From an uncultured Acidobacteriaceae bacterium (GTDB lineage Bacteria > Acidobacteriota > Terriglobia > Terriglobales > Acidobacteriaceae), in contig CAIVDV010000008.1 of NCBI GenBank assembly GCA_903904755.1, positions 1 through 64,000 on the forward strand: 64,000 nucleotides of DNA. Direction: 5' to 3'. The notes beneath the pieces are model-generated. The model worked only from the letters and a program-made list of their open reading frames with translations. It ran no database searches and was not told the DNA's origin. The translations under genes and the position numbers were made by a program. This document shows positions 1 to 64,000 of this stretch, in pieces. How positions within the stretch are numbered: position 1 is the stretch's first letter; each line of letters starts with the position of its first letter.

Positions 1-125
1 CCCTGCGGGTTGCGGCGCAAATCGGGCCATACTTCGCTCTCACCCTCGGCGGTGGGGTCGCCACAGCTCTCGGGCTCGCTCTTGTCTGGCCCGATTCTCG
101 CTCGCAACGCCATCCATCCAGGTAG
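1..125 (+). CDS. C-terminal end of a possible membrane protein (partial)
   Basis: An open frame enters from the left edge (first full codon at base 3) and stops with TAG at 123-125. The roughly 40 visible residues include a hydrophobic, Gly/Ala/Leu-rich stretch (ALTLGGGVATALGLALV) followed by a short polar, Arg-rich tail, which is how many inner-membrane proteins end. It would converge on the minus-strand gene that ends at 138. All three forward frames are open over most of this short piece, so the choice rests only on the membrane-like composition; the family cannot be named. Confidence 0.35.
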   Translation, partial: LRVAAQIGPYFALTLGGGVATALGLALVWPDSRSQRHPSR

Positions 126-137
126 TGTGAACAGGCC

Positions 138-2765
138 CTAGAACACCCGGAACTGCACCCAATTTTGCGAACGCTCCGATGGCGGAACGAAATAATTCTG
201 GTCGCCGTTGTATTGAACGGCGATCGTATGCCATCCCGTGCCGAGTCCTGGAATCGGATAGCTCGCGGTGCCATTCACCAGCGGCACAGTACCGACGCAT
301 TGACCGTCCACGTAGAAACTCGCGGTCCCGCCGGGTATCTTCCCGGGCAGCACCTCGTGGACCGCCCCGTAGAGAGTCACGGGGGTCCCCGCCGGCGGAG
401 CCCAGTCGGAGAGCCCGAGTGTGATGATTGTGGGTGCTTTCTCGACCGTGACCACCATGGAGCTTCCCTGAATGCTCTGTGAGCCGCCTGTGCCAGTGAA
501 CTGCGCGGCCACCTGGTAGGTCCCGGGGTCGAGGGTCTGGAGCGTCCAGGTCGCTGCCCCCGCCACTGCGGGCACGGTGCCCAAGCCGGTGCCGTTCAGA
601 TAGAACTTGATCTTCCCGGTCGGCACGGGACTGCCGGAGACGTGCTCGATGGTGGCCGACACAGTTGTCGATCCCTCCGCGGGAAGCGGATTGGGCGCGG
701 CCGTGAGTTGCATCGTCGGTGTGGTGACGATGAGTTCGGGGAATGCGCTGGACGCAGAACCCACGTGCGCCTGGTCGCCGCCATAGACCGCAGTGATCCT
801 GTGGCTTCCCGCCGGCAGGCTGCTTGTAGTGAAGACCGCCGTCCCGGCGGCCAGTGTCGCCTGGCCGAGCGAATTGCCATCTGCATAGAAGGTCACAGTG
901 CCAGTCGGGAGGCCCCCAATACCCTGAACCAAAACCCGGAACGATGCCGGGGCGCCGACTGTTACCTGCGGCCATACGACACGCAGCGCCGTCGTGGAGG
1001 AGGCCTGTACCAGGAAGCTCTGTGTTGCTGACGGGGCAGCAGAATAGACATCGTTTCCGGGCTGCGATGCTGTGACCGTCACCAGTCCAATTCCAGTCGG
1101 GGTCAACATATTGGAGGACACACTCGCGGGTCCTGTCACCGTGTAGCTCACCGGCAATCCCGAACTCGCAGTGGCGGTGAGCGCAATCGGCCCGGAACCA
1201 TAATCCACATTCGGCAACGGTGCAAAGGTGATTGTCTGGACCTTCAAACCGGGCTTTCCGAGCCCTGCCACCGAAATCAGTTGTGTTGCCGCAGTGAGAT
1301 TTCTGTCGTCATCGGTGAGAGTGACATTCTCGCTCAGTGCTCCCGCGGCCGAAGGCGCAAAACTGATGGAAACTACGCAACTCTGCCCTGCGGCCAGACC
1401 GGCGCTGACAGTGCATTCGCCTGACCCGGAGCCGGGCGAGAAATCCGCCGGGAAGTTGATGACACTGAAGCTCAATGCCTGGTTTCCGGCGTTCTGCACC
1501 TGTACGGCCTGCGGACTGTCTGTGCTTAGAGAGCCGACTTGAGTGTCTGCAAATGTCATCGACGGCCCCGAACCGCGGAACATCTCGACTACGCGATTGT
1601 TATGGGCGTCCGCGATAAAGAGATTCCCTGCACTATCCAGAGCGAGTGCGTATGGCAGTGCAAGGCCTACTCCATCCACCACCGGATCCATTGCGAGCGG
1701 CGTACTTCCATCCGCCGGCAAAACGACAATGCGGTTGTTTCCCGCGTCTGCGACAAACCAGTTCCCTGCGCCATCCAGCACGATGTAGTTGGGTGCATTC
1801 AGCCCCTTGCCATCCGCAACGGGGTTGAGAACGACTGGCGTCCCTCCCCCGGCTGGGAACTTGATCAATCGGCTGTTGCCCGAGTCAGCAATCAACACGT
1901 TGCCGTCCCTGTCTGAGGCAACACCGTTGCAACGCAAGGGGATTCCAGCGACAACCTGCGCTAATTGGATATTCCCACCGCCGTTTGCAGGTACTTCAAT
2001 CACTTGGCCGAACAAGGCATCTGCCACGAACAAATCGCCAGCCGCATCGAGAGCCACGCTCACCGGAATGACCCCAGCAATGCTAATGTCCACGGGCGGT
2101 CCACCGCCGACAGGAACCTTAACCACCCTTCCATTGTCGACCAGCGCGACGTAAATATCGCCCGCGCCATCCAGGATTGAACCGCTGGTTGAGTCTCCGT
2201 TGTTGAGCGCCAGTGTTGGAGCCCCGCCTCCCGCAGGAACCTTGATCAGCCGAGCGTTATATTTGTCTGAGATGAAGAGGTTTCCCGCGCCATCCACCGC
2301 CACGCCTGCGGGGAAACTCAATCCAATACCATTCACCTTTGGCTTGATTGCGATTGCTCGCGCAGTATTGAAGGCAATCTGCGCACCCATCCCGGTCCCG
2401 AGGATTGGCGTGCTTGCGAGAATGGTCCCTGTGCCACCGGCCCCATCGAAGAGCACCACCGCCCCCGAACGCCACCCTGCAGCCTTTGGGCTGAAGGTGA
2501 CATTCACAGTGCAGGTCGCCCCGGCCGCATAGGTGGCGCCGGCCGCGCAGGTTCCCCCGCCCGCGTCAGTAAAATCGAGGTTTTCTGCGCCAAGGAACCG
2601 AACGGAAAGACTGCCTGCGGTGCCCGCCTTGGCGACGGTGACGGTGATGGTATCGGCCTTGCTGGTACCCACGGCGACTGGGCCGAAGTCCTGGGAATAG
2701 GCTGTGGCGGAGCAAATCAGCAGGCCAACCAATATGGCGGTTGCGAAATACCATGAAGACTTCAT
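138..2765 (-). CDS. Secreted NHL-repeat / Ig-like repeat protein
   Basis: An 875-aa exported protein. The start is placed at the ATG at 2765, which gives a clean signal peptide (MKSSWYF... ending near ATAYSQ); an open frame extends 41 codons further up but lacks signal character. Order: signal peptide 1-24; a 'choice-of-anchor D'-like beta domain around 25-125; four or more NHL-type propeller repeats around 130-405 (recurring A-DGAGNLFI-D---N-R---); a second anchor-D-like domain around 410-510; then three Ig-like repeats to the C terminus, each with the pattern PTGTVTFY-DG---G and a late VQYNGD. This architecture is common in acidobacterial surface or secreted proteins, probably for binding or adhesion. 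No enzymatic motif is visible. It ends without a transmembrane anchor or an obvious sorting signal. Family assignment is firm; function is unknown. Confidence 0.8.
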   Translation of the reverse strand: MKSSWYFATAILVGLLICSATAYSQDFGPVAVGTSKADTITVTVAKAGTAGSLSVRFLGAENLDFTDAGGGTCAAGATYAAGATCTVNVTFSPKAAGWRSGAVVLFDGAGGTGTILASTPILGTGMGAQIAFNTARAIAIKPKVNGIGLSFPAGVAVDGAGNLFISDKYNARLIKVPAGGGAPTLALNNGDSTSGSILDGAGDIYVALVDNGRVVKVPVGGGPPVDISIAGVIPVSVALDAAGDLFVADALFGQVIEVPANGGGNIQLAQVVAGIPLRCNGVASDRDGNVLIADSGNSRLIKFPAGGGTPVVLNPVADGKGLNAPNYIVLDGAGNWFVADAGNNRIVVLPADGSTPLAMDPVVDGVGLALPYALALDSAGNLFIADAHNNRVVEMFRGSGPSMTFADTQVGSLSTDSPQAVQVQNAGNQALSFSVINFPADFSPGSGSGECTVSAGLAAGQSCVVSISFAPSAAGALSENVTLTDDDRNLTAATQLISVAGLGKPGLKVQTITFAPLPNVDYGSGPIALTATASSGLPVSYTVTGPASVSSNMLTPTGIGLVTVTASQPGNDVYSAAPSATQSFLVQASSTTALRVVWPQVTVGAPASFRVLVQGIGGLPTGTVTFYADGNSLGQATLAAGTAVFTTSSLPAGSHRITAVYGGDQAHVGSASSAFPELIVTTPTMQLTAAPNPLPAEGSTTVSATIEHVSGSPVPTGKIKFYLNGTGLGTVPAVAGAATWTLQTLDPGTYQVAAQFTGTGGSQSIQGSSMVVTVEKAPTIITLGLSDWAPPAGTPVTLYGAVHEVLPGKIPGGTASFYVDGQCVGTVPLVNGTASYPIPGLGTGWHTIAVQYNGDQNYFVPPSERSQNWVQFRVF

Positions 2766-2985
2766 AGGGGGAGACCATCTTTCACAGGGAGCATTCGAGT
2801 TAGATATGGGTGCCGTTCTTGCGGGCTTCCTTGCCGCGTTTTTGCAGTCCGGACCGGCATTTAAGGGTTCATTGATGTTGCGTCCCATGGATGCAATGTA
2901 CCTACGCCGCTACTGTACGCCTGTTTGCAGGATTTCTGATGTATTTTCGCGCTCGAGAGGCAGATTGCAACGCGCATCAAAGAAG

Positions 2986-3014
2986 ATGCCCCGGGAGGTG
3001 TTCCCCCGGGGCAT
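2986..3014. terminator. Hairpin downstream of gyrB
   Basis: A perfect 10-bp stem (ATGCCCCGGG at 2986-2995 with CCCGGGGCAT at 3005-3014, 9-nt loop) lies 27 nt past the gyrB stop. On the minus strand it is followed by only a weak T-rich run, so it is a plausible but imperfect intrinsic terminator for gyrB. Confidence 0.55.
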
Positions 3015-3041
3015 TTCCCTTGCTGCGTGTTTGAGTAACAC

Positions 3042-6026
<2,985 letters not shown>

Positions 6027-6188
6027 ATGAAGACCGCCATCCGCATTTTTGCCCTCGCTATTGTTGCCGCCGGAGCCGTTGCCAGCCATGCCGCCGCCAA
6101 TGGAACGCTTGCCGCCACCCACCCTGCTCCTGGCTCGCCGACGCCGACCTGCAATCCCTTCACGATGCAGTGTGGAACGATTCGGTAA
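6027..6188 (+). CDS. Small secreted peptide, 52 aa
   Basis: ATG at 6027 is preceded by a strong Shine-Dalgarno (AGGGGAG, 6012-6018). The product begins MKTAIRIFALAIVAAGAVASHAA, a textbook Sec signal peptide with AxA-type cleavage, leaving a mature peptide of about 29 residues rich in Pro/Thr with two Cys eight residues apart in its last 20 positions. Nothing identifies a family. A longer reading from 5991 exists but the ribosome site supports 6027. It lies 105 nt upstream of a multi-pass membrane protein gene in the same direction. Small size makes the call uncertain, but signal peptide plus ribosome site together are unlikely by chance. Confidence 0.6.
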   Translation: MKTAIRIFALAIVAAGAVASHAAANGTLAATHPAPGSPTPTCNPFTMQCGTIR

Positions 6189-6251
6189 CCACCGGTAACA
6201 CTAAAGGTGTAGTACCAATCGGGAAAATCTTTATACGCAAGTCCTCACTTT

Positions 6252-6290
6252 GGCGCTATTCTGAAGAAACCTCAGAATGGGAAGAGCGCC
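6252..6290 (+). promoter_or_regulatory. Structured leader hairpin before membrane protein gene
   Basis: Two stacked stems: GGCGCT (6252-6257) pairs with AGCGCC (6285-6290) and ATTCTGA (6258-6264) with TCAGAAT (6272-6278). The only interruption is a six-base bulge GGGAAG (6279-6284), which is the likely ribosome-binding site for the ATG at 6294. Such placement could control access to the ribosome site; inferred from pairing only. Confidence 0.4.
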
Positions 6291-6293
6291 ACT

Positions 6294-7169
6294 ATGCATT
6301 TTTCTCTCCTTCAGAACCTCCTCGGGTATGCGGACGACATACTGACGCTGGTTTTGTGCGTCATTTTCTGGCGCCCAAGCCTCCGCCGGATTCACGGATG
6401 GCTGTTTGCGTATCTGCTCGTGAAGTCGATAACGACGGTCGGTCTTCAGTTTCTGCTGCATGGCCCACTGCTGGCCAGCCCAATGGCATATACCAAAGCC
6501 TACTTCGTTCTGTGGTATGCCAGTCTCAGTGTCTGCTCCGTTTTGATGCTGATGGTGTGCCTGAACACGTACCGGCTGGCGCTCTCGCATCTTCCCGGAT
6601 TGGCCCGTATCGGGAGCGCGGTGTTTGGATGGACCTTTGTCGCCTCCCTGCTGGTGACGGCGAGCTCGTTTACCTCCCTGAGCCACTCTTCGGATCTTTT
6701 TCTGCAGGTCGTTGCCCAGGCCTCGCGTTCGCTGGCCACGATTGAGCTTTGCCTGCTGGCCTTCCTGACGATTTGCATGCAGGCCATTCATCTCCCGGTC
6801 CGCAGCAAGCCGTATGGGATTGCGCTGGGTCTTGGGATTTTCTCGCTGAGCAACTGGTTCCAGTCGTACCTGATTTCGCACCAGGTTCCGATGGATGGCG
6901 CGCTGCAACTGCTGCCCCAGGCGATGAGCATTGGCGCTTTCGGCGTTTGGCTGACCTACACCCTGTTGCCTGAGCCGGTCCGCAAGCCAATTACACTGCC
7001 GGTGAGTTCGACGATTTACCGCTGGAACCAGATTGCCTCGGCGCTGGGCCACAAGGGGACGCAGGTTGCCGTGCAGCCGCAGCCTACATTCTTCCTGGCC
7101 GACGTGGAGAAGGTCGTGGAGCGCGCCTTTGCCCGGACCAGTGCCGGCGCGAAGGAATCTGAAATCTAG
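6294..7169 (+). CDS. Seven-span integral membrane protein, unknown function
   Basis: A 291-aa protein with about seven hydrophobic segments (roughly 10-26, 34-54, 62-86, 104-124, 140-165, 173-195, 205-225) followed by an approximately 60-residue polar C-terminal tail that is probably cytoplasmic. No transporter signature, catalytic motif or nucleotide-binding motif is evident. Start ATG at 6294 with GGGAAG 10 nt upstream, inside a hairpin. It converges on rplU-rpmA; the strong palindromic terminator at 7203-7235 sits between them. The arrangement of seven spans and a soluble tail downstream of a secreted-peptide gene is suggestive of sensing, but this is only positional. Confidence 0.7.
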   Translation: MHFSLLQNLLGYADDILTLVLCVIFWRPSLRRIHGWLFAYLLVKSITTVGLQFLLHGPLLASPMAYTKAYFVLWYASLSVCSVLMLMVCLNTYRLALSHLPGLARIGSAVFGWTFVASLLVTASSFTSLSHSSDLFLQVVAQASRSLATIELCLLAFLTICMQAIHLPVRSKPYGIALGLGIFSLSNWFQSYLISHQVPMDGALQLLPQAMSIGAFGVWLTYTLLPEPVRKPITLPVSSTIYRWNQIASALGHKGTQVAVQPQPTFFLADVEKVVERAFARTSAGAKESEI

Positions 7170-7189
7170 CCCCACCCCTCTTCGGGCTT

Positions 7190-7235
7190 CGCCCAAAAAC
7201 AATGAGGCCGGAATCCATCATGGATTCCGGCCTCA
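7190..7235 (-). terminator. Intrinsic terminator of rplU-rpmA
   Basis: Perfect 16-bp inverted repeat TGAGGCCGGAATCCAT (7203-7218) / ATGGATTCCGGCCTCA (7220-7235). On the minus strand it is followed by TTGTTTTTG (7192-7200 in plus coordinates), a classic U-tract. It may also stop read-through from the plus-strand membrane protein gene. Confidence 0.9.
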
Positions 7236-7273
7236 AGCTTTTGCGCTTGCTTCCGCCTCACCGGCGGAGAAAA

Positions 7274-7537
7274 CTACTCAACCACTTCGGGGATGATGGA
7301 AGCGAAACGTCCCATGTTGCCGCGATCGCGGAAGGTGACCGTGCCGGTAACCTTGGCGAACAGGGTGTCGTCCTTGCCGATGCCCACGTTCAGACCGGGC
7401 TTGATCGGTGTTCCACGCTGCCGAACGATGATGGAGCCGCCGGAAACCAACTGGCCGGCGAAGGCCTTGACGCCGAGGCGCTGCGCGTTCGAGTCGCGCC
7501 CGTTTGTTGAACTACCGCCACCTTTTTTGTGTGCCAT
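7274..7537 (-). CDS. rpmA: 50S ribosomal protein L27
   Basis: 87-aa L27: begins [16 protein letters not shown], carries the family core [22 protein letters not shown] and ends VEVVEE-like (IIPEVVE). L27 sits near the peptidyl-transferase centre of the large subunit. ATG at 7537 has AAAGGA 9 nt upstream. It is the second gene of the usual rplU-rpmA operon, 47 nt after rplU; obg, which often follows rpmA, lies about 10 kb away here on the same strand. Confidence 0.97.
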
Positions 7538-7584
7538 TGCAATGAATCCTTTCGAAATCCGGAGCCCGTCGGCCCCATGAACTC

Positions 7585-7914
7585 TTAGACAGCCTTCGCC
7601 TCGTAGGTCGCGCCATCCACTTCAATCGACTTGATCCGGACTTCCGTGAAGGACTGCCGGTGGCCCTGGAGCTTCTTGTACTGCTTCTTCCGCTTCAGGT
7701 GGAAGACCAGAATCTTGGCGTGGCGGCCTTCCGTCACGACTTCCGCCGTCACCTTGGCCTTGGAGGGCTTGGCGATCGTTCCCGGCTCGCCGGAAACAGC
7801 CAGAACGTCGGAGAACTCAACCGTCTGGCCTTCAGCCTCAACCTTTTCAATCTTGACGACATCGCCAGGGGCGACCCGGTACTGCTTGCCACCGGTACGA
7901 ATCACTGCGTACAT
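7585..7914 (-). CDS. rplU: 50S ribosomal protein L21
   Basis: 109-aa L21 with [19 protein letters not shown] at the N terminus, VTAEVV and the typical [14 protein letters not shown] segment near the end. Binds 23S rRNA. The start is the ATG at 7914, which has GGAGG five nt upstream; an in-frame upstream ATG (7995) would add 27 residues without family support. First gene of rplU-rpmA, transcribed from the promoter at 8082-8110. Confidence 0.97.
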
Positions 7915-8081
7915 ACTTCCTCCAGCGCTTTCAGGGCCATCAGGGCCCACGCGCTCCCGATCAGAATCCAGTTGGAATGGGCAAATAATGCTCACCCCGG
8001 CAACACTCCAGTCCGCATACTACTGAAACCGCGAACGAGTCCTGCGCGACAGGGCTACAGGCAGAATCGCCAAACTAAGTC

Positions 8082-8110
8082 AGTTTATCGGTTTTCAGCC
8101 TCAACGTCAA
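8082..8110 (-). promoter_or_regulatory. Sigma70-like promoter of rplU-rpmA
   Basis: On the minus strand TTGACG (8110-8105), a 17-nt spacer and TAAACT (8087-8082): 5/6 and 4/6 matches to the -35 and -10 consensus. Expected transcript start is near 8075, leaving a leader of about 160 nt before rplU. Confidence 0.55.
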
Positions 8111-8218
8111 TCAAGCGCAAGGGCTTGCCGATCGAATCCGGAGCACTTGCACTGCTTGTGGTGCAACATCAAGGGTTCTTTTCCTGTCCGCTGATACGGG
8201 CAACAGTAAAATACCGAA

Positions 8219-9454
8219 GTGAACCCTTCTTCCCCTGTCCTCCCTGAAGATCCTGCCCACTCCGCACCCCGCACGCTGCTCCGCGTCCTCGCCGCCGTCA
8301 GCCTCTGCCACTGCATCAACGACATGGTGCAGTCCATCCTCCCCTCCATCTACCCCATCCTCAAGACCCAGTTCCAGCTCAACTTCTCCCAAATCGGCAT
8401 CATCACCCTCACCTTCCAGATAACGGCCTCCCTCCTGCAGCCCTTTATCGGCAACTTTACTGACCGCCGCCCCATGCCTATCTCGCTGCCCATCGGCATG
8501 GCCACCACCATGGTTGGCCTCGTCATGCTCGCCTTTGCCCCCACCTACGGCCTGCTTCTCCTCGCCGCCTCCCTCTTCGGCATCGGCTCGGCCATCTTCC
8601 ATCCGGAAAGCTCCCGCGTTGCCCGCCTCGCTTCCGGCGGCCGTCACGGCTTCGCCCAATCCTTCTTCCAGGTCGGCGGCAATACCGGCTCCGCCATCGG
8701 CCCTCTCCTCGCCGCCCTCCTCATCCTCCCCGTCGGCCAGCGCGGAGTCCTCTGGTTCACCTTCGCCACCCTCGCCGGCATCGCCATCCTCCTCTGGGTC
8801 AGCCGCTGGTACCGGCAGGAACTCCACTACCACGCCCGCCGCAAGACCACCCACCGCGACCTGCACCACCACCTCTCCCCCCGCCAGGTTGTCTTCGCCC
8901 TCCTCGTCCTTGTCGCACTCGTCTTTTCCAAATACTTCTACATCGCCTCGCTCACCAGCTACTACACCTTCTACCTCATCAGCCGCTTCCACATCACCGT
9001 CGCCAGCGCCCAGCTCCACCTCTTCCTCCTCTTCGGAGCCATCGCCGCCGGCACCCTCATCGGTGGCCCCATCGGCGACCGCATCGGCCGCAAATACGTC
9101 ATCTGGGTCTCCATCCTCGGCGCACTCCCCTTTACCCTCCTCATGCCCTGGGCCAACCTCTTCTGGACCGGCGTCCTCTCGGTCTTCATCGGCGTCATCA
9201 TCGCTTCCGCCTTCTCCGCCATCCTCGTCTACGCCCAGGAACTCGTCCCCGGCCGCATCGGCATGATCTCAGGCCTCTTCTTCGGCCTCGCCTTCGGCAT
9301 GGGAGGCATCGGCGCAGCCGTCCTCGGCAAACTAGCCGACATGACATCGATTGAGACGGTGTACCACGTGTGCGCGTGGCTGCCGGCGCTGGGGCTGCTG
9401 ACAGCGCTGCTGCCGAATCTGGAGCCGCATGGGAAGCAGGCCCGACGATCGTGA
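8219..9454 (+). CDS. MFS transporter, fosmidomycin-resistance (Fsr) type
   Basis: 411-aa, 12-span major facilitator. The N terminus (HCINDMVQSILPSIYP) and GIGSAIFHPESSRVA near 125 are typical of the Fsr branch; GDRIGRK near 290 is the half-repeat loop motif. Likely proton-driven drug or metabolite efflux; substrate not determinable. Start is GTG at 8219 with a weak ribosome site. Odd feature: from the start to about 9340 the gene uses almost exclusively C-ending codons (CTC, ATC, GCC), unlike neighbouring plus-strand genes, then switches abruptly to CTG/GCG for the last 35 or so codons while the reading frame stays intact. This suggests inversion or recombination with a junction inside the gene. 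Confidence 0.85.
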   Translation: MNPSSPVLPEDPAHSAPRTLLRVLAAVSLCHCINDMVQSILPSIYPILKTQFQLNFSQIGIITLTFQITASLLQPFIGNFTDRRPMPISLPIGMATTMVGLVMLAFAPTYGLLLLAASLFGIGSAIFHPESSRVARLASGGRHGFAQSFFQVGGNTGSAIGPLLAALLILPVGQRGVLWFTFATLAGIAILLWVSRWYRQELHYHARRKTTHRDLHHHLSPRQVVFALLVLVALVFSKYFYIASLTSYYTFYLISRFHITVASAQLHLFLLFGAIAAGTLIGGPIGDRIGRKYVIWVSILGALPFTLLMPWANLFWTGVLSVFIGVIIASAFSAILVYAQELVPGRIGMISGLFFGLAFGMGGIGAAVLGKLADMTSIETVYHVCAWLPALGLLTALLPNLEPHGKQARRS

Positions 9455-9476
9455 CTGCCCTGATATCAGTGCACTT

Positions 9477-9505
9477 TTGCCCGGAATCCTACTTCCGCGT
9501 ATACT
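9477..9505 (+). promoter_or_regulatory. Sigma70-like promoter of rpmB
   Basis: TTGCCC (9477-9482), 17-nt spacer, TATACT (9500-9505): 4/6 and 5/6 consensus matches. It lies 22 nt after the MFS stop and implies an untranslated leader of about 185 nt before rpmB. Confidence 0.6.
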
Positions 9506-9697
9506 AAGAGTTCGGCGGCTCACCAGCCAGCCGCGTCTGTGTGCGTTGTGGCTTTTGGGGCATCCCCCCATCCCTCCAGAGCGCCTTTAGCGTTCCGGCG
9601 CCCAGACCAGCGGCAGCAGGCAGCCATCCCCTTCCAACCCCATCTGGGCCAGGATCAGGGACAAACCGCGAAGATTTCAGGATTTGGAGCTACAGCA

Positions 9698-9886
9698 ATG
9701 TCTCAGGTATGTGATGTTTGCGGCAAAGGCCCGCAGTTCGGCAACAACATTTCTCACGCCCACAATGTGACCCGCCGCCGTTGGAGCGTCAACCTCCAGG
9801 CTGTCAAGGCTCTCGTCAACGGCGCCAGCAAGCGCATTCGCGTGTGCACCAACTGCATCAAGAGCGGCAAGGTCGCCAAGGCCTAA
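9698..9886 (+). CDS. rpmB: 50S ribosomal protein L28 (zinc-binding form)
   Basis: 62-aa L28, beginning [20 protein letters not shown] and containing NVTRRRW and a terminal IKSGKVAKA. Two CxxC pairs (CDVC near 5-8 and CTNC near 50-53) mark the zinc-binding 'C+' form. Start is the ATG at 9698 with GGAGC 8 nt upstream; the frame is open further up but that part has no L28 similarity. Monocistronic, with its own promoter and terminator. Confidence 0.96.
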
Positions 9887-9940
9887 TCAGCCTGGTTCGG
9901 GACTCCACCACTTTTCCTGGCTTATCCAGCTTTCTCCAGC

Positions 9941-9964
9941 CCCCGCCGTAACCGGCGGGGTTTT
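9941..9964 (+). terminator. Intrinsic terminator of rpmB
   Basis: 8-bp GC stem CCCCGCCG (9941-9948) / CGGCGGGG (9953-9960), 4-nt loop, followed by TTTT and a T-rich run. Confidence 0.9.
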
Positions 9965-10018
9965 GGTGTTTACCATTCCCCTGCTCCACACCACCTTCTG
10001 CGTGGTACCATCTGCGGC

Positions 10019-12094
10019 ATGCGCTTCCCCTTCCGCGTGAGCTGCCTTTGCCTGTTGCTGGCGTTACCTGCCGGTGTTTTGGCGGCTACGCCCGCCGCAG
10101 CAAAGGCAATACCAGAGGCCATCCCGGTCATCACTCTTGGCGACTCCGCCGTTCCTCTGCGCGGGCCGTGGCGGTTCACTCCGGGTGACTCGCCCGTGGT
10201 TTCAGGAAGCTTTGCATGGGCTCAGCCAGGCTTCAACGACTCGGCCTGGGCGTCGATTGACCTGACCGCCGCAAGCCAGTCGGTAGACCCGGCCTACGGG
10301 ACCACCGACTATGTTCCAGGCCTGGCTGCGCATGGATACTCCCGCCTGATTGGCTACGTCTGGTACCGGCTGCGCATTCACCTCACCCAATCCGGGCAGA
10401 CCGTCGCCCTGAAGATGTCGCACCACGTCGATGATGCCTACCAGTTGTATGCCAACGGGAAGCTGCTGGGGGCTTTGGGAGACTTCCTGCCGGATGGAAG
10501 GGTCTATGCCTACCGGTCGCGGTCGCTGGTGTTTGTGCTGCCGCCGCCGGATGAGCGGGGCGATTTGACACTGGCTCTGCGCTTCTACCTCGACCCGACA
10601 ACGATGCTGGGCGGCAACACTCCCGATGCTGGAGGATTGCATGAGGCTCCGCTGGTGGCACTACCTGAGACGGCCACTGCGATTGCAAACAATGAGTTCC
10701 GGCTCTCGCAGCATGCCTTCTTTTTTGAGGGATTTCTCGGGGTTCTCGCTTTCGGCCTCGCCATTGCAGCCGGTTACGCCTGGTTCTCTTCCGGCTTTGA
10801 CAGCACCTACGGGTGGCTGGCGGTAGCCTTCTTGATGGAGCTGGTGGATACCGTTGTGCTGATGCTGGGCATGTTTTCCTATGCCGTCTATCAGCAGACC
10901 GCACTCGCGATTCAAATGGTAATGGGGATTCAGATGGTCTTCTGGGTCCTGTTCTGGAACGACTGGTTTGGCTTTCGACGTGGCCGGCGACTGCTGTTTG
11001 GCTTGCTTGGATTGGCTTTGGCCGCGGCTGCAATGGACCTGACCGGCGCTGTGCTATTTCGAGATCACGTGGAGCAATTCGCATTCACAGGGCTTATGGA
11101 CACTGCCAGCCTTGGAATGAGAATGATGAGTTCCACTGTATTGCTGGTTCTCGTTGTCCTTGGCATCCGGCGCAGTCGCGTGGAGGGACTGCTGGCGTTT
11201 CCCGCTGTGTTGCTGCTTGTCTTTTCCGTTTACAGTACCGACCTGCTGACCCGGTTTCGGATTCAGACCACGATCTATCCATTGGGTATCCGGGTGGGGG
11301 TCGGCAATCTGGCGCTGCTTGTCATGGTTCTGACCGTGGGCGTGCTGATGCAGCGCCGCTACTTTGGAAATCGCGAAGTCGAGCGGCTGCGCCAGCAGAC
11401 CCTGGCCGGAGAGTTGGAGCAGGCACGCGAACTGCAGTTGCGGGTGTTGGTGCCAGAGGAGATTCACCTGGCTCATCTTCAGGTCCAGGCCGAGTACCAC
11501 CCTGCACAGACGGTCGGCGGAGACTTCTTCCAGGTGATTCCGCTGCCGGGTGACGCTCTGCTGGTGGTTGTTGGCGATGTTTCAGGCAAGGGGATTTCAG
11601 CGGCGATGCTGGTAGCCGTGCTGGTGGGGACAATTCGCACCTGCGCGGAGCAGGGCGCCAGCCCTGTACAGATATTGGAGGCTTTGAATAAGCGGCTGCT
11701 GGGGCGTGCCGGTGGGCACTTTGCCACCTGTGTGGCGCTGCGGATTGAGGCAAACGGCCATGCCGAGCTAGCCAATGCCGGACACCTGCCGCCCTATCTC
11801 AACGGGCAGGCGCTGGGCTTCTCTGGATCGCTGCCGCTGGGGCTGGTGCCGGAGCCCGGGCTGGAAACGCATCCCCTGACACTGGCTGCAGGCGACTACC
11901 TGACGCTGCTGACCGATGGGGTTCTGGAGGCGAGAGCGGCGGATGGTTTGCTGCTTGGCTTTGAGCGTACGGGCGAGTTGAGCACCCAGCCCGCCAGCCA
12001 GATTGTGCAGGCTGCCGTAGCCTTTGGCCAGGACGACGACATCACGGTGGTCACACTTGCGTACCAACCCGTCGCGACTGGCGCGCTGGTGTAA
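10019..12094 (+). CDS. SpoIIE-type PP2C phosphatase with extracytoplasmic and 7TM sensor region
   Basis: 691 aa. Signal peptide 1-22; an extracytoplasmic beta-sandwich resembling the N-terminal domain of 7TMR-DISM sensors or glycosidase jelly rolls around 40-190 (PWRFTPGD, YRLRIHL); seven or more hydrophobic spans around 215-430; a short coiled linker (NREVERLRQQTLAGELEQA); and a PP2C/SpoIIE phosphatase domain 470-690. The last has the metal-binding signatures GGDFFQ and VVGDVSGKG-SAA, NAGH, and LTDGV-EAR, all intact, so an active Ser/Thr phosphatase is expected, usually acting on a STAS-domain anti-anti-sigma factor. No partner STAS protein or anti-sigma kinase is nearby. ATG at 10019; no strong ribosome site. 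Confidence 0.88.
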   Translation: MRFPFRVSCLCLLLALPAGVLAATPAAAKAIPEAIPVITLGDSAVPLRGPWRFTPGDSPVVSGSFAWAQPGFNDSAWASIDLTAASQSVDPAYGTTDYVPGLAAHGYSRLIGYVWYRLRIHLTQSGQTVALKMSHHVDDAYQLYANGKLLGALGDFLPDGRVYAYRSRSLVFVLPPPDERGDLTLALRFYLDPTTMLGGNTPDAGGLHEAPLVALPETATAIANNEFRLSQHAFFFEGFLGVLAFGLAIAAGYAWFSSGFDSTYGWLAVAFLMELVDTVVLMLGMFSYAVYQQTALAIQMVMGIQMVFWVLFWNDWFGFRRGRRLLFGLLGLALAAAAMDLTGAVLFRDHVEQFAFTGLMDTASLGMRMMSSTVLLVLVVLGIRRSRVEGLLAFPAVLLLVFSVYSTDLLTRFRIQTTIYPLGIRVGVGNLALLVMVLTVGVLMQRRYFGNREVERLRQQTLAGELEQARELQLRVLVPEEIHLAHLQVQAEYHPAQTVGGDFFQVIPLPGDALLVVVGDVSGKGISAAMLVAVLVGTIRTCAEQGASPVQILEALNKRLLGRAGGHFATCVALRIEANGHAELANAGHLPPYLNGQALGFSGSLPLGLVPEPGLETHPLTLAAGDYLTLLTDGVLEARAADGLLLGFERTGELSTQPASQIVQAAVAFGQDDDITVVTLAYQPVATGALV

Positions 12095-12121
12095 CGGCCG
12101 AAGCCTGGAGCTGGGCGAAGG

Positions 12122-12553
12122 TCAGCGGCGCTCGAAGCTGAGGGAGAGCGAGTTGATGCAGTAGCGGAGACCGGTGGGCTTGGGGCCGTCGGGGAAGACA
12201 TGGCCGAGGTGACCGCCGCATTTGGCGCAGGTGACCTCGACACGGCGCATGCCGAAGCTGACGTCTTCGTGCTCGGCGATGGCTGTGGAGTCGGCGGGGA
12301 TATAGAAACTGGGCCAACCACAGCCGGAGTCGAACTTCGAATCCGAATCGAACAGTTTGGCGCCGCAGCCGGCGCAGTGGTAGTCGCCGGTCTCCTTGTT
12401 CTGGTTCAGTGCGCCGGTCCAGGGGCGCTCGGTGCCCTTGTTGCGCAGCACCTCGTATTGCGCCGGGGAGAGGCGCGCGCGCCACTCGGCTTCGCTGAGG
12501 TTCAGGGGTGCAGAGATATCCGGGGTCTCGGGCTGGCTGGGGAAGTCGGTCAT
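12122..12553 (-). CDS. msrB: Peptide-methionine (R)-S-oxide reductase
   Basis: 143 aa from the ATG at 12553 (AGAGG upstream; a longer reading to 12604 lacks family similarity). Reduces methionine-R-sulfoxide in proteins using thioredoxin. All key residues are visible: structural zinc C60/C63 and C109/C112, GCGWPSF with resolving Cys78, GHVFPDGP, and the catalytic Cys132 in RYCINS. No signal peptide, so cytoplasmic. Last gene of the minus-strand run ruvX-greA-phosphatidyltransferase-msrB, 60 nt after the preceding gene. Confidence 0.96.
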
Positions 12554-12613
12554 TCGTTTGGCCTCTGCTGGTTGGATGGAAGCAAACGCTTGCAGGATGC
12601 ACAAAGCCCAGGG

Positions 12614-13246
12614 TTAGCCGGCCGACGGCATGCCCTTGGTATGGGTGTAGGTATAGGTAATCCGGTTAATCACTGTAATCGTGGAGAGGACGGCCAGGAT
12701 GCAGAGTGCCGGGGCCATGACGCCGAACTTGTAGAAGAGCGCGCCCAGGATGACCAGCACGATGCGCTCGGGGCGCTCCATGAAGCCGACCTTGCACTGG
12801 CCGATGAGCGCCTCAGCACGGGCGCGGGTGTAGCTGACCATCAGCGAGGTGACCATGACAAAGGCGACGAGCAGGACGTAGCGGATGTGGTTGATGCGCG
12901 CGTAGTGGACGAGCAGGCCGAAGAAAAGGACGACGTCGGAGTAGCGGTCGATGACGGAGTCAAAGAATGCGCCAAAGACGGTGACCTGCCCGGTTTTGCG
13001 GGCGACGCGGCCATCCACCATGTCAAAGATGCCGGCGCCGATAATCACGAGCCCGGCATAGAGAAACATGCTTACGGAGTTGGTGGCATTGGCGTTGCCG
13101 AAGAGGAATGCGGCACCGATGTTGATGACCAGACCAATGAAGGTCAGCACATTGGGGGAGATGCGGGTAAGGGCCAGCCCATTGACGATGCGGTCAAGCA
13201 GCCAGCCGCAGGTGCGGCCAAAAGCACTTGTCCAGGTGGAAGCCAC
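12614..13246 (-). CDS. CDP-alcohol phosphatidyltransferase family protein
   Basis: 210-aa membrane enzyme that condenses CDP-diacylglycerol with an alcohol. The complete signature D75-x2-D78-G79-x2-A82-R83-x8-G92-x3-D96-x3-D100 is present, with six hydrophobic spans. Similar in size to PgsA and to actinobacterial phosphatidylinositol-phosphate synthases, so the alcohol acceptor (glycerol-3-phosphate or inositol-phosphate) is not decided. GTG start at 13246, AAGGGAA 11 nt upstream, only 5 nt after the greA stop, so it is probably cotranscribed with greA. Confidence 0.9.
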   Translation of the reverse strand: MASTWTSAFGRTCGWLLDRIVNGLALTRISPNVLTFIGLVINIGAAFLFGNANATNSVSMFLYAGLVIIGAGIFDMVDGRVARKTGQVTVFGAFFDSVIDRYSDVVLFFGLLVHYARINHIRYVLLVAFVMVTSLMVSYTRARAEALIGQCKVGFMERPERIVLVILGALFYKFGVMAPALCILAVLSTITVINRITYTYTHTKGMPSAG

Positions 13247-13251
13247 TTCGT

Positions 13252-13752
13252 TTACTTCCCTTCTTCGCTTGCGGCAGCCGCTGCCGCTTCGTCGTGAATG
13301 GTGACGAGCTTCAGGACTTCCATTTCGCGCTTGCCATTGGGAGTGACTACGGTAGCCACGTCGCCGACCTGCTTGCCGATGAGGCCGCGGCCGATGGGGG
13401 AGGTGGTGGAGATGAGCCCACGGGAAACATCGGACTCTTCGCTCGTCACCAGCTTGTAGACGATTTCTTCGTCCTTGGTGGTATCGAAGACGGTAACGGT
13501 TGCGCCGAAGGCAACCCGGTCGCGTGGGATATTCGAGAGATTGACGAGAGAGAGCTCGGCCATGCGCTTCTTCAGCTTGCCGAGGTGCGCGTTGACGATG
13601 TCCTGGCGCTGCTTGGCCATGTGGTATTCGGCGTTTTCGCTGAGGTCGCCGAGGGCTACGGCCTTCTTGATTTCGGCGGGCAACTCGTGGGTGAGTTCAT
13701 GCTCCAGCTTTGCGATTTCGACGAGAAGCTGCTTCTTGATGTGTTCGGTCAT
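13252..13752 (-). CDS. greA: Transcription elongation factor GreA
   Basis: 166 aa. N-terminal coiled-coil with the acidic tip region (EIKKAVALGDLSENAEYH...K-RQ) and the C-terminal FKBP-like domain (GATVTVFD, SPIGRGLIGKQVGDVATV). Rescues backtracked RNA polymerase by stimulating transcript cleavage. Start ATG at 13752 with GGAAG 7 nt upstream is preferred over the ATG seven codons earlier. The C-terminal tail has an Ala-rich stretch (DEAAAAAASEEGK) not typical of GreA. Confidence 0.96.
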   Translation of the reverse strand: MTEHIKKQLLVEIAKLEHELTHELPAEIKKAVALGDLSENAEYHMAKQRQDIVNAHLGKLKKRMAELSLVNLSNIPRDRVAFGATVTVFDTTKDEEIVYKLVTSEESDVSRGLISTTSPIGRGLIGKQVGDVATVVTPNGKREMEVLKLVTIHDEAAAAAASEEGK

Positions 13753-13894
13753 TCGTCTTCCGTGGCCTTGCACAAGCGGTTCCGGGAACGGGAATCAGCG
13801 ACAATCTGGCTGATTTTCCGGGTCTGCCGCAGGCTGAGGGCAAGTGAGTTGGGGGAAATCCCCTGAAACCCTGATTATACGATGCCTTGAAACG

Positions 13895-14350
13895 TCACAA
13901 GGATTCCGGAAGCGCGGAGGGGGGTGGGGTTCGGTGCGCGTCGAGGTAGGACTGGAGGATGAGAACTGCTGCGACCTGATCAACGAGAGCCTTGTGATCC
14001 TGGCGGGCGCGCCCGCTCTGGTAGAGGATCTCGTGGGCGGCGTGGCTGGTGAGGCGCTCGTCCCAGAGGCTGAGGGGGAGCCCGGCGACTTCGGCAACGC
14101 CGATGGCGAAGTCCTGGGCGCGCTGGGTTTGCAGGCTGGCCTCGCCGGAGAGATGGAGAGGGTTGCCGGCGACGATTCCGGCGCAGCCGAAGCGGCGGCA
14201 GAGGCGGGCGATGGAGCGCATGTCGTCGCGGGGGTTGCGTTTACGCTCGAGCGTCAGCACGGGTTGCGCGGTGAGGCCCAGCTCGTCACTGACGGCGACG
14301 CCGATGCGCTTGGTGCCGATATCGAGGCCGAGGTAGCGAGGTTCAGGCAT
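13895..14350 (-). CDS. ruvX: Holliday junction resolvase-like RuvX (YqgF)
   Basis: 151-aa RNase H-fold protein: YLGLDIGTKRIGVAVSD at the N terminus, IVAGNPLHLSG, LWDERLTS and a C-terminal ALVDQVAAVLILQSYLD. The conserved acidic residues (D in LDIG, E in WDERL, D in VDQVAA) are kept. Proposed role in 16S rRNA maturation or recombination. Follows the beta-barrel gene by 27 nt on the same strand; 142 nt upstream of greA. Confidence 0.94.
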   Translation of the reverse strand: MPEPRYLGLDIGTKRIGVAVSDELGLTAQPVLTLERKRNPRDDMRSIARLCRRFGCAGIVAGNPLHLSGEASLQTQRAQDFAIGVAEVAGLPLSLWDERLTSHAAHEILYQSGRARQDHKALVDQVAAVLILQSYLDAHRTPPPSALPESL

Positions 14351-14377
14351 GGAGTGATGATAGCTGGCCCGGCCGCA

Positions 14378-14965
14378 CTAGAAGCGGTAGACGAGGAATG
14401 CGCCAACGCGCCAGCGGCCGCTGCCAACGGAGGAGGACGGGGATGTGAAGGTGGACTTGAAGCTGCTGTGGAGGAAGCCAACCTGGGGGCGCACGTAGAG
14501 GAAGCGCATGAGGCGGAAATCCGCACCGCCATCCACCGCCCAGGCGAGGGAACTGGCGTTGGCGACCAGCGGGCTATGGTCCGTGCGGGTGTTGTTGACG
14601 TTCTCAAGGCCCACCAGCGCGTCAGCGAAAGGATGGATGTGGGGAGAGATGGATGCGGGCAGGAAGAGGCGCGGACCGACGAAGTACTCCGTCAGCACTG
14701 CTTTGTTAAAGCCGTTATAGAACGATACGGGGGCAAAGCTGACCTCGCCGGTGCCGGTCAGCCAGGGCGCGAGCGTGAGGTCGAGGCCGCCGGTCCAGGA
14801 GTAATTGGACAGGCTGGGATTGGAACCCGTGGCGAGGGCGCCGGCGTAGATGTCGCCCACATGGGGAGCTGAGCTGAGGCTGGGGCGCACCTGGGCCGAT
14901 GCCGCGGGCAAAGCCAGCAACAGAAGCAGCGCGCAGGCCAGGGGAGCAACGGCTTGCAGTCTCAT
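14378..14965 (-). CDS. Outer-membrane beta-barrel protein
   Basis: 195 aa from ATG 14965, with GGAGG six nt upstream. Signal peptide MRLQAVAPLACALLLLLALPAASAQ; mature part has alternating amphipathic strands, e.g. YSWTGGLDLTLAPWL, YFVGPRLFLPASI, FLYVRPQVGFL, and ends WRVGAFLVYRF, the terminal aromatic residue typical of barrel proteins. About eight strands fit an OmpW/OmpA-N-like barrel. Function unknown. The frame extends well upstream to 15520 but that part has no signal and overlaps the divergent mltG. Confidence 0.82.
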   Translation of the reverse strand: MRLQAVAPLACALLLLLALPAASAQVRPSLSSAPHVGDIYAGALATGSNPSLSNYSWTGGLDLTLAPWLTGTGEVSFAPVSFYNGFNKAVLTEYFVGPRLFLPASISPHIHPFADALVGLENVNNTRTDHSPLVANASSLAWAVDGGADFRLMRFLYVRPQVGFLHSSFKSTFTSPSSSVGSGRWRVGAFLVYRF

Positions 14966-15171
14966 AGATGCCTCCGGAAGCAAATCAGTCTCAGTATCGC
15001 TGATGGTATGGACGCTGGAACCGGGTTTTGGTTTGTGCGGCTTCGAGGAGAACCCGCCGGGTAAGCCCGGGCGAAGAATCATCGTCCCGAATACAATGAA
15101 TAGAGCATCGGCGTCGGGCCTTGGCGCGTCAGATACATACACACCTGTTTCAGGAGAGGGCACAGCAGCGC

Positions 15172-16209
15172 GTGACGCGTAGACGAGGAAATCGACGGGG
15201 ACAGCGGGGGCTGGGATTGGCGGCATTTTTGCTCGGCCTTCCGGCCTTGGCGATTGCGGCGCTGTGCCTTGCGTGGTTTGTGGTGCTGCCGGCGGGGCCG
15301 GATACGGAAACCTTCGTCGATATTGCGCCGGGGAGTTCAACCTCCGCGATTGCCGCTCAACTGGAGCGGGCACACGTGATCCGCAGCCGGTATGGCTTTG
15401 AGCTGGTGCGGCTGTGGAAGAGGGGGCGTCTGAAGGCCGGGGAGTACCGGTTTGACCGCGCGGCTGCGGTGACCGAAGTGTATGCCCGGATTGCCCGCGG
15501 GGACGTTTATACCAGGGCAATCACGATTCCCGAGGGCTCAAACCGCTTTGACGTTGCCACGAAGGTTGAGCAGGCGGGTTTGGGTAGCCGGGATGCTTTC
15601 CTTGAGGCGACGGTTCACGATACCCAGCTGATTGCCGATATGGACCCGAGGGCAACCAGCCTGGAGGGATATCTCTTTCCGGACACGTATCGATTCCCTC
15701 GCAAGGCGACGCCAGGCCAGATTGTGACCGCGATGGTGCGGCGATTCCGGCAGGAGGCTGGGCAGATTGGCCTCACGCGGGATTTCCACCAGGTGGTGAC
15801 TCTGGCCAGCCTGGTCGAGCGGGAGACGGCTGTGCCTGCCGAGCGGCCGCTGGTGGCCAGTGTGCTGGAGAATCGCATGGGCGCGCGGATGCCACTGCAG
15901 ACGGACTCTGCTGTGATTTACGGGCTCGCGATGGAAGGCCGATGGCGGGGGGCGATTTATGCCTCCGATTTGGCGCTGGACACGCCCTACAACACATACA
16001 AGCATGCGGGACTGCCCCCGGGACCGGTTGCAAACCCCGGGTTGGAGAGTCTGAAGGCTGCGGCTCATCCGGCGGCTACGAGCTACCTGTACTTTGTCGC
16101 TGCCGGCGCTGACCCGCAGGGACGATCGCGCTTTGCCACCACTCTGGAGGAGCACAACAGGAATGTGGCCGCGTATCGCGCCGCCACCAGACAGGCAGGT
16201 GGGAAGTGA
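15172..16209 (+). CDS. mltG: Endolytic murein transglycosylase MltG
   Basis: Cleaves nascent peptidoglycan glycan strands at the inner membrane. 345 aa from GTG 15172, which has AGGAGAGGG just upstream; TTG at 15121 would add 17 residues. One membrane span at about 14-38, a LysM-like region (TETFVDIAPGSSTSAIAAQLE), then the YceG catalytic domain with the catalytic Glu of ASLVERET near 216, the LEGYLFPDTY motif and PYNTYKHAGLPPGPV-NPGL. The stop overlaps the start of the lipoprotein gene (GTGA), indicating translational coupling. Confidence 0.95.
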   Translation: MTRRRGNRRGQRGLGLAAFLLGLPALAIAALCLAWFVVLPAGPDTETFVDIAPGSSTSAIAAQLERAHVIRSRYGFELVRLWKRGRLKAGEYRFDRAAAVTEVYARIARGDVYTRAITIPEGSNRFDVATKVEQAGLGSRDAFLEATVHDTQLIADMDPRATSLEGYLFPDTYRFPRKATPGQIVTAMVRRFRQEAGQIGLTRDFHQVVTLASLVERETAVPAERPLVASVLENRMGARMPLQTDSAVIYGLAMEGRWRGAIYASDLALDTPYNTYKHAGLPPGPVANPGLESLKAAAHPAATSYLYFVAAGADPQGRSRFATTLEEHNRNVAAYRAATRQAGGK

Positions 16210-17114
16210 GGCTGCCCCCCGGCCTTTGTCGTGCGATTTCGCTGGCGCTTCTGTCCTGCAGCGTGCCCGGAATGACGGGCTGCGCGTGGTTGCTGACTTC
16301 CAAGCGAAAGCTGCCGGTTCCGGTGGCGCCCAGCATTGTGCAGACTGTGACCGGCGAAGAGCTGGTAGGCCGGCTGAATGACCAGTGGGCGAAGTTTGAG
16401 ACGATGACCGCCAAGGTGGATATCCAGGCGAGCCACCTGCAGGACAAGAAGGGGGAGGCGACGGACTATCCGACCTTCCGCAGCGTTCTGCTGCTGCGCA
16501 AGCCGGGGATGCTGCGGATTCGCGGACTCGCGCCGGTGGTACAGTCGGTCCTGTTTGACCTGGGCAGCGACGGGACGAAGTTCACTCTGATGGTTCCGCC
16601 GAAGAGCAAGGCGTATACGGGCTTCAATGCGGGGCGGGGCAAGAGCGCGAACTGGTATGAGAATCTGCGGCCGGGCTTCCTGTTTGACGCGATGATGGTG
16701 CGCGGGTTGAGCGAGGACGAGCTGTACTCGGTGACTGCGGAAACCGTTACTGAAGAGGATGCCACCAAGAAGCATCTCATCGCTCGACCGGAGTATGTGC
16801 TGAGCGTGATGCGGCGCAAGGCGGGCACACAGGAGCTGGCACCGGTGCGCATCATTCGCTTCCACCGGGAAGACCTGATGCCCTATGAGCAGGATCTTTA
16901 CGACGACAAGGGTGCGCTGGAGACCCAGGTAATCTACGGCAGCTATCTGGACTTCCACGGGATGACGTATCCGGGAACGATTACGCTGAGGCGGCCCCAG
17001 GATGAGTACGAGCTGGTGATGGGCGTGGAGACGGTGACAGCGAATATCCCGCTGAAGGACTCGCAGTTTGAGGTGATGGTTCCGGAAGGAACGCCGGTGC
17101 AGAAGCTGGAGTAG
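16206..17114 (+). CDS. Predicted lipoprotein with LolA/LolB-like fold
   Basis: 302 aa. GTG start overlaps the mltG stop by four bases. N-terminal hydrophobic region ends in a lipobox-like GMTGC (Cys about 26), so it is probably lipidated. The mature part begins with a region resembling outer-membrane lipoprotein-carrier-type proteins (LNDQWAKFETMTAKVDIQA... LLLRKPGMLRIRGLAPV... LFDLGSDGTKFTLMVPP). This fold binds acyl chains in LolA/LolB. Coupling to mltG suggests an envelope role. No closer family name can be supported. Confidence 0.75.
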   Translation: MRLPPGLCRAISLALLSCSVPGMTGCAWLLTSKRKLPVPVAPSIVQTVTGEELVGRLNDQWAKFETMTAKVDIQASHLQDKKGEATDYPTFRSVLLLRKPGMLRIRGLAPVVQSVLFDLGSDGTKFTLMVPPKSKAYTGFNAGRGKSANWYENLRPGFLFDAMMVRGLSEDELYSVTAETVTEEDATKKHLIARPEYVLSVMRRKAGTQELAPVRIIRFHREDLMPYEQDLYDDKGALETQVIYGSYLDFHGMTYPGTITLRRPQDEYELVMGVETVTANIPLKDSQFEVMVPEGTPVQKLE

Positions 17115-17140
17115 TCGGAAACGTAAGGCGGGCAGGAGAC

Positions 17141-17178
17141 GAGAAGAGGGTGGGATCGCTCCCACCCTCTTCTCGCTT
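17141..17178 (+). terminator. Intrinsic terminator after mltG operon
   Basis: Perfect 15-bp stem GAGAAGAGGGTGGGA (17141-17155) / TCCCACCCTCTTCTC (17160-17174), 4-nt loop, followed by GCTTTTGG. Serves the mltG-lipoprotein transcript and possibly the converging obg. Confidence 0.85.
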
Positions 17179-17204
17179 TTGGCGCGTTTGCTGAACCGGA
17201 GTGC

Positions 17205-18263
<1,059 letters not shown>

Positions 18264-18421
18264 TTACCGTCTTTCCAGTTTACCGGAGATGCGCTAACCT
18301 CGTTGGTAACTTTCACACGGGCTGATTTCAAGCGCCAAACCTGCGACCGATTCGAGGCGCAAAAAGCGTCCTTTGCGGTTTTGGCTGTGAGTGTTGTGCT
18401 TTCCGTCCCCAGGGGAGCGCG

Positions 18422-21400
18422 ATGACACGGAAACGGGCGTATTCGGCGGCGATTTGCGCGCTGGCACTGGCACTGCTGCCGGTGGCGGCGGCGGGGCAGA
18501 GTGCGCCCACGGGAGAACTCGAGGGCCGATTGACGGACTGGCACAGTGCTCCGCTGGAGCAGGCGACGGTGACGGTCCGCAACCTGACTTCGGGAGAGAC
18601 GGCCCAGACCACGACCGGAAAGAACGGAAGTTACCACCTTGCTGGGCTTGCGCCGGGCGAATACCGGCTGGAGGCGGATGTGCCCAGCCTTGGCCATGGC
18701 GGGGTGGAGGGAATTGTGGTGGCAGCCGGGCACGCCAGCCGGGTGCAGGCGGCGCTGGTGCTGCAACTGCCTCCTGCGCCGGAGCTGCCGCGGAACCTGG
18801 GATCGCCACTGGATCCGGTGGGCCCGGCGGTCACGACAACGCTGGAGAGCGAAGAGCTGGGGCAGGTGCCGCTGCATGACCGCACCTGGCAGGCCGGGGT
18901 GGAAGGGACGCCGAGCGCTCGGACCGAGATGGACGACGCGCCCGCTGGCCTGGATGCGGAGGCTGGCGAGGTGGAATCTGCGGAGGGCGGCCGGGGGGAA
19001 GTGGGGCACGGGGAGGCCGCAACCACGGTGGACGGCGTGCCGGAAGCGTCGGGGTTCCGGGAAGTGAGCCGGGAAGATCGCTCGCCGGGGCTGGGAGAGA
19101 GTGCGGTGGGGGTGGTGGCGCCGCGGTCGGGCCTGGCAGGGGCGGGCGCGGGGCGGGCGACCGGAGCTGGAGTGCGGTTGGAGACGATTCGCGGGGGAAA
19201 CGGGCTGCACGGGCAGTTCTTCCTCTATGACCGGGCCAACCTGTGGGATGCCCGCAACCCGCTCACCCAGCGATGGACCGAGACAGCCGCAGCAAGCGGC
19301 ATCAGCATTGCCCAGTTCACCGGCACAAGCTACACGCCGCCCAACAGCCGCCAGAGCTTCGGACTCGGCCTCGGCAGCCAGATACGCCGCGACAAACTCT
19401 ACTGGTTTGCCGCAGTGGACGGGATGTTTCGGAACGACCCCGGGGTGGCCACGATGCGCCAGCCGGAGAATTTCTACAAGCAGCCGACAAACGACGAGTT
19501 GCAGGTGCTGGGGGCGAGGCTTGGATTCACCGGACCCGACCTGTTTGAGCAGGAAGTGGGCAGCTATTCCGCAGCGCTGGAGCAGATGACCGGGCTGCTG
19601 GGCGAGGTGCCGCGGACTGTGAGCCAGGTCCAGGCGTTTGGACGCCTGGATTGGCAGATTTCTGAGCGGGACCACCTGAGCCTGGAAGGGAACCTGGCGC
19701 GGTACCGGTCCCCGGGCGGGATGCTGCGGGCGACCGGGGAGACGGTGGCCAGCCACAGCTTTGGCAACAGCCAGAGCGATGGCGTGTGGGGGCAGGCGCG
19801 GTGGCAGCACTTTGTAACGGCGAATCTGCTGGAAGAAGCTGATGTGCAGGTGAATCATCAGCGCATTGGGGAGACGGCGCAGACGCCCTCAGCGTGGGAG
19901 GCCAGGCTGCAAATGGGTGCGGGGGCGGCGCTGCCGGAGATTATCGCGGACTCGAAGTACGGATTCCAGATGGGCAGGCTGGCGCGGATGGGCGGCACGG
20001 AGTATCCGGACGAGACCAACCTGGTGGTGCAGGACTCACTGAGCTGGGTGCGGGGGAAGCACCTGATGAAGGGGGGCGCGAGTTTTCTGCACCTGGCGGA
20101 CCGGGTGAACGGGCTGCACAACGCGGATGGGACCTACTCTTACGCGGATTTGCTGAACCTGGTGACGGATGCGACGAACTACATCCAGAGCGGCTTTGGG
20201 GACATCAACAACCCGCTGGCGCAGCCGCACAACTGCGACGGGACGGGCCGGGTACACAGAGCGGGGACGGAGATTCTGGGGCTGGGAACACTGCCCTGCT
20301 ATGCGTGGTTTACGCAGCGGATTGGGCCGCAAAGCTGGCACCTGAGCACGAACGACCTGGCGGCGTACCTGGCCGAGCAGTGGCAGCCGGGAAAGCAACT
20401 GACGGTAACAGCCGGGGTGCGGGCGGAGATGGAGCAGTTGCCGGGGGCGATTGGATTTGTGGCCAACCAGGATTTGCCCCGTGCGGGGAAGATGCCGGGG
20501 CTGGGCGTGGTGTGGGGACCGCGGGTGGGGATGGCGTGGTCGCCGTGGAAGCGGACCGTGGTGCGGGCCGGGGCGGGGATGTACTTTGGCCGGGTGGATA
20601 ACGCGGTGGCGCTGGCGGCACTGACGCAGACCGGGTCGCTGCAAGGGGATTTGAACTTCTACTTCAAGCCGAGCGACCAGGGGTCACCGCCGTTTCCGTA
20701 TATCTTCCCGCAGCAGCCGCAGACGGCGGTGGCGCCGGGAGCGGTGGAGTTTGGGCCGCGCTTCCGCCTGCCGGAGGTGGACCAGGCGGTGGTGAGCGTG
20801 GAAGAAGAGTTGCCGGGGCGGTGGCTGGTGGCGGCGTCGGCGATGGTGAGCCTGGGGCGGCGGCTGCCGATTTCCGTGGACACGAACCTTGCGCCAAGCT
20901 CGCTGGGGGTGCTGGACACGATTACGTACGCGGTACGGGATGGGCTGGGAGCGGGGCCGCTGAAGGGGACAACAGTGACGGTGCCTTTCTACGTGAGCCT
21001 GCCGGGGAGGGCCGAGAACTCGCGCCCCAATGGCGGCTACCAGCAGATTGACGCGATTGAGAGCCGTGCGAACTCCACCTACGAGGCGGGGATGCTGAAG
21101 CTGACAAGGATGGGCGGGCACGGGCTGACCATGCGGGCGCACTACCTGTTTGCGCACGCGGCGGACTGGAATCCGAACGAAAGCGGAAATGTGGCGGTGG
21201 ACAATGTGCTGGACCCGGCGGATTTCCGGCTGGAATATGGGGCGGGGAACCTGGATATACGGCACTCGGCAGCGGCACAGGTGACGTGGGAAACACCGTG
21301 GAAGCGGCGTGACTGGGCGGGGTGGGTGGCGAACCACTGGTATGTTTCGGGCGTGGGGCAGTTCCGGAGCGGGCTGCCGTACACGATGCGGACGAGCGGC

Positions 21401-21811
21401 TACACGGCTGGATTTGTGGATGCGAACAAAAAGGTGATTGAGGCGATTGGGCCGGGGATGAATGGATCCGGCGGAGACAACCGGGTTTACGGCGTGGGAC
21501 GGAATACCTACCGGCACCCCGCGACGTGGACCGGGGATCTGCGGCTGGGCAAGCGGTTCAACTTTGCCAATCGCCGGGAGCTGGAGCTGCTGGCGGAGAG
21601 CTTTAACCTCTTCAACCACCAGAATGTGACGCGGGTGGAGACGGTGGGCTACACGATTGACCGCGGCGCGACAGAAGGGGAGCTGCCGACGCTGAGCTTC
21701 CTGACCGGGCTGAAGTCGAACACGGTTGAATTTGGTAAGCCGCTGACAGCGAACTCGACGAACTCGTACCGGCCGCGGGAGTTTGAGATTGGATTGCGGG
21801 CGCGGTTCTGA
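18422..21811 (+). CDS. Oar-like TonB-dependent outer-membrane receptor
   Basis: 1129 aa with a signal peptide (1-26), an N-terminal carboxypeptidase-regulatory-like beta-sandwich around 30-120 (GRLTDWHSAPLEQATVTV, GSYHLAGLAPGEYRL), a plug-like region, and a long beta-barrel ending GLRARF with a terminal Phe. The central ~370-400 segment includes FTGPDLFEQE. This Oar/CarboxypepD_reg architecture is greatly expanded in Acidobacteria and presumed to import polysaccharide or iron ligands, but the substrate is unknown. ATG at 18422 has GGGGAG upstream. It lies near GH51, which may indicate plant-polymer use, but they are not in one operon. Strongly G-rich coding strand. Confidence 0.85.
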   Translation: MTRKRAYSAAICALALALLPVAAAGQSAPTGELEGRLTDWHSAPLEQATVTVRNLTSGETAQTTTGKNGSYHLAGLAPGEYRLEADVPSLGHGGVEGIVVAAGHASRVQAALVLQLPPAPELPRNLGSPLDPVGPAVTTTLESEELGQVPLHDRTWQAGVEGTPSARTEMDDAPAGLDAEAGEVESAEGGRGEVGHGEAATTVDGVPEASGFREVSREDRSPGLGESAVGVVAPRSGLAGAGAGRATGAGVRLETIRGGNGLHGQFFLYDRANLWDARNPLTQRWTETAAASGISIAQFTGTSYTPPNSRQSFGLGLGSQIRRDKLYWFAAVDGMFRNDPGVATMRQPENFYKQPTNDELQVLGARLGFTGPDLFEQEVGSYSAALEQMTGLLGEVPRTVSQVQAFGRLDWQISERDHLSLEGNLARYRSPGGMLRATGETVASHSFGNSQSDGVWGQARWQHFVTANLLEEADVQVNHQRIGETAQTPSAWEARLQMGAGAALPEIIADSKYGFQMGRLARMGGTEYPDETNLVVQDSLSWVRGKHLMKGGASFLHLADRVNGLHNADGTYSYADLLNLVTDATNYIQSGFGDINNPLAQPHNCDGTGRVHRAGTEILGLGTLPCYAWFTQRIGPQSWHLSTNDLAAYLAEQWQPGKQLTVTAGVRAEMEQLPGAIGFVANQDLPRAGKMPGLGVVWGPRVGMAWSPWKRTVVRAGAGMYFGRVDNAVALAALTQTGSLQGDLNFYFKPSDQGSPPFPYIFPQQPQTAVAPGAVEFGPRFRLPEVDQAVVSVEEELPGRWLVAASAMVSLGRRLPISVDTNLAPSSLGVLDTITYAVRDGLGAGPLKGTTVTVPFYVSLPGRAENSRPNGGYQQIDAIESRANSTYEAGMLKLTRMGGHGLTMRAHYLFAHAADWNPNESGNVAVDNVLDPADFRLEYGAGNLDIRHSAAAQVTWETPWKRRDWAGWVANHWYVSGVGQFRSGLPYTMRTSGYTAGFVDANKKVIEAIGPGMNGSGGDNRVYGVGRNTYRHPATWTGDLRLGKRFNFANRRELELLAESFNLFNHQNVTRVETVGYTIDRGATEGELPTLSFLTGLKSNTVEFGKPLTANSTNSYRPREFEIGLRARF

Positions 21812-21821
21812 GGTGGTGCTG

Positions 21822-22325
21822 TCAGGCGGTGTGGTCGAGGATGATTTTCCAGCCGGTCGGGGTTTTGTGGAAGAGGAGGCTATAGACGCCGTCGTCCTGG
21901 CGGGCGGTGCCGTAGGCGGAGCGGTCGAGATGGAAGCGGCCGGTGACGATGGCGTACTCGACGGTGCCGGTGGATGAGGGCAGAAGGCGAATGTTGAGGT
22001 CAGAGAAGGTGAGCTTGCCCATCTGCTCCTGGGTGGCGTAGGCCTTGCGGTAGCGGTCGAGGATGGGCTGGAAGCCGCGCTCCACGCCGTGCGGGGAGAC
22101 GAAAGCGGTCTCGGGAGAGTCATCGTAACCCTGCATGAAGGCGGGGATATCGGCGCGGTTCCATGCGGCGACCTGGGCATCGAGGATGGCGCGAATGGCC
22201 CTTGCCTCAGCAGTGGCGGCGGAATCGGGGTTGGCTGCGGGGGCCTGGGCGGAAAGAGCTGGGGCTGTGAGGGCGAGGGCGAAGAGGAGCAGCAGTGCGG
22301 CAAAAAGCGAGGGGCGTGTGGTCAT
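21822..22325 (-). CDS. Secreted SnoaL/NTF2-like (DUF4440-type) protein
   Basis: 167 aa from ATG 22325, with GAGGAGG upstream. Signal peptide MTTRPSLFAALLLLFALALTAPALSAQ, then a cone-shaped alpha+beta domain: IRAILDAQVAAWNRADIPAFMQGY, later GRFHLDR and FHKTPTGWKIILDHTA at the end, which matches the DUF4440 version of the NTF2 fold. Members bind small hydrophobic ligands or act as enzymes; no catalytic residues can be assigned. Converges on the TonB-type receptor gene (10-nt gap). Confidence 0.82.
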   Translation of the reverse strand: MTTRPSLFAALLLLFALALTAPALSAQAPAANPDSAATAEARAIRAILDAQVAAWNRADIPAFMQGYDDSPETAFVSPHGVERGFQPILDRYRKAYATQEQMGKLTFSDLNIRLLPSSTGTVEYAIVTGRFHLDRSAYGTARQDDGVYSLLFHKTPTGWKIILDHTA

Positions 22326-22495
22326 CGAAGGGCCTCCTCGGGCAAGGGTACATGGCGATGGGGGATTTTGGGATGAGGCATTTGAAGATTTTCCAATCTG
22401 CCGTCGTCCTTCTTTGCCCCTTGATTGCACCGGGAAGCGTGCGCGAATCCATTTGCGGGCGGTTGCTGAGCTTCAGAGCTGCCGGGGAGAGTTAG

Positions 22496-23815
22496 ATGGG
22501 GCCTGCTGGACATTTGCATGCTTCGTATGCGGAGCGGTTCCGGTGCATTGGCCCGGCGTGTGAGGACTGTTGCTGCGGGCAGTGGACGGTGCCGGTGGAC
22601 GAGGCGGCATACGGGCGGTGCCAGACGCTGCCGGCGGGGGCGGTGCGGGCGCTGGTAGAGGTGGCGTTCGTGCCGGTGGCACAGGTTGGCGCGGCGGGGG
22701 GAGGAAAGCGGTTTGCGCAGATCCGGATGACGGAGGCGGGGATGTGTCCCCTGCTGGCCGACGACGGGCTGTGCCGGCTGCACGAAGAGTTTGGGGAGGG
22801 GTATCTGCCGCAGGCCTGCGGGGTGTATCCGAGAGCGCACACGACGGTGAGGGGGGAGCCTGAGACCGGGCTGGCGCTGAGCTGCCCGGAGGCGGCACGG
22901 GTGGTGCTGCTGGGGCCGGGGCTGATGGTGGAAGGGCGGGGAGTGGAGGGCGACGGCGAGCGAGGGAGCCGGGACGCGGAGCGGGTGAGATTTCTGCGGG
23001 TGCGGGATTTTGCTTTGCGGCTCCTTGGGCGGCGAAGCTATCCGCTGTGGCAGCGGCTGATGGTGCTGGGGCTCTTCAGCCGGAGGCTGGATGCGGTTCC
23101 GATGGCGGCAGAGAGCCTGGTGGGGGAGTTTGACGCGGCGCTGGCGGGCGGGCAACTGGGTGCGGCGCTGGCAGCGCTGGAGACCAACGGGGAAGAACAG
23201 ATGGATGTGGTGCTGCGGCTGGCGGGGCTGATGCTGCACCGGTCGCAGGTGCTGCCGCGCTTTGAGGAGTGCCTGGACGGCTTCCGGAAGGGAATCGGGT
23301 ACGGGCCGGGGGCGACGCTGGAGACACTGGCGCGGGGGTACGGGCTGGCGCACGACCGGTACTTTGCGCCGTTTTTTGACCGCCATCCGCAGATTCTCGA
23401 GAACTACCTGACGAACCTGATGGTGCAGAGCAGGTTCCCGTTCGGCAAGAGGTGGGCCGAGGGCGGGGATGCAGAGCCGATCGAGTATTCGATGACGCGG
23501 GAGTTCCTGAGCATTGCGGCGCAGTTTGTGCTGATGAAGGGGATGCTGATTGGGGTGGCGGGGTTCCGGCGGGAGGGCTTCCGCGAGGCGCATGTGGTGG
23601 CGACAGTGCAGGCGCTGGCGAAGCACTTTGAGCATCATCCGGAGTTTGCCGGGGCAGCGCGAACACTGCTGGTGGAGAGCCGTATGGACGGGATGCAGGG
23701 GCTGGCGACGCTGCTGCGGGATGGGGCTGGAGGGAACGAGGCAGGCCTGGAGACTGGGCAGCGGAAGCCGGTTTTGCGGCGGAGGGTGCCGGGAAGGGCG
23801 GTGGCGGCGGGTTGA
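22496..23815 (+). CDS. FliB-like lysine N-methylase
   Basis: 439 aa. The Cys-rich N terminus (C17, C22, C25, C26, C27 in RCIGPACEDCCCG-W-VPVD) and CPLLADDGLCRLHEEFGEGYLPQACGVYPR followed by LALSCPEAAR match the FliB family, whose founding member methylates lysines of flagellin. The cysteines probably hold an iron-sulfur or metal centre. No flagellar gene is in the window, so the target here is unknown. Start ATG at 22496. Ends three bases before the converging VWFA gene. Confidence 0.8.
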   Translation: MGPAGHLHASYAERFRCIGPACEDCCCGQWTVPVDEAAYGRCQTLPAGAVRALVEVAFVPVAQVGAAGGGKRFAQIRMTEAGMCPLLADDGLCRLHEEFGEGYLPQACGVYPRAHTTVRGEPETGLALSCPEAARVVLLGPGLMVEGRGVEGDGERGSRDAERVRFLRVRDFALRLLGRRSYPLWQRLMVLGLFSRRLDAVPMAAESLVGEFDAALAGGQLGAALAALETNGEEQMDVVLRLAGLMLHRSQVLPRFEECLDGFRKGIGYGPGATLETLARGYGLAHDRYFAPFFDRHPQILENYLTNLMVQSRFPFGKRWAEGGDAEPIEYSMTREFLSIAAQFVLMKGMLIGVAGFRREGFREAHVVATVQALAKHFEHHPEFAGAARTLLVESRMDGMQGLATLLRDGAGGNEAGLETGQRKPVLRRRVPGRAVAAG

Positions 23816-23818
23816 GGG

Positions 23819-25396
23819 TTAGTGGGTGGGGGTAGTTTCGGGGCGGGAGGAGAGTTGGGGTTTCGGCGTGGGCTCGGCGGGAGCGGCTTCGATGCGCTTG
23901 CGGTCGATATCGACGGAACCGATCCGTGCTTCGGGATCGGCTTCCACCAGCACCCGAATACTGTTGGTGCGGCGCGGAGTGGCGACAGTCATTGTGATGG
24001 GGAAGGTGCGATTGGCCCATCGGGCTCGGTCAGCCGTGACAGCGGTGAACTCGCCGCGCTCGAGGCGGGAGGCCAGCAGGTCGCGGGTGTCGGTGAGGCT
24101 GACTACCGCGAAGATGAGGGCGGTTTTGAATTGGCCATCCTCGGTGGGTTCCCAGTGGAGTTCGCTGCCGCGGACGTGGGCGGTGAGCTGGGCGGAACGG
24201 GAGTCGGGGTGGCGGATGAGCTTGTCGATGGTGAAAGGGATGGCGGAGAAGGGGATGTTGGCCGTGGAGGCGATGGCGAGGTTTGAGACGAGTTGCTGAC
24301 CGGGGTCAGTGTAGATTTTGGTGTCGGGTGCGAAGTAGCCGGCTTTGGTCAGGATGTGCAGTTTGGGGTTGCGGAGGGCGATGCGAACGCGGCGGAAGTG
24401 GCCGTCGTCGGGCCCCTCGGGGGGCTGGTAGGTGAGGGTGTAGTACTGGGAGCCGAGCTGCTGGGAGCGGCTTATGGCGAAGTCGACGTCGTTGCGATTG
24501 AAGAAGAGCTGGCCGCCGGTTGCATCGACGAGGAGGCCGAAGTTGATGTCGCCGGCAAAGGGATCGCTGTTGCCGAGGTTGGCCTGGGCGGACATGGTGT
24601 CGGGGGTAAAATTTGTAAAACCAACATCCAGGCCCGGGTAGATGATGAAGAGGCTGATGCGGGAGTCGACGAGCATGTTGGTGGTTTGGTGGATGTACTG
24701 CTTGAGGCGCTCGACTGTGCCGGGTTCCAGGAGGGCGGTGCGGATGGCGGGGCCGCCGTGGCCGAGCCAAACGATGTTTTTGCGACCCTGCAGGGCGCGA
24801 TTCTGGATCGCGATTTGCTGGAGTGCCTGAACGGACTGGGAGAACCGCTCGGCGTAAAAGGCGCCGTTCATGTGCTTGAAGGGGAGGGATGCGGGCAGGT
24901 GGTCGAGGGCGTAGAGAAGGTCTTCGCGGCTGCGGGTGTAGCCCTGGAGCAGTTGCAGGGAGTTGTTGCCGACAACCATGAGTTCAGCCGGAGCGGCGAG
25001 CTGGCGGGGCTGGGCGAGGAAGTAAGCGTGGGCCTCGTAGCGGAGGTAGGCTGACTCCTCAAAGGAACAGTTGAGCAGGTCGAGGACAAAGATGGTGACC
25101 GGGGCGTGGCCGTCGGGGTTTTCGCTGGTGGAGTGCTTGTCGAGAAGGTGCTCTTCCGGAGCTTCAAAGGAGAAGATGCGCTGGGGCTTGTTGTCTTCCG
25201 TGATTGTGAAGTCGTCGCGGGTGAGGCCGTGGGTGACGGGGGTTTCGCTGCGGTCGAGGACGGTTACGTCGAGAAAGACCAGGGTGGAGGTGGAACGGAA
25301 GGTGGGGACCGGAGCCGGCGCGGGGGCTGCGGACTGCGCGACGAGAAGCGGTGCGGCGAGGAGAGCACCACAGACGAGGAGGGGTAGGAGCCTCAT
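23819..25396 (-). CDS. VWFA-related acidobacterial secreted protein
   Basis: 525 aa. Signal peptide 1-20; FLDVTVLDR...GLTRDDFTITEDNKPQ near 40-70 is the hallmark of the acidobacterial VWFA-related domain family, followed by a von Willebrand A-like fold (VTIFVLDLLN near 100, GRKNIVWLGHG near 205, SLFIIYPG near 250). The canonical DxSxS metal site is not intact (DLLNCSF), so metal-dependent adhesion may be lost. C-terminal beta-rich part; ends Pro/Thr-rich. Likely periplasmic or surface protein of unknown role, a lineage marker for Acidobacteriota. Confidence 0.87.
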   Translation of the reverse strand: MRLLPLLVCGALLAAPLLVAQSAAPAPAPVPTFRSTSTLVFLDVTVLDRSETPVTHGLTRDDFTITEDNKPQRIFSFEAPEEHLLDKHSTSENPDGHAPVTIFVLDLLNCSFEESAYLRYEAHAYFLAQPRQLAAPAELMVVGNNSLQLLQGYTRSREDLLYALDHLPASLPFKHMNGAFYAERFSQSVQALQQIAIQNRALQGRKNIVWLGHGGPAIRTALLEPGTVERLKQYIHQTTNMLVDSRISLFIIYPGLDVGFTNFTPDTMSAQANLGNSDPFAGDINFGLLVDATGGQLFFNRNDVDFAISRSQQLGSQYYTLTYQPPEGPDDGHFRRVRIALRNPKLHILTKAGYFAPDTKIYTDPGQQLVSNLAIASTANIPFSAIPFTIDKLIRHPDSRSAQLTAHVRGSELHWEPTEDGQFKTALIFAVVSLTDTRDLLASRLERGEFTAVTADRARWANRTFPITMTVATPRRTNSIRVLVEADPEARIGSVDIDRKRIEAAPAEPTPKPQLSSRPETTPTH

Positions 25397-25523
25397 GGAA
25401 GCCTCGGGATGACTCTACCGGTTGAGGAGCGGAGAGGGCAAGGAGGGGGATGCGCTTGTCAAGCGATTTAGCTGAGTAGTAGAGTGGCAAGGCGTGAAAA
25501 CCTTTTCTCAAAGTGGAGTTGAA

Positions 25524-27449
25524 ATGAAACATCTGCTGCATTGCCTTCCCCTTTCTGTGATTTGTTTGTTTGCCGTGCCGATGATGGCGCAGTCCTCTGC
25601 CCCGGCAAAGAAGGCTGAGAAGGCCGCTGCGCAACTGACAATTGCCGCCGACAAGACTCTGCACGGGGTGAGCCCATCGCTGTATGGCATGATGACCGAG
25701 GAAATCAACTACAGCTACGACGGCGGGCTGTATCCGGAGATGGTGCGCAACCGGACGATGCGGGATGGCGGCTGGATGCAGGAAGACTGGATGGTGGTGC
25801 AGAACGCCGCCGGCGGTGCCTCGTTTGTGAACGATGAGAAGGAAGGCCCCACCGCAGCGTTGCCAAACAGCATCCGGCTTACGGTGACGGCGGCGAGCCC
25901 AGCCGAGCCCGCAGGACTCCGGAATAACGGGTACTGGGGATATCCTCTGGAGCCGGGCAAGAGCTACAAGGTGAGCGTGTGGGCGAGGGCGGATGGGGCG
26001 GCTGACCTCACGGCAGCTCTGGTCAGCGACAAGACCGGCAAGGCTGTGGCCTCGACGACCTTTGCAGGCGTGGGCGGTGCATGGAAGCAGTACCAGGGAA
26101 CGCTGAAGACCGGGGCGATTGCCGCGGGGCAGGGCTACCACCTGGAGCTGACGCTGGCAAAGCCGGGCAAAGTCTGGCTGACGCTGGCAAGTGTCTTTCC
26201 AGAGACGTACAAGGGGCGGCCGAACGGGACGCGGATTGACCTGATGGAGAAGATGGCAGGCATGCATCCGAAGTTTCTGCGCTTCCCCGGCGGCAACTAC
26301 CTCGAAGGCGACCACATCAGCGAGCGGTATGACTGGAAGAAGACCATCGGGCCCCTGCAGGACCGCCCAACCCATCCCAGCCCCTGGGGATATCACTCGT
26401 CTGACGGCCTTGGGCTGCTTGAATTCCTGGAGTGGTGCGAGGACCTCAAGATGGACGGGGTTCTCGGGGTGTATGCCGGGTACAGCATGAAGCAGGAACA
26501 TGCGGATCCGGGGCCGGCGCTGGAGCCGTATGTGCAGGACGCCCTGGATGAGATTGAGTATGCGACCGGCGATGTGACAACAACGTGGGGAGCTCGGCGG
26601 GCCAGGGATGGGCATCCTGCGCCGTTCAAGATCAGCTATGTGGAGATTGGCAACGAGGATGAGTTTGACCAGTCCAAGAGCTATGACGGGCGGTACGCGC
26701 AGTTCTACAAGGCGATCAAGGCGAAGTATCCGACGCTGCCGCTGATTGCCACGGCGCCGGTGACGAGCGTGGTGCCGGATGTAATCGACGACCACTACTA
26801 CTTGACGGCGGAGAGCTTTTTTGCCGACTCGCACCACTATGACAAGGCCGACCGGAAGGGGCCGAAGATCTTTGTCGGTGAGTACGCGACGATGGAAGGC
26901 TCGCCGACAGCCGACTTTGGGGCAGCGCTGGGGGATGCGGCGTGGCTCACCGGGATTGAGCGGAACAGCGACCTGATTGTGATGTCAGCCTATGCGCCAA
27001 TGCTGGTGCGGGTGGATCCGGGGGGGATGCAGTGGCATCCGAACCTGCTTGGGTACGACGGGCTGCACAGCTACGGGTCGCCGAGCTACTACGTGATCAG
27101 CCTGTTTTCAGGCCATCTGGGCGACCGGGTGGTGGAGTCCTCGCTTACCGGCGGCGGAAGCCGGTTTGCGTACAGCGTTACCCGGGACAACGGGAAGCTG
27201 TATCTCAAGCTGGTGAACGGCGCGCCGACGGCAGAGACGGTGGAAGTTGCGGTGACGGGGCCGACGGCGGGCGCGGGCAAGGCGTGGACGCTGCATGCCG
27301 CGAGCACCGTGGATACAAACTCAATCGCCGAGCCGAGGCATATTGTGCCGGTGGAGAGTGCCGTAGCTGTCACAGCAGGCAAGCTCGTGCGAAACGTGCC
27401 GGGATACTCGGTTGAGGTGATTGAGTTGCCGGTCGGGAGAACGAAATAG
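25524..27449 (+). CDS. Secreted alpha-L-arabinofuranosidase, GH51 family
   Basis: 641 aa from ATG 25524 (GTGGAG upstream; an in-frame ATG ten codons earlier is weaker). Signal peptide MKHLLHCLPLSVICLFAVPMMAQ. LHGVSPSLYGMMTEEINYS opens the GH51 fold, a carbohydrate-binding insert lies around 80-230, then the catalytic barrel with RFPGGNYLEGD, acid/base Glu in VEIGNEDEF near 376 and nucleophile Glu in VGEYA near 453, and a C-terminal beta domain. Removes arabinofuranose from hemicelluloses such as arabinoxylan. Single-gene unit with its own terminator. Together with GH3 at 58.5 kb it indicates plant polysaccharide use. Confidence 0.92.
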   Translation: MKHLLHCLPLSVICLFAVPMMAQSSAPAKKAEKAAAQLTIAADKTLHGVSPSLYGMMTEEINYSYDGGLYPEMVRNRTMRDGGWMQEDWMVVQNAAGGASFVNDEKEGPTAALPNSIRLTVTAASPAEPAGLRNNGYWGYPLEPGKSYKVSVWARADGAADLTAALVSDKTGKAVASTTFAGVGGAWKQYQGTLKTGAIAAGQGYHLELTLAKPGKVWLTLASVFPETYKGRPNGTRIDLMEKMAGMHPKFLRFPGGNYLEGDHISERYDWKKTIGPLQDRPTHPSPWGYHSSDGLGLLEFLEWCEDLKMDGVLGVYAGYSMKQEHADPGPALEPYVQDALDEIEYATGDVTTTWGARRARDGHPAPFKISYVEIGNEDEFDQSKSYDGRYAQFYKAIKAKYPTLPLIATAPVTSVVPDVIDDHYYLTAESFFADSHHYDKADRKGPKIFVGEYATMEGSPTADFGAALGDAAWLTGIERNSDLIVMSAYAPMLVRVDPGGMQWHPNLLGYDGLHSYGSPSYYVISLFSGHLGDRVVESSLTGGGSRFAYSVTRDNGKLYLKLVNGAPTAETVEVAVTGPTAGAGKAWTLHAASTVDTNSIAEPRHIVPVESAVAVTAGKLVRNVPGYSVEVIELPVGRTK

Positions 27450-27503
27450 AAAAGCGACCGGAGCTGGCGGAGTCTCCAGCTCAACTCGTCATTGATTTGC
27501 TTG

Positions 27504-27534
27504 AAGGAGGGGCGCAGCTTTGCCCCTCCTTTTG
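27504..27534 (+). terminator. Intrinsic terminator of the GH51 gene
   Basis: 10-bp stem AAGGAGGGGC (27504-27513) / GCCCCTCCTT (27522-27531) with 8-nt loop, followed by further T residues. Confidence 0.85.
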
Positions 27535-28034
27535 CTGCGGACTTTCCATGGACTGACCTCTCCGTCCAGGGGGGCACCTCAGCCCCTGTCAACCCCCCAA
27601 GCTTCAACCCTCGATCCCCAACCCCAATAAACCAAACCACTAAGCCCGCAACGAAGACCCGCCCCTCGCTGCATGGAATTAACCCTCAAAAGCCCATAAT
27701 TAGTGCCAGGCACCCAAAAGGGCAAACTCCATGGCAGAGGGTATCCGACAAATTTGTCCAGGCCCCGAAGGCGCCGCAGCAAACCAGATTCCCCCAAAAG
27801 CGCGCAAAAAGGGCACAAAAAGGCACTTGAATGGCCCAGGTAACCACCCCGCAACTCACATACTATCAATCACATAGATGGCATTTTCCCCGCAAAAAAC
27901 ACCCCCCCCCACCCCTTTTTCAGAGGTTACCCCCGAAAAATTCACCCCTGAAGCTGGCGTCCTCCCGTCACGCCTGTTCACAGTCCAATCAGAATTGAAG
28001 CTCTGACTGCGGCGCGACAGAAGCAAATGCCCAA
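27535..28034. other. Long non-coding spacer before dnaA 3' end
   Basis: About 500 nt with no credible gene; only short frames without ribosome sites. Base composition is visibly C- and A-rich on the plus strand with homopolymer tracts (a run of nine C at 27902-27910). Contains one copy of interspersed repeat family A (27791-27920). Confidence 0.6.
27791..27920 (-). repeat. Interspersed repeat family A, copy 1
   Basis: Read on the minus strand: A5-G4-T-G9-T-GTTTTTTGCGGGG (27920-27888), then 39 nt, GGTGGTTACCTGG (27848-27836), then 25 nt, TTTTTGCGCGCTTTTGGGGG (27810-27791). The same motifs in the same order and with nearly the same first spacing (38 nt) occur at 47096-47213 on the plus strand. 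Here it lies downstream of dnaA, in sense with it. Confidence 0.7.
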
Positions 28035-28069
28035 AAGACAAAACGCCCTCGAACGGAAAGTTCGAGGGC
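28035..28069 (-). terminator. Intrinsic terminator of dnaA
   Basis: Perfect 10-bp stem GCCCTCGAAC (28045-28054) / GTTCGAGGGC (28060-28069), 5-nt loop; on the minus strand followed by GTTTTGTCTTTTG. Also has TTTT on the plus side, so possibly bidirectional. Confidence 0.85.
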
Positions 28070-28095
28070 TTTTCGTCTGGGTTGGCAGCAGCCGG

Positions 28096-29535
28096 TTAGC
28101 CGTTGAGCGTTTCCTGAAGCTTGTTGATGGTGCGGTTCAGGTCCTTGTCGGTGCGGCGGAGTTCGTCGATTTTGCCGATGGAGTGCATCACGGTGGTGTG
28201 GTGCTTGCCACCGAACTGGCGTCCGATTTCGGGCAGCGACGCCTCGGTGAGGCTCTTGGCCAGGTACATGGCAATCTGGCGAGGCACCACAACGGCGCGG
28301 GAGTTGTTCTTCTGCTTCAGCTCCGAAACCCGCATGCCAAACTGCTCGGCGACAGACTTCTGGATAGCCTCAATGGAGATTTTGCGGGTTTGGGTGTCAA
28401 TGAACTGCTTTAGGCACTGCTGGGTGGAGTGGAGGGTGATCTCCATGCCGTTGTGCTGGCACCAGGCGATGAGGCGGGTGAGGGCGCCCTCGAGTTCGCG
28501 GACGTTGGTGCGAACGTTGGAGGCGATGAACATGGCCACGTCGATGGGGAGGTGGGTCTGCTCGCTCTCAGCCTTCTTCTGCAGGATGGCGACCTTGGTT
28601 TCGAGGTCGGGGGGCTGGATGTCGGCCTGCAGGCCCCACTCGAAGCGGGAGCGGAGACGCTCTTCAATTTCGGCGAGTTCCTTGGGCGGACGATCGGAGG
28701 TGATGACGACCTGTTTGTTGCTCTCGTGGAGGGCGTTGAAGGTGTGGAAGAACTCCTCCTGGGTACGCTCCTTGCCGGAGATGAACTGGATGTCGTCGAT
28801 GAGGAGGATGTCGAGGGTGCGGTAGCGGTCACGGAAGCTGGTCATGCGATCGGTACGGATGGCGTTGATGAGCTCGTTGGTGAAGTTCTCCGCAGTCACG
28901 TAGCAGAGGCTGGCGATGGGCTGCCGGCGCTTGACCTCGTGGCCGATGGCCTGCATGAGGTGGGTTTTGCCGAGGCCGACGCCGCCGTAGAGGAAGAGCG
29001 GGTTGTAGGCCTTGCCGGGGCGCTCCGCTGAGGCCAGGGAGGCGGCGCGGGCAAACTGGTTGCCGTTGCCGATGACGAAGTTGTCGAAGGTGTAGCGCTG
29101 GTTGAGCTGTGCGGCAGTGGACCAGTCAATGGTGAGCTGGTGGTCTGCGGCGGACTGAGTGGCAGGGCGGCGAGCCGGAGCGTTGTTGGCGGCGGTGCGG
29201 GGTGCCTGCGGGGAGTGACTGGAGAGGGGGCCGAAGCCGCCGTCGCGGCGCTTGGAGTGGGGGGGGGCCTGCTTTTCCGCAGGGATGAAGACAACGTCGT
29301 GGATGTCGAGCCCGATGGACTCGATGGCCTCATCGATGAGGTTCTCCCACTTTTCGCCAATGTGGAGGAACTCTTCTCCCGGGACAAGGACGTAGAGGGT
29401 GCGCCCGTCGATGTGGCTGAAGCGGGTGGGCTTGAGCCAGGTTTCGAAGGACTGGCGGATCATCTTCTTTTCGAGTGCGGCCAGAATCTGAATCCACGGA
29501 TTTGGTGCCGGCGAGGGAGTGGTGGCGAATGACAT
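28096..29535 (-). CDS. dnaA: Chromosomal replication initiator DnaA
   Basis: 479 aa from ATG 29535 (AAGGA upstream; the codon before is an in-frame TTG). Domain I 1-80 (PWIQILAALEKKMIRQSFETWL), variable Pro/Ala-rich linker II about 90-140, AAA+ domain III from about 145 (Walker A GGVGLGKTHL, Walker B ILLIDDIQF, RLRSRFEWGL box VII with Arg finger) and domain IV with GGKHHTTVMHSIGKI, the DnaA-box-binding signature. Binds DnaA boxes and opens the origin. Divergent from rpmH across a 560-nt spacer, the conserved bacterial arrangement; dnaN and gyrB are not adjacent. Confidence 0.98.
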   Translation of the reverse strand: MSFATTPSPAPNPWIQILAALEKKMIRQSFETWLKPTRFSHIDGRTLYVLVPGEEFLHIGEKWENLIDEAIESIGLDIHDVVFIPAEKQAPPHSKRRDGGFGPLSSHSPQAPRTAANNAPARRPATQSAADHQLTIDWSTAAQLNQRYTFDNFVIGNGNQFARAASLASAERPGKAYNPLFLYGGVGLGKTHLMQAIGHEVKRRQPIASLCYVTAENFTNELINAIRTDRMTSFRDRYRTLDILLIDDIQFISGKERTQEEFFHTFNALHESNKQVVITSDRPPKELAEIEERLRSRFEWGLQADIQPPDLETKVAILQKKAESEQTHLPIDVAMFIASNVRTNVRELEGALTRLIAWCQHNGMEITLHSTQQCLKQFIDTQTRKISIEAIQKSVAEQFGMRVSELKQKNNSRAVVVPRQIAMYLAKSLTEASLPEIGRQFGGKHHTTVMHSIGKIDELRRTDKDLNRTINKLQETLNG

Positions 29536-30095
29536 CAACGATTCCTTAATCTTCTACTTGCTCTTGCATATGACTCCGGTCAGAGCCCAGGTTGTGTGCA
29601 ATTTAGGAAATACAAATCCTCTTGGGAGCGCAAGCAAGTGTTGCCTTGCATTCCATGTGTGAGGCGCCAGTGGGGTGATTGGCCGGGATTGGAGGGCCCG
29701 TTTGTATCGAAATCGCGGAGACAACTCAGTACTGCGGGGACACGAGAATCAATGTGTGAACGGGGTTGATGTTAGCACAAAAAGGGGGCTCTGCAACGCT
29801 GTATTCACAATTGCACCAAGGATGGTGAAAGGTGCATGGGAGGCTTGACAAACGAGTATTTTCGCGCTCTTTTTGAAGCCGACATCGAGAGCATGAAACG
29901 CATTTCCGCAAAGGCAGCGGTCGGGCGGCGGCTGGGGGAGGTGGGATTGTATACCGGCGGGGATAACGGGGAAAAGTGGGGGGATGGGGTGGATTTGGGA
30001 GCAGAAGTGCGATAGACTTAAGACTTGCCGCCAAGGCGCCGCATTTGTGTGCGTAAGTGGCAGCCGAATCAAGAGAGACACAGGAGCGCATTCCA
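29536..30095. other. dnaA-rpmH intergenic region
   Basis: 560-nt divergent spacer, the classical position of oriC. I find no perfect DnaA box (TTATCCACA). Three degenerate motifs are present: GTATTCACA at 29801-29809 (8/9 to TTWTNCACA), and on the minus strand GTTCACACA (29761-29753) and TTGCACACA (29601-29593), each 7/9. A TTGACA hexamer at 29845-29850 is followed 17 nt later by TCTTTT, a poor -10. The right part (29920-30000) is strongly G-rich rather than AT-rich. It must contain the dnaA and rpmH promoters; an origin function is not supported by what I see. Confidence 0.45.
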
Positions 30096-30251
30096 ATGCC
30101 CAAGCGCACATTTCAGCCCAACCGTCGCAAGCGCGTCAAGACCCACGGCTTCCGGGCCCGCATGAAGACCAAGAGCGGCGCAGCCGTTCTGAGCCGCCGT
30201 CGCGCGCAGGGACGCAAGCGCGTCGCCGTGAGCGCCGGCTTCCGCGACTAG
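30096..30251 (+). CDS. rpmH: 50S ribosomal protein L34
   Basis: 51 aa starting at ATG 30096 (AGGAG 9 nt upstream): [23 protein letters not shown] then the basic tail. Arg/Lys-rich as in all L34 proteins; slightly longer than the usual 44-46 aa. First gene of the conserved rpmH-rnpA-yidD-yidC order. Confidence 0.98.
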
Positions 30252-30542
30252 TTGACAGCAGTTTGGAGTTGCCTGCCACGCGGGGAGACCTGTGGTGGCG
30301 GGCAAAGCTGACGTAACCGGACCCCTATGGGGTGCAGGCGGGAGCAGCCCAAGCTGGTGGCTCCGAGAGCGAAGAGCCGGGAGGCAGGATGCCCCGGCGG
30401 TTTGCAGAAGCCTGAAGAGACACTCCCCGCAGGAAGGCCCTGGCCTCTCATCCGGTATCCGGGTGGTACTTCCCGAGACGAGGCCGCCGTCCCCATGAAC
30501 CCAGAGAAGAAAATCGTGCCGGATGCCAACCGAGAGGGCGGC
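30252..30542 (+). ncRNA. Structured spacer between rpmH and rnpA, candidate RNA element
   Basis: Unusually long (about 290 nt) for the rpmH-rnpA junction and rich in possible hairpins: TTGCCTGCCAC (30270-30280) with GTGGTGGCGGGCAA (30293-30306); ACCCC/GGGGT around a 3-nt loop (30322-30334); GGCTC (30360-30364) with GAGCC (30375-30379); and GGCC-CT-GGCC and CCGG-TAT-CCGG further on. The rnpA frame is open back to 30327 but the encoded residues lack RnpA similarity. I do not recognise RNase P RNA, SRP RNA or 6S RNA signatures. Could be a processing or regulatory element; unproven. Confidence 0.3.
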
Positions 30543-30953
30543 ATGACGGCGCGCGATACCCGTTTGCGAAAACATGCGGAGTACCAGCGCGTGTACCAGG
30601 CGTCGCGGAAGCAGTTTTCCGGAGCGATGACGTGGTTTGCGGCGCGGCGTGAGGACAGTGGCGTTCGGACCGAGGTGACCGGACCCAGGGTGGGGCTGAC
30701 GGTGGGCAAGGTGCTGGGCAAGGCGGTGGACCGGAACCGGATCAAGCGGCGGATGCGGGCCGCGGTTCGGGCGAACCTGGGTGAACTGCCGGCGGGGGTG
30801 GATGTGATTCTGCACCCCAAGCGGCTGGTGCGGGATGCGGAATTCGGGAAACTTCAGAGCGAGGTTCAGCGTATCTTTCGTCAGGCGGCTGCGCAAGTAC
30901 GGGCAGCGGCGACCAGGGGCGGTGGAATACCCCCGGCAGAGAAGAAGGCATGA
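30543..30953 (+). CDS. rnpA: Ribonuclease P protein component
   Basis: 136 aa from ATG 30543 (GAGAGGG upstream); ATG 30495 would add 16 residues and is the main alternative. RLRKHAEYQRVYQASRKQF is the usual N-terminal helix/strand, GLTVGKVLGKAVDRNRIKRRMR contains the RNR-box that contacts RNase P RNA, and VILHPKRLVRDAEF follows. Basic, assists tRNA 5' processing. C-terminal Ala/Gly/Pro-rich tail. Stop overlaps the yidD start (ATGA). Confidence 0.95.
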   Translation: MTARDTRLRKHAEYQRVYQASRKQFSGAMTWFAARREDSGVRTEVTGPRVGLTVGKVLGKAVDRNRIKRRMRAAVRANLGELPAGVDVILHPKRLVRDAEFGKLQSEVQRIFRQAAAQVRAAATRGGGIPPAEKKA

Positions 30954-31219
30954 AGCGATTGCTGCTGGCAGGGGTGAAGGTTTACCGGGGGTGGATATCT
31001 CCGGCGTTGCATGCGGTGTTTCCGGGGGAGTGCGGGTACCGGCCGACCTGCTCAGAGTATGCGGCGGAGGCGATTGAGCTGTACGGTGCCTGGAAGGGTG
31101 GCCGGATGGCGATTTGGCGGATTCTGCGGTGCAATCCATGGACGCGGGGCGGGTTTGATCCGGTGCCATTGCCAGGGGTGGGCGAAAACTCACGACATCC
31201 TTACACGGGGCCCCGGTAA
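30950..31219 (+). CDS. yidD: Membrane protein insertion efficiency factor YidD
   Basis: 89 aa. Classic YidD: LLAGVKVYRGWISPALHAVFPGECGYRPTCSEYAAEAI...GAWKGGRMAIWRILRCNPWTRGGFDPVP, with the conserved three cysteines. A small amphipathic protein at the inner membrane that aids YidC-dependent insertion. Overlaps rnpA by 4 nt, indicating coupling; yidC follows 67 nt later. Confidence 0.97.
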   Translation: MKRLLLAGVKVYRGWISPALHAVFPGECGYRPTCSEYAAEAIELYGAWKGGRMAIWRILRCNPWTRGGFDPVPLPGVGENSRHPYTGPR

Positions 31220-31286
31220 CGACCCATTACCATAAGAAGACAACGGCATTTTCGGCGCTTGAGGCGCAGACGACAGGAATTGAACT

Positions 31287-33074
31287 TTGGCAGAGATTCG
31301 TAATCCCAATGCATCCCTTCAGGGACCGGGTGGCAACAGCGGTGGCGGCGGCGACAATCGTTCGCTGTTTGTGTTTATGGCGATTGCCCTGATGGCCCTG
31401 GTGGCCTTCCAGTACTTCACGGTGGCACCAGCGCAGCAGCAGCAGCAAGCCCAGCAACAGGCGGCGAGCCAGCAGGCAGCGGTGGCGACACCGATTGTGG
31501 CGATACCGGGCGCGGCACCGGCGGTGACGGCAGCCAGCGAGCAGACGACGGTGGTGGAAAACGAGCTGTACCGGATTACCTTTACGAATCGCGGCGCGCT
31601 GGTGAAGAGCTGGATTCTGAAGAAGTACAAGGACAGCAAGGGCAAGCCGCTGGACCTCGTTAACCAGGGAGCGGCAAAGAACTTTGGGTATCCGCTGAGC
31701 CTGTACACGTACGACCAGGGGCAGACGAATGAGCTGAACCAGGCGCTGTATGTGCCGAGCCAGACCGGCGCGGTGTCTGCGCCGGCAGGGATCAGCTTCC
31801 GCTACAGCAATGGCCCCTTGACGGTGACCAAGACGTTTGCCTTCAACGAGAGCTACGTGGTGGACGCAACGGTGGCGGTGACGCACGGTGGTGCCCCGGT
31901 TCGGGCTCTGCTGAGCTGGCCGAGCGGCCTGGGCGACGAGGAAGAGGCGCTGCAATACACGAAGAGCCTGTTTGCATGGTCGAGCGAGGGCAAGCGGGAT
32001 TCAACGGGCGCGAACAAGACGTGGTTTTCGCCAGGCGTGAGCGGACAGGGAACGCTGACCCAGAGCTACGACTATGTGGGCACGCTGGATTTGTATTTCG
32101 GTGCAGTTTTCCTGCCGAGTGTACCTTCGCGGGCGACGGTGGTGACCTTCAACAACGGGATGGATGTGCCTGTGGATTCGGCTCAGCCGCAGGGCAAGAG
32201 CTTCCATGCGAATGTGCTTGGATCTGCGATTGGCGACACAAGCGGCGTGACGCATACACGGCTGTTTGCGGGACCGCTGCAGTTTGATGTGCTGGGCGGA
32301 GTGCATACGGCGGCGGCAGACGGCAGCGCGAACGGGCAGGACCTGAAGCAACTGATCCAGTTTGGCTGGCTGAAGATTATTGCCGAGCCGCTTTTCTGGC
32401 TTCTGAAGCTGGTGCATGGGTACGTGGGCAACTGGGGCTGGGCGATTGTGATTGTGACGATCGTGTTCAATGTGGCGATGCTGCCGACGCGTATCTCGAT
32501 GATGAAGTCGAGCCTGAAGATGGCGCGGGTTGCGCCGAAGATGGACGCGATCAAGCGGAAGTACGCGAACCTGAAGGCGACCGACCCGAAGCGAGCCGAG
32601 CAGAACACGGAGACGATGGAGCTGTACAAGCAGGAGGGGATCAACCCTTATGGCAGCTGTTTGCCAATGCTGGTGCAGATGCCGCTGTTTTTTGCATACT
32701 ACCGGGTGCTGGCGAATGTAATTGAGCTTCGTCAGGCGACGTGGGGATGGTTGCCGAACCTGTCGGCAGCGGATCCCTATCATATTCTGCCAATCGTGAT
32801 CATCATCAGCATGTTCCTGGTGCAATTCATCAGCCCGGCTCCGGGTATGGACAAGTCGCAGAGACGGATGATGGCGTTTATGATGCCGGCGGTGTTTGGT
32901 GTATCGATGTGGAACTTTGCCTCGGGCCTGGCGCTGTACTGGTGCACGGGCAACCTGCTGAACCTTGGCATCCAGTTGATGATGAACCAGAGCTCGATGG
33001 GCCGGGAGCTGCATGCGGCGGCGGCCAAGCGTGCGACCAAGGGACAGAGCAAGACAATCCAGGGCCGGCGGTAA
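31287..33074 (+). CDS. yidC: Membrane protein insertase YidC
   Basis: 595 aa. TTG start at 31287 with ACAGGAA 9 nt upstream. N-terminal span around 27-45 (LFVFMAIALMALVAF), a Gln/Ala-rich linker (QQQQQAQQQ), a large periplasmic beta domain about 85-355 (YRITFTNRGALVKSW), and the conserved five-span insertase core about 365-575 (WGWAIVIVTIVFNVAMLP, NPYGSCLPMLVQMPLFFAYYRVL, LALYWCTGNLLN). Gram-negative length. Inserts membrane proteins with or without Sec. Ends the rpmH operon, followed by a terminator. Confidence 0.97.
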   Translation: MAEIRNPNASLQGPGGNSGGGGDNRSLFVFMAIALMALVAFQYFTVAPAQQQQQAQQQAASQQAAVATPIVAIPGAAPAVTAASEQTTVVENELYRITFTNRGALVKSWILKKYKDSKGKPLDLVNQGAAKNFGYPLSLYTYDQGQTNELNQALYVPSQTGAVSAPAGISFRYSNGPLTVTKTFAFNESYVVDATVAVTHGGAPVRALLSWPSGLGDEEEALQYTKSLFAWSSEGKRDSTGANKTWFSPGVSGQGTLTQSYDYVGTLDLYFGAVFLPSVPSRATVVTFNNGMDVPVDSAQPQGKSFHANVLGSAIGDTSGVTHTRLFAGPLQFDVLGGVHTAAADGSANGQDLKQLIQFGWLKIIAEPLFWLLKLVHGYVGNWGWAIVIVTIVFNVAMLPTRISMMKSSLKMARVAPKMDAIKRKYANLKATDPKRAEQNTETMELYKQEGINPYGSCLPMLVQMPLFFAYYRVLANVIELRQATWGWLPNLSAADPYHILPIVIIISMFLVQFISPAPGMDKSQRRMMAFMMPAVFGVSMWNFASGLALYWCTGNLLNLGIQLMMNQSSMGRELHAAAAKRATKGQSKTIQGRR

Positions 33075-33097
33075 GCCGGAAGAGCAACAGAGGGAGC

Positions 33098-33133
33098 CCC
33101 GTTCCGGCAGATGCCGGGGCGGGTTTTTCTTTT
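33098..33133 (+). terminator. Intrinsic terminator after yidC
   Basis: 11-bp stem CCCGTTCCGGC (33098-33108) / GCCGGGGCGGG (33113-33123) with two G-U pairs, loop AGAT, then TTTTTCTTTT. Confidence 0.88.
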
Positions 33134-33230
33134 GGAGGGGAGGGGGCGAGCACCAAAAAGAATCCGGCACCGGAGATGCCGGAGCCGGAAGGGGGGAAGC
33201 TTTTGGTACAGGGAGAACTTGAGGCGCGGG

Positions 33231-33665
33231 TTAGCCGATGACGCCGGATGCGTCGACAAAATCAGAGAAAGCCTCGCGGGCGGCGCGGATCTCCTGGGCG
33301 AGGACCTGAAGGACACGGAACATGACCATAGGCTGGCCCTGCATGATGGCGAGGAAATCCTCACTGCGGACAAAACTGATGCGCGCGTTGAGCTGGGCTT
33401 TGGCGGTGAGCGAATACGGTTTGTTGCCGATGACGGCGGGGAGGCCGAGGAGCGAGCCTGCGCCTGCGACGGTGCGGAGGGTGATCTCGTCGCCAGAGTT
33501 CATGCTGAGGGCAACGGAACCCTCGTGGAGGATGTAAACTCCGGCCGGCTGATCTCCCTGGTGAAAGAGGATGCGGTCGTGGGAGAGCGTAATGGCCCGT
33601 GACCGGGGCGCCAGTTCTCTGAGAAGACTGGGGTCGGCAACAAAGGTGGAGTTATCTTTCGTCAA
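33231..33665 (-). CDS. Stand-alone cyclic-nucleotide-binding-domain protein
   Basis: 144 aa, TTG start at 33665 with AAGGAG nine nt upstream. It is the Crp/Fnr-type beta-roll only: LSHDRILFHQGDQPAGVYILHEGSVAL and GAGSLLGLPAVIGNKPYSLTAKA, then a C helix. There is no helix-turn-helix, so unlike Crp/Fnr it cannot bind DNA by itself. Probably a sensory module acting through a partner. Converges on yidC. Ligand is not predictable: the phosphate-binding RxS of cAMP receptors is absent. Confidence 0.82.
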   Translation of the reverse strand: MTKDNSTFVADPSLLRELAPRSRAITLSHDRILFHQGDQPAGVYILHEGSVALSMNSGDEITLRTVAGAGSLLGLPAVIGNKPYSLTAKAQLNARISFVRSEDFLAIMQGQPMVMFRVLQVLAQEIRAAREAFSDFVDASGVIG

Positions 33666-33876
33666 TGTGAGTCTCCTTCTGCCGGCCCGGGGGGATGAGC
33701 GTGCAGACCGGCGGCCTGAGGGCTGCCTGTCGCCAAATCTTTACAAGAGATGGGAGGCATAACTGTGACGAGTGTCACTGAGGGGAGGTCAGATGACGGT
33801 GGGATGACAGGATGGGGTGGGAAGGCGCCCCACATCCGGGAGCCGGGACATGGGGCAGCTTGGGTGGTGAGGCGGA

Positions 33877-36800
33877 TTATTTTGCAGGGGGGGTGAGTGC
33901 CTTGAGGTGCATTTGGGCGAGGACCCAGGTGTCACCGGGGCTGATGATGCCGGGGGGCTTTTCGACGTGGAGGAAGGCCTGGATAGCGGCGTCGGGCAGA
34001 CCGTACTGCTCGTAGATGGCGCCGAGACCGAACCAGATGGAGGAGTCGGGCAGGGGGAGCGAGTTTGCGTTCATGGCCTTGAGGAGGAGTTCGTGCGCCT
34101 CGCGGGTTTTGCCCTGGGCGGCGTAGATGCAGGCGAGGGTGTGGAGGACGGCGTAGCTTTCGCCCTTGGTGAGCATGTTGGACTTCTGGGCGGCTTCGAC
34201 GGCCTTGTCATCAACGTGGTTATCGAAGAGGCTCTCCCAGGCGTAGTTGTTGTAGTCACCTTCGGTAGCTTTGCCGGTGTCGAAGACTTTCTGGTCGAAC
34301 TCGCGGGCGCGGGCGAAGTTGCCTTCGTACTCGGCCTCGAGGCCCTTGAGGCGCAGGAGAATCTCGTCTTTGGGGTGCTTTTTGAGCTGCTCGTCGAGGA
34401 GGGCGTTCCAGTCGTTCCAATCCTTGAGGAGGGCATCGGCGGTGCCGGCGTCACCGAGGGCTACGTGGGAGGAGGGGTATTTCTTGAGGAGAACGGCGGC
34501 GGCGGCGCGAGCCTGCGGACCGTCCTGAACGGCTGCGTAGCCGTTGGTGAGGATGAGCGCGAGGTTGATCCGATCGTCGTCGCTGGTGGCCTTGTCAAAG
34601 ATGGCCTTGAGTTTGGGCAGCAGCGGTTTGATCTCCGGGGTGTCGTCGATGAGGGAGGCTGCTGCGATTTCCATGGCCTCGTGGCCGCTGGTTTCGCCGG
34701 TGGTCCAAAAGCGCGGGAGTTCCGGGCCGGCGAGGGGGTCGTCGCCTCCGCCGCGGTGGAGCTGATCGCGTTGCCAGTCGAGAAGAGATTTGGCCTCTGT
34801 GTCGCGGCCTTTGGAGAGGAGGTAGAGGGCGTAGTTGCCGACCTCGGAGGAGGTTGAGCCGTCGGAGACGACCTTGAAGCCCCCTTCGTCGCGGGAGACG
34901 AAGATTTGCTGGGTTTGGGAACCGAGGCTTTCCATGGAGACGCGATAACCGGTCTTGTCGTCGCCCTCTGAGGTGAACTTCATGCTGCCGGCAAGAAGGT
35001 CGAGGACGACGGAGTCAGTGAGGTCCATCTGGCTGGCTAGGGAGTGGACGAGGCCGATGCCCTGGCTGGCCTTCTCGATGTTGCGCTTCCAGGCTTCGTC
35101 AGAGGCGTAGGCGTGGCGGGCGACGAACTGGGCCGCATTGGCCTCAGTGACTTCGCCGGAGAAGAAGGCAATCATCATGCGCTGGGCGGCGCTGGCGGGG
35201 TTGGTGGCGGGCAGGTATTCGCCCTTCCAGCGGGTCAGGTTTTTGAAGAGTTCGATTTGCTGGGTAGTTTGGGCGGAGTCGGACTGGCCCTCAACGCCGG
35301 CTGCCATGATTTCCGTGGCAGGGCCGTAGATGTGCATCTGGAGGAGCTGGGCACCGGCGGAGGCGAGGGCGGCGGTGCGACCCTCAGAGCCCCCGGAGAG
35401 ATGCTCAGCGCGTGCGATACCTGCCTTGACGCCGTGGAGGGCGGTGGTGGCGGCGACGGCCATGCCATCGCGGGATTTGGAGGAGGAGAGCTTGGCGAGT
35501 TCGTCGAGGAGGACCTGATATTGGCCACCGTAGAGGAGGTCAAAGAGGAGGTTGTCCTGATACTCCTCGCCGGTCTCCTTGTCCTTTTCGGTGAGGGCGC
35601 GGTACTCGGCTACGGCGTCCTTGAGGGGTGCGCCTTCGCCGTAGCGCTCGCCTTTCTGGTTGTACTCCTGAATGATGGCGAGGTTGATGCGAGTGACGTT
35701 CTCTTCGGGGTCGAGGTCCTTGGATTTGACGAATGCGTCGTGGGCGCACTGCCAGTCAAAGCCCTGGGCGTAGCGGACGCCGATCTGGTTGAACTCGCAG
35801 ACCCAGCCCAAGATGCGCCAGGCGACGGCGGATTTGGGATCGAGTTTGGTAGCTTTTTCCGCTTCGGCGCGGGCGCGGTCGCCGACGCCGGCCTGGAGGA
35901 GGGTGTAGGCCATCTGGGTGTGGTGGAGGGCCTCGTCGGGGTGATGGGCAATGAGGTCGGCATCGGCGGCGAGGGCCTCGCGGGTTTTGCCGGCGGCGAG
36001 CAGGCGCGCACCGACCTGGTCGAAGAGGACCATGACCATGTCCTGCTTGTAGGCGGCGAGGACGGCATCGCGAAGGGCGAGGGCCTGGGCGAGGGTGTAG
36101 GTGCCGGGGCCGGAGTTGAAGCGGAGGGTGGCGTGGACGACGCCGTCGGCACCGGTCTCAAAGTGCTGGGAGTAGGTGGCGGGGCCCATGGGGACGGTTT
36201 TGTTTTCGGGCATGGCGCGTGGCTCAAAGCCCTCAGGCGGATAGATGTTGTAGCGCCACTCGGTGAGGAAGGGGTGAACCTGGTACTCGGTGGTGCGGGC
36301 AGCTTCGGACTTTTTGCGGTCTTCTTCCTGCTGGGGGGTGAGTTTTTGGCCGGCAGGAGCGGGGTCGCGGCGGAACCACTCGGGGAGGCGTCCCCAGACC
36401 CAGTAGAAGGGGATGGCTACGGCACCGTCATCAATGTCGGTATTGGCACGCTTGGCCTCGGCAACTTTGAGGCGGAGGAAGAAGGGCTTGGTGAAGTCGC
36501 GCCCATCGCCGTGCTCGATGCTGGCGAGGGTTTTGGCGAGGTAGACGCTCTTGATGTAGCGGTCGAGTTCGTTGCGGGATTCCTTGGTTTCCTGGCCGCC
36601 GTAGCTGGAGCGGTAGGTTTCGTCGATGTCGCCGTGGGTGTCAGAGGCTTCCGTGAACTCGGCGGGGCCGTTGGGGGCCATGCGGACGTCGCGGGTTTCA
36701 GTGATGGCGTCATCTTCCGGAGAGCCGACGGGGGTGCGGGTGAGGCTGGTGGTGTTGTCGGCGACGATGAGTGCGAGGCGGTCGCGATCCGCGGCGGGGA

Positions 36801-38076
36801 GGGTGCCGACCTGGGCATACTCAGCTGTGGCATCAATCCAAAGCTCGGTGCCGCCTTTTTTGTCGGCGGGGACGTAAGTGATGGCGTGGTCAAACTGGTT
36901 CATGCCGGGAAGTTCCGGGGTGACATCGGGACCGTAGCCGGGGTTGAGCAGGACCATGTGCGCCTCAATGCCGGCGGCGCGGAGGAGGGCGACGAGGAAG
37001 GCGGCCTTGTCTTTGCAGTCGCCGTAGTGGCGCTTGAGAACCTCGGCAGCGGTTTGGGGCTGGAGTGCGGCCTCACCGAACTCGATCCCGGTATAGCGAA
37101 CGTCGGCATGGAGGCGTGAGACGATGGCCTGAATGGTGGCGAGGCGGCCGGGCCCCTGGGTGACGAGGTTGGCGGGGAGCATGGACTGGACGCTGGCGGG
37201 GAGGATTTGCGGCTCAGCGAGCTGAGAGTAGGTTCGGGCGACGGCGGCCCAGGACTCGCCGGTAGAGAACTCAACAAGGGGACGGAGGCGGATGTGGGTG
37301 GAGAGGTTGACGTCGTTGTTGACGTAGGCGGGCTGGGCGGCCTGGTCGAAGACGAGGTGGCGGATGCCGTTGTCTTCGGTGCTGGAGACGGCGAGCTGGG
37401 GCAGGAGCTTGACCTTGTAGTCGAAGTGGAGGCCCTTGGGAACATCGATGAGGAGCTGGGAGCGGGTGATGGGGACACTGCGATTGAAGAAACGGCGATA
37501 GATGCCGCCGCCGGAGAAGAAGGGCGCCTTGTCTTCGACATAGGCCTCTTCCTCAACGATTGCGCCGACGGTGAGGCCGGGCAGAGGGGCTTTGCGGATC
37601 CGTGCGTCGGAGTAAGTGCCTTCGTCCTGGGCGCTGGCGGGGCCGTCGGTGATGGTTTTCTGGTCCAGCTCTGAGACCTTGCCATCGGGAGTGAAGACGC
37701 GGGCGTGGATTTCAGGCTGGTTCTGGTACCAGGCCTCCCAGCGAATGCTGGTTTCGCCCCAGCCACGGACGGCGGCCTCAGTCTCAATGCGGTAGACCAT
37801 GGAGTGGCGGAGGGTGATGCGGCCATCAGGCTGGAGGGTGTAGGCATCGCGCTCGTAGAGTATGGTGGCGGGCATGTACTTCTCAGCCGAGACGGCGGCG
37901 GCGGCCTTGCGGAGGTCGTCGGGCGGGGCTGAGAAGGCGGGGCCGACCAGGGGCCAGGTGGAAGAAACGGCTGGGGCAGGAGGGGTTTGAGCCGAGGCGG
38001 AAATGGCACCAAAAGCAAGTAGGAAAGAGAGCGGGAGGCTGGACCACACAGGAGATGAGAAGAGGCCGGAGCGCAT
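33877..38076 (-). CDS. DUF3857 / transglutaminase-like / TPR periplasmic protein
   Basis: 1399 aa; ATG 38076 with AAGGA upstream and a signal peptide (1-29). Order: DUF3857 about 60-240 (ETSIRWEAWYQNQPEIHARVFTPDGKV-like, kept short), transglutaminase-like core about 290-420 with a complete triad Cys353 (YGDCKDKA), His397 (FDHAITY) and Asp413 (WIDATA), a beta domain to about 660, then helical TPR-like repeats about 690-820 and 1170-1390 (LLKAMNANSLPLPDSSIWFGLGAIYEQYGL near the end). Such proteins are common in Bacteroidetes and Acidobacteria; the triad suggests an active cysteine hydrolase or cross-linking enzyme on peptides. Long C-terminal TPR array is more extended than in the typical 600-700-aa members. 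Confidence 0.85.
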   Translation of the reverse strand: MRSGLFSSPVWSSLPLSFLLAFGAISASAQTPPAPAVSSTWPLVGPAFSAPPDDLRKAAAAVSAEKYMPATILYERDAYTLQPDGRITLRHSMVYRIETEAAVRGWGETSIRWEAWYQNQPEIHARVFTPDGKVSELDQKTITDGPASAQDEGTYSDARIRKAPLPGLTVGAIVEEEAYVEDKAPFFSGGGIYRRFFNRSVPITRSQLLIDVPKGLHFDYKVKLLPQLAVSSTEDNGIRHLVFDQAAQPAYVNNDVNLSTHIRLRPLVEFSTGESWAAVARTYSQLAEPQILPASVQSMLPANLVTQGPGRLATIQAIVSRLHADVRYTGIEFGEAALQPQTAAEVLKRHYGDCKDKAAFLVALLRAAGIEAHMVLLNPGYGPDVTPELPGMNQFDHAITYVPADKKGGTELWIDATAEYAQVGTLPAADRDRLALIVADNTTSLTRTPVGSPEDDAITETRDVRMAPNGPAEFTEASDTHGDIDETYRSSYGGQETKESRNELDRYIKSVYLAKTLASIEHGDGRDFTKPFFLRLKVAEAKRANTDIDDGAVAIPFYWVWGRLPEWFRRDPAPAGQKLTPQQEEDRKKSEAARTTEYQVHPFLTEWRYNIYPPEGFEPRAMPENKTVPMGPATYSQHFETGADGVVHATLRFNSGPGTYTLAQALALRDAVLAAYKQDMVMVLFDQVGARLLAAGKTREALAADADLIAHHPDEALHHTQMAYTLLQAGVGDRARAEAEKATKLDPKSAVAWRILGWVCEFNQIGVRYAQGFDWQCAHDAFVKSKDLDPEENVTRINLAIIQEYNQKGERYGEGAPLKDAVAEYRALTEKDKETGEEYQDNLLFDLLYGGQYQVLLDELAKLSSSKSRDGMAVAATTALHGVKAGIARAEHLSGGSEGRTAALASAGAQLLQMHIYGPATEIMAAGVEGQSDSAQTTQQIELFKNLTRWKGEYLPATNPASAAQRMMIAFFSGEVTEANAAQFVARHAYASDEAWKRNIEKASQGIGLVHSLASQMDLTDSVVLDLLAGSMKFTSEGDDKTGYRVSMESLGSQTQQIFVSRDEGGFKVVSDGSTSSEVGNYALYLLSKGRDTEAKSLLDWQRDQLHRGGGDDPLAGPELPRFWTTGETSGHEAMEIAAASLIDDTPEIKPLLPKLKAIFDKATSDDDRINLALILTNGYAAVQDGPQARAAAAVLLKKYPSSHVALGDAGTADALLKDWNDWNALLDEQLKKHPKDEILLRLKGLEAEYEGNFARAREFDQKVFDTGKATEGDYNNYAWESLFDNHVDDKAVEAAQKSNMLTKGESYAVLHTLACIYAAQGKTREAHELLLKAMNANSLPLPDSSIWFGLGAIYEQYGLPDAAIQAFLHVEKPPGIISPGDTWVLAQMHLKALTPPAK

Positions 38077-38308
38077 GAGCGAGTCCTTCAGGAGAAGTTT
38101 GGAGGTGATGGCGAAATCCCAGTAATTCTACTCTCGGGCAAGGGCGGAACTGTTGGCATTTGTGCAGAAAGCAGCGTCGAAGCAACAACGGACCGGAATA
38201 GCAGAAATGGATGAGGTGAATGGGAAAGTGCCGCTGCAGATGGGTTTTCCGATAGAGTGTGGGAATTGAGTCTGAGAACTGCGCGGAAGCGCGCTGAGGA
38301 GCCTACGA

Positions 38309-39643
38309 GTGAAAGTGATTGCCCGCATTGCCTTGATTCCCTGCCTTGCCGCCGCCTGTATGGGGATGGCTCAGACCGGCGTAACCGCGCCCGCAACCGT
38401 GTATGTGAAGGCGGGACACCTGTTTGATGCCACCAGCGATACGCTGCGCGACAACGTTGTTGTGGTGGTGACAGGAGAACGGATTGTGAAGGTGGCCGCA
38501 TCGGGTGAGGTGGCGATTCCGGCTGGGGCCACGGTGGTGGACCTGAGCAAGGCGTGGGTGCTGCCGGGGCTGATTGATTGCCACACGCATCTGCAAGCGC
38601 GGGCGGACAAGTATGACCCAATCAACGAGGTGAAGCAGACACCGTTTGATGGGGGATTCAATGGAGTGGTGAATGCGCGGACGACGCTGATGGCAGGTTT
38701 CACGGGAGTTCGGGATGTGGGGTCGGAGCCGTTCTTTGCGGTGGATTTGCGTAAGGCGATTGACTCGGGCTACATTGTGGGGCCGCGGGTGGTGGCGAGT
38801 GGGCCGGGAATTTCGATTACGGGCGGACATGGAGACATGAACGGGTTTGCGCCTGCGGTGAGCAACATGATGTATCCGGCGGAGAAGGATTATGCGATTG
38901 CGGACGGGCCGGATGAAGTGCGGCGGGTAGTGCGGAAGCAGATCAAGTACGGGGTGGATGTGATCAAGATATTGGCGACGGGCGGGGTGCTGAGCGCGGG
39001 CGACAAGCCGGGGGCGGAGCAGTTTACCTACGAGGAGCTGAAGGTGGCGGCGGATGAGGCGCACCGGGCAGGGCGAAAGATTGCGGCGCACGCGCACGGA
39101 ACCGAGGGCATCAAAGATGCGGTTCGGGCGGGAATTGACTCGATTGAGCATGGAAGCCTGATTGACGCCGAGGGGATTGCGCTGATGAAGGAACATGGGA
39201 CGTATTTGGTTGCGGATATTTATAACGACGACTACATTCTGGGCAAGGCGATTGAGTTTGGATTGCCGAAGGAGAATGTGGACAAGGAGAAGATGGTGGG
39301 CCGGCTGCAGCGGGAGAACTTTGCCAAGGCGGTGGCGGCGGGTGTGAAGATTGCGTTTGGGACCGATGCCGGTGTGTATCCGCATGGGGACAATGCCAAG
39401 CAGTTCTACTACATGGTGAAGTTCGGGATGACGCCGGCGGGCGCGATTCGGGCGGCGACGCAGAGCGCGGCGGACCTGATTGACCGGGCGGCGGATGAGG
39501 GGACGGTGGAGGCGGGGAAGTTTGCCGACATGATTGCGGTGAGCGCGAATCCGCTGGAGAACGTGACGGTGCTGGAGCATGTGGGGTTTGTGATGAAGGG
39601 CGGCAAGGTGTACAAGGATGAGTTGGGAGCCGCCAAGCCGTAG
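38309..39643 (+). CDS. Secreted amidohydrolase (metal-dependent, Xaa-Pro dipeptidase-like)
   Basis: 444 aa; GTG start at 38309 with GAGGAG seven nt upstream; signal peptide MKVIARIALIPCLAAACMGMAQ. TIM-barrel amidohydrolase with LPGLIDCHTHL (metal-binding HxH), the carboxylated-Lys segment VDVIKILATGGVLS, IAAHAHGTEGI, SIEHGSLI and the metal Asp in AFGTDAGVYPHG. Best resembles periplasmic imidazolonepropionase-like or prolidase-like enzymes; substrate unknown, probably a peptide or cyclic amide. Divergent from the DUF3857 gene. Confidence 0.87.
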   Translation: MKVIARIALIPCLAAACMGMAQTGVTAPATVYVKAGHLFDATSDTLRDNVVVVVTGERIVKVAASGEVAIPAGATVVDLSKAWVLPGLIDCHTHLQARADKYDPINEVKQTPFDGGFNGVVNARTTLMAGFTGVRDVGSEPFFAVDLRKAIDSGYIVGPRVVASGPGISITGGHGDMNGFAPAVSNMMYPAEKDYAIADGPDEVRRVVRKQIKYGVDVIKILATGGVLSAGDKPGAEQFTYEELKVAADEAHRAGRKIAAHAHGTEGIKDAVRAGIDSIEHGSLIDAEGIALMKEHGTYLVADIYNDDYILGKAIEFGLPKENVDKEKMVGRLQRENFAKAVAAGVKIAFGTDAGVYPHGDNAKQFYYMVKFGMTPAGAIRAATQSAADLIDRAADEGTVEAGKFADMIAVSANPLENVTVLEHVGFVMKGGKVYKDELGAAKP

Positions 39644-39671
39644 TTTATTGAGAAAACCTCGAAGGAAGGAG

Positions 39672-39705
39672 GGGGCGTGGCGGCGGAATGTGCCACGCCC
39701 CTTTT
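39672..39705 (+). terminator. Intrinsic terminator of the amidohydrolase gene
   Basis: 10-bp stem GGGGCGTGGC (39672-39681) / GCCACGCCCC (39692-39701), 10-nt loop, followed by TTTT. Confidence 0.88.
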
Positions 39706-39725
39706 GGCGTTTGGGTCTGGAAAAT

Positions 39726-39754
39726 TTGACCGTGCTGGAATATGTTTCGATAAA
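39726..39754 (+). promoter_or_regulatory. Sigma70-like promoter of the carotenoid operon
   Basis: TTGACC (39726-39731), 17-nt spacer, GATAAA (39749-39754): 5/6 and 4/6 consensus matches, just after the upstream terminator. Predicted leader of about 125 nt before the first gene. Confidence 0.55.
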
Positions 39755-39887
39755 AGTGAATCCAGCGGAATTGCCGGGGAATCTCTTGGATGCAGGCGCA
39801 ACCAGGCCGAGTGGCAGGGAATCGTAGTGACGAGTGGTAAAGAGAAGGCTCTGCAGAGCGCAAAATACAAGAAGAGCAGGACACTGT

Positions 39888-41465
39888 ATGCCGGGAATCG
39901 GAAAGCAAGGTAAGCGGACGGACAGGGTAGTAATTGTGGGCGCGGGGCCGGGTGGACTGGCCAGCGCTATGCTGCTGGCCAAGGCCGGCGTTCAGGTGAC
40001 CGTGGTGGAAAAGCGCGGGAAAGTGGGCGGCCGGACGGCGACGATTGAGCAGGACGGCTTCCAGTTTGATATTGGGCCGACGTTCTTCCTGTACCCGCAG
40101 GTTCTGCGGGAGATTTTTGCGGCGACCGGGCACTCCCTGGAAAAGGAAGTGCCCATGGTGCGGCTGGATCCGCAGTACCGTCTGGTGTTTGGGGGCGGTG
40201 GGCAACTGGATGCGACCTCAGACGTGGAGCGGATGAAGGCGGAGATGGCGCGGATCAGCCCGCGGGATGCTGAGAAGCTGGACCAGTACTTCCGGGACAA
40301 CCGGAAGAAGCTGGAGCGGTTTGCGCCGATTCTGCAGACACCGTTTGAGAGCTGGCGCGACCTGATGCGGCCGGAGATGCTGAAGCTGCTGCCGCTGGTG
40401 CGGCCGTGGCGGAGCCTGGACGACGACCTGAAGAGCCACTTTGAGGATGAGCGGATTCGGCTGGGATTCAGCTTCCAGTCGAAGTACCTGGGGATGAGCC
40501 CGTTCAGCTGTCCGAGTTTGTTCAGCATTTTGTCGTTTCTGGAATACGAGCACGGGGTGTTTCACCCGATTGGCGGGTGCGGTGCAGTAACGCAGGCGAT
40601 GGCGCGGATTGCGACGGAGATGGGCGTGACGATACAGCTCGATACTCCGGTGGAAGAGCTGGTGTTTGAAGGGCGCAGGGCGGTGGGCGTACGCACGGCC
40701 AACGAGACGCTGAAGGCGGATGCGGTGGTGATGAATGCCGATTTTGCGCAGGCGGCGCAGCGGCTGATTCCGAACCATCTGCGGCGGCGATGGACGAACG
40801 AGAAGATTCAGAAGAAGCGGTTCAGCTGCTCGACCTTCATGATGTATCTGGGGATTGAGGGCAGCTATGACGAGGCGGCGCACCACACGATTTATCTCTC
40901 AAAGAACTACCAGCAGAATCTGCAGGACATTGAGAAGAATCATCGGCTGACGATGGAAGACCCGAGCTTTTATGTGCAGAATGCGTGTGTGACAGACCCG
41001 AGCCTGGCTCCGGAGGGGATGAGCACGCTGTATGTGCTGGTTCCGGTGACGCATGAGAGTGCAAATGTGGACTGGGCGAAGCAGGAGCAGGACTTCCGGG
41101 CGCTGGCGCTGAAGCAGCTGGGCAAGCTGGGAATGACGGATGTGGAGCGGCGAATCCGGGTGGAAAAGCGGATGACCCCGGCGACGTGGGATACGAATTT
41201 TGGGCTGCACATGGGGGCGACATTCAGCATGGCTCACTCGCTGGACCAGATGCTGCACCTGCGACCGCATAACCGGTTTGAGGACCTGGACGGAGTGTAC
41301 CTGGTGGGTGGAGGGACGCATCCGGGGAGCGGGTTACCGGTGATATTTGAGTCGGCCCGGATCAGTTCGCGGCTGTTGCTGAACGACCTGGAACTGGAGC
41401 CGAAGTGGCACCATTCCCCACAGATGGAACAAAGCGCGGTATTTGGCACGGCGCGCCAGGCCTGA
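39888..41465 (+). CDS. CrtI/CrtN-family carotenoid desaturase or oxidase (first copy)
   Basis: 525 aa from ATG 39888. FAD-binding Rossmann motif VVIVGAGPGGLASAMLLAKAG at the N terminus, then EKRGKVGGRTATIEQDGFQFDIGPTFFLYP, typical of phytoene/diapophytoene desaturases; GVFHPIGGCGAVTQAMA in the middle; C-terminal flavin motif GVYLVGGGTHPGSGLPVIFESARI. Acts on a polyene hydrocarbon. Opens a six-gene unit. The family includes desaturases (CrtN) and terminal methyl oxidases (CrtP/CrtNb); which of the two copies here does which step is not decidable by eye. Confidence 0.88.
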   Translation: MPGIGKQGKRTDRVVIVGAGPGGLASAMLLAKAGVQVTVVEKRGKVGGRTATIEQDGFQFDIGPTFFLYPQVLREIFAATGHSLEKEVPMVRLDPQYRLVFGGGGQLDATSDVERMKAEMARISPRDAEKLDQYFRDNRKKLERFAPILQTPFESWRDLMRPEMLKLLPLVRPWRSLDDDLKSHFEDERIRLGFSFQSKYLGMSPFSCPSLFSILSFLEYEHGVFHPIGGCGAVTQAMARIATEMGVTIQLDTPVEELVFEGRRAVGVRTANETLKADAVVMNADFAQAAQRLIPNHLRRRWTNEKIQKKRFSCSTFMMYLGIEGSYDEAAHHTIYLSKNYQQNLQDIEKNHRLTMEDPSFYVQNACVTDPSLAPEGMSTLYVLVPVTHESANVDWAKQEQDFRALALKQLGKLGMTDVERRIRVEKRMTPATWDTNFGLHMGATFSMAHSLDQMLHLRPHNRFEDLDGVYLVGGGTHPGSGLPVIFESARISSRLLLNDLELEPKWHHSPQMEQSAVFGTARQA

Positions 41466-41487
41466 AGAGCAAAGCGGGAGAGACAGC

Positions 41488-42933
41488 GTGAGCAGGCTGG
41501 AGCTGGAGAGCACGAGATTGGCGCAGCGACGGTGGGAGGCAGCTCCCCTGGCGAACCGGCTACGCGTGCTGGGAAGGTTCCGACGGCTGGCGGCTGACGG
41601 GGCACGTGAGCTGGCAGAGAGGGTGCCTACACGGCTGGCGGGCGCGCTGAGCCGTACGGTGGCGGACACGCTGGTGAGCGAAGTGCTGCCACTGATTGAG
41701 GCCTGCCGGTTCCTGGACCGGGAATCGGGGCGGATTCTGCGGACGCGGGAGCTGGGCGGCGAGGGGCGGCCGGTTTGGCTGGGCAGGGTTGAGGCGCAGG
41801 TGGAGCGCGCGCCGTGGGGCGTTGTGCTGGTGATAGCGGCGGCGAATTATCCTCTGCTGCTGGCCGGGGTGCAGACGGTGCAGGCGCTGGTGGCGGGCAA
41901 TGCCGTGATTTGGAAGCCTGCTCCGGGAACTGAGGCGGTGGCCTTTGCGATGCGGACACTGCTGCTGGAGGCGGGGCTGGAGCCGGAGTTGCTGACGGTG
42001 TTGGATGCGAGTGTAGCGGCGGCGGAAGAAGCGATTGCGGCGAGAGTGGATTTTGTGGCGGTGACGGGGTCGCCGGCGACGGGCCGGGCAGTGCTGCGGC
42101 AACTGGCCGAGACGGTGACGCCGGCGGTGCTGGAGCTTTCCGGCTGTGATGCGGTGATGGTGTTGCCGGGTGCGGATTTGAGGCACGTGGTGGAGGCGAT
42201 GAGCTTTGGGCTCCGCTTCAATGGGTCGTTTACGTGCATGGCGCCTAGAAGGATTTTGCTGGCTGGGCTAAGCGCAGGTGAAGCGGATTTTGTGGAGGCT
42301 GGGCTGACGAAGGCGCTGGCAGGGCTGAAGCCGGTGGAGTTGAGCGAGGCAGGCCGGGTGCTGCTGGGAGATTTAGTGGAAGATGCGCGGGCGCAGGGCG
42401 CAACGGTGGCTGTGAATGGACTGCGCGAGGGCGAGCAACAGGCGGGCGCGACGCTGGTGCTGGGCGCGACGCCGGCGATGGTTGTGATGCGGAGCGAGGT
42501 GTTTGCGCCTGTAGTGAGCGTGATGCGGACGGCGAGCGTGGGCGAGGCGATAGCGGCGGATGCGGTGTGCCCGTTTGGGTTGACCGCAGCGATTTTTGGC
42601 CGGGAGCGCGAGGCTCGGGCGGTAGCGGGGCGACTGCGAGTTGGGAATGTGCTGATCAACGATGTGATTGCGCCGACGGCGGACTGCCGGGTGAGCTTTG
42701 GCGGGCGCGGGGGCAGTGGCTACGGCGTGACGCGGGGGGCCGAAGGGCTGCTGGCGATGACGACGCCGAAGACGATACAGGTACGGCGAGGACGGCCGAA
42801 GCGGGCATATGAAGTGACCGGTGATGGGCATATTGAGCTGTTTGCCGGGCTGACCCAACTGCTGCATGGTGGATGGGGGAAGAAGTTTGCGGGATTGCGG
42901 CGGCTGATGGCTGCTGCGAGGAATTTGCAGTAA
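41488..42933 (+). CDS. Aldehyde dehydrogenase, probably carotenoid aldehyde (CrtNc-like)
   Basis: 481 aa from GTG 41488, GGGAGAG seven nt upstream and 22 nt after the previous stop; an in-frame ATG at 41443 overlaps the upstream gene. NAD(P)-dependent ALDH fold: VVLVIAAANYPLLL near 110, VAGNAVIWKPAPGTEAVAFA (cofactor), VTGSPATGRAV, catalytic Glu in LELSGCDAV near 225, catalytic Cys in FNGSFTCMAPRRI near 250, and late FGGRGGSGYGVTRG. Sitting between two carotenoid oxidoreductases, it most likely oxidises a terminal carotenoid aldehyde to the acid, as in the staphyloxanthin and methyl-diaponeurosporenoate pathways (established for those systems; inferred here). Confidence 0.85.
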   Translation: MSRLELESTRLAQRRWEAAPLANRLRVLGRFRRLAADGARELAERVPTRLAGALSRTVADTLVSEVLPLIEACRFLDRESGRILRTRELGGEGRPVWLGRVEAQVERAPWGVVLVIAAANYPLLLAGVQTVQALVAGNAVIWKPAPGTEAVAFAMRTLLLEAGLEPELLTVLDASVAAAEEAIAARVDFVAVTGSPATGRAVLRQLAETVTPAVLELSGCDAVMVLPGADLRHVVEAMSFGLRFNGSFTCMAPRRILLAGLSAGEADFVEAGLTKALAGLKPVELSEAGRVLLGDLVEDARAQGATVAVNGLREGEQQAGATLVLGATPAMVVMRSEVFAPVVSVMRTASVGEAIAADAVCPFGLTAAIFGREREARAVAGRLRVGNVLINDVIAPTADCRVSFGGRGGSGYGVTRGAEGLLAMTTPKTIQVRRGRPKRAYEVTGDGHIELFAGLTQLLHGGWGKKFAGLRRLMAAARNLQ

Positions 42934-42962
42934 TACGAGTTTGAAGTCAAGGAGTGGAGCGT

Positions 42963-44510
42963 ATGAAGGTTGCAGTGATTGGTTCGGGTTTGGGTGGTTT
43001 GTCGGCAGCGGCGACGCTGGCTGCGCGCGGCTACCAGGTGGAAGTGTTTGAGAAAAATCCGTGGCTGGGCGGCAAGGCTGCGGAGATTCATGAAGAGGGT
43101 TTCCGATTTGATATGGGGCCGACAATTCTGATTCGTCCGTCGGTGCTGCGGCGGATTTTTGCGGAGGCGGGCCGGAAGCTGGAGGACTATCTGGACATGG
43201 TCCGGCTGGATCCGCAGTGGCGATGCTTTTTTGAAGATGGGCTGGTGCTGGACCTGGAGGACAACCTGCAGGCGATGGCGACAAGCCTGGACAAGCTGAA
43301 GCCGGGGATGGGGAAGGGCTTTCTGGACTTCCAGGAGCTGAGCGAGCAACTGCATGAGATCAGCAACAAGTTCTTTTTCTGGAAGCCTGTGGGGACGATG
43401 CTGGACACCTTCGAGTTGAAGGGTGCGTTCCAACTGGAGGTGCTGAAAGACGTGATGAAGATGCGCCTGGGGAAGACAGTAGGCGGCACGATTCGCGAGT
43501 ACATTCCGGATCCGCGTGTGGCGCAGATGCTGGACCACTACACGCAATATGTGGGGTCGTCTCCGGATGCTTCGCCAGCAATTTTGTGCGCGATTGGGCA
43601 TATGCAGTCGGAAGAGGGCATCTGGTATCCGATGGGCGGCACGCGTGCGGTTCCGGAGGCGCTGGTGAAACTTGGCCGGGAGTTGGGCGTGGTGTATCAC
43701 CCGTCAACGGAAGTGGAGCGCCTGCTGATTGAGGGCGGCAAGACGACGGGACTGACGACGACCGCGGGCGATGTACTGCGATTTGACGCGGTGGTTTCGA
43801 ACGAAGATGCGGTGCGGACGTACCGGGAGCTGATTGGCGGACCCGTGGCGGCGAAGTTTGAGAAGGAGCGCGGGTACGAACCAGCGTGCAGCGGTGTGGT
43901 GCTGTACCTGGGGCTGAACAAACGGTATGACCACCTGGCGCACCACTGCTTTGTGTTTTCGCGCGACCCGCACGAGGAGTTCCGGAGCATTTATGAACTG
44001 GGGCAGCCAGCGCCGGACCCGACGTGCTATCTGGCATCGACGACGCGGACCGAAGGGGCGACTGCGCCTGAGGGCGGGGATGCGCTGTATGTGCTGGTAC
44101 ATACGCCGTATCTGCGGCCGGAGCACAACTGGGATGAGATGTTCCCGAAGTATCGGCAGGTGATTTTGGACAAGCTGAAGCGGACAGCGGGAATGCCGGA
44201 CCTGGAAGATCGAATTGTCTTTGAGCGGAAGCTGACCCCGGTGGACATCCACAACCGGTACAAAGTCCTGAACGGAGCAATTTACGGGTTGGCGAGCCAT
44301 GGGAAGTGGAATGGCGCGTTCAAGCCTTCGAACCGGCGGCGGGATGTGGACGGGCTGTTTTTGGCCGGGGGCGCGGCGCATCCGGGACCGGGAATGCCGA
44401 TGGTGATGATGTCGGGCTGGATTGCGGCGGATGCGCTGGACCAGCGGTACCGGGGTGAGGCGGCTGTGGCAGCGCGGCGACGTGTGGAAGCCGAGCTGGC
44501 GGCTGTATAA
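42963..44510 (+). CDS. CrtI/CrtN-family carotenoid desaturase or oxidase (second copy)
   Basis: 515 aa; ATG 42963 with AAGGAG eight nt upstream, 29 nt after the ALDH gene. VAVIGSGLGGLSAAATLAARG (FAD), EKNPWLGGKAAEIHEEGFRFDMGPT, GIWYPMGGTRAVPEALVKLG and the C-terminal GLFLAGGAAHPGPGMPMVMMSGW. Only distantly similar to the first copy, so they likely catalyse different steps. Followed seven nt later by the acyltransferase gene. Confidence 0.88.
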   Translation: MKVAVIGSGLGGLSAAATLAARGYQVEVFEKNPWLGGKAAEIHEEGFRFDMGPTILIRPSVLRRIFAEAGRKLEDYLDMVRLDPQWRCFFEDGLVLDLEDNLQAMATSLDKLKPGMGKGFLDFQELSEQLHEISNKFFFWKPVGTMLDTFELKGAFQLEVLKDVMKMRLGKTVGGTIREYIPDPRVAQMLDHYTQYVGSSPDASPAILCAIGHMQSEEGIWYPMGGTRAVPEALVKLGRELGVVYHPSTEVERLLIEGGKTTGLTTTAGDVLRFDAVVSNEDAVRTYRELIGGPVAAKFEKERGYEPACSGVVLYLGLNKRYDHLAHHCFVFSRDPHEEFRSIYELGQPAPDPTCYLASTTRTEGATAPEGGDALYVLVHTPYLRPEHNWDEMFPKYRQVILDKLKRTAGMPDLEDRIVFERKLTPVDIHNRYKVLNGAIYGLASHGKWNGAFKPSNRRRDVDGLFLAGGAAHPGPGMPMVMMSGWIAADALDQRYRGEAAVAARRRVEAELAAV

Positions 44511-44517
44511 CGGAGGC

Positions 44518-45339
44518 ATGGCGCAACCTGTCAAATCCGATGGACGAGCAGCGGGCGGGGCGAAGGAGCTGAGGCGACCTTCGCCCCGCGCTCTTGCGCT
44601 GTTTCGCATGTATGCGCGGTGGTATATGCGGCGGCACTTCCACGCGATACGGGTAGCGAATGCGCAGCGGATACCGCAGCATGCTGAGCGGCTGATTGTG
44701 TTTGGAAACCATGCGAGCTGGTGGGATCCGCTGACGGCGCTGCTGCTGGCGGAGGCGGTGCTGCCGGGGCGGGAGCACTATGCGCCGATGGATGAGACGG
44801 CGCTGAAGAACTATGCGATTTTCAAGCCGATGGGTTTCTTCCCGGTAGAGAACGGGACGGCACGAGGGGCGGTACAGCTGCTGCGGGCAGGGGAAGAGAT
44901 TTTTGAGCGCGGGGGAGCACTGTGGATTACGCCGGAGAGCCAGTTCCAGGATGTGCGGACCCGTCCGGTGACCTTCAAACAGGGGCTGGGCAAGCTCATG
45001 ACGCGGCAGGGCCGGATGACGTGTGTGCCGCTGGGGATTGAGTACACGTTCTGGGATGAGCGGCTGCCGGAAGTGCTGATCAACATTGGCGAACCGCTTG
45101 AGATTGCTGACGGGACGATGGAAGAGACGCAGACGTGGACGAACCTGCTGAGCTATGCGATGGCGGCGACGCTGGATGAACTGGCGCTGCTGGCCGAGGC
45201 CCGGGACCCGGGGGGATTTATCGCGATTCTGGAGGGCGGCGGGGGGATTGGAGGGGTGTATGAGCTGTGGCAGAGGGTAAAGGCTGCGGTGACAGGGCGG
45301 GAGTATCACCACAACCATGGGAGTCTGCACAAGCGATGA
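44518..45339 (+). CDS. PlsC-like acyltransferase of the carotenoid operon
   Basis: 273 aa. HxxxxD acyltransferase motif in FGNHASWWDP near 63-72, then GFFPVENG and the second conserved block WITPESQFQD, and VPLGIEYTFWDERLPEV. Membrane-associated lysophosphatidate-acyltransferase fold. In this context it could acylate a glycosyl carotenoid, analogous in role to CrtO of staphyloxanthin (not homologous with certainty). ATG 44518 has GGAGG directly adjacent, an unusually short spacing. Its stop overlaps the next start (ATGA). Confidence 0.85.
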   Translation: MAQPVKSDGRAAGGAKELRRPSPRALALFRMYARWYMRRHFHAIRVANAQRIPQHAERLIVFGNHASWWDPLTALLLAEAVLPGREHYAPMDETALKNYAIFKPMGFFPVENGTARGAVQLLRAGEEIFERGGALWITPESQFQDVRTRPVTFKQGLGKLMTRQGRMTCVPLGIEYTFWDERLPEVLINIGEPLEIADGTMEETQTWTNLLSYAMAATLDELALLAEARDPGGFIAILEGGGGIGGVYELWQRVKAAVTGREYHHNHGSLHKR

Positions 45340-46469
45340 TGACAACTTTGGAGTGGGCGGCGAAGGTGTGTGCGGGAGCGGCGGCGCTGCCGGCGGCAAT
45401 GTTTGCTGTGAATGTTTGGCTGTTTGGGCGGCCGCGGGCGAGAGGCGGAAAGCTGGCGGCAGTGAGCGTGCTGATTCCGGCGCGGAATGAGGAGCTGTCA
45501 ATTGGAGACGCGGCTCGATGCGTGGTGCGGTCGCGGGGCGTTGAGCTGGAGCTGATCATTCTGGACGACGGGTCGACGGACAGCACTGTGGCCGAAGCGT
45601 GGAAGGCGGTGGGGAAATGGCCGCATCTGCGGGTGGAGGCGGCACCACCATTGCCCGCGGGATGGAATGGGAAGCAGCATGCGTGCTGGGTACTGGCTGG
45701 GCTGGCCCGGTATGAGGTGTTGTGCTTCCTGGATGCGGATGTGCGGCTGGGGCCAGAGGCACTGGCGCGGACGGTGAGCGAGCTGGAGCAGCATGAGGTG
45801 GAGCTGGTGTCTGGGTTCCCGAGGCAGGAGACGAGGACCTTCCTGGAGTGGCTGCTGCTGCCGCTGATCCACTTCGTACTGCTGGGGTTCCTGCCGATGG
45901 TGGGGGAGCGGTGGGGGAGAAGTGCGGGGTTTGCGGCGGGGTGTGGGCAGTACATGATGGTGCGGAAGGATGCGTATCTTGCCGCTGGGGGGCATGCGGC
46001 GATACGGACGACGATGCATGACGGGCTGCTGCTACCGCAGCGGATGCGGGCGGCGGGGTTCCGGACGCGGGTGTACGACCTGAGCCGGGATGCGGTGTGC
46101 CGGATGTACCGGAATGCCGGGGAGGTGTGGCGGGGGCTGGCCAAGAACGCCACGGAGGGGATGGCTGCGCCAGGGCGGATCTGGGTGTTTACCGTGCTGC
46201 TGGGATTGGGGCAGGTGCTGCCACTGCCGGTGCTGGTGTGGGCGTGGGCTGTCGGCGATGGGCCGGCGATGCGATGGGCGGCAGCGGCGGTGGGACTGGG
46301 ATATGCGGTGCGGTTGGCGATGGCGGGGCGGTATGGGCAGAGCTGGCGAGGGGCGTTGTTGCATCCTGTGGGGATGCTGGTGACACTGGTGCTGCAGTGG
46401 TGGGCGCTGGGGCGGAAGGTGGCGGGGAAGCCGGCGACGTGGAAGCAGCGGGAGTATACGGTTGGGTAG
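45336..46469 (+). CDS. Family 2 glycosyltransferase (CrtQ-like)
   Basis: 377 aa. GT-A fold: SVLIPARNEELSIGDAARC, LIILDDGSTD, CFLDADVRL (DxD metal site), PLPAGWNGKQHACWVLA, AGCGQYMMVRKDAYLAAGG and a C-terminal pair or more of membrane spans. N-terminal span 8-30. This combination is characteristic of CrtQ-type enzymes that glycosylate carotenoid acids. Start at ATG 45336, overlapping the acyltransferase stop; ATG 45339 is equally possible. Overlaps the next gene by 8 nt. Confidence 0.86.
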   Translation: MMTTLEWAAKVCAGAAALPAAMFAVNVWLFGRPRARGGKLAAVSVLIPARNEELSIGDAARCVVRSRGVELELIILDDGSTDSTVAEAWKAVGKWPHLRVEAAPPLPAGWNGKQHACWVLAGLARYEVLCFLDADVRLGPEALARTVSELEQHEVELVSGFPRQETRTFLEWLLLPLIHFVLLGFLPMVGERWGRSAGFAAGCGQYMMVRKDAYLAAGGHAAIRTTMHDGLLLPQRMRAAGFRTRVYDLSRDAVCRMYRNAGEVWRGLAKNATEGMAAPGRIWVFTVLLGLGQVLPLPVLVWAWAVGDGPAMRWAAAAVGLGYAVRLAMAGRYGQSWRGALLHPVGMLVTLVLQWWALGRKVAGKPATWKQREYTVG

Positions 46470-47097
46470 CAGGTGGCGGGTTTGGGGGCTGAGCCTGGTG
46501 CTGGTGCTGCCAGGGATGTGCGTTGGGCAGGCGGCGAAGGACGGTTATGCCGAGCGGCTGAAGGCGGCGCGGGCGGCGTACTTCCGTGTGGTTGAGGGGA
46601 ACGACCGTGCGGCGGATGCGGAGGCGCACCGGCTGCTGGAGGCGATGGAGAAGGCGTATCCGGGAGATGCGGTGGTGAAGGCTTATCAGGGAAGCCTGGA
46701 GCTGCTGGATGTGGCGCATGACTGGCGGATATGGAACCTGAAGCGGCAGTCGGATGAGGGATTGGCGCTGCTGGATGCTGCGGTGGCACAGGCTCCGGAT
46801 GCGCCGGAAGCGCGATTTTTGAGGGCGGCGACGAGCTGGCATTTGCCGGGGTTTTATCATCGGCGGGCGCAGTGCGAGGCGGATTTTGCAGTGCTTGCGC
46901 CGCGGGCGGAGCGGGATGCCCGGGAGGGTCGATTGCCTCCGGAGTTGGCCGCTGCGGTGGAGAACTATTGGGGGCAGATTTTGGCGGACCGCAAGGATTG
47001 GGCGGGGGCGCGAGCGGCGTTTGGGGCGGCGGTACGCATTGCGGCAGCAAGCCCGGCGGGCGTTGAGGCGGCGAAGCGGTTGCGGGAGATGAAGTAA
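46462..47097 (+). CDS. Exported TPR-like protein, last gene of the carotenoid operon
   Basis: 211 aa; TTG start within the end of the glycosyltransferase gene. Signal peptide (RVWGLSLVLVLPGMCVGQ), then helical repeats: AARAAYFRVVEGNDRAADAEAHRLLEAM, DAAVAQAPDAPEARFLRA, NYWGQILADRKDWAGARAAFGAAV. Periplasmic scaffolding protein of unknown role; the overlap with the pathway genes suggests it belongs to the pathway, perhaps in pigment transport. No family known to me. Repeat family A copy 2 starts at its stop codon. Confidence 0.7.
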   Translation: MGSRWRVWGLSLVLVLPGMCVGQAAKDGYAERLKAARAAYFRVVEGNDRAADAEAHRLLEAMEKAYPGDAVVKAYQGSLELLDVAHDWRIWNLKRQSDEGLALLDAAVAQAPDAPEARFLRAATSWHLPGFYHRRAQCEADFAVLAPRAERDAREGRLPPELAAAVENYWGQILADRKDWAGARAAFGAAVRIAAASPAGVEAAKRLREMK

Positions 47098-47213
47098 AAA
47101 GGGGGGGGGGTGGGGTGTTTTTTGCGGGAAATCTCTCCTAACCTGTTTCGTTTCTTTTACCTGCGAGGTGGTTACCTGGTTGCAAAATGGGTGTTTTTGT
47201 GCGCTTTTGGGGT
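47096..47213 (+). repeat. Interspersed repeat family A, copy 2
   Basis: Starts at the stop codon of the preceding gene: A5 (47096-47100), G10-T-G4-T (47101-47116), TGTTTTTTGCGGG (47116-47128), 38 nt, GGTGGTTACCTGG (47167-47179), 14 nt, TTTTTGTGCGCTTTTGGGG (47194-47212). Same motif order as 27791-27920 in inverse orientation; both copies sit downstream of genes in sense. Confidence 0.7.
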
Positions 47214-47254
47214 GCATTTTGCGCGCTGTTGCTGAGGTGAAGGGGTGAGGTGAT

Positions 47255-47268
47255 GTTACCGGGGTAAC
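47255..47268. repeat. Palindrome GTTACC-GG-GGTAAC
   Basis: 6-bp inverted repeat with 2-nt centre, repeating the GTTACC core seen in repeat family A. Possible protein-binding site; no direct support. Confidence 0.4.
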
Positions 47269-47343
47269 GTGTGCCCGGATAGAGGCTTTTTGAGTGCTGG
47301 ATTGATTGTGCGCCTGTTGGGGGAAAATATATGCAAATGCAGC

Positions 47344-47379
47344 GGGGCTAGCGGTGTTAGCGGGGTTAGCGGGGTTAGG
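47344..47379 (+). repeat. 9-nt tandem repeat, four units
   Basis: GGGGCTAGC, GGTGTTAGC, GGGGTTAGC, GGGGTTAGG head to tail. Related GTTAGCGG strings occur at 54470-54515. Minisatellite in non-coding DNA. Confidence 0.8.
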
Positions 47380-47433
47380 GGAGGCAGGGGTCAGGTTTTG
47401 AGTGCTGGCTATTCGGTGGGGGCGAGTCAGCAA

Positions 47434-47531
47434 GTCAGCGGATTGATCTGGCGCTCGATTGGAGTTGGAGTGGTAAAGGCGGGAGAGTGGTCACTCCCCG
47501 GTCCCCAAGTGCGAGGGACCGGGGGCACCCG
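47434..47531 (+). repeat. Interspersed repeat family B, copy 1 (98 nt)
   Basis: 98 nt matching 50297-50394 with no gaps and 11 mismatches by hand alignment (about 89% identity). Includes a 9-bp hairpin CCCGGTCCC (47497-47505) / GGGACCGGG (47515-47523) followed by GGCACCCG. Lies in the convergent spacer between the TPR-like gene and the orphan secreted protein gene. Confidence 0.88.
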
Positions 47532-47705
47532 TCTTTGGATTTGGGTAGAAGTAGAGGGAGCCGTGCCAACTGCCTCCGGGTGATTGGAGATTCGTTTGAT
47601 GGGCGGGTTTCGAGTCCAGGTTCTCGATGCACGATTCAGCGGGAACAGTGAGTTCGTGTGGGTCGCATCACGAGGTGAATCCGCGCAGTGCCCTAACGAG
47701 CGCGA
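47532..47705. other. Remainder of the 47.1-47.7 kb spacer
   Basis: No gene, tRNA or hairpin of note; together with the repeats at 47096-47531 it fills a 608-nt gap between converging genes. Confidence 0.5.
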
Positions 47706-48713
47706 CTATTTGGAAGCGGGAGCGAAGGACCATGTGAGGATGACGTTTTTGCCGTAGCCTTCCTCTTTCTCCTTGTCGCAGACGATTTTGCCGGAGAGGA
47801 TGTTGAGGTTTGTGAAGGGCTGTGTGTCGGGCTTCATGGAGAACATCCCAGGGTCGACACAACCGCTGTTGTATCCGGGGTCGGTATAAGTTTTTGAGCT
47901 AGGCGGCCTGTCACCCGCCCTGTCGCCGTGGACCTGCCACCCGTAGAGATGGTGGTTGAGATTTACTTTGATGTAGGAGAAGACTTCGGAGTCGCCATCA
48001 AAGGTTTCGGTGCCCTCTGCGTAGTGCTGACGGCCCTGGTCGTCGATTTCAAGCCGGTTCATGATGCCGACCATATGAATGAAGCCGAATTGGGCCATTT
48101 GGTCGTCCGCGAGGTTTTCCCGGATGGGGCGGGTGCTTTCGTCGCCGTCGAGGAAGAAGAGGTTGCGCTGCCAGGAGCCGTTCTTCTCCGTTGGGCCGAT
48201 ATAGACAGAGACGAATCCGGAGTAGAGGGGTAGCTTTTTGCCGGGTACGCTTGCACCGGGATCGTCGGGGGTGCCCTTGGATGCGGCCAGCTTTGGGTCG
48301 ACGAGGATTACGACGCCGATGACCTGGTGCTGGAAGGGGTGCTGGTAACTGGCGGTGATCTGGACCATGTGGTGAGCGGGCATCACGGTGGGCGCGGTGT
48401 AGATGAACTCGGACGGTGAGGTTTGCCGCAGAGTGCCTGCTTCCGCAGTGATGCTGTCAGCGAGCACGGTGGGCGCTGGACAGGTTGGCGCGGAGGCTGT
48501 CGCATTCGGATCCACGCATCCGGCCATGATGAGCGTTATGGTGGCACCGAGGTTGGCGGTGGCCGGGATGGGCAGGAACTCGTAGTTGCCGAGCGACGGA
48601 GTTGCGCGGGCCACCTGAGCGCCGCCGCCCAAAATCAACAGCACAAGGAATGTGAGAGCGCACACGGGCTTGCTACGGGAGAACGGGCCAATAGGGCCAA
48701 GGTGATATTTCAT
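47706..48713 (-). CDS. Orphan secreted protein
   Basis: 335 aa from ATG 48713 (GGAG five nt before it; GTG two codons earlier also possible). A signal-anchor-like region (LTFLVLLILGGGAQVARA) and predominantly beta mature part with Ig-like opening (NLGATITLIMAGCVDPNATAS). Four Cys: two in the first 80 residues and two near the C terminus (NSGCVDPG, KIVCDKEK). HHMVQITASYQHPFQHQV and NLNHHLYGWQVHGDRAGDR are His-rich but no known metalloenzyme motif matches. I do not recognise the family. No operon partner. Confidence 0.65.
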   Translation of the reverse strand: MKYHLGPIGPFSRSKPVCALTFLVLLILGGGAQVARATPSLGNYEFLPIPATANLGATITLIMAGCVDPNATASAPTCPAPTVLADSITAEAGTLRQTSPSEFIYTAPTVMPAHHMVQITASYQHPFQHQVIGVVILVDPKLAASKGTPDDPGASVPGKKLPLYSGFVSVYIGPTEKNGSWQRNLFFLDGDESTRPIRENLADDQMAQFGFIHMVGIMNRLEIDDQGRQHYAEGTETFDGDSEVFSYIKVNLNHHLYGWQVHGDRAGDRPPSSKTYTDPGYNSGCVDPGMFSMKPDTQPFTNLNILSGKIVCDKEKEEGYGKNVILTWSFAPASK

Positions 48714-48854
48714 CTTCACTCCAGGGCGCGGAATGCGCGGCGATACGGACGGCGGGCTATTGGATTTTGACGAACTGCACGGGCCGATTCCTGTGAATTT
48801 GTACTTGGGACAACAAAGTCCGTCAAGCTATGGAAGGGGGTGACGGGGCGGTTT

Positions 48855-48892
48855 GGCAAGGTCGGGATTGAATCGACTATCCCGACCTTGCC
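48855..48892. repeat. Perfect 14-bp hairpin, first of a tandem pair
   Basis: GGCAAGGTCGGGAT (48855-48868) / ATCCCGACCTTGCC (48879-48892), 10-nt loop. No T-run on either side, so not a standard terminator. Lies between ompA-like and orphan gene. Confidence 0.7.
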
Positions 48893-48901
48893 GTGGAAGC
48901 A

Positions 48902-48935
48902 CCGCAAGACTTTGGCGCTGCGCCAAAGTCTGCGG
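48902..48935. repeat. 15-bp hairpin, second of a tandem pair
   Basis: CCGC-A-AGACTTTGGCG (48902-48917) / CGCCAAAGTCTGCGG (48921-48935), 3-nt loop and one bulged A. No T-run. Nine nt after the previous hairpin; together they take up a quarter of the 304-nt spacer 48714-49017. Confidence 0.7.
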
Positions 48936-49017
48936 TGGGTGGAACTTTCTGACTCTCGGTGCGTGCGGCTCGAATCGTCAATGTGAAGCTATCGCCAAAT
49001 ACTCGGCTTGAGGCCAG

Positions 49018-49956
49018 TTATTGCTCCACGAGTTCGACGCGGCGGTTCTTTGCTCGTCCGTCTTCGCTGCGGTTGCTGGCTACGGGGGCAAGCGGGCCCG
49101 CGCCCTCTGCTGAAAGGCGGGTTAGGGGGACGCCATATTGGGTGGTGAGGGCCTTGACGACAGCGTCCGCGCGTCGGCGGGCGAGGTCCATGTTGGATGC
49201 AAGCGCGCCAACGTTGTCGGTGTGGCCGACAACGAGGAGTTTGAGCGAAGCCTGGTCATGCATCAGCTTGCCGATTTCCTTGAGTGCCGGGTCAGATTCG
49301 GGCTTGACGTCAGCCTTTCCGGTATCGAAGTAGATGCCGTAAACGGCAGAGTGGCCCTGGGATGCGATGTCATCTCCGAGAGCCTTGGCGTCGACGTTGA
49401 CCAGATCCTTTTCCATGCTTTTGGTTTCGACGACGAAGAGGACGGTTTGCGTGCCGAGGGAGAGGTTGCTCCACTGGCCGACATGGACGGTGACGTATGC
49501 GGTTCCGCCGGGGCGATCGAGCTTGGCAGCGATGAATCGATGGCCTGCGTTCCAGCTCCAGTCTTCTTCCCCGACAGAGGCGAGTTGCGTGGGGCCGCCG
49601 CTTCCGCAACCGTCGTTGTTGATGCAGGAGAAGAGGGGCTTGAATCCTGCCTGGGTGAGGGCGCTTTCGAAGTTCTTGTAAATCTCGAGGACGCTGCGAG
49701 GAGCTGGCGTGTCGTAAACAATGCGGGTTATTTTGCCTTCAACGGTGAGGCTCTTAGGGGTACCAACGTTGGGCCGGCTGAGAGGGACCTTGAATTCATC
49801 GAAGTTGGAGACGACGTATTTGGAGATGGTGGAGCCGGGGAAGCGGGAAACCAAGGGATGATCTGCGCTGCCGGGGATATCTTGCTGGGCCGTAACGAGA
49901 GTTGGCTGCAACAGGAGGAAGAGAGCAAGCGGCAAAGCTTTTGCAACAGGGTGCAT
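49018..49956 (-). CDS. OmpA-family peptidoglycan-binding protein
   Basis: 312 aa; ATG 49956 with AAGGAG upstream. Signal peptide MHPVAKALPLALFLLLQPTLVTAQ; an N-terminal domain of unknown class (about 30-185: KYVVSNFDEFKVPLSRP... containing GCGSGG and DWSWNAGHRF) and an OmpA C-terminal domain 195-312: YGIYFDTGKADVKPESDPAL, VVGHTDNVGALASNMDLARRRADAV, NRRVELVEQ. Anchors the envelope to peptidoglycan. The N-terminal half is not a membrane barrel. Confidence 0.88.
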   Translation of the reverse strand: MHPVAKALPLALFLLLQPTLVTAQQDIPGSADHPLVSRFPGSTISKYVVSNFDEFKVPLSRPNVGTPKSLTVEGKITRIVYDTPAPRSVLEIYKNFESALTQAGFKPLFSCINNDGCGSGGPTQLASVGEEDWSWNAGHRFIAAKLDRPGGTAYVTVHVGQWSNLSLGTQTVLFVVETKSMEKDLVNVDAKALGDDIASQGHSAVYGIYFDTGKADVKPESDPALKEIGKLMHDQASLKLLVVGHTDNVGALASNMDLARRRADAVVKALTTQYGVPLTRLSAEGAGPLAPVASNRSEDGRAKNRRVELVEQ

Positions 49957-50202
49957 GAATTCTCCTTTTTGGGGTAACAAGGCGGAGGCTTTCGGGGGAA
50001 TCCGCCTGAAATCGCTTGGTCAGTATATCGGCCTATCCCATTGAGAAATCAACCAGAAAAGAACGGCAAGCTGCAGGGGTCTCCGTTGAAGGCAAAGAGG
50101 TTGGCGGTGGCCAGGGGAATGGCCACGTCCGCGGGGGACTCTGGGGGGGGTGGGGGGAAAAGCAGATTCCCTGCTGGGGATGACAGACAAAGACGCAAGA
50201 GC
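49957..50202. other. Spacer upstream of the OmpA-family gene
   Basis: Non-coding; G-rich tracts (G8TG6 at 50142-50156). Presumably holds the promoter of the OmpA-family gene. The full gap to the OPT gene is 463 nt, with the repeats below in its left half. Confidence 0.45.
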
Positions 50203-50232
50203 AAAGGCAAAGGCAAGGGCAAGGGCAAGGAC
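50203..50232 (+). repeat. Hexanucleotide tandem repeat, five units
   Basis: AAAGGC AAAGGC AAGGGC AAGGGC AAGGAC. Short microsatellite in non-coding DNA. Confidence 0.85.
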
Positions 50233-50255
50233 ATGGCTGGCATTGGTTCGTCCCA

Positions 50256-50285
50256 CCCTTCCAAAACGAGGAAGGGGGCACCCGG
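50256..50285 (+). repeat. Stem-loop with GGCACCCG tail, module related to family B
   Basis: CCCTTCC (50256-50262) / GGAAGGG (50270-50276) with 7-nt loop, immediately followed by GGCACCCGG. Same design as the hairpin-plus-GGCACCCG end of repeat family B, but with different stem sequence. Confidence 0.5.
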
Positions 50286-50296
50286 CGAGTGAGCGG

Positions 50297-50394
50297 GTCA
50301 GCGGATTGAGCTGGCGCTCGACTGGAGTTGGAGTATTGAGAGCGGGAGAGTGGCCGCTCACCGGTCCCCAAGTGCGAGGGACCGGTGGCACCCG
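50297..50394 (+). repeat. Interspersed repeat family B, copy 2 (98 nt)
   Basis: Gap-free match to 47434-47531; 11 mismatches clustered mainly at 50335-50341. The hairpin CCGGTCCC/GGGACCGG and GGCACCCG tail are kept intact. Lies in the spacer between two minus-strand genes. Confidence 0.88.
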
Positions 50395-50419
50395 GCTGTT
50401 GATTTGATGGGGGTGGCAG

Positions 50420-52594
50420 CTATTTCTTGAGGGGTTTGCGGGCGAAGTAGAAGAGGGAGAAGGCGAGGGCTGCGAACATGACGACGGAGACGCCGCTGTT
50501 GTAGAGGAAGGTGTGGGGGAACTGGATGGGGACGGTGGCTCCGGTGAGGGACTCGTATGCCTTGATGGCGACGCCGAGGAGGCCGACGATGCCGCCGGCG
50601 GCGATGAGGCCGGAGGCGTAGAGGGCGCCGGGGGAGATTTCGCTTTCGTCAGGCTTTTCGCCGACTTTGGCGAGGGCGCGGTCAACCATCCAGCGGACGA
50701 CGCCGCCGACGAAGATGGCGAGGGTGGTGCCGATGGAGAGGTAGGCACCGACAGCGAAGGTGAGGGAACGGATGCCAAGGAGCTCGACGGCGACGACGAG
50801 GAAGACTCCCATGAGGACGAGTCCCCAGGGGAGCTTCTGGGAGAGGATGCCGTTGATGACGGTGGCCATGAGGCGGGCCTGGGGCGCGGCGGCTTTTTCG
50901 CTGCCGATGCCCTGGATCCACTGAACCTCAATGCGATGGGAGGTGGGCGAGTAGAGGTATTTGCCGTCGGCGAGTTCGGAGGAGCCGAGGGCGTTGAGGA
51001 CAATGTACTCGCTGGCAGCGTGCTGGGTGGTGACTTTGCCGGCGTCCTGAACGGGGATGCGTTCGGGGAGGTGGGCGTTGGGCTGGACGGCGACGCCGTC
51101 GTGGGTGGCGTTGATGTCCCAGGGCTGGGCGGCGGTGCGGAACTCCTGGAAGGCGGTGTTCATGGCTGTGAGGGTGACACCGATGATGACGGTGGAGACG
51201 CAGACGCCGATCATGAGGGCGAGTTGCTGGAGGCGGGGGGTTGCGCCGATGAGGTAGCCGGTTTTGAGGTCCTGGGAGGTATCGCCGGCGTTGGAGGCAG
51301 CGATGCAGACAGCGCCGCCGATGGTGATGGCGAGTGCGCCGAAGGCGGGAGCGGTCCAGCCCTTGAGGAGGAAGATGGCGGAGGTGGCCATGAGGGTGGC
51401 GATGGTCATGCCGCTGACGGGCGAGGCGGAGGAGCCGACGATGCCGACGATGCGGGAGCTGACGGTGACGAAGAGGAAGCCGAAGACGACGACGAGGAGG
51501 GCAGCGGCGAGGTTGGCCCATGCGCCGACGAATGCGCCGGGGACGGGTTTGAACTCCAGAAAGAGGAACATGATGGCGACCAGAGCGACGGAGCCGAGGA
51601 TGACGACGGACATGGGGAGATCGTCTTCGGTGCGGAGGACCTTGGGAGCGCCGGATTTGGAGCCGCGCATTTGCCGGATGCCGCCGGTGAGCGCGCCGAC
51701 GATGGTGGGGATGGTCTTGATGAGGGTGATGAGGCCGGCGGCGGCGACTGCGCCCGCGCCCATGGGGCGGATGTAGGTGGACCACATTTGGCTGGGGCCC
51801 ATTTGGTCAATGGGAATGGTGCCGGGGTAGACGGGGTGCCCGATGGATGCGCCGAAGAAGTGGATGAGGGGCATGAGGACAAGCCAACTGACGCAGCCGC
51901 CGGCGAACATGATGCCGGCGACGCGGGGGCCGATGATGTAGCCGACGCCGAGGTACTCGGGGGTAGCGTCGGCGCGGATGGCTGCGCCTTTGAGGATGTG
52001 CTGAGCGCCGAGGTCGGGCTGGTAGTCGGGGGTGCCGGGCCAGGCGGCGAAGAGGTTGTCGTTCTGGAAGAGAGTGTAGAGACCGCCGAGGCCGAGGCCG
52101 AGGAAGATGCGGGAGGCGAAGGAGCCGCCGCGGTCTCCGGCGATGAGGACGTCGGCGCATGCGGTGCCCTCAGGGTAGGTGAGGGTGCCGTGTTCTTCAA
52201 CGATGAGCTGGCGGCGGAGGGGAATCATGAAGAGGACGCCGAGCCATCCGCCGACGAGGGCGAGCATGAAGATGCGGGAGTATTCGAGGTCGTAGCCGAG
52301 GAAGATGAGGGCGGGGAGGGTGAAGATGACGCCGGAGGCGATGGACTGGCCGGCGTTTCCGGTGGTTTGGACGATGTTGTTTTCAAGGATGGAAGCGCGG
52401 CCGAAGACGCGGAGGATGCTGATGGAGAGTACGGAGATGGGGATGGAGGCGGCGACGGTGAGGCCGGCCTTGATGCCGACATAGACGGTGACAGCGCCGA
52501 AGACAATGCCGAAGAAGGAACCGAGCAGGAGAGCGCGGAGGGTGAATTCGGGACGTTTTTCACTGGCGGGGATGTAGGGCTGGAAATCGGGCAC
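50420..52594 (-). CDS. OPT-family oligopeptide transporter
   Basis: 724 aa; GTG 52594 with AGGAGG 9-10 nt upstream is preferred over a 36-codon longer frame. About 16 membrane spans; the N-terminal FGIVFGAVTVYVGIKAGLTVAASIPISVLS and the pair of NAGDTSQDLKTGYLIGATPR and GYIIGPRVAGIMFAGGCVSWL are typical of bacterial OPT permeases. Imports small peptides or metal chelates by proton coupling. Contains a soluble loop around residues 500-590 (ATHDGVAVQPNAH). Single gene. Confidence 0.92.
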   Translation of the reverse strand: MPDFQPYIPASEKRPEFTLRALLLGSFFGIVFGAVTVYVGIKAGLTVAASIPISVLSISILRVFGRASILENNIVQTTGNAGQSIASGVIFTLPALIFLGYDLEYSRIFMLALVGGWLGVLFMIPLRRQLIVEEHGTLTYPEGTACADVLIAGDRGGSFASRIFLGLGLGGLYTLFQNDNLFAAWPGTPDYQPDLGAQHILKGAAIRADATPEYLGVGYIIGPRVAGIMFAGGCVSWLVLMPLIHFFGASIGHPVYPGTIPIDQMGPSQMWSTYIRPMGAGAVAAAGLITLIKTIPTIVGALTGGIRQMRGSKSGAPKVLRTEDDLPMSVVILGSVALVAIMFLFLEFKPVPGAFVGAWANLAAALLVVVFGFLFVTVSSRIVGIVGSSASPVSGMTIATLMATSAIFLLKGWTAPAFGALAITIGGAVCIAASNAGDTSQDLKTGYLIGATPRLQQLALMIGVCVSTVIIGVTLTAMNTAFQEFRTAAQPWDINATHDGVAVQPNAHLPERIPVQDAGKVTTQHAASEYIVLNALGSSELADGKYLYSPTSHRIEVQWIQGIGSEKAAAPQARLMATVINGILSQKLPWGLVLMGVFLVVAVELLGIRSLTFAVGAYLSIGTTLAIFVGGVVRWMVDRALAKVGEKPDESEISPGALYASGLIAAGGIVGLLGVAIKAYESLTGATVPIQFPHTFLYNSGVSVVMFAALAFSLFYFARKPLKK

Positions 52595-52899
52595 GCGAAG
52601 AGCCTCCTGAGACGGTTCACGGAAGGTTAGCCGGAACGGTATGAACCAATATACCGGGGAATATAGGGGATTTGGCGAGGGGAGAGAAAGTGCGGGCGTC
52701 ACAGGAGTTGAGGAGGGCGGGGGGAATGGTTATGAGGGGATGAAAATGCGGGGGCGGGTGGCCACAAGGGATAGCATTCGCGGGCGGGCTGTGCGTATAC
52801 TTGGGGGCATGAGCGGTGTTTACCGACCGCGCGTGATGGAGGTGCGACTTCAGGATCGACCCTCGGCATGAGCTTTGCGATGTACTACCGGGCGCGCCG
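52595..52899. other. OPT / comF divergent spacer
   Basis: 305 nt of G-rich DNA; no gene or clear promoter recognised, although both flanking promoters must lie here. Confidence 0.4.
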
Positions 52900-53796
52900 A
52901 TGCGCGCTGCGTCGAATGGACGCGTGGTGGTTTCCGCGCTCAACTTGAGCTGGAAGACAGCGGTTGACCTGATTGGTTGCACCCTTTTCCCAACGAAATG
53001 CCTGATTTGTTCCCTGCCCCTGGAGCGGCTGGAGAGAGCGCCGGTGTGTGCGAGCTGCTGGCGCGGGGTTCATGCGGAGACTCGGGAGTGCTGTGAGCGG
53101 TGCGGCGAGGTGCTGGAGCTGGCAGGCAGCCGGGCGGCGAAGGGCGGGATGTGCCGGGCGTGCCGGATGGCGAGGCCGGACTTTGAACGCGCGGTGAGCT
53201 ATGGGCCGTATGACGCGGGGATGCGGGCGGCGATCCATGCGCTGAAGTATGGGCGGGTGCTGGCGATGGCGCGTCCGCTGGGTGAGCGGCTGGCCGAGGC
53301 GATGGCGGGGCTGGCGGAAGAGCTGGCAGGCGAGCCGACGCTGGTGGTGCCGGTGCCGCTGCATGTGAGGCGGCAGAAGGAACGGGGATTTAACCAGGCG
53401 CGGGCGCTGGCGCAGGAGGCGATGCGGAGTTTGAAGCATAGCCATGCGGAGTGGGTGCTGGAGCTGGGGCCGGCGAGTTTGGTTCGACAGAGGGAAACGC
53501 AGGCGCAGGCTGGGTTGCAGCCACGTGAGCGTCGCGCGAATGTGCGTGGCGCTTTTTTTGTGCCGGATGCGGCGATGGTTGCGGGACGGCATGTGGTTGT
53601 GGTGGATGACATTTTGACGACGGGAGCGACGGCGCGGGCATGTGCGCGGGCGCTGAGCGAGGCGGGAGCGGCGAGCGTGCGGGTGGCAACCGTAGCGCGG
53701 GCGCAGCACCACTGGAACGATGTTGAGCAAGAACAGGCAGACGAGTGGGCAGAAGCACGGGAAGATGAAGGCGCAGAAGTTTGGCAGGTGCAGTGA
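52900..53796 (+). CDS. comF: ComF-family phosphoribosyltransferase-like protein
   Basis: 298 aa. N-terminal zinc ribbon-like double-zinc domain (CLICSLPL...CASC...CCERCGE...CRACR), DFERAVSYGPYDAGMRAAIHALKYGRVLA, PVPLHVRRQKERGFNQARALA, and the PRPP-binding loop VVVVDDILTTGATA near 235-248. ComF/GntX family; required for DNA uptake in competent bacteria with unclear biochemistry. ATG 52900 has no clear ribosome site. C-terminal Glu/Trp-rich extension of about 30 residues. HNH gene follows 59 nt downstream. Confidence 0.92.
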   Translation: MRAASNGRVVVSALNLSWKTAVDLIGCTLFPTKCLICSLPLERLERAPVCASCWRGVHAETRECCERCGEVLELAGSRAAKGGMCRACRMARPDFERAVSYGPYDAGMRAAIHALKYGRVLAMARPLGERLAEAMAGLAEELAGEPTLVVPVPLHVRRQKERGFNQARALAQEAMRSLKHSHAEWVLELGPASLVRQRETQAQAGLQPRERRANVRGAFFVPDAAMVAGRHVVVVDDILTTGATARACARALSEAGAASVRVATVARAQHHWNDVEQEQADEWAEAREDEGAEVWQVQ

Positions 53797-53855
53797 CAGG
53801 CAGCTGAAGAAGCAAGGGCAACGAACGCAAAAACCAACCTGGATGAGGGGATGCG

Positions 53856-54470
53856 ATGTCGCTTGGTAAAGCCATGATTCATGCACGGAAACAGAAGTCC
53901 CTGGCGAGAGCAGCGGTACATGTGGGCGAGCAGAGCTGGACGCAGTCGAACCAGGTGATGCAGATGCCGGTGCTGGTGCTGAATGCGAGCTATGAGCCGA
54001 TCAACATTTGTGGAGCGCGGCGGGCGCTGGTGCTGGTGCTGAAGGGCGTGGCGAAGACCGAGGAAGAGCACGGGCTGATGCTGCATGCGCAGCGGAACCG
54101 TATGGCGATGCCGTCGGTGATTCGACTGCTGGAGTACAGGCGGATTCCGCACCAGACACGGGCGCTGAGCCGGAAGAATATTCTGCTGCGGGACCGGAAT
54201 ACGTGCCAGTACTGCAGCGTGGTTCTGCCGCCGGGCGAGCTGACGCTGGACCATGTGATTCCGCGGTCGCGGGGAGGGAACTCCACGTGGGAGAACCTGG
54301 TGGCGTGCTGCCACAGCTGTAACCGGCGGAAGGGGAACCGGCTGCTAAGCGAGCTGACGGATATGCAGTTGCAGAAGGAGCCAAGGAGCTTTAGCCTGCA
54401 TACGAGCCGGCAGATTATGCGGATGCTGGGGCGCGGGGATGACCGGTGGCGGAAGTATCTGTTTTATTAG
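53856..54470 (+). CDS. HNH endonuclease
   Basis: 204 aa. [24 protein letters not shown] is the family's conserved N-terminal element; the HNH site is CQYC...[34 protein letters not shown], with both zinc-knuckle cysteine pairs and the DH...N...H residues intact. Non-specific or nicking nuclease; this small type is widespread outside phages and its role is unknown. Alternative start at MQMPVLVL (ATG 53958). Lies directly downstream of comF. Confidence 0.9.
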
Positions 54471-54556
54471 CGGGTTAGCTGCCGCTGCGCCGCGATAGCA
54501 AGTTAGCGGCTGAAGTGGAAGCTGCTAGATTTGCTGGATGATTGGGCAACAGAAAG

Positions 54557-54591
54557 CAGAACGGCGGAGCCTGGGTGGCTTCGCCGTTCTG
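54557..54591. terminator. Bidirectional terminator between HNH gene and pgi
   Basis: 15-bp stem CAGAACGGCGGAGCC (54557-54571) / GGCTTCGCCGTTCTG (54577-54591) with one G-U pair and 5-nt loop; T-rich runs on both flanks. Confidence 0.8.
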
Positions 54592-54610
54592 TTTGTCCTT
54601 CCCTATCCCG

Positions 54611-56248
54611 CTACTTGCGCTTGAGGGCGCGGTAGCGGCGGATGAGGGTGTTGGTGGAGCTGTCGTGGTTGAGGGTGGGCTCGGTGGCGGATTCGAGCTC
54701 GGGAATGATTTGGACAGCGAGTTTTTTGCCGAGTTCGACGCCCCACTGGTCGAAGGAGTCGATTTGCCAGAGGATGCCCTGAACGAAGGTAGCGTGCTCG
54801 TAGAGTGCGACGAGCTGGCCGAGGACTTCGGGGGTCATTTTTTCGGCAAGGATGGTTGATGTGGGTCGGTTGCCCTCAAAGGTGCGATGGGGGATGAGCC
54901 ACTCCGGGGTGCCTTCGGCGCGGACCTGGTCGGCGGTTTTGCCGAAGGCGAGAGCTTCAGCCTGGGCGAAGACGTTGGACATGAGCAGGTCGTGGTGCTG
55001 GCCGAGGGGGTTGAGCGACTGGGCAAAGGCGATGATGTCGCAGGGGATGAGGCGGGTGCCCTGGTGGATGAGCTGGTAGAAGGAGTGCTGGCCGTTGGTG
55101 CCGGGCTCTCCCCAGAAGATGGCGCCGGTGTTGTAGGTGACGTGGCGGCCATCGATGGTGATGTGCTTGCCGTTGGACTCCATGGTGAGTTGCTGGAGGT
55201 AGGCCGGGAAGCGCTTGAGGTACTGGTCGTAGGGGAGGACGGCGACGGTTTCTGCACCGAAGAAGTTGGTGTACCAGAGGCCGAGCGCGCCCATGAGGAA
55301 GGGGAGGTTCTGACCCCAGGGGGCGGTGCGGAAGTGGACGTCCATGGTGTGGAAGCCGGCGAGCATCTTGCGGAAGTTGTCGGGGCCGAGGGCGACCATG
55401 GTGGAGAGGCCAATGGCGGAGTCCATGGAGTAACGACCGCCGACCCAGTCCCAGAAGCCGAACATGTTGGCGGTGTCGATGCCGAATTTAGCGACCTCGC
55501 CGGCGTTGGTGCTGACAGCGACGAAGTGCCTGGCGACGGCGGCCTGGTGCTGGAGTTTGGCGAGGGACCAGACGCGGGCGGTGTGGGCGTTGGCCATGGT
55601 CTCGAGGGTAGTGAAGGTTTTGGAGGCGACGATGAAGAGTGTCTCTTCGGGATCGAGGTCGTGGACGGCTTCGGCGAAGTCAGTACCGTCGACGTTGGAG
55701 ACGAAGCGGAAGGTGAGGTCGCGCTGGGAGTAGTGCTTGAGCGCCTCGTAGGCCATGACGGGGCCGAGGTCGGAGCCGCCGATGCCGATGTTGACGATGT
55801 TGCGGATGCGCTTGCCGGTGTAGCCGAGCCATGTGCCGGAGCGGATGGAGTCAGCAAAGGCGGCCATTTTGTCGAGAACGGCGTGGACGCCGGGGATGAC
55901 GTTTTCTCCGTCGACGAGGACTACGGAATCGGCGGGTGCGCGGAGGGCAGTGTGGAGGACGGCGCGGCCTTCGGTGATGTTGATTTTCTGGCCGGTGAAC
56001 ATGGCCTCAGTGCTGGCGCGGAGGTTGGACTGTTCAGCGAGCTGGGCGAAGATGGCGAGGGTTTCGTCGGTGATGCGGTGCTTGGAGTAGTCGAGGTAGA
56101 GGTCGCCGGCGGTGGCGTGGAGGCGGGTGCCACGGGTGGGGTCCTGGGCGAAGAGGTCGCGGAGGGTAGTGGACTGGAGAGCAGCGGCGTGGGCGGAGAG
56201 GTCTTTCCAGGCGGGTAGATCAGTGAGGGGAGTAAGAGTGGCGGACAT
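54611..56248 (-). CDS. pgi: Glucose-6-phosphate isomerase
   Basis: 545 aa; ATG 56248 with GGAG six nt upstream. Interconverts glucose-6-phosphate and fructose-6-phosphate. [62 protein letters not shown], the catalytic ESNGKHI region, [19 protein letters not shown] with catalytic His, and a C-terminal [20 protein letters not shown] with catalytic Lys. Matches the long, eukaryote/E. coli-type Pgi length. No signal peptide. Confidence 0.98.
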
Positions 56249-56363
56249 TTGGGCTCCTGCTAAAAAGTTTTCCTAATCAGGATACTCGCGTGGGAGGGGG
56301 AGGGTGAGCGGTTTGGGACAGGGGAAGGCTGAGGAGCATGCTGCTGTCTGCAATCTTGGTGCT

Positions 56364-56379
56364 TCATGATTTGTCATGA
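56364..56379 (+). promoter_or_regulatory. Candidate operator of the Phd-Doc module
   Basis: Two palindromic TCATGA hexamers (56364-56369, 56374-56379), 4 nt apart, 28 nt before the antitoxin start. Paired palindromes near the promoter are typical of autoregulated antitoxins; positional inference. Confidence 0.4.
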
Positions 56380-56407
56380 TAGCCTCGGGGAATCGAGGGA
56401 GGAAGCC

Positions 56408-56638
56408 ATGACGGTAGCGGCGCGGGAGAAGTTTGCCACGCAGGTCAACTCGGAGATTCTGCGCACGGTGCGGACGATTGCCCAGAGCGAGGGCCGGCAA
56501 CTGCAGGTGCTGGTGGATGAGGCGCTGGCCGATTTGATTGAGAAGAAGAAGCAGAGCCGGCCGCGAGCGAATGTGATGGCGGCCTACCAGGCGAGCCACG
56601 AGAAGTTTGCACCTGTTTACAGGAAGCTGGCGGAATGA
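56408..56638 (+). CDS. Antitoxin of Doc-type toxin module
   Basis: 76 aa; ATG 56408 with GGAGG upstream. Begins MTVAAREKFATQVNSEILRTVRTIAQSEGRQLQVLVDEALADLIE, a ribbon-helix-helix-like DNA-binding start followed by a basic/helical tail (HEKFAPVYRKLAE) that would wrap the toxin. Overlaps the toxin gene by ATGA. Not the classic Phd sequence, but size, position and overlap fit. Confidence 0.8.
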   Translation: MTVAAREKFATQVNSEILRTVRTIAQSEGRQLQVLVDEALADLIEKKKQSRPRANVMAAYQASHEKFAPVYRKLAE

Positions 56639-57006
56639 CGGAGTACCTGACTGTCGTTGAGCTGCTGGCGATCCATGACGACCAGATTGCGCGCTATGGC
56701 GGCGCGTCCGGGGTGCGGGATGGCGGGTTGCTGGAGGCGGCCATTTTTCGACCACAGACGGGCTATTATGCCGATCTGATTGAGGAAGCCGCGGCTCTCT
56801 GGGAAAGCTTGTCGCAAAACCACCCATTCCTTGACGGCAACAAGCGGACCGCCTTCGCCGCAATGTACACCTTCCTTGCCATCAACGAGGTCCGACTGAC
56901 CGCAAGCGCAGGCGAGATAGAAGATTTTCTGCTCAATCTGTATGCCACCGGCTCGTTTGATTTCGAGCATCTGTGCCCGTGGCTGCGGAGGAATGTTTCG
57001 TTCTAG
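56635..57006 (+). CDS. Doc-family (Fic fold) toxin
   Basis: 123 aa. Contains the Doc/Fic active-site motif HPFLDGNKR (His63-Arg71), which phosphorylates EF-Tu in characterised Doc toxins, and the N-terminal YLTVVELLAIHDDQIARYGGASGVRD with GLLEAAIFRP. Motif intact, so probably active. Coupled with the antitoxin by a 4-nt overlap. Confidence 0.92.
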   Translation: MTEYLTVVELLAIHDDQIARYGGASGVRDGGLLEAAIFRPQTGYYADLIEEAAALWESLSQNHPFLDGNKRTAFAAMYTFLAINEVRLTASAGEIEDFLLNLYATGSFDFEHLCPWLRRNVSF

Positions 57007-57133
57007 GGTTGGTTTTAGGGGTTTATTGCTGCAGATTCTGAATTTGTGACGGGTTGGTTTGCTAAGCGTGCGTGAACGGACCGGCGGTGCGGCCAGCGGC
57101 CTTCGGAACTGGGTGTGCTGGCCATTCGAAGTA

Positions 57134-57940
57134 TTATGCGTTGGGCTTGTTCAGCAGTTCTTGGGTCGCTCCTATAACAGTGAACACAGCAATCATTCCG
57201 GTATGTCCATTTTGTGGCTCCAGAATCAATGCCGCGGTTGGAAACCGGCCCAGTCTTCTTTTTATCTCAGGTATGCTGCTGCTCTTAGTTTTGATGGTGT
57301 GCCAATTATCAAAGACGTCGTGAAGAATCGTATCGACACCCGGGTAACATCTCACATCACTCGGATCCTTTGGGTTGCGTTCAAGAGGCATAACCAATAG
57401 ACCAATCACGTAATGCGGATGTACACGGCCGCCAAGCTTGCCGTAAGGACTCAGCTTCTTTATTTTTTCGCCAGCACATTTTAGGTAATCATTAAAGATT
57501 CTACTCACTCCACGATCTGTGTTGAGGTAATGGAGTAAAGTATCAGTAGTTTTTGGAGTTTGTGATCTTTTTGCTTCGAGGTAAAAGCTAAATTGCTCAG
57601 ATGCTACTTTCAATTCCGGAATTGTGGCCCAAAGATCCCACCTTCCTTTGCCGTTCTTGTTTCCAGTTTTGACTACATCACGTTCCTCAATAACCAAAGA
57701 ATCGGGGAACCCCTTTGAGATAGCGGCCGATAGGGTGCTTACAATCGCTCGCTCCGTATGCTTCCAGGGAATCTCAGGTTCGTTGAAAAGTTTCCCTGTC
57801 AGTTCGATATGACTTTCAAGATATGCAACCCATTTTTCGCATATATTTTCCAGTGCACCCTGGATTGATCTATGTTCGAGGAAAAATGGGTAATAATCTT
57901 CAGGTGGATTCGACGTGAAATATTCATGTTTGAGTGACAT
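57134..57940 (-). CDS. Candidate PD-(D/E)XK nuclease-like protein in an AT-rich island
   Basis: 267 aa from ATG 57940 (AAAGGA 10 nt upstream; a longer frame to 57994 is less likely). Residues match the nuclease pattern: Glu63 in a helix (HTERAIVSTL), Asp102 in RWDLWA and Glu122-x-Lys124 in FYLEAKR, the layout E...D...ExK. GFPDSLVIEERDV precedes them. C-terminal half (VIGLLVMPLERNPKDPSDVRCYPGVDTI) is unassigned. No named family is recognised. The DNA is visibly AT-richer than its neighbours and codon use is less GC-biased (ATT, TTT, AAA common), suggesting acquisition. Adjacent to Phd-Doc (converging) and the 88-aa gene. Confidence 0.65.
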   Translation of the reverse strand: MSLKHEYFTSNPPEDYYPFFLEHRSIQGALENICEKWVAYLESHIELTGKLFNEPEIPWKHTERAIVSTLSAAISKGFPDSLVIEERDVVKTGNKNGKGRWDLWATIPELKVASEQFSFYLEAKRSQTPKTTDTLLHYLNTDRGVSRIFNDYLKCAGEKIKKLSPYGKLGGRVHPHYVIGLLVMPLERNPKDPSDVRCYPGVDTILHDVFDNWHTIKTKSSSIPEIKRRLGRFPTAALILEPQNGHTGMIAVFTVIGATQELLNKPNA

Positions 57941-58051
57941 AGCAGAGCAGTCCTTTCTATACCAGTGTGATGGCGCTAGTCGTAGGGTGACCAAGTCCCT
58001 GGCAATTTTTAACCGATCTCAAAACAAAGGTGCGCAAGCCGCCGGTCGCGC

Positions 58052-58318
58052 CTAGGATCGATTGAAAAGGTATGCGAACTTTGTTTGCAAATACTCCTTA
58101 TTTTGATCCTCGCGTTGCCTGCACATCACCAAGATGTCCGGGCCTGACAATTCGATGGTTGCGACATACTGAAGGGGCGCAGTTGCCGTCGCGATTTCCC
58201 ATCTGTACGGCATTTGGCTACCGTCATTCTTTTGCGTCACGCTAAGCGCGGGGCCCGCAATCGTCTCAAGAAGCCTTCCATAAGTGCCAATTTCTTGTTG
58301 CATGGTCATCGTGGGCAT
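58052..58318 (-). CDS. Small protein of unknown function in the AT-rich island
   Basis: 88 aa; ATG 58318 with AAAGGA nine nt upstream. MPTMTMQQEIGTYGRLLETIAGPALSVTQ, mostly soluble, ends KFAYLFNRS. Lies 111 nt upstream of the PD-(D/E)XK-like gene on the same strand. No motif. It may be a partner of the larger protein; nothing else can be said. Confidence 0.5.
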   Translation of the reverse strand: MPTMTMQQEIGTYGRLLETIAGPALSVTQKNDGSQMPYRWEIATATAPLQYVATIELSGPDILVMCRQREDQNKEYLQTKFAYLFNRS

Positions 58319-58456
58319 CTCGAATTTTCCTTTGCTGTGCTAAAGCCTATCACAGCTTCAAATACCGGCATACGATTTGCGCGACAAAAAGAATCGAAGG
58401 GCGAAAGCCAACAAATTGTTCGAGGCAAAAAGTGAAGGGTGGGAGACCCTGCGGAG

Positions 58457-60862
58457 CTACTTCACTTCGAAGGTGGTTTCCTGGTCAGCGAGGGAGTTGC
58501 CGCCGACCCAGACTTTGTAGGTGGTGGGCTCGACTACGCGGTGGCTCTCGGCGTTGATGAAGCTGAGTTCTTCGAAGCCGATGGGGAATTCGACGGTTTT
58601 GGATTCTCCGGGGGCGAGGGTGATGCGCTGGAAGCCTTTGAGTTCGCGGACGGGCTGCTCGACGGAGGCGGCGGTGTTGCGGAGGTAGAGCTGGACAACC
58701 TCAGTTCCTGGGACGGAGCCGGCGTTGGTGACGGTGGCGCGGATGGTGAGGGCGGGGGTGGCGGGTTTGAGCTGGCTGGCCCAGATTTGAGTGCGGCTGA
58801 GGGTGGGCTGCCCGTAGCGGAAGCGGGTATAGGAGAGTCCCCAGCCGAAGGGGAAGAGGGCCTTGTTTTCTTCGTCGAGGTAGCGGGACTGGAATTTTTC
58901 GCCGGCATCGACGGGGAGGTGGCTGAGGTCGCCGTGGGCGGGTCGGCCGGTGGGGAGCTGGGCGTAGTAGAGGGGCTCCTGGCCGACGGAGTAGGGGAAG
59001 CTGGTGGTGAGCTTTGCGGAGGGGTTGGTGTCGCCGAAGAGGATGTCGGCGAGGGCGTGGCCCGCCTCAATGCCGGGGAACCATGCCTGGACGATGGCAG
59101 GGATGTGGGCGGCGGCCCATGGAATGGCGCTGGGGCGGCCGGTGAAGAGGACGAGGACGATGGGCTTGCCAGTGGCGGCGAGAGCCTCAAGAAGCTGCTG
59201 CTGATGGCCGGGGAGGTCGAGGTGAGCACGAGAGGAGGCTTCGCCGGTCATCCAGTCTCCCTGCTCGCCGAGGGCGGCGATGACGATGTCGGATTTTTGC
59301 GCGGTGGCGACGGCGGCGGCGATGGACTGGGGCTCGTCGGCGATAGCGGGGGGAGCGGGTTGAGCGGCCGGGCCGTCCAAGAAGCTGGTGTGGGAGAGGA
59401 CGTCGGCATCGTGGCCGGGGAGGATGTCTACGCCGCGGGAGACGAGGAGGTTGGCACCGAGACGCTCAGATAGGGCGGTGCGGAGGGTGACAGCGTCGGC
59501 AGGGTTGCCTGCGGCGGCCCAGGAGCCGAGCATGTCTTTGGCGGAGTCGGCAAAGGGGCCGATGAGGGCGACGGTTTTGGCCCATTTGCCGAGGGGGAGG
59601 AGGGGACCGTGGCCTTCGGTGCCGTCGTTTTTGAGGAGGACGATGGTTTCTGCGGCGACCTGACGGGCCTGGGCACGCTTTTCAGCGGTGGCGACGTAGG
59701 CGGGACGGGGGGCGGCGTAGGGGTGTTCGAAGAGGCCGAGGGCGAACTTGACGCGAAGGACGCGACGGGTGGCTTCGTCGACGACGGACTCAGGGATGAG
59801 GCCGGAACGGACCTGGTCGGCGAGGGTGGTGCGGTAGAGGTCGCCTTCCATGTCCATGTCGACGCCGGCGGTGAGGGCCTTGCGGGCGGCGGTTGCGCCG
59901 TTGGCAGCGATGGCGTGGTTGAGGAGCTCGGCGACTGCGCCCCAGTCGGAGACGACGATGCCGTCAAAGCCCCACTCTTTGCGGAGGATGTCAGTGAGGG
60001 TGTAGTGGTTTGCAGTGGCGGGGACGCCGTTGATGGAGTTGAAGCTGGACATGAGGGTGGCGGCGCCGGCATCGACAGCGGCATGGTAGGGAGGCAGCCA
60101 GGTTTGGCGGAGCTGGTTGTCGCTCATGTCGGTGGCGTTGTAGTCGCGGCCGGCGATGGCGGCACCGTATGCGGCGAAGTGCTTGACGCTGACGGCGACG
60201 GAGTCGGGCTTGGAGAGGTCGCCCTGCTGGTAGCCGCGGACCCAGGCGGCAGCGATGGCAGAGCCGAGCCAGGGATCTTCGCCTGCGGACTCGACGATGC
60301 GTCCCCAGCGGGCGTCGCGGGCGATATCGACCATGGGGGAGAAGACCCACTGTATGCCGTCGGCGCGGGACTCAACCGCGGCGGTGCGGGCGACGGAGGC
60401 GATGAGGGCAGGGTCCCAACTGGTGGAGAGGGCGATGGGGACGGGGAAGATGGTGCGCTCGCCGTGGATGACGTCGTTGCCGAAGATGAGGGGGATGTGG
60501 AGTCGGGACTGCTCGACGGCGATTTTCTGAAGGGGGTTGGATTTTTCGGGATCGGTGAGGTTGAGGAAGGAGCCGATTTTGCCCTGGCGGGTGAGTTCCT
60601 CGTAGCTGAGCTTGGAGCCGTTGGGGCCGGTGGCGAAGCCGGCGGAGTACTGGGTGAGCTGGCCGATTTTTTCGTCGAGGGTCATCTGCTTGAGGAGGGA
60701 TTCGACGCGCTTGTTGAGCTCGGGGCTGGCGAGCTGGGGATTGGGGATGGGGCGAGACTGGGCGGGGGATGGGGTGCCGGCGGCGAGGGGGAAAATGGCG
60801 ACGGCGGCGGAGAGAAGGCAGAGAAGTGGAGAAGAAAAACGATTGTTCATGGCGATTGTCAT
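58457..60862 (-). CDS. Secreted beta-glucosidase / beta-xylosidase, GH3 family
   Basis: 801 aa. Signal peptide (SPLLCLLSAAVAIFPLAAGTPSPAQS), GH3 N-terminal barrel (MTLDEKIGQLTQYS, GNDVIHGERTIFPVPIA, SVKHFAAYGAAIAGRDYN, nucleophile Asp in IVVSDWGAV near 305), GH3 C-terminal domain (ALIGPFADSAKDMLGSW) and a fibronectin-III-like end (VTNAGSVPGTEVVQLYLRN, PVRELKGFQRI). BglX-like periplasmic enzyme releasing glucose or xylose from oligosaccharides. Start ATG 60862 or 60850; ribosome site weak for both. Confidence 0.94.
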   Translation of the reverse strand: MTIAMNNRFSSPLLCLLSAAVAIFPLAAGTPSPAQSRPIPNPQLASPELNKRVESLLKQMTLDEKIGQLTQYSAGFATGPNGSKLSYEELTRQGKIGSFLNLTDPEKSNPLQKIAVEQSRLHIPLIFGNDVIHGERTIFPVPIALSTSWDPALIASVARTAAVESRADGIQWVFSPMVDIARDARWGRIVESAGEDPWLGSAIAAAWVRGYQQGDLSKPDSVAVSVKHFAAYGAAIAGRDYNATDMSDNQLRQTWLPPYHAAVDAGAATLMSSFNSINGVPATANHYTLTDILRKEWGFDGIVVSDWGAVAELLNHAIAANGATAARKALTAGVDMDMEGDLYRTTLADQVRSGLIPESVVDEATRRVLRVKFALGLFEHPYAAPRPAYVATAEKRAQARQVAAETIVLLKNDGTEGHGPLLPLGKWAKTVALIGPFADSAKDMLGSWAAAGNPADAVTLRTALSERLGANLLVSRGVDILPGHDADVLSHTSFLDGPAAQPAPPAIADEPQSIAAAVATAQKSDIVIAALGEQGDWMTGEASSRAHLDLPGHQQQLLEALAATGKPIVLVLFTGRPSAIPWAAAHIPAIVQAWFPGIEAGHALADILFGDTNPSAKLTTSFPYSVGQEPLYYAQLPTGRPAHGDLSHLPVDAGEKFQSRYLDEENKALFPFGWGLSYTRFRYGQPTLSRTQIWASQLKPATPALTIRATVTNAGSVPGTEVVQLYLRNTAASVEQPVRELKGFQRITLAPGESKTVEFPIGFEELSFINAESHRVVEPTTYKVWVGGNSLADQETTFEVK

Positions 60863-60942
60863 GGTACATGGCGGGGCTATGCAGGATGAAGGAGATTGTC
60901 TGGGGGCGTGAGCCGAGAGTTCTCCGGTAGTCTGTGGTGAAG

Positions 60943-61497
60943 ATGGCGACTGATTGGGGCAGGTTTCGGATGCGGGTGGCGACGGCGGCGGATGCCGGGG
61001 CGATTGGGGAGTTGATTGCGCTTTCCGTGAGGGGGCTGAGCGGGGGGCATTACACGGATGCGGAGATGGATGGGGCGCTGGGGACGGTGCTGGGGCTGGA
61101 TACGCAGCTGATTGCGGATGGGACGTACTTTGTGGTGGAGACGGCGGATGGGGAGCGGCTGGCGGCCTCGGGCGGGTGGAGTTACCGGAAGACGCTGTAT
61201 GGCGGGGACAGGCTGGCGGGGCGGGAGGATGATTTGCTGGATCCGGCCAAGGATGCGGCGAAGATACGGGCGATTTTTGTGAGTCCAGAGTATGCGCGGA
61301 TAGGGTTGGGGTCGGCGGTGCTGGAGCATGTGGAGATGGCGGCGGAGGCGGCGGGTTTCCGGCGGTTTGAGATGGGGGCGACGCTGCCGGGGGTACCGCT
61401 GTATCTTCTGCGGGGGTATGAGGAGATTGGGCGGGTTCGGGTTCCGCTGGGGAATGGGGAGGGGCTGGAGGTGGTGCGGATGGGGAAGAGCTTGTAA
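60943..61497 (+). CDS. GNAT-family N-acetyltransferase
   Basis: 184 aa from ATG 60943 (two GTG codons precede it). RVATAADAGAIGELIALSVRGL, then IRAIFVSPEYARIGLGSAVLEHVEMAA, the acetyl-CoA binding motif (R-x-x-G-x-G/A variant) and LYLLRGYEEIGRVRVPLG at the end. Substrate unknown. No signal peptide. Divergent from the GH3 gene. Confidence 0.87.
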   Translation: MATDWGRFRMRVATAADAGAIGELIALSVRGLSGGHYTDAEMDGALGTVLGLDTQLIADGTYFVVETADGERLAASGGWSYRKTLYGGDRLAGREDDLLDPAKDAAKIRAIFVSPEYARIGLGSAVLEHVEMAAEAAGFRRFEMGATLPGVPLYLLRGYEEIGRVRVPLGNGEGLEVVRMGKSL

Positions 61498-61610
61498 AGC
61501 TGCCATGGCGTGGAAGCTTTGCAAGGGAATGGAAAGCATACCCCGGGCAGGATTTGTGCGGTTTCCGGACCTCGCCGCATCTTTGGTGGCGGGTGTATCG
61601 TCATAACCAT

Positions 61611-62339
61611 ATGGCTGACACGCAAACTGTTGCTGCTTTTGTACCCCAGCCGCTGCCGGAAGCTGAGGAGGTTTACCGGCGGTGGTTGAGCCATTTGGAC
61701 GATGAATTTACCCGGCACCAGGCGGCGGAGCGGCGGGCGGAGATAGTGCGCGACCAGCTTTGCCAGCTTTATCTGGGCAAGCCGCATGGGACGAAGCTGG
61801 ATTTTTCGCTGACGACGGAGCTGCCGCAGAATGTGCTGCAACTGAGCCTGGACCCGGCGAATGTGACGCTGGAGGCGGAGCACTATGCGGATCAGGACCG
61901 GGAGCGGTTTTCGCGGTCGAAGCCACTGCTGTGGTTTTGGCAGATGTTTGACCGGTCGCCGCTGGGATTGAATTACTGGCTTGGGATACGGTTTCGGGCG
62001 ATGCTTGGGCGGCACCTGTTTGCGCATATTGGCAAGGGTGTGCGGATTGGGCATGGGGTGGAGATAACGTACGGCTACAATCTGATAGTGGAAGACCGGG
62101 CGCTGATACGGCAGTGTGTACTGCTGGATGACCGGTCGGGGATACACATTGGAGAGAGTGCGATGATTGGCGCGTATACGCGGATTTACTCGCACAGCCA
62201 TGCGGAGGATGACAGCGCGCGTCTGATACTGCAGCCGACGGCGATTGGAGCGCGATCGAGGATAGGCGCGCATACGACGATAGCGGCCGGGACGCAGATG
62301 TCGGACCGAACGATTGTTGGAGCCCATAACCGAAACTGA
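61611..62339 (+). CDS. Hexapeptide-repeat acyltransferase (left-handed beta-helix)
   Basis: 242 aa from ATG 61611. N-terminal helical part of about 120 residues, then a beta-helix of hexapeptide repeats (IGKGVRIGHGVEIT, LIRQCVLLDDRSGIHIGESAMIGAYTRI, IGARSRIGAHTTIAAGT). Resembles WbbJ/LbH acetyltransferases modifying surface sugars; active-site His probably in YSHSHAEDD. Followed 30 nt later by the M50 protease gene. Confidence 0.85.
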   Translation: MADTQTVAAFVPQPLPEAEEVYRRWLSHLDDEFTRHQAAERRAEIVRDQLCQLYLGKPHGTKLDFSLTTELPQNVLQLSLDPANVTLEAEHYADQDRERFSRSKPLLWFWQMFDRSPLGLNYWLGIRFRAMLGRHLFAHIGKGVRIGHGVEITYGYNLIVEDRALIRQCVLLDDRSGIHIGESAMIGAYTRIYSHSHAEDDSARLILQPTAIGARSRIGAHTTIAAGTQMSDRTIVGAHNRN

Positions 62340-62369
62340 ACCCTGGCTGTGCCGGAGCAATGCCGAAGA

Positions 62370-63068
62370 ATGTCTCAGATAGAACTTGTCATCAAAGTCT
62401 TTGAATTTGTGATTCTGCTGTTTTCGCTGTCGTTCCATGAGTGTGCTCATGCGTGGATGGCGTCTCGGTTGGGCGACCAGACGGCTCGGATGCAGGGTCG
62501 GGTTTCTCTGAATCCGATGCGGCACATTGACCCGATTGGGACGCTGCTGTTCCCGGCGCTGATGATTTTTGGCGGAGTTCCGTTTTTGATTGGTTGGGCG
62601 AAGCCGACGCCTGTGATTACGCGGAACTTCAAGAAGATTCGGCGGGATGACAACCTGACGACCCTGGCGGGGCCTGCCTCGAACCTGGTGCTGGTGGTGA
62701 TTTGCTTTGTGGCGCTGGTGGTGATGATTACGGTGGTGCCGGGCGGGCAGGATGCGGTGGTGAGCGCGGCGAACTTTGATATCAACCCGGCGGGAGAGAC
62801 GAGTTTGCAGGGGGTTGCGCTGCTGGCGTGGCTGGCGATTCAGGTGAACCTGGCACTGATGTTCTTCAACCTGATACCGATACCGCCGCTGGATGGGTCG
62901 CATGTGCTGCGGAATATGCTGCCGTATAACGCGCTGGGGACGTATGACCAGTTTGCGCGGTGGGGATTCATCGTGATTCTGCTGCTGGGGCGGTACATTG
63001 TTCCGTTCTTTATGGGGCCGGCGAATGCGGTGATTGACCACGGGCTGGGGTTTTTCCTGAAGGGATAA
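62370..63068 (+). CDS. M50 (site-2 protease family) metalloprotease
   Basis: 232 aa from ATG 62370 (GTG 62349 is an alternative). Membrane zinc protease: HECAH (HExxH) in SLSFHECAHAW within the first span, and the second zinc motif NLIPIPPLDGSHVL in a later span. Four or five spans; lacks PDZ or CBS domains, as in the minimal S2P/YwhC-like branch. Cuts transmembrane substrates such as anti-sigma factors; target unknown. Confidence 0.93.
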   Translation: MSQIELVIKVFEFVILLFSLSFHECAHAWMASRLGDQTARMQGRVSLNPMRHIDPIGTLLFPALMIFGGVPFLIGWAKPTPVITRNFKKIRRDDNLTTLAGPASNLVLVVICFVALVVMITVVPGGQDAVVSAANFDINPAGETSLQGVALLAWLAIQVNLALMFFNLIPIPPLDGSHVLRNMLPYNALGTYDQFARWGFIVILLLGRYIVPFFMGPANAVIDHGLGFFLKG

Positions 63069-63136
63069 GAACCCTTGACTGCGACAGGCTGACTGGCGTG
63101 GGCGGCGATGGCTGCGGTACTCTCTGAGGGACTGAG

Positions 63137-63994
63137 ATGGCTACGCTGGTACGACATTTGCGGGATGCGCTGGTGCGGGCGTTTGAAGATGACGCGCTGA
63201 ACACGGCGAAGGCGGCTGCCTACTCGGGGATACTGATGATATTTCCGGGGCTGGTGGTGCTGACGACGGTGCTGGCGGTGGTACCGGAGGGGAACTCGCT
63301 GCTGGACGAGTTGCGAGCGGCGGCGGAGCAGTTTTTGCCGGCGGATACGATGAGTCTGCTGCAGTCGTACTTCCAGTCGCAGCGGGTGTACTCGGTGCAG
63401 GTGATTTTGTCGGCGACAGCGATTGCGGCGTTTGCAGCGCTGGGGGTAATGCTGAGCCTGATGGAGGGCTTCCGGCGGGCGTACCGGATTCCGGCGGGGA
63501 CGTGGGGATTCTGGGGAAAGCGGCTGCGGGCGCTGATGCTGGGGCCGATTGCGCTGGTTCCGCTGAGTGTGGCGACGCTGCTGCTGGTGTTTGGGCACCC
63601 GATTGAGCAATGGATGATCAACAACAGCGACCATGAGCTGAGGACGGCAGTACTGGTGCTGTGGCGGCTGGCGCGGTGGACGCTGGCGGTGGCGACATCT
63701 GTGGCGGTGATGGGGACGATTTACCACTTTGGAACGCAGCGCAAGGAGCACTGGGCGTGGGTGGGGCCTGGAGCGCTGGCGGCGACGCTGTTCTGGTTTC
63801 CCGTGACGCTGGCGTTTGGGTGGTATGTGACGCGGGTGGCGGATTACACGATGATTTACGGGAGCCTGGGAACGGGCATTGCGACGCTGGGCTGGCTGTA
63901 TCTGACGGCGTTCAGCATTTTGCTGGGAGCGGAGCTGAACGGGGTTCTTTACCGGGAACGGCAATCCCGCATTGTCGCCGGACGAGCGGATTAA
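63137..63994 (+). CDS. YihY/virulence factor BrkB-family membrane protein
   Basis: 285 aa, complete; stop TAA at 63992-63994. Six spans with the family hallmarks ALNTAKAAAYSGILMIFPGLVVLTTVLAVVP, GVMLSLMEGFRRAYRI, and a late YGSLGTGIATLGWLYLTAFSILLGAELNGVL. Formerly called RNase BN but not a nuclease; function unknown, possibly transport. ATG 63137, weak ribosome site. Confidence 0.92.
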   Translation: MATLVRHLRDALVRAFEDDALNTAKAAAYSGILMIFPGLVVLTTVLAVVPEGNSLLDELRAAAEQFLPADTMSLLQSYFQSQRVYSVQVILSATAIAAFAALGVMLSLMEGFRRAYRIPAGTWGFWGKRLRALMLGPIALVPLSVATLLLVFGHPIEQWMINNSDHELRTAVLVLWRLARWTLAVATSVAVMGTIYHFGTQRKEHWAWVGPGALAATLFWFPVTLAFGWYVTRVADYTMIYGSLGTGIATLGWLYLTAFSILLGAELNGVLYRERQSRIVAGRAD

Positions 63995-64000
63995 CCTGGC

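Follow-up and report, generated by a model that had tools for sequence, protein, structure and literature searches.

In the PD-(D/E)XK superfamily, motifs I to III consist of a Glu, then an Asp and then a Glu-x-Lys (PMC1913061, PMC1189080), and sequence or profile similarity between true members is commonly missing (PMC1189080). The same order of residues is found in a 268-aa protein encoded in the window, the 64,000-nucleotide stretch of DNA from an uncultured Acidobacteriaceae bacterium that we analyzed. Judging from its sequence and those of its relatives, we propose that this protein is a horizontally mobile, stand-alone PD-(D/E)XK-type nuclease, probably with a restriction- or defence-like function. 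We give this joint statement a probability of about 0.55, a figure that reflects a role stated only as probable.

The predicted nuclease gene lies on the minus strand at 57134..57940, a feature called from its ORF, a Shine-Dalgarno sequence, its relatives and their invariant residues. The reading frame (57134-57994) opens at a TTG and spans 286 codons; the ATG at 57940, which yields the 268-aa protein, is preceded by AAAGGA, a good Shine-Dalgarno sequence that backs it as the likely start. Counted from this ATG, the candidate active site comprises Glu63 (motif I), Asp102 (motif II) and Glu122-x-Lys124 (motif III), all present as listed in the original prediction. Upstream on the same strand, across a gap of 111 bp, lies an 88-aa ORF (58052..58318) that has its own Shine-Dalgarno sequence, AAAGGAA. 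The drop in GC relative to all neighbors and the shift in codon use that had been described earlier were both borne out. The GC content of 57134-58318 is 46.5%, compared with 62.5% on average (sd 2.8) in the other 1185-bp segments of the window (z ~ -5.7), and the lowest comparable segment elsewhere has 54.8%. Segments of 500 bp with a GC content below 50% occur only at 56913-58440, and their union (56913..58440) roughly delimits what appears to be an acquired segment. GC3 is 0.42 in the nuclease gene and 0.61 in the 88-aa ORF, compared with 0.84-0.86 in pgi and GH3 and 0.71-0.76 in the adjacent toxin-antitoxin (TA) pair.

This TA pair is encoded on the plus strand by a 90-aa RHH-like antitoxin ORF (56366..56638), recognized by weak model matches and overlapping doc by 4 bp, and by the ORF of a 123-aa Doc toxin (56635..57006) with an HPFLDGNKR Fic-type motif. 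The original prediction of a Phd-Doc neighbor was correct with regard to Doc, which matched TIGR01550 (1.5e-18, above cut-off) and phrog_577 (2.5e-34), but not with regard to Phd: the antitoxin gave weak RHH matches (PF20605, below cut-off at 2.1e-4), and the Phd models of Pfam, NCBIfam and PHROGs all failed to match it. The GH3 neighbor was verified by close GH3 homologues in all congeners. Although the Doc/RHH module adjoins the nuclease gene, it lies on the opposite strand and differs in GC, and other TA types are present at other loci; therefore, the two probably do not form one system.

We searched genomes of this phylum with successively deeper profiles, in overlapping samples that amounted to 1996 genome look-ups, and found five relatives of the 268-aa protein. 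One is a paralogue on contig C20 of the window's own genome, disrupted by both a frameshift and a TAG. The G723 relative is intact with 282 aa, and so is that of G1053, in which a TAG at the end is its own stop codon; the G1047 relative is frameshifted, and that of G654 is a C-terminal fragment that reads in frame into a serine resolvase. Three of the five relatives are broken or partial. The dN/dS between the G1053 and G1047 genes is ~0.29, showing that the protein has been under purifying selection, though one of this pair is now broken. Weak matches in G1006, G1034 and G806 were inspected and rejected. Degenerate-pattern scans of genome contigs and viral contigs detected no relative, tblastn of phages and plasmids gave nothing directly related to the window protein, and literature searches on integron-borne defence and on defence islands of Acidobacteria turned up no name for the family.

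Five copies could be aligned, three as intact frames and two read across breaks, with pairwise identities of 39-62%. Glu63, Asp102 and Glu122-Ala-Lys124 are invariant in all of them. The core alignment contains 51 invariant columns, among them Glu56, Glu63, Glu86, Asp102, Leu103, Trp104, FYLEAK (119-124), Asp151, His174 and His176; FYLEAK and DLW are among the longest conserved runs, and the conserved C-terminal half includes the segments RxHxHyVIG...RxPTxA...GxxAxF. Glu63 would probably lie in a helix. The conserved pattern points strongly to a PD-(D/E)XK-type site, and we are fairly confident that a nuclease-type site is real.

The earlier claim that the protein resembles no named family stands, since searches of Pfam, NCBIfam, PHROGs, PADLOC and PDB sequences returned no meaningful match; the best hit in the PADLOC catalogue of defence systems (PDC-M02B, E 0.067) falls outside the motif region. 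A profile built from the five rows matched the core region of a protein from another family of the phylum (G324) with an E value of 0.0015. This was the best match of a 396-genome scan, and the value, which is per genome, is borderline for 396 genomes; thus, the G324 link rests on motif agreement and on hhalign, both computed after selection. The G324 protein in turn matched a Vibrio plasmid protein, WP_235676569.1 (tblastn E 0.1 in the collection searched; BLASTP E 3e-9 for the pair), and hhalign of the Acidobacteriaceae profile against these two gave a probability of 95.9 and an E value of 6e-9 over residues 30-127. In all seven sequences, P(W/Y)xxxE, a Glu at 86, GxxDL and EAK follow one another in this order, and the bipartite D...(D/E)xK motif and the acidic motif I residue of the window protein are matched in both far relatives. 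Both share its P(W/Y)xxxE, (E)E, GRxDL, EAK core, but the Vibrio and G324 proteins are shorter (206 and 244 aa) and differ in the C-terminal half, and the identity of the G324 protein is ~20-24%. Invariance in five copies and recurrence of the core in two far relatives strengthen the original reading of a candidate nuclease.

The Vibrio gene (L096:3977-4597) resides on plasmid p1ST2 of Vibrio sp. within a series of small genes on one strand, typical of an integron cassette array; the spacers of this series resemble Vibrio attC repeats by eye, and it may be called integron-like. A TIR-domain gene is also present in this array. The G324 locus contains a CopG/RHH-like ORF and, after it, a PIN-like ORF, the former weakly supported as RHH and the latter recognized by eye only. 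A Phaeobacter match was rejected as a relative, since it sits in a transposase-like ORF.

The original prediction would have been contradicted by an island of normal GC at the same site in all relatives; instead, the nuclease gene is absent from 14/14 congeners. GH3, GNAT and the three following window genes are arranged in the same order in G010 and G001, with no island beside GH3, and upstream of pgi the window gene order is kept in no congener. Every nuclease copy other than the G654 fragment has a lower GC content than the locus around it, with only a slight difference at G1047. The copies of G1047 and G1053, which come from a different genus, share more identity with the window copy (47-48%) than does the C20 paralogue (41%). 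G723 is a congener of G1047 and G1053, and its copy resembles theirs no more than it resembles the window copy. Judged by pairwise identities rather than by a tree, the gene relationships do not appear to follow the species.

The neighborhoods of the relatives differ from one another. The C20 paralogue lies beside a ParD gene and a ParE-like toxin gene. The G723 gene has a DUF4258 and MqsA/YgiT-like pair 1.4 kb away and a 125-aa MWVFT gene upstream across a 37-bp gap. At G1047, a tyrosine integrase, a Sel1-like ORF and a 1605-aa SF1-type helicase flank the broken copy, with a tRNA 3'-half-like stretch on the far side; these genes, together with others of unclear kind, occupy L092:4216-14954 (tRNA-like stretch near 14902-14940), which is a probable integrative element. 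At G654, the resolvase ORF (L075:7973-8728) is joined in frame to the end of the nuclease-family gene, and a tRNA-Ser (8822-8911) directly adjoins it; an element seems to have inserted into a nuclease gene. Of the six loci, G1047 alone has the look of a defence island.

Several side observations were made at these loci. The MWVFT genes (L074:8575-8952 and L093:3959-4321) encode a protein with no family match in Pfam and NCBIfam; a 59% identical copy is present in the window's genome (C54), and others are found on Rhodothermus plasmids and on a Pseudomonas plasmid with phage-like genes. The contig of the broken paralogue carries a gene (L004:7630-8406) with a weak match to DNA/RNA non-specific endonucleases (PF13930, below cut-off at E 0.001). 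Close to the G1053 gene, a 93-aa ORF can be read as GIY-YIG from its motif alone and had no PDB match.

The suggestion that the locus is a defence or mobile element-derived system fared differently in its two parts. Absence from congeners, decayed copies, low GC and recombinase or TA neighbors support horizontal movement of the gene and a rare, patchy family, whereas PADLOC provided no match and no defence partner is conserved, so that a defence role, taken by itself, seems to us somewhat less than an even bet. At the loci examined, TA genes lie near several copies, but their types all differ, which points to shared residence in variable DNA rather than to one system. Since TA genes are common in such regions, their proximity could be a coincidence. 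No cognate methyltransferase was recognizable by inspection of the ORFs at 53-64 kb or around the relatives.

The same mobility would also suit a selfish nuclease, cargo or an accessory of an integrative element or an integron-like cassette, that serves DNA transfer, repair or competition between elements rather than protection of the host from phages. Copies beside a tyrosine integrase or fused to a serine resolvase next to tRNA-Ser, the far relative within a Vibrio plasmid cassette array and the several broken copies, as would be expected for dispensable cargo, are consistent with this possibility. However, the stretches read of the window, G723 and G1053 showed no recombinase, and no partner recurs consistently. 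Around the window gene, we found no convincing flanking or att-like repeats, and no attC site (RYYYAAC...GTTRRRY pair) was found at 55-60 kb. We regard such an element-serving nuclease as unlikely, although it is the strongest of the rival explanations.

A small upstream protein that restrains a cell-harming nuclease, as in a TA or effector-immunity pair, would be in line with the position of the 88-aa ORF ahead of the nuclease gene on the same strand, with both genes AT-rich. The 88-aa protein is predicted to fold moderately well even from a single sequence (pLDDT 73, one helix and five strands), and the G723 gene also has a small gene directly upstream. Nevertheless, the 88-aa and 125-aa proteins are unrelated, and the C20 and G1047 loci have neither. 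Searches for homologues of the 88-aa ORF in its genome, the viral contigs and the remaining nuclease loci found none, a fold search with its model gave poor matches only (best E 0.3), and plasmid matches proved to be chance ones, with that in Caballeronia falling in a transporter. Therefore, the companion status that the original prediction had assigned to this ORF is unsupported; it is possibly a separate gene, and we consider a two-gene system very unlikely. Hardly better is the prospect that the 268-aa protein has a nuclease fold without nuclease activity, or another fold in which E...D...ExK arose by coincidence. Its single-sequence AlphaFold model has a pLDDT of 36, and no database family matches it, but all four residues remain unchanged between strongly diverged copies and recur in both far relatives with a superfamily-like spacing, and we find this reading improbable.

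Overall, we prefer the stand-alone nuclease, whose fold, catalysis, substrate and defence role we infer as follows. The 268-aa protein would be a metal-dependent PD-(D/E)XK (restriction-endonuclease-like) nuclease of a rare unnamed family, which would spread between Acidobacteriaceae by horizontal transfer, as a lone gene in TA-rich variable DNA. Glu63, Asp102 and Glu122 may hold the metal, Lys124 may position the attacking water, and the C-terminal half (RxHxHyVIG, RxPTxA, GxxAxF) may contribute to substrate recognition or dimerisation. Because no methyltransferase partner accompanies it, the enzyme is taken to cut foreign or abnormal nucleic acid, possibly in type IV-like or conditional defence. 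We counted the lack of a matching family model or solved structure, and of a conserved partner gene, against this explanation. We further speculate, as a doubtful extension, that a widespread and very diverged nuclease branch (P[WY]xxxE - EE - GRxDLW - EAK) travels as single-gene cargo in Acidobacteriota and Vibrio integron cassettes and provides one-gene anti-phage or anti-plasmid defence.

If the preferred explanation is right, an unnamed family would be added to the PD-(D/E)XK superfamily, and the window gene, the two intact Acidobacteriaceae relatives and the G324 and Vibrio genes would form a small testable set for a one-gene nuclease missing from the PADLOC catalogue. Otherwise, the locus would hold one more orphan mobile gene, and the conservation of the motif makes the two outcomes easy to tell apart.

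In comparison with known systems, sequence similarity of the 268-aa family to PD-(D/E)XK superfamily members in Pfam or PDB was not detectable, and neither the surroundings of GxxDLW and FYLEAK nor the conserved C-terminal half is matched elsewhere. Nevertheless, the family has in common with superfamily members (archaeal Hjc, YraN and DUF524/DUF1703-type proteins; PMC1913061, PMC1189080) a Glu in a likely helix, an Asp and, 20 residues on, a Glu-x-Lys. No known restriction-enzyme model matches the protein, and it has no NTPase domain; with type IV restriction enzymes and solitary restriction nucleases, however, it shares the arrangement of a stand-alone candidate nuclease that resides in variable DNA with no methyltransferase nearby.
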